From: Lysobacteraceae bacterium
GTDB lineage: Bacteria > Pseudomonadota > Gammaproteobacteria > Xanthomonadales > Xanthomonadaceae
NCBI GenBank assembly: GCA_017990865.1
Contig: JAGNNB010000041.1
Location: 1-12,796, forward strand
DNA length: 12,796 bases
Direction of reading: 5' to 3'
Part shown: positions 1 to 12,796 of the stretch, in pieces
Layout of the letters: each line of letters begins with the position of its first letter
Numbering within the stretch: the first letter of the stretch is position 1
Notes under the pieces: model-generated
Told to the model about the DNA's origin: nothing
The model's input: the letters and a program-made list of their open reading frames with translations, nothing else
Databases searched by the model: none
Position numbers and translations under genes: made by a program

Positions 1-130
1 CGGGGAACTTGGTGTCTTCCAGCTTGGTTTCCTGCAACCCCACCACATCGGGTTTGGCGTCCTGCAGCCACTGCTCCAAATGCGGCAAGCGCACGTTGAG
101 GGAATTGACGTTCCAACTGGCGATTTTCAT
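1..130 (-). CDS. xthA: Exodeoxyribonuclease III, N-terminal part (runs off the window)
   Basis: The reverse strand from an ATG at 130-128 reads [20 protein letters not shown] and continues with [19 protein letters not shown], open to the window edge (43 codons visible). This is the N-terminus of the exonuclease III / AP endonuclease family: the SWNVNS stretch carries the metal-binding Asn and the LQETK motif carries the catalytic metal-binding Glu. The enzyme cuts DNA 5' of abasic sites and degrades one strand of duplex DNA from 3' ends in base excision repair. About 40 of an expected 250 or more residues are visible, so intactness cannot be judged. The upstream stretch (131-175) is AT-rich and probably holds its promoter. 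It is transcribed away from the effector genes and looks like the conserved chromosomal flank of the accessory block. Confidence 0.93.
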
Positions 131-351
131 GCTTTGCGAATTCTCTTTTAATATCAGTTAGATAATCAAATAACACGGGCGAAAACCTGGTCCGATCACT
201 CGACTGGCGACCCGAATTGCCGGCATTGCGCCCGTGAGGACACGTGCAGCAGCCTGATGCCGTATCAAGCCTACATCAGCGACCCGACCGCAAGCCTACT
301 CGGCTTCTGCGCTCGCGGTACTATCACCCCGTTGTCATCGAGGGAACGCGC
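131..351. other. Intergenic region between divergent xthA and effector/immunity pair
   Basis: The stretch is non-coding on the evidence available. Positions 138-175 are clearly AT-rich against the high-GC surroundings, as expected for the xthA promoter on the minus strand, but no hexamer pair is good enough to name. The 8-nt arms CACGGGCG (174-181) and CGCCCGTG (228-235) form an inverted repeat of unknown role. The downstream reading frame is open from a GTG at 244, but those 36 codons have Arg- and Pro-rich composition and precede a hydrophobic signal sequence, so 244-351 is treated as untranslated leader. Confidence 0.5.
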
Positions 352-1308
352 ATGACCCAACTGCTGCCGGTCGCCTGTCTATGGGTCGCGTGCCTGTCGC
401 TGGCATCGGGCGCGGGTTGCGCGCAGCGTCCGGCCAGCGCGGAAACCGCGAAGAAAACCGTCGAGACATCAGCACCCGCGCATCCGGCCGGCGAGAACCG
501 GGGAGCACATACGTTCATCGGGCGCTGGTCCTACGAAAGAAAGGCGGCATGCGCACCCGATTACTCCGCGGCGCTGGATTTGCGCGATGCCACCGAAAAG
601 ATCGCACGCGGCGATTGGACTTCGTACAACAGCGAAGATGGTTACGAGGGCAGCGTCATCGGCGAGCTGAGCGACGACAAGCTGCTGCTGCGTTTCTGCC
701 ATGCGACGGGCGCCCGAGCAGGCGGCCGGGCATGTCCGGACTTCGGGCCGGCGAAGGTGTACGTACGCAAGCGAGGTGAAGGTCTCGCGTGGCATCGCGT
801 CGAAGACGATACCGAGATAGGGCCCGGCGAGGACACGCCGCTCGAATCCGCCTGCGAGCAAGAGAAATACGCGCCGACCGCACAACCGATACCCCCGCCG
901 GCCCAAGCACCAAGCGGCTCGAAGAACCTCACGCAACCGTTCGTGGGCGAGTGGGCTTACGCTCAGGGCTGCGGCCGCAAGCATTCGGCCACGCTACGCA
1001 TTCGACCGGAATCCGAACGGAACGTCGCAGGCACATGGGATGACGGCAACCTCACCAGAGCCAGCAATGGCGCACTGATCGGCGAGGTTCGCAGCGGCAG
1101 GCTGTACCTGCGATTCTGTCGCGACACTCGGGAACACGGTCCCGGATCATGCCCGGCGTTCGCCGCAGAAGACGCCTATGCGGAGAGGGAAGGCGATCGT
1201 CTTGTCTGGCATCGGCAATACGGCAAGACGGGGTATGTCGAATATCTCAAACTGCACTACGTCGCCCCAGGCCAATCGCCGCCGCTGGCGAACGACTGCG
1301 CCGAATAG
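352..1308 (+). CDS. Secreted two-domain cysteine-rich protein, probable immunity protein of the downstream effector
   Basis: The protein has 318 residues from the ATG at 352, chosen because it follows GAGGGA and opens with an export signal (MTQLLPVACLWVACLSLASG, then AGCAQ). Cys23 could be a lipidated cysteine, but GAGC is a poor lipobox (Gly instead of Leu at -3), so a cleaved signal peptide is possible. After a Pro/Ala linker come two homologous domains, about 55-165 and 197-318. Both begin F(I/V)G.W.Y and share Cys positions in the order C, RFC, CP.F, C, with GELS/GEVRSG and L.WHR blocks. The regular Cys pattern suggests disulphides and a periplasmic location. It lies 38 nt upstream of an XVIPCD effector on the same strand. 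In Xanthomonas, immunity proteins for T4SS effectors are typically exported lipoproteins encoded next to the effector, so immunity is inferred from context. I do not recognise the domain family. Confidence 0.72.
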   Translation: MTQLLPVACLWVACLSLASGAGCAQRPASAETAKKTVETSAPAHPAGENRGAHTFIGRWSYERKAACAPDYSAALDLRDATEKIARGDWTSYNSEDGYEGSVIGELSDDKLLLRFCHATGARAGGRACPDFGPAKVYVRKRGEGLAWHRVEDDTEIGPGEDTPLESACEQEKYAPTAQPIPPPAQAPSGSKNLTQPFVGEWAYAQGCGRKHSATLRIRPESERNVAGTWDDGNLTRASNGALIGEVRSGRLYLRFCRDTREHGPGSCPAFAAEDAYAEREGDRLVWHRQYGKTGYVEYLKLHYVAPGQSPPLANDCAE

Positions 1309-1346
1309 GCCCAAACAATCGATCCGACGACAGGGGAGCAAGGAAC

Positions 1347-3134
1347 ATGGCCGAACCATTCGACGACGAACGCCGTGTCGCGCTGGGACCACAGCAGCGA
1401 AACGCACCTCAACGCGAAGTTGTGACGATTAACGGACTCAACGCTGTTTCCTACTTCGCGATCGGCGTGGCATCGGAAGGCGGTAGGAATCCGTACGCGC
1501 TCTCATTCGCCGGAAGCATCGGAAACGATGGCCGAATGCGGCCTGTGGATGACAGCGGCCTGACGATCGGTACCCTGCAAATCGACTTTGGGCAACGGCC
1601 TGCGGTCGCGAAAGAACTCGTCGAGGCTTATCAGGCCTGGGCTCCGGCGAACGAGAGATTTACGGCACAGAATCGCGATCGCGCGATCAGAGACCTAAGT
1701 CGGGACGGCGACGCGATTCGAGCCGATAACGGACGGTCGATGGATGCCGTTTCGCAAAGGCGCATCAACACCTACCTTGCGTCCGAAGCCGGGATCAATT
1801 TCGTGCATCGGCACGATGCTTTGCAGGCCCGGACGCTGGCCACTGACGTCTATACACCTTTGAGTACGACGCGTTTGTTCAGCAATGCGTCGTTCGACGA
1901 TCAGGTCAGAATAGCCACGGTGATGGGAAAGCTGCACAACCAGAACCCGGGGCAAGCCGAGCGAATGTTCGATCGCATCGAAAACAACGAATTTCGGAAT
2001 TTCGGCCAGCTCAATAACGCCATCACCGCCATCGGCGGGAGCATCCGCGATGGGCGTGACGACGCGCTACAAGGCGCGGAAGTGATCATCGCACTCCATC
2101 ATAGCGATCGACGAAGCCCGTTGCGGGACGATTGGAGCAGCGTTATTTCGAATCCCCTCGTCAATCCGAATGATCTCGACGCGAACAACGCCAATCGGAA
2201 TTTGCCGCGGCATTACGCCGTGATCAAAGAGCTGTTCTTGCAGCGTTCAAGTTCGCCGGAATTCATCGAAGCGCTCAGTCGAGGCGGCGATTATCGTATC
2301 GGCCAGACGTCGACCAAAAACGGCGAGAGGTTCGTCAGCGACGGCCTTTACGCATCCGGAAACAACTTCGTCGTTTGGGACAGGAACGGGCACGGCATCG
2401 CCAGTATCAATGGCGTCTACAGCGAGTTCGATCGCGATCAATTGCGGCGCGTGAACAATCGCGACGGCACGATCGATCTGCAATTGGAGCGCAATGGGCG
2501 ACGGACGCCTCTTCTTCATATCGACCCCGACGCACCGGATCTGCGGCCCGTTGCGCCGCAACCGCGCGGACAGGGTCGGCGCGCGTCTTTGGACATCGAA
2601 GAACCCGGCCAATCGCTCGAAAGTCGGCCGCGGACAGCGCTGATTTCCGACCCGGGTTTCGACGCGTCCGCACATCAGACCTGGCTGCAAACCTCGACTG
2701 CGCTCGACCGCGCGCCGATCGAAAAGCTCGGCGATCTGTCGCCACAGCAGCGCGAACGTCTCGCCGCCAACGTGGCGGCGAACGTCGTCGGCGACGTTCA
2801 AACAGGCATGACGGGCGTGACCCGGATCGACGCGAGCACGATCGTCAATCCGCAAACCGGTCTGCCGCAATACGTGATCGCAGGCCAGGGCGACCCGACC
2901 ACGGCGCACTACAAGCGCGTCGCGGTCGATCTGGGGCAAGCGATCGAGACCCCCGTCGAGCGTTCGTCCGAGATCGCCAATGCCGGCGTGGACGCGCGGG
3001 AACAAAAGCAAGCGCAGACCATCGCCCAGGCGCAAACCCTGCAACAAGACGCGCCGAACGGCCCAACGATGACGCTCGGGGGCCGGACCATCGGGATGGC
3101 CGGTCAGGACGGCAGCGCTTCCGGTACCGGCTGA
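1347..3134 (+). CDS. Type IV secretion effector (X-Tfe type) with lysozyme-like N-terminus and C-terminal XVIPCD
   Basis: The protein has 595 residues from the ATG at 1347, preceded by a purine-rich AGGGGAGCAAGGA. The frame is open further upstream, but that part overlaps the preceding gene. There is no signal peptide. Residues about 25-260 resemble peptidoglycan-cleaving effectors: AIGVASEGGRNPYALS with a candidate catalytic Glu44, then SGLTIGTLQIDFGQ (70-83). Residues about 370-425 hold a small beta-rich stretch (VVWDRNGHG, then SINGVYSEF). From about 435 the sequence fits the XVIPCD recognised by VirD4 of the Xanthomonadales antibacterial T4SS: DPGFDASAHQTW, a basic/acidic helix, then YVIAGQGDPTTAHYKRV and QAIETPVERSSE (to about 540), followed by a Gln-rich tail (551-569). 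The inferred role is delivery into rival cells to cut peptidoglycan, with the upstream protein giving self-protection. No T4SS structural genes are in view. The XVIPCD is the firmest part, and the exact hydrolase activity the weakest. Confidence 0.82.
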   Translation: MAEPFDDERRVALGPQQRNAPQREVVTINGLNAVSYFAIGVASEGGRNPYALSFAGSIGNDGRMRPVDDSGLTIGTLQIDFGQRPAVAKELVEAYQAWAPANERFTAQNRDRAIRDLSRDGDAIRADNGRSMDAVSQRRINTYLASEAGINFVHRHDALQARTLATDVYTPLSTTRLFSNASFDDQVRIATVMGKLHNQNPGQAERMFDRIENNEFRNFGQLNNAITAIGGSIRDGRDDALQGAEVIIALHHSDRRSPLRDDWSSVISNPLVNPNDLDANNANRNLPRHYAVIKELFLQRSSSPEFIEALSRGGDYRIGQTSTKNGERFVSDGLYASGNNFVVWDRNGHGIASINGVYSEFDRDQLRRVNNRDGTIDLQLERNGRRTPLLHIDPDAPDLRPVAPQPRGQGRRASLDIEEPGQSLESRPRTALISDPGFDASAHQTWLQTSTALDRAPIEKLGDLSPQQRERLAANVAANVVGDVQTGMTGVTRIDASTIVNPQTGLPQYVIAGQGDPTTAHYKRVAVDLGQAIETPVERSSEIANAGVDAREQKQAQTIAQAQTLQQDAPNGPTMTLGGRTIGMAGQDGSASGTG

Positions 3135-3147
3135 ACGGTTGGAGGCA

Positions 3148-3526
3148 GTTCCAGCTTTAGGCTAAAGCGCATTTCCTGATCTGTTACGCTCATCTCCTCT
3201 CACAGCAACACCACACCACCTGTTCCGGCTAGAGCGCATTTCCTGATCTGTTACGCTCCAACGGCCAGCGGGCAAAGAAAGTGAAGATGTTCCGGCTAGA
3301 GCGCATTTCCTGATCTGTTACGCTCTCTCGCTGGTCATGGCGCCTCCACTTTGTAGTTCCGGCTAGAGCGCATTTCCTGATCTGTTACGCTCGGCCATGA
3401 GTAACGACATGACGGATGCTGAGTTCCGGCTAGAGCGCATTTCCTGATTTGTTATGCTCGTCTGGTCACTCATGGCCGGCTCCCGCTTTGTTCCGGCTAA
3501 AGCGCATTTCCTGATCTGTTACGCTC
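3148..3526 (+). CRISPR. Type II-C CRISPR array, 6 repeats and 5 spacers
   Basis: Repeats of 37 nt start at 3222, 3289, 3356, 3423 and 3490, exactly 67 nt apart, plus a variant first repeat at 3148-3191. All five spacers are 30 nt: 3192-3221, 3259-3288, 3326-3355, 3393-3422 and 3460-3489. The repeat begins GTTCCGGCTAGAGCGC and ends GATCTGTTACGCTC. Repeat positions 9-30 are the exact reverse complement of the tracrRNA anti-repeat at 6874-6895, which fixes crRNA orientation on the plus strand, opposite to cas9. Each repeat ends with TGTTACGCT, a possible extended -10 element (TGnTAnnnT), as in other II-C arrays where every repeat carries its own promoter. Repeat 1 has a 7-nt insertion. Repeat 5 has two C-to-T changes (positions 27 and 33). 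Repeats 1 and 6 share a G-to-A change (position 11). No spacer obviously matches elsewhere in the window. There is no visible leader; the array sits between the effector stop and a broken cas1. Confidence 0.97.
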
Positions 3527-3618
3527 AGTTCGGCGCCATGACGCTCCGCCACCAGGAAGCCGCGATCCATGTGCAGATAGCGACCTTCGCCCGCCAACTC
3601 GACGATGCGGCCGATCAT
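3527..3618 (-). pseudogene. cas1: cas1 remnant, first ~30 codons, cut at the edge of the last CRISPR repeat
   Basis: The reverse strand from the ATG at 3618-3616 reads MIGRIVELAGEGRYLHMDRG then FLVAERHGAEL, a clear match to the start of type II Cas1 (typically MIGRIVEIAEDGRHL..RGFLVV). Its ATG overlaps the cas9 TGA in an ATGA arrangement, the normal translational coupling of cas9-cas1. The similarity ends at residue 30-31, precisely where CRISPR repeat 6 begins. The frame then runs through repeat DNA and stops at 3466, giving a 50-residue chimera. Cas1 is normally about 300 residues, with its catalytic Glu/His/Asp in the missing part, so no integrase can be made. cas2 is absent too. The family assignment rests on about 30 residues but is strengthened by position and coupling. 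Confidence 0.88.
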
Positions 3619-6600
3619 GGCGTGAAGCCCGGGTCGTTGACATAACCGAGGATATCGACGCCGACGACGCGTGCTTGAATCTGTTTCAGCGCTGATGGCG
3701 CTTTGAAAAGGTAGCGTAAGTCCTTGTTGCGCGCGCGCATATCGACGTTCGCTTCGTTGGACGCGACCAGGGCGATCATTCCCTCGGTGAATCTGGTGAT
3801 ACGCAGCAGTTGCGCGCGCCCGTCGATCTCGGTCATCAGGATGTCGCCCTTGCGCAGACGCATCAGCAAAGGCCGTCCTTCGCCGTCGAATTTTGGGGTG
3901 CTTTCCGCCTCGCGTTCCGGCCACTGGTTCGCTTCGTAGAGTGTGGCGACGCGGCCGTCCCAACGACCATCGTCGCGAAGGAAAATGTCGTAGCAGTAGT
4001 TGCCGTCGCCTTTGACGTAGCGATAGGGCTTTCGATCGCGTCGGTCGTGAATCGGGATCACCGACAAGCGTTCTTGCTTCATCACGCGGCGAATCCCGGT
4101 GCTTTCACCGAACCGCTGCAACGCAGCCTTGATGTCCTTGGCGCTGCCCAGCGGTTCGAGCACGGCCTGCAGGCGCGTACGCAGGCCGTCGTCGGCGAGG
4201 CCCCCCAGATCGGCCACGCCCTTCAGGCTGTCCAGCGGCACGTACCGGCCCACCAAGGGCACGCCTTTTTTGTCCGCTTCTCCGCGCAGCCCGTAATGCG
4301 TGTCGTTGTGGAGCGCGGCTTCCCTGCCGTGATCCGGCTTATGCGACACCACCACCTTATTCAAGGTGTCGCGCAAATCGTCGCGGAAGCTGGGCCATGG
4401 GAACGCCAAGTTTTCCAACAAACGGTGTTCGCCGCGTGTCTCCGCGCGCGCTGCGGCAGTGGCCACGCGCTGAATCAAGCTGCGACCGCATAAGCCGACG
4501 ACCGCGGCATCGAGCGCGTGATGGCGGTGATCGTTGCGGTTCTTGAGGTTGTCGCCGGACAACATGCGGTTCAACCCCCATTTGCCGCGCAGCATGCCGG
4601 TGAGTTTGCCGGTGCTGGTCCAAACGCGATCCTTGTGGCAGACATAGCTGAGGTATTGTTTGGCGACGCGCGAGAGGTAGGCGGTGTCGGTGAGGTGGCG
4701 GGCGAGGAAATCCTGATCGCCCAGAAAATGTCGCAGCGCGTCTTCGCGGAAATGTTCGGCCTTGCGGCGCGTGGCCGGATGTTTGCTGCCGGCGAACAAC
4801 TGCTGCACGCGCGACTCGATCGCAGCCCAATCGTAGCCCGGCGGCGAATGGCCGAAGGCTTCGTACGGCGTGCTGTTGCCTTTGTCGCGGTTGGCCTGAC
4901 GAAGACAGAGCGCTTTATTGCCGTTGCCGTCGTGCAGCGAGCGCGAGAACGGCAAAATATGATCGATTTCCACTTCGTCGCTGAACAGCATCGCCATGCC
5001 GATGCGGCGACCGGAGTAGACGCAGACGCGATCGAGCGCATCGTCCTCGCCGAGTTCGCGCCATAGCCGCAGACGCAGTCGATTCTCCCGATTGGGCGCT
5101 TGGCTGAGTGCGGTCAATGTTCGATCGAAGGCTTCGTTGCGCTTTTGGTTGTCGGCCTGTTCGCGTTCGATCTCGCGACGCCTTTCGCCGGAAAGCCCGA
5201 ATTCGCGCGCCAACTCGACGACGATCTCGCGCGGATGGCCATAACGGCGAATCAAGGCGTTCATCAGTTGTCGCAACTGATTCAAACCGATATGCACGGT
5301 AGGGTTGGCGATTTTGCCGTAGCGGCGCTCTTCCGGGTCTTTGGCGGACTCGGCCGGCGCGGTGTAGTTGCGCAGCACTTCGCCGTAGTACGGCATGCGC
5401 TTGTAGAACTCGCCGGTATGCAACTGCGAGTGATGCGCGTAACCCGCGCGCTGCACGGCGATGTCGTAGGTCACGACCTCGCGCTCCAGCTCGGGCACGA
5501 TCCGCTGCAAGGCTTTGCGGCTCAGGCTGCCATAGTCTTCGGGCAATCGGATGCGGGCGATCGCGCGAGCCTGCTCCGGCGCGATTCGGGGCGACTGCGC
5601 GAGCGCGTCCAGCCAGTGTTGTTCGAAAGGCTGCGGTCGCAGGATGTCCCTGGCTGGCGCGGTGTCGCCGGGCAGCGCCTGCAGCGCTTGGATCAGCGCA
5701 TCGTCCTGGTCGGCGCGCTCCACCAAGACGGCCAGCGCTTCTTGCGTAGGTTCGGGCAACGACCACCATGCTTCGCCCAGCGCGGCGGGATCCGAAAATT
5801 GCGCCGACGCGGCATCGCCGTTGAGCCCTTTGCGCTTTTCGGATTCCAGATTGAACGCGGTGGCTTTGCCGAGGCCGGCCGCCTTGGCGAGTTTGGCGAA
5901 GCTGACTTGCTTGGGCTCGCTCAGCAGCAGATCGCGCATGCGATTGCGTTCGTCGAGGCTCAGCGGGCGGTAGCCGACGCCCTCTTTCACGCGGAGATTG
6001 TTCAATTCCTGCAGAACGCGGAAACGCTGCTGCAGCGGCGCGCACAGCGGTAGCCGATGTTCGTGTTCTTCGAACAGACAGCGCCCGGGCAGCACGGGCT
6101 TGAGGCGGCGCTGGAACAACAAGATATCGATGAGCGTGTCGTGCAATGCTTGCGTCAGCAGATTTGTGTGATGCGCTTGTTGCGCTGCCCACAATCGCTC
6201 GAATTCGTCCTGCACCATGTCGCGCTGCAGATACAGCACGTAGTTGCCGTCGCTGCTGCGACGCGCACGCACCGGGCGGCGTTGGGCGTGTTCGCGGCCA
6301 AGATATTCGCCGACGGTACGGCAACCCGCAGCATCGATGCGGCGTTGAAGCGCTTTCACCGCTTCCTTGACTTTGCCCGATTCCTTTTCTTTCTCGGCGT
6401 CGCCTCGGTCTTTGCGGCTGCTCTTGAAGCCGCGCTTGCGGCAGAGGTGATACAAGGCCCGACCGAATTGATGCAAGCTGAGCGGCTCATCCAGCCCTTT
6501 GAGTCTGAGCTGGTAGGGGTCTTCTTGCTGGATCGCTTTTCGGCCTGCATCGTCGGCGGGCATGAGTCCCGCTTCGATCAACGCCTGCATCAGTTTTTGG

Positions 6601-6821
6601 CGACGCTTGAGGACGCGATCGCGGCGGCGACGGGCTTGGCGAGCCTGACGGCGACTGGCCGCGAGCGATGCGAGCGTTTTCGGATCGCGCCCATCCGAAA
6701 AAATCCGCGAACCCATCCTGACGATTCGCTGCGGCTCGCCTTCCGTATCGAGTGCATAGACGCACCAACCGATGGAATTGGTACCGATATCCAAGCCCAG
6801 TCTGTAATCCAGTTTCGCCAT
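3615..6821 (-). CDS. cas9: CRISPR-associated endonuclease Cas9, type II-C, 1068 aa
   Basis: This is the RNA-guided double-strand DNA nuclease of the locus. The start at 6821 follows GGGAGGA at 6825-6831. Length is typical of compact II-C Cas9. Visible parts: RuvC-I at 6-20 (YRLGLDIGTNSIGW, catalytic D11); Arg-rich bridge helix about 54-78; helical recognition lobe about 80-480; RuvC-II at 531-540 (REIVVELARE, E536); HNH about 595-660 (EVEIDHILPFSRSL, D620 and H621, with N635 in GNKALC); RuvC-III at 761-775 (HRHHALDAAVVG, H768 and D771); then a wedge/PAM-interacting C-terminal region to 1068. Every expected catalytic residue is present and no frameshift is seen, so it should be cleavage-competent. 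The stop overlaps the ATG of a cas1 remnant. The tracrRNA is divergent, with its anti-repeat only 52 nt upstream of the ATG. PAM preference cannot be read from sequence. The locus has no csn2 or cas4, consistent with II-C. Confidence 0.98.
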   Translation of the reverse strand: MAKLDYRLGLDIGTNSIGWCVYALDTEGEPQRIVRMGSRIFSDGRDPKTLASLAASRRQARQARRRRDRVLKRRQKLMQALIEAGLMPADDAGRKAIQQEDPYQLRLKGLDEPLSLHQFGRALYHLCRKRGFKSSRKDRGDAEKEKESGKVKEAVKALQRRIDAAGCRTVGEYLGREHAQRRPVRARRSSDGNYVLYLQRDMVQDEFERLWAAQQAHHTNLLTQALHDTLIDILLFQRRLKPVLPGRCLFEEHEHRLPLCAPLQQRFRVLQELNNLRVKEGVGYRPLSLDERNRMRDLLLSEPKQVSFAKLAKAAGLGKATAFNLESEKRKGLNGDAASAQFSDPAALGEAWWSLPEPTQEALAVLVERADQDDALIQALQALPGDTAPARDILRPQPFEQHWLDALAQSPRIAPEQARAIARIRLPEDYGSLSRKALQRIVPELEREVVTYDIAVQRAGYAHHSQLHTGEFYKRMPYYGEVLRNYTAPAESAKDPEERRYGKIANPTVHIGLNQLRQLMNALIRRYGHPREIVVELAREFGLSGERRREIEREQADNQKRNEAFDRTLTALSQAPNRENRLRLRLWRELGEDDALDRVCVYSGRRIGMAMLFSDEVEIDHILPFSRSLHDGNGNKALCLRQANRDKGNSTPYEAFGHSPPGYDWAAIESRVQQLFAGSKHPATRRKAEHFREDALRHFLGDQDFLARHLTDTAYLSRVAKQYLSYVCHKDRVWTSTGKLTGMLRGKWGLNRMLSGDNLKNRNDHRHHALDAAVVGLCGRSLIQRVATAAARAETRGEHRLLENLAFPWPSFRDDLRDTLNKVVVSHKPDHGREAALHNDTHYGLRGEADKKGVPLVGRYVPLDSLKGVADLGGLADDGLRTRLQAVLEPLGSAKDIKAALQRFGESTGIRRVMKQERLSVIPIHDRRDRKPYRYVKGDGNYCYDIFLRDDGRWDGRVATLYEANQWPEREAESTPKFDGEGRPLLMRLRKGDILMTEIDGRAQLLRITRFTEGMIALVASNEANVDMRARNKDLRYLFKAPSALKQIQARVVGVDILGYVNDPGFTP

Positions 6822-6833
6822 GTGTCCTCCCGG

Positions 6834-6862
6834 TTGACGTTGCGACCGCCCTGACGTAGTGT
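6834..6862 (+). promoter_or_regulatory. Candidate tracrRNA promoter
   Basis: TTGACG at 6834-6839 and TAGTGT at 6857-6862 are separated by 17 nt, a good sigma-70 spacing, with 5 of 6 and 3 of 6 consensus bases. A start about 7 nt later (near 6869) falls just before the anti-repeat, where a II-C tracrRNA should begin. The promoter lies within the 5' leader region of the divergent cas9 gene, so the two transcription units share this 52-nt interval. It is a prediction from motif and position only. Confidence 0.55.
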
Positions 6863-6868
6863 CGGCGG

Positions 6869-6966
6869 CACTGACAGATCAGGAAATGCGCTCTATCCGC
6901 TAACAAGCTGCTCAGCTTCGGCTGATAGATGCACCAAATCAGGCAAGGCCGGGCAACCGGCCTTTG
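6869..6966 (+). ncRNA. tracrRNA of the type II-C locus
   Basis: Positions 6874-6895 are a 22-nt perfect reverse complement of the CRISPR repeat core (repeat positions 9-30), and similarity continues more loosely to about 6904 (TCCGCTAAC against repeat start GTTCCGG). The rest has tracrRNA architecture: a short hairpin TCAGC-TTCG-GCTGA (6912-6925), a single-stranded linker, and a perfect 8-bp hairpin AAGGCCGG-GCAA-CCGGCCTT (6945-6964) closed by a GNRA tetraloop. Paired with a crRNA it would be cut by RNase III and held by Cas9. The 5' end is inferred from the promoter at 6834-6862. The 3' end may be just after 6964 or at the T-run near 7016. Neighbouring cas9 on the opposite strand supports the call. 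Confidence 0.9.
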
Positions 6967-6977
6967 TCGTGTCTGGC

Positions 6978-7016
6978 CGGCGGATATCATGTAACAACGT
7001 TGCCGCCGCTTTTTTT
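6978..7016 (+). terminator. Candidate Rho-independent terminator after tracrRNA
   Basis: CGGCGG (6978-6983) can pair with CCGCCG (7003-7008) across a 19-nt loop, followed by C and seven T residues (7010-7016). The T-run is conspicuous in GC-rich DNA and lies on the tracrRNA strand 14 nt beyond its last hairpin. The long loop makes the stem unremarkable; an alternative is that the 6945-6964 hairpin ends the transcript by itself with the short T-run there. Confidence 0.5.
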
Positions 7017-7187
7017 GCCCTATCCCTTGGAGACAGAGTGTGAACCTGCCCGGGTACGCGCTATAGCCTGTCTGCTCTGACAGGATCGTGCTTCAGCGAT
7101 TCGTGGCCTGCAACTGTCGGATGCGCATGCGCGCGTCGCGAGACCGGTTCAACGCATCCGTTTCGCCTTGCAAGCCATGACGTGGCG
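7017..7187. other. Intergenic region, tracrRNA to duplicated segment
   Basis: No convincing gene is present. A GGAG (7029-7032) precedes a GTG at 7040 that opens only eight codons before TAG at 7064-7066. A perfect hairpin CCTGTC-tgctct-GACAGG follows directly at 7067-7084. This could be the remnant start of a lost gene or a chance arrangement. The remainder to 7187 shows nothing recognisable. Confidence 0.4.
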
Positions 7188-7336
7188 ATCGCGCCTGCCG
7201 GCGCTCCCACAAAAGCGGCAGATCGTCGGCTCAACTCGCGTTCTTCGCCTTCCACGCCGCCAACACTTCGGCTTCGCGTTCGGGTTTGATGCGCGCGCGC
7301 CGGCTTTGCGGCGCTCTTCGGGTTGCGAATCGAACC
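7188..7336 (-). repeat. Direct duplication, copy A
   Basis: Positions 7188-7292 are identical over 105 nt to 7578-7682 (offset 390). Homology continues with several changes and a net 4-nt deletion to 7336, against 7730 in copy B. The duplicated unit includes one REP-like arm (7189-7207, TCGCGCCTGCCGGCGCTCC), the short 3' flank, and the 3' end of the epimerase-like gene on the minus strand. The identical part spans the stop codon and the intergenic portion, while the more internal coding portion has diverged. Confidence 0.92.
7231..7336 (-). pseudogene. Remnant of the 3' end of an epimerase-like gene
   Basis: On the reverse strand this copy reads FD.QPEERRKAG.RA, then shifts frame because 4 nt are missing compared with the intact gene. 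The other frame then reaches the same terminal codons and TGA at 7233-7231. Only about 35 codons of a roughly 386-codon gene remain, and the sequence upstream (7337-7530) shows no epimerase similarity. It is best read as what is left of a tandem paralogue, or of a duplicated 3' end, and is not functional. Confidence 0.8.
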
Positions 7337-7531
7337 GGCCCGCCTCAGCGGTCAAGCGCCGGGCCTATCGATACCGCGCCCGCGGCCGGCAATGTTACCG
7401 CTCAGCCTATGGGCGTTTCCTAAACCTTCCGGCTTTGCCTTCCGCACCGCAAGCAAGGGCGTTTTTTGAAAGGCGTTTCGATCGAGCACACACCTCATAC
7501 CGCCGCCGAGCGCTCGAACCAGCGCCCGCTG
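7337..7531. other. Intergenic stretch between copy A and the REP palindrome
   Basis: No supported gene. Open frames across it on both strands are Arg/Ala/Pro-rich shadows without ribosome binding sites. No strong hairpin or terminator was seen apart from an isolated T6 at 7463-7468. Confidence 0.4.
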
Positions 7532-7536
7532 TTGTA

Positions 7537-7597
7537 GGAGCGCCGGCAGGCGCGACCTGAGTGATCTCGAGATCACCATCGCGCCTGCCGGCGCTCC
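7537..7597. repeat. REP-like inverted pair with a perfect central palindrome
   Basis: GGAGCGCCGGCAGGCGCGA at 7537-7555 is perfectly complementary to TCGCGCCTGCCGGCGCTCC at 7579-7597 (19-bp arms). Between them lies the 16-nt perfect palindrome GTGATCTCGAGATCAC (7561-7576), so nearly the whole unit can fold into one long hairpin. The flanks TGTAGGAGCG and CGCTCCCACA match the style of dispersed REP elements of pseudomonads and xanthomonads. A single arm recurs at 7189-7207. It sits 24 nt past the stop of the epimerase-like gene and could end or protect its transcript. Confidence 0.88.
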
Positions 7598-7730
7598 CAC
7601 AAAAGCGGCAGATCGTCGGCTCAACTCGCGTTCTTCGCCTTCCACGCCGCCAACACTTCGGCTTCGCGTTCGGGTTTGATGCCCGCTCGCGGGCCCGCTT
7701 TGCGACGCTCTTCGGGTTGGGCGTCGAACC
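7578..7730 (-). repeat. Direct duplication, copy B (overlaps the intact gene's 3' end)
   Basis: This is the second copy of the segment at 7188-7336. It covers the right REP arm, the 3' flank, the TGA and the last roughly 36 codons of the intact epimerase-like gene. Identity is complete over 7578-7682. Confidence 0.92.
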
Positions 7731-8781
7731 ACGCCAACGTCGCTTGCGTGGTATCGGCGATGCTGCGGAAGGTCAGTCCCGCGGCCACGGCTTTCGCGTT
7801 GTTGCGTGTGTGGAATCCGGCGCTGTCGCCGGCGGCCGGCACCCACGCGGGCATATCGCCCCAGGCGGAGACGTTTTGCGCGTCCAGAAATTCGGTGGGG
7901 ACGAACACGAGTTTCGCGCCCTGCGTGGTGCAGGCGCGCACGCCATACAGCAACGCGGCGGTATCGAGGTCGTAGTCGGGGCCGAAGGCGTTGAACACGC
8001 CGCGGGTTTTGCTTTCGGCGAGACGAATCATCCATTCGCCCAGATCGCGCGCATCGACGATGCGCACCGGGTCGCGTCCGTCGCCGGGACACAACACTTC
8101 GCCGCCGCGACGCATACGCAGCGGCCAATACGTGAAGCGGTCGGTTTCGTCGCCGGGGCCGACGATCAAACCCGGCCGCAGAATCGTGGCGTTCGCACCG
8201 AAATGTTTGCGCGTTTCGGCTTCGGTCGCGGCTTTCAGGCCAGCGTATTTGTTCATGTCCGCGCGCAGGCTGGCCATGGTTTCTTTCATCGGATCGCCGT
8301 CGAGCTTCGCCAACGGCGCGGATTCGTCTTGTCCGGGCGTCGCGTTATCGGCGTAGGCCGACAAGCTCGAAATCATCGTGTACGCGCCGACATGGCCTTT
8401 GAGTACGGCGGCGGCTTCGCGAATCCACAGCGGCACGCTGCTGGGGTTATCGATGCACACGTCCCAGCGTCGGCCTTTCTTGATTTCGGCCGCGATCGAC
8501 GCGTAATCGTTCTTGTCGCGATCGCCGAGCAATTGTTCGACGTGACTCGGCCACTCGGGTTGTTTGCGCCCGCGGTTGAAGATCGTCACGCGATGCCCGC
8601 GCGCCAAGGCGTAACGCACTTGATGCGGACCGGTGAGCCCGGTGCCGCCGAGAATCAGAATATCCAGCGGCGCGCCGGCCTTCGCCGAGGGAGTGGATTG
8701 CGCCACGGCGGGGCCGCCGACGGCGGCGGCGGCGATTCCCAGTGCGCCGAGTTTCAAGAGATCGCGTCGTTGCAGCCGCAT
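7621..8781 (-). CDS. Tat-exported NAD-dependent epimerase/dehydratase-like protein
   Basis: The protein has 386 residues from the ATG at 8781. It starts with a twin-arginine signal (QRRDLLKLGALGIAAAAVGG, cleavage probably after AVA near 27), so it should cross the inner membrane folded and with its cofactor bound. The mature part is a Rossmann-fold reductase: GGTGLTG at 45-51 after a hydrophobic beta strand, an acidic/basic stretch after VTIFNRGR, a SSLSAY segment (138-143) and a YxxxK pair at Y179/K183, the layout of extended short-chain dehydrogenases/NAD-dependent epimerases. LRPGLIVGPGD and IVDARDLGEWMI are typical later blocks. The substrate cannot be told. It is transcribed in the same direction as the protease upstream of it, but a strong terminator lies between, so they are probably separate units. 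Its last codons are duplicated at 7231-7336. Confidence 0.87.
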   Translation of the reverse strand: MRLQRRDLLKLGALGIAAAAVGGPAVAQSTPSAKAGAPLDILILGGTGLTGPHQVRYALARGHRVTIFNRGRKQPEWPSHVEQLLGDRDKNDYASIAAEIKKGRRWDVCIDNPSSVPLWIREAAAVLKGHVGAYTMISSLSAYADNATPGQDESAPLAKLDGDPMKETMASLRADMNKYAGLKAATEAETRKHFGANATILRPGLIVGPGDETDRFTYWPLRMRRGGEVLCPGDGRDPVRIVDARDLGEWMIRLAESKTRGVFNAFGPDYDLDTAALLYGVRACTTQGAKLVFVPTEFLDAQNVSAWGDMPAWVPAAGDSAGFHTRNNAKAVAAGLTFRSIADTTQATLAWFDAQPEERRKAGPRAGIKPEREAEVLAAWKAKNAS

Positions 8782-8890
8782 GTGCGTATTCCGTCGGAAG
8801 GTGCCGCCATCGTTCTCCGAAACGCCGGCCGCAGCCCGTGCCGGAAGTCAGCGCAACGGGCATCGATGGCGACGACGACGTGTCCCGCCC

Positions 8891-8925
8891 GAAAAGACGA
8901 TGCCCCGGGCAGACCGGGGCATCGT
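8891..8925 (-). terminator. Rho-independent terminator of the protease gene
   Basis: A perfect 12-bp stem ACGATGCCCCGG (8897-8908) / CCGGGGCATCGT (8914-8925) with a 5-nt loop is followed on the minus strand by C and TTTT (complement of 8892-8895). It begins 23 nt after the protease stop, as expected for its terminator. Confidence 0.85.
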
Positions 8926-8948
8926 GCATCACGGGAGTGCAGCGAGGA

Positions 8949-10142
8949 TCAGGGGAACAGCTTCAACGTCAAACCGAAGCGGGTGAGGATCGGGTTGATC
9001 GGCTGGAACCAGGTGATCGGGGCGGCCACGCTGCAGTTGCTGTTTTGACCGGCGGGCAACTGGCCGCCCGAGGTCACGCCTTGGGCCTGACCGGTGCCGG
9101 TGATCCACGAACCGCCGGAGTCGCCGCGACCGGCGCAAGCGGTGGACCGGGTGAGGCCGTTCACGTTGCCGGTGCCGTAGTTCACCGTGTTGTTGAAGGA
9201 CACGATGGTGCCGCAGCGCCAGCCGGTGGTCCGGCCGGAACGGCAAACTGCCGCGCCGATCGGCGCCGCGGTGCGGCCAAGGACGTTCTGGAACGTGCCG
9301 TTGTACCGGGTGACTTGGCCGAACAACGTATCGGTGCTGCGGACGTTGGCCCACGCTTGGTCGCCGACCGGATAGAACTGGCCCTGCACCGAGCCGACCA
9401 ACGTGCCCGAAAGGCGCACTTGCGTGCCGACGCCGCCGCAATGGCCGGCCGTGGCGAAGCCCTTGGTGGCGCCGCGCGTCACCGGGAAACCGATCGAGCA
9501 CAGCCCGCCGCCGGATTGATACTCGATACCGCCGATCACGTTGAGCAACGGCGTGGGCGCTTCGTACGGCGACACTTCGAAACGGATCATGCCCGTATCG
9601 ATGCTGCTGGCCGCGATGAAATCCACCGCGCGCATCGAATAGCCCGACGCGACCGTGATCACGACTTTGTTGTTGGGCACGTCCACCGCCCAGGCATGCA
9701 CGCCGACGAGACGGCTCTTCTGCCGGGTCGCGTTGTGGATGGCGTTCAATTCGGCCACCGCATTGTCCAGTTGGCGTACGGTGTAACGATGCTGACGCAC
9801 TTCGATTCCGCCGGCCGCCGCGACTTTGGCGGAACCGGTGGTGGCGACCACATAACGGTATTCGCCGTCGGCGCCGCGTTCCAACCAGCTACCGGCGAAA
9901 CGATCGCCTATTTGCTTCGTCATGCGCGCTTCGTTGACGTAGGCGGTGCGCTCGGCGTTGAAATATTTCGCGAGCTGCGCGTCGTTCATACCGAGATCGC
10001 GCTTCATCGCATGGGCGACGGCCTTGCTGAGCACCGGCTCGCGCTCGGCGGCCGAGACCTGACCGACAGCGAATGCGGCGACAGCCAACGACAAGGCGAT
10101 GGCGGTGCGGCGGAGGGGGCGGATGTGATGCGAATGAGACAT
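8949..10142 (-). CDS. Alpha-lytic-type serine protease, prepro-enzyme (S1 family)
   Basis: The protein has 397 residues, the same as Lysobacter alpha-lytic protease. The start at 10142 is chosen because AAGGAG (10151-10156) lies 8 nt upstream and a signal peptide (MSHSHHIRPLRRTAIALSLA) follows; the open frame further upstream is low-complexity shadow. A pro-region of about 32-200 matches the folding chaperone domain of this family (LSKAVAHAMKRDLGM, YRYVVATTG, ATRQKSRLVGVHAW). The mature enzyme probably begins at N201 (NVIGGIEYQS). The triad is H234 (TAGHCG), D261 (DQAW) and S342 (GRGDSGGSW). Six cysteines, C215/C235, C300/C310 and C336/C370, match the three disulphides of alpha-lytic protease. 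The secreted enzyme cleaves after small residues and helps lyse other microbes. A strong terminator follows. Confidence 0.96.
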   Translation of the reverse strand: MSHSHHIRPLRRTAIALSLAVAAFAVGQVSAAEREPVLSKAVAHAMKRDLGMNDAQLAKYFNAERTAYVNEARMTKQIGDRFAGSWLERGADGEYRYVVATTGSAKVAAAGGIEVRQHRYTVRQLDNAVAELNAIHNATRQKSRLVGVHAWAVDVPNNKVVITVASGYSMRAVDFIAASSIDTGMIRFEVSPYEAPTPLLNVIGGIEYQSGGGLCSIGFPVTRGATKGFATAGHCGGVGTQVRLSGTLVGSVQGQFYPVGDQAWANVRSTDTLFGQVTRYNGTFQNVLGRTAAPIGAAVCRSGRTTGWRCGTIVSFNNTVNYGTGNVNGLTRSTACAGRGDSGGSWITGTGQAQGVTSGGQLPAGQNSNCSVAAPITWFQPINPILTRFGLTLKLFP

Positions 10143-10429
10143 GGACTTCGCTCCTTGAATGGATGTGTGCATCGCGGATGATCGACCGCACACGCGATTG
10201 CGATCGGCGGCGGTCGCGCGTCGATCCTGACTGCATCGGCGCAGCGCGAAGCTAACCGAAGCGACCACCGTCGGACTGCGACCGCCAGCGCAGAAGCGAA
10301 AGAACGAAAACGCATATCGACCTGTGCGGCGCAGCAATTCGCGAGCGTATGGAGAGATGTCTCTGCAAGTCCGACGCGCGCGAAATATGAACAAGATCGA
10401 TGCGATCTCTGCGTATCGAACAACGAAGA

Positions 10430-10451
10430 AGGGTGCGCCGAAGCGCACCCT
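10430..10451. terminator. Strong hairpin, possible terminator between RHS and protease
   Basis: AGGGTGCGC (10430-10438) pairs perfectly with GCGCACCCT (10443-10451) around a CGAA loop. Neither strand has a proper T-run afterwards (minus strand continues TCTTCGTTGTT), so it may be a weak terminator of the RHS transcript or an mRNA stabiliser. Confidence 0.55.
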
Positions 10452-10471
10452 CTGCGTGAACGTGGGGGTCG

Positions 10472-10597
10472 CGTAGGGCGGAACCGCCGAAGGCGATTCC
10501 ACCGTATGTCGGGCCGTGATGTGTCCCGTCAGTTCGAAACATTGGGCGGGGTTTCAACAGCGAAGCTGGTCATCCGCTTCGCGGGTTCCGCCCTACG
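10472..10597. repeat. 126-nt element bounded by 14-bp perfect inverted repeats
   Basis: CGTAGGGCGGAACC at 10472-10485 is exactly inverted as GGTTCCGCCCTACG at 10584-10597. The 98 nt between have no reading frame of note, but the left end continues GCCGAAGGCG and the right end contains GCTTCGCGG, typical of dispersed REP-type elements in this group. It may be a pair of inverted REP units or a small non-autonomous element. No target-site duplication is visible at the immediate flanks. Confidence 0.65.
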
Positions 10598-10618
10598 AAT
10601 GCACCTTACGGCCTTTCT

Positions 10619-12796
10619 TTATATCGAGGGTATGCATTTGCATCCAATGTTTATAGGTCTTGCCATGGCAAGACATTTAGTCACCTCTTGATTGCATTTC
10701 ACACATTGCGCAGGTAGCGTTCGAGCAATGATAGATCCCGGCAAAATATTGCGGAAAATGGTGCCTATCCACGATGAAGCGTTACATCCATTTCTTGCAT
10801 AACAAGCATCATGAATCATGCAGCAACGATACATGCAGTTAGACATGTCCATTCCAGGTCCAGCAACGGGTACAGAACACTTCGCATCTTGTTCCGTATA
10901 CCCCCAGAACAAATTTCCATTTCCCGGGGATCGCACAGTAGGCGTAGGCGGGCGGGCAGCAGACGCACAAGATGGCGAAAACAAATAACCCATGCCATAG
11001 CAAAGTCCATAAGGATCCGAAAAATCGAATGGTCGTGCCGCAGCATAGGCATACAGAGAATTTCCACCTAACAACCCAACTGGATCGCTCTCCACATAGC
11101 GCCCCGTAGCCGCTTCATAATCCCGGAAGTAGTTGTAGTTGAGTCCGCTCGCGCTGTCGTACCGCTGGCCCGGGAACCGCATGTTGAACACGAATTGGTT
11201 CGCGTCGCCGTCGGGGTTCTGATTCGGCGCCGTCGTGCCGAAGGCTTCGCCTTGCAGGTCCCACGTCCACACCGCCGTGCCGGTCGCACCGCGGGTCGGG
11301 TCGACCACCACGCGCGGGGTGCCCAGCGCATCCGGTTCGATGTAGTGCAGCTTCTGGCTCGCGCCCGTGCCCACGATCACGCCCACCGGCAGGTCGCCGA
11401 ACCAGATCACCTGCTGTGTCGGTGTCGTGGCGTTGGTGTAGTCCGCCAGCCAGTGGCCCGCTTCGTCGTACAGACTGTAGGTGTTGGCGCTGCCCAGGTA
11501 CTTTCTGACTTGCTCGCCGCGGCCGTTGTAGACGTAGTTCATCACCACCGTCGTGCCGTTCTTCGCCTGCGTCATCCGGTTGTGGTCGCCGTAGACGAAG
11601 TTCTTGGTCGTCGTGCCCGGGGCCGAGGTGGTGTTGCCGTTGGCGTCGTAGACGCGGGTCGCGAGCGCGCCGATCTGGCCCAGGCGGTGGTTCGTGGCCG
11701 GATACGTGTACGCGGTCGTCGTGCCGCCGATCGTCGCGCTGGTGCGGTTGCCGGTCTTGTCGTAGGCGTAGCCCTGCAGCACGGCGTTGGTGGTGCCGTC
11801 CTTGTTCTCGGTCAATCGGTTGAGGGCGTCGTAGCCGAACAGCCGCTTCGGCGGATCGGCCTGATTCGCGCCGCGCAGTTTCTTGAGATTGCCGACTTCA
11901 TCGAACTCGTAGCCGACATCGATGCCGCCGCTGGCGTTGACCTGCACGAAGCCCGGCTGGTAGTTCTGGTTCAGGCTGCGCTGCATCACCCGGCCGTTGC
12001 CGTAGGTCCACTGCTGGGCCGGGCCGAACGGGTAGTAGGCGGCGCCGGTCAGCAGCACTTGCCGCGTGCCGGCGGCGGGTTTGGCGCCCACCTCGAGGAT
12101 GCGGCCCTGCGCGTCGTACAGGTAATCGGCTTCGGCCCCGTTGGGGTAGACGATCTTCTGCAGCCGTCCGCTGGTCTCGTAGACGTACCGCAGCGTGAAC
12201 ACTTGGCTGTTCGTACGCTGCACCTTCCGCACCAACTGCCCGAAGCGGTCGTAGCAGTACGTCGTGTTGCCGCTCTGGTCGGTGAACTTGGCCAGCCGGC
12301 CCTTGCCGAAGGTCTCGCCCGCGAGGCAGTCGGCCTGCGGCGTGTCGTAGACGTAGGTGGTGTTGAGCGCGGTCACCGCGTAGGTGGCCGTCGTCAGCCG
12401 GTTCAGGGCGTCGTAGGCGTAGGTCGTGGTCTTGTTGCGCGCGTCCTTCTGGGTCTTGCGGTTGCCGCCGCTGTCGTAGGTGTAAATCGTGGTGCCGGTG
12501 TCGGGGCTCGCCAGCGTGGTCAGCTCGCTCAGGCCGTTGTAGGTGTAATTGGTGTTCAACCCCTTCGGGTCGTTCACCTGGATCAGGTTATCCAGCACGT
12601 CGTAGCTGAACTTGGTCTCCGCCGCGATCCCGCTCATGTCCTGCAGCGTGCGGCTGAGGCGATCCAGCGGGTCGTAGTTGTTGTCGGCGACCCGCGTCAG
12701 CGCGTCGGTGGTCTGGTCGAGGTTGCCGTTGGCGTCGTAGCTGAAGCCGGTGTTGCGGTTGTAGGCGTCGGTCGCGGTCTGCAGTTGGCCCAGGGT
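10619..12796 (-). CDS. RHS/YD-repeat toxin, C-terminal part, with phospholipase A2-like tip
   Basis: The frame is open from the window edge; 725 residues are visible and the N-terminus lies outside, so the ATG at 12637 is internal. Residues 1 to about 500 are tandem YD repeats (YDANGNL, YDALNRL, YDAQGRI, YDKTGNR), the shell that encapsulates the toxin. The conserved core end follows: RFPGQRYDSASGLNYNYFRD then DYEAATGRYVESDPVGL and FDFSDPYGL (DPYGL at 11017-11003), where these proteins cleave themselves. The 127-residue tip holds CCMIHDACY (CC 658-659, H662, D663) and later CVKCNQEVTKC, matching the CCxxHDxC active site and the second Cys-rich helix of secreted phospholipase A2. Its predicted action is hydrolysis of membrane phospholipid at sn-2. 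Thirteen cysteines imply disulphides. The DNA from about 11100 to 10619 is clearly AT-richer than the shell, suggesting an acquired tip. No immunity gene follows. Confidence 0.88.
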   Translation of the reverse strand, partial: TLGQLQTATDAYNRNTGFSYDANGNLDQTTDALTRVADNNYDPLDRLSRTLQDMSGIAAETKFSYDVLDNLIQVNDPKGLNTNYTYNGLSELTTLASPDTGTTIYTYDSGGNRKTQKDARNKTTTYAYDALNRLTTATYAVTALNTTYVYDTPQADCLAGETFGKGRLAKFTDQSGNTTYCYDRFGQLVRKVQRTNSQVFTLRYVYETSGRLQKIVYPNGAEADYLYDAQGRILEVGAKPAAGTRQVLLTGAAYYPFGPAQQWTYGNGRVMQRSLNQNYQPGFVQVNASGGIDVGYEFDEVGNLKKLRGANQADPPKRLFGYDALNRLTENKDGTTNAVLQGYAYDKTGNRTSATIGGTTTAYTYPATNHRLGQIGALATRVYDANGNTTSAPGTTTKNFVYGDHNRMTQAKNGTTVVMNYVYNGRGEQVRKYLGSANTYSLYDEAGHWLADYTNATTPTQQVIWFGDLPVGVIVGTGASQKLHYIEPDALGTPRVVVDPTRGATGTAVWTWDLQGEAFGTTAPNQNPDGDANQFVFNMRFPGQRYDSASGLNYNYFRDYEAATGRYVESDPVGLLGGNSLYAYAAARPFDFSDPYGLCYGMGYLFSPSCASAARPPTPTVRSPGNGNLFWGYTEQDAKCSVPVAGPGMDMSNCMYRCCMIHDACYARNGCNASSWIGTIFRNILPGSIIARTLPAQCVKCNQEVTKCLAMARPINIGCKCIPSI

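What the first reader, a model, noticed from the sequence alone, without database searches (positions are those of the whole stretch)
3527..3618. cas1 truncated exactly at a CRISPR repeat edge: Cas9 system with a frozen spacer memory
cas9 is intact and its stop overlaps a cas1 ATG in the usual ATGA coupling, but only about 30 cas1 codons remain. The break coincides to the base with the end of repeat 6 (3526/3527). cas2 and a leader are missing. The simplest reading is one deletion joining cas1 to a repeat, removing cas1, cas2, the acquisition end and the youngest spacers while leaving cas9, tracrRNA and five spacers. The junction at the repeat border hints that the repeat end itself was the target, for example by aberrant Cas1-Cas2 integration or excision at a repeat boundary rather than random deletion.
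Basis: partly seen in the sequence, partly recalled or inferred. Interest (0 to 1): 0.78.

Follow-up and report, generated by a model that had tools for sequence, protein, structure and literature searches.

The report
Cas9 locus that lost spacer acquisition
A bacterial Cas9 immune locus kept its cutting enzyme and five stored phage memories but lost, apparently by a deletion, the genes that record new ones; the same kind of loss was found in a few other bacteria, so it looks like a recurrent form of decay rather than a new system.

Summary
At 3618-3527 (minus strand) the first 92 nt of a type II-C cas1 follow an intact cas9 in ATGA overlap and run straight into a complete CRISPR repeat (3490-3526). 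The rest of cas1, cas2 and the leader are absent. No Cas1 or Cas2 was found elsewhere in the 86.5% complete genome. Relatives ordered cas9-cas1-cas2-array make one deletion of about 1.3 kb or more the simplest reading; the lost end is the acquisition end of II-C arrays.

A second, independent case exists (L028, another genus): cas1 cut after 16-17 codons, joined to a repeat, 5 of 8 interior repeats mutated. Of 141 evaluable Cas9 loci, six have cas9 and an adjacent array but no intact II-C cas1; in all six the loss begins within about 100 nt of the cas9 stop. In four of these six the repeat next to the cas genes has mutated, against 1 of 92 other arrays. cas9 and tracrRNA pairing look preserved, so this is probably an interference-only Cas9 locus with a frozen memory. 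Cas1-Cas2 attack at the repeat edge is not shown. Cas9-only II-C loci are already known (Campylobacter coli clade 3).

The parts
3615..6821 (-). cas9, 1068 aa, type II-C-like, intact
   Evidence: no lone change at columns where all other rows of a 101-row Cas9 alignment agree
3527..3618 (-). cas1 remnant, 30 codons + 2 nt, start codon overlaps cas9 stop (ATGA)
3466..3618 (-). fused 50-aa ORF: cas1 start + repeat 6 + part of spacer 5 read through
3490..3526 (+). repeat 6, cas-proximal (acquisition-side) repeat, complete to its last base, one substitution
3222..3459 (+). repeats 2-5 with spacers 2-4; the repeat at 3423 has two substitutions
3155..3191 (+). repeat 1, the 'extra' oldest repeat, four substitutions in its 5' part
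   Evidence: II-C polarity from PMC12080349 (passages)
3192..3489 (+). five 30-nt spacers: 3192-3221, 3259-3288, 3326-3355, 3393-3422, 3460-3489
6867..6990 (+). tracrRNA region (ends approximate); anti-repeat 6874-6899, stem-loops downstream

Best explanation
A type II-C CRISPR-Cas9 locus lost its adaptation module in a deletion of about 1.3 kb or more that joins cas1 nt 92 to the cas-proximal edge of a repeat. cas9, tracrRNA and five spacers remain. Spacer acquisition in cis is therefore impossible (shown by anatomy). Interference is probably still possible: each spacer is followed by a repeat that pairs with tracrRNA, and Cas9 is intact (inferred). The array is a frozen memory that can only decay or be exchanged by recombination (inferred). 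The deletion most likely arose by ordinary illegitimate recombination, kept because both flanks (cas9 and array) stayed functional (inferred).
For: cas1 is intact downstream of cas9 in 130 of 141 evaluable loci (exclusions in the report). No Cas1 or Cas2 in G000. L028 is an independent second case with no Cas1 or Cas2 in its genome; the Cas9 tree forces two changes. Interior repeats are mutated in 5 of 8 (L028) and 1 of 4 (window), and in 8 of 63 over all six loci without cas1, against 26 of 1869 in 92 other arrays. The repeat next to the cas genes deviates in 4 of the 6 (window, L028, L258, L259) and in 1 of the 92 others, a remote second array of L027. Repeat:tracrRNA pairing is -44.5 kcal/mol or stronger in repeats 2-6; the extra repeat is weakest, -41.7.
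Against: G000 is 86.5% complete, so a Cas1 in the missing part is not excluded. No sister strain with the same older spacers was found, so deletion size and lost spacers are inferred. For the window alone repeat decay is slight (three substitutions in repeats 2-6), and cas9 could have stayed open by chance (P 0.20-0.27). Three of the six losses (L033, L189, L258) show no interior repeat decay (0 of 43), and L163, with intact cas1, has 6 of 13 mutated. No expression data; no sigma-70-like promoter was found at 3050-3700.
Confidence: 0.85

Rival explanations
1. Cas1-Cas2 itself caused the deletion: a break at the leader-repeat edge, its normal integration site, was joined to cas1.
For: The junction is exactly at the cas-proximal repeat edge, the side where II-C arrays acquire spacers (PMC12080349 and PMC6008519, passages). 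L028 joins 4 nt inside the same side of a repeat.
Against: Two cases only; the other four losses end in cas1, cas2 or within 47 nt before the array. No inserted DNA at the junction. The L033 junction lies at a short stretch alike in cas9 and cas2 of its sister, as in ordinary microhomology joining.
Confidence: 0.08
2. Step-wise erosion: cas1-cas2 were first inactivated by small mutations, then non-functional DNA was trimmed until it met the two functional borders, cas9 and the last repeat.
For: All six losses start within about 100 nt of the cas9 stop; the L028 array is visibly decayed.
Against: Arrays in L033, L189 and L258 have no mutated interior repeat (0 of 43), which suggests recent losses; none of the six carries a long broken cas1, the longest remnant being about 64 residues in L259. 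L117 and L169, unresolved, could be exceptions.
Confidence: 0.25
3. Assembly artefact from CRISPR repeats in a metagenome assembly.
For: Fragmented assembly: 551 contigs, 86.5% complete.
Against: cas1 and the repeat share only one base at the border, so a repeat-driven misjoin would not create that adjacency (it could alter spacer number). The ORF is on two contigs. L028 shows the same arrangement in a 647-kb contig.
Confidence: 0.05
4. Acquisition continues with Cas1-Cas2 supplied in trans by another CRISPR system, as type VI-B does in Flavobacterium columnare.
For: Known in principle (PMC8092290, listing and passages).
Against: No Cas1 or Cas2 found in the genome; leader lost; the last repeat carries a substitution seen in none of repeats 2-5 (only in the extra repeat), so it has not been copied inward.
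Confidence: 0.05

Closest known systems
Campylobacter coli clade 3 'Cas9-only' type II-C locus (PMC4607530, passages)
   Same: cas9 without cas1 or cas2, no other cas genes elsewhere in the genomes examined there; [quoted passage not shown]
   Different: The passages I saw mention no cas1 remnant joined to a repeat and no loss of the leader
Canonical type II-C loci, e.g. Riemerella anatipestifer (PMC6008519, passages) and relatives L029, L026
   Same: cas9 and array architecture, tracrRNA upstream of cas9, 30-nt spacers
   Different: Window lacks cas1 beyond 30 codons, cas2 and the leader
L028 = L137, SCUI01000010.1, Lysobacteraceae bacterium FW602_bin.31
   Same: cas1 5' end joined directly to a repeat; no leader; no Cas1 or Cas2 found in the genome
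   Different: cut after 16-17 codons, 4 nt of the repeat lost, more decayed array; independent event

Membership tests
Type II-C CRISPR-Cas | Cas9 effector of the cas_Csn1 family | tested here: met
   TIGR01865 E 4.6e-181, residues 6-1059; the model is not II-C-specific
Type II-C CRISPR-Cas | tracrRNA whose anti-repeat pairs with the repeat | tested here: met
   6874-6899; duplex -50.9 kcal/mol for the consensus repeat
Type II-C CRISPR-Cas | cas9-cas1-cas2 with no fourth gene (csn2/cas4) | tested here: not met
   cas1 truncated, cas2 absent; nothing lies between the cas1 remnant and the array. Gene content is that of a degraded II-C locus
Type II-C CRISPR-Cas | Array read toward the cas genes, youngest end beside them, mutated extra repeat at the far end | tested here: met
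   Anti-repeat gives + strand crRNA sense; extra repeat at 3155 with four substitutions; rule from PMC12080349; transcription itself not tested
Cas9-only (adaptation-less) II-C locus | No cas1/cas2 at the locus or elsewhere | tested here: met
   with about 13.5% of the genome unseen
Cas9-only (adaptation-less) II-C locus | Interference still active | not testable with these tools
   Needs an assay; only sequence integrity shown

The most novel reading that the evidence does not exclude
II-C adaptation modules are lost by a recurrent, directed route: deletions that start at the cas9-cas1 border and, when the leader is lost, stop at or next to the repeat edge where Cas1-Cas2 normally cuts. The integrase would thus delete its own genes, turning an adaptive system into a fixed Cas9 memory that selection then keeps.
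Probability: 0.07. Interest if true: 0.75.

Novelty: new member of a known kind. Interest (0 to 1): 0.38.

Why it matters
It offers natural experiments on what happens to a CRISPR memory once writing stops: repeats diverge, while Cas9 and the tracrRNA pairing appear to hold. The six losses, with a shared border at the cas9 stop, make it testable whether bacteria gain by shedding adaptation while keeping interference.

Tried and rejected
No sister strain: the same-genus search gave Cas9 in 2 of 11 genomes, own included; the other (L029) has only 46-49% Cas9 identity. A named-genome scan with the single Cas9 found nothing; with an alignment it kept the best 80 of 476. The plasmid search found nothing. 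Phage search with 3320-3500: 24 records, the 20 listed at E about 2. Exact 19-21-nt spacer pieces in IMG/VR: 4 of 5 no match, spacer 4 two contigs. Fused-ORF search: own ORF and a frameshifted relative. L286 was first counted as a loss, then dropped: its cas1 lies divergently upstream. L118 (broken cas1 remnant, no array in reach) and L113 (no cas1, no array in reach) not counted. Repeat-pairing selection test in L028 suggestive only (P 0.045-0.067). Promoter/terminator scan of 3050-3700: none. Pfam did not recognise the 41-aa cas2-like tail of L189; pairwise it is 46% identical to the end of the L259 Cas2. A first integrity script failed through a wrong BLAST option and was replaced; a first Cas9 conservation script used 44 of 104 Cas9s and was replaced (101 of 104). 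Counts were redone with duplicates removed. Paper searches touching adaptation-less or frozen loci: (no hit).

Full report
WHAT IS THERE. The window is the whole contig C208 (12,796 nt) of a fragmented genome, 551 contigs, 86.5% complete. cas9 (3615-6821, minus) is intact, 1068 aa. Its stop overlaps the ATG of cas1; 92 nt of cas1 remain and end at 3527, and 3526 is the last base of a complete 37-nt repeat. Six repeats with five 30-nt spacers lie at 3155-3526. The tracrRNA anti-repeat is at 6874-6899. Because the anti-repeat on the + strand pairs with the + strand repeat, crRNAs read toward cas9, as in II-C systems. The repeat at 3155 carries four substitutions, all in its 5' part, and pairs most weakly with tracrRNA (-41.7 against -50.9 kcal/mol). 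That is the expected 'extra', oldest repeat: in II-C arrays spacers enter at the last, cas-proximal repeat, each repeat has its own promoter, and the first repeat is the mutated one (PMC12080349, passages; [quoted passage not shown] So the missing piece is the acquisition end. A simple sigma-70 scan found no promoter at 3050-3700.

DELETION. In the same genus, L029 has cas9, cas1, cas2 and a 14-repeat array. Measured on L029, the window lacks about 1.3 kb between cas1 nt 92 and the first repeat, or more if young spacers were lost too. No Cas1 (PF01867) or Cas2 (PF09827) was found in G000; the family search rang in 9 of 14 control genomes and the Cas2 search in 7 of 14. At the junction cas1 and repeat share one base (G), so a repeat-driven misassembly would not make this adjacency; it could still alter spacer number.

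HOW COMMON. Cas9 relatives were found in 13 of 395 family genomes, 15 of 398 order, 28 of 369 class, 7 of 233 Rhodanobacteraceae, 40 of 398 phylum genomes (other query), and in 476 named loci of which the best 80 were kept; these samples overlap, and I fetched downstream DNA for only part of the hits. In all 162 loci were examined: 110 in a first set, 52 in a second. Ten are second copies of the same contig (L130, L132, L137, L139, L143, L147, L171, L249, L296, L297). Of the 152 left I excluded ten that end too soon after cas9 (L112, L116, L126, L136, L141, L161, L172, L182, L282, L072) and L298, a cas9 fragment, leaving 141. cas1 is intact downstream of cas9 in 130. The other 11: six have an intact cas9 ORF and an adjacent array but no intact II-C cas1 (window, L028, L033, L189, L258, L259); L286 has cas1 moved to a divergent position; L113 has neither cas1 nor array in reach; L118 is broken; L117 and L169 have frame problems and were not resolved.

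THE SIX LOSSES. Window: cas1 kept 92 nt, then repeat edge. L028 (another genus; cas9 intact): cas1 kept about 47-50 nt, joined 4 nt inside a repeat, no leader, no Cas1 or Cas2 in that 91% complete genome. L033: cas9 fused in frame to the C-terminal part of cas2 at a short stretch alike in the two genes of its sister L034; array kept. The L034 gene is Cas2 by Pfam (E 9.4e-15); the L033 tail alone scores below the cut-off (E 0.029) but its DNA is 79% identical to that of L034. The L033 genome has three other Cas1 genes on other contigs. L189: a cas2-like tail starts right after cas9, array kept; Pfam misses this 41-aa tail, but it is 46% identical to the end of the L259 Cas2. L258: 47 nt from cas9 to the array; the only Cas1 of its genome lies 390 kb away and matches the II-C cas1 profile only in part. 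L259: cas1 resumes at residue 241 about 14 nt after cas9; cas2 (Pfam E 1.8e-16) and array kept; no PF01867 match in its genome. So the left border lies within about 100 nt of the cas9 stop in all six. If it were uniform over cas1 (about 930 nt), five further cases would do so with a chance of about 1e-5 to 1e-4; this is a post hoc estimate of mine, not a tool result. Long deletions that must spare both cas9 and the array would also give this. The right border is not constant.

INDEPENDENCE. In a 30-row Cas9 tree the two cas1-repeat fusions are separate (two changes forced by supported branches); L028 sits with L027, L135 and L029, all of which have cas1, and the window with other cas1-bearing loci. 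The cut points differ (codon 31 and codon 17).

IS THE MEMORY FROZEN. In active arrays new repeats are copied from the last one, so repeats stay alike (general knowledge). With duplicates removed (the close relative L128 of L026 was dropped there too), 92 other arrays with at least five repeats have 26 of 1869 interior repeats mutated. The six losses have 8 of 63: L028 5 of 8, L259 2 of 8, window 1 of 4, L033 0 of 15, L189 0 of 12, L258 0 of 16. The repeat next to the cas genes deviates in 4 of the 6 (window, L028, L258, L259) and in 1 of the 92 others, where it belongs to a remote second array (L027). Against a simple rule: three losses show no interior decay and may be recent, and L163, with intact cas1, has 6 of 13 interior repeats mutated, at its old end. 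The window's own signal is small.

IS IT STILL WORKING. Window and L028 Cas9 have no lone change at columns where all other rows of a 101-row alignment agree. If cas9 had drifted like the repeats it would have stayed free of stops with P 0.02-0.09 (L028) and 0.20-0.27 (window), so selection after the loss is suggested for L028 and unproved for the window. L028 substitutions disturb tracrRNA pairing less than random ones (P 0.045-0.067), which is only suggestive. Spacer 4 matches two IMG/VR contigs (20 exact bases at its 3' end, 23 of 30 overall); pieces of the other four spacers match none.

KNOWN OR NEW. Cas9-only II-C loci are in print: C. [quoted passage not shown] Flavobacterium branchiophilum lacks cas1 in its II-C locus, and in trans supply is shown for VI-B (PMC8092290, passages). 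I saw no report of cas1 starts fused to repeats or of the shared cas9-side border in the listings of searches. I file this as a new member of a known kind; the recurring border is the part worth following.

Noticed in passing
3326-3355, 3393-3422, 3460-3489: Three of five spacers (3 and 5 as reverse complement, 4 direct) read across an ATG start of similar sequence (GGCCATGAGT in 4 and 5); spacer 4 hits the start of a small phage gene (MSINDMTDAEL...) in L207 and L208. Repeated sampling of one gene start from related phages is possible.
   Followed up: partly
L033:4392-8075: Natural in-frame fusion ORF: Cas9 followed by the C-terminal part of Cas2, cas1 lost, 17 identical repeats; sister L034 has cas1 and cas2.
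   Followed up: partly
L027 about 9650-10410: A gene resembling a zeta-toxin-type nucleotide-binding protein (my reading of the sequence, no search) sits between cas9 and cas1; other loci (L135, L155, L160, L168, L175, L183) have gaps of about 630-700 nt there.
   Followed up: no
window 3527-3618 versus L029: The cas1 remnant is 93.5% identical to L029 although Cas9 is only 46-49% identical, while L026 with closer Cas9 (62%) has 71%; suggests past exchange near the cas9-cas1 border.
   Followed up: no
L286 / L300 (G708): II-C-like locus with cas1 divergent upstream of cas9 and 62 identical repeats starting 45 nt after cas9.
   Followed up: partly
L032 (G322): cas9 with a large internal deletion beside an intact cas1: the converse decay.
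   Followed up: no
window 1347-3134: Protein with an XVIPCD domain (PF20410, E 2.4e-05), typical of Xanthomonadales type IV secretion effectors (recalled), next to the old end of the array.
   Followed up: no
window about 7190-7330 and 7580-7700: Near-duplicate stretch (seen by eye) holding the 3' end of the epimerase-like gene.
   Followed up: no
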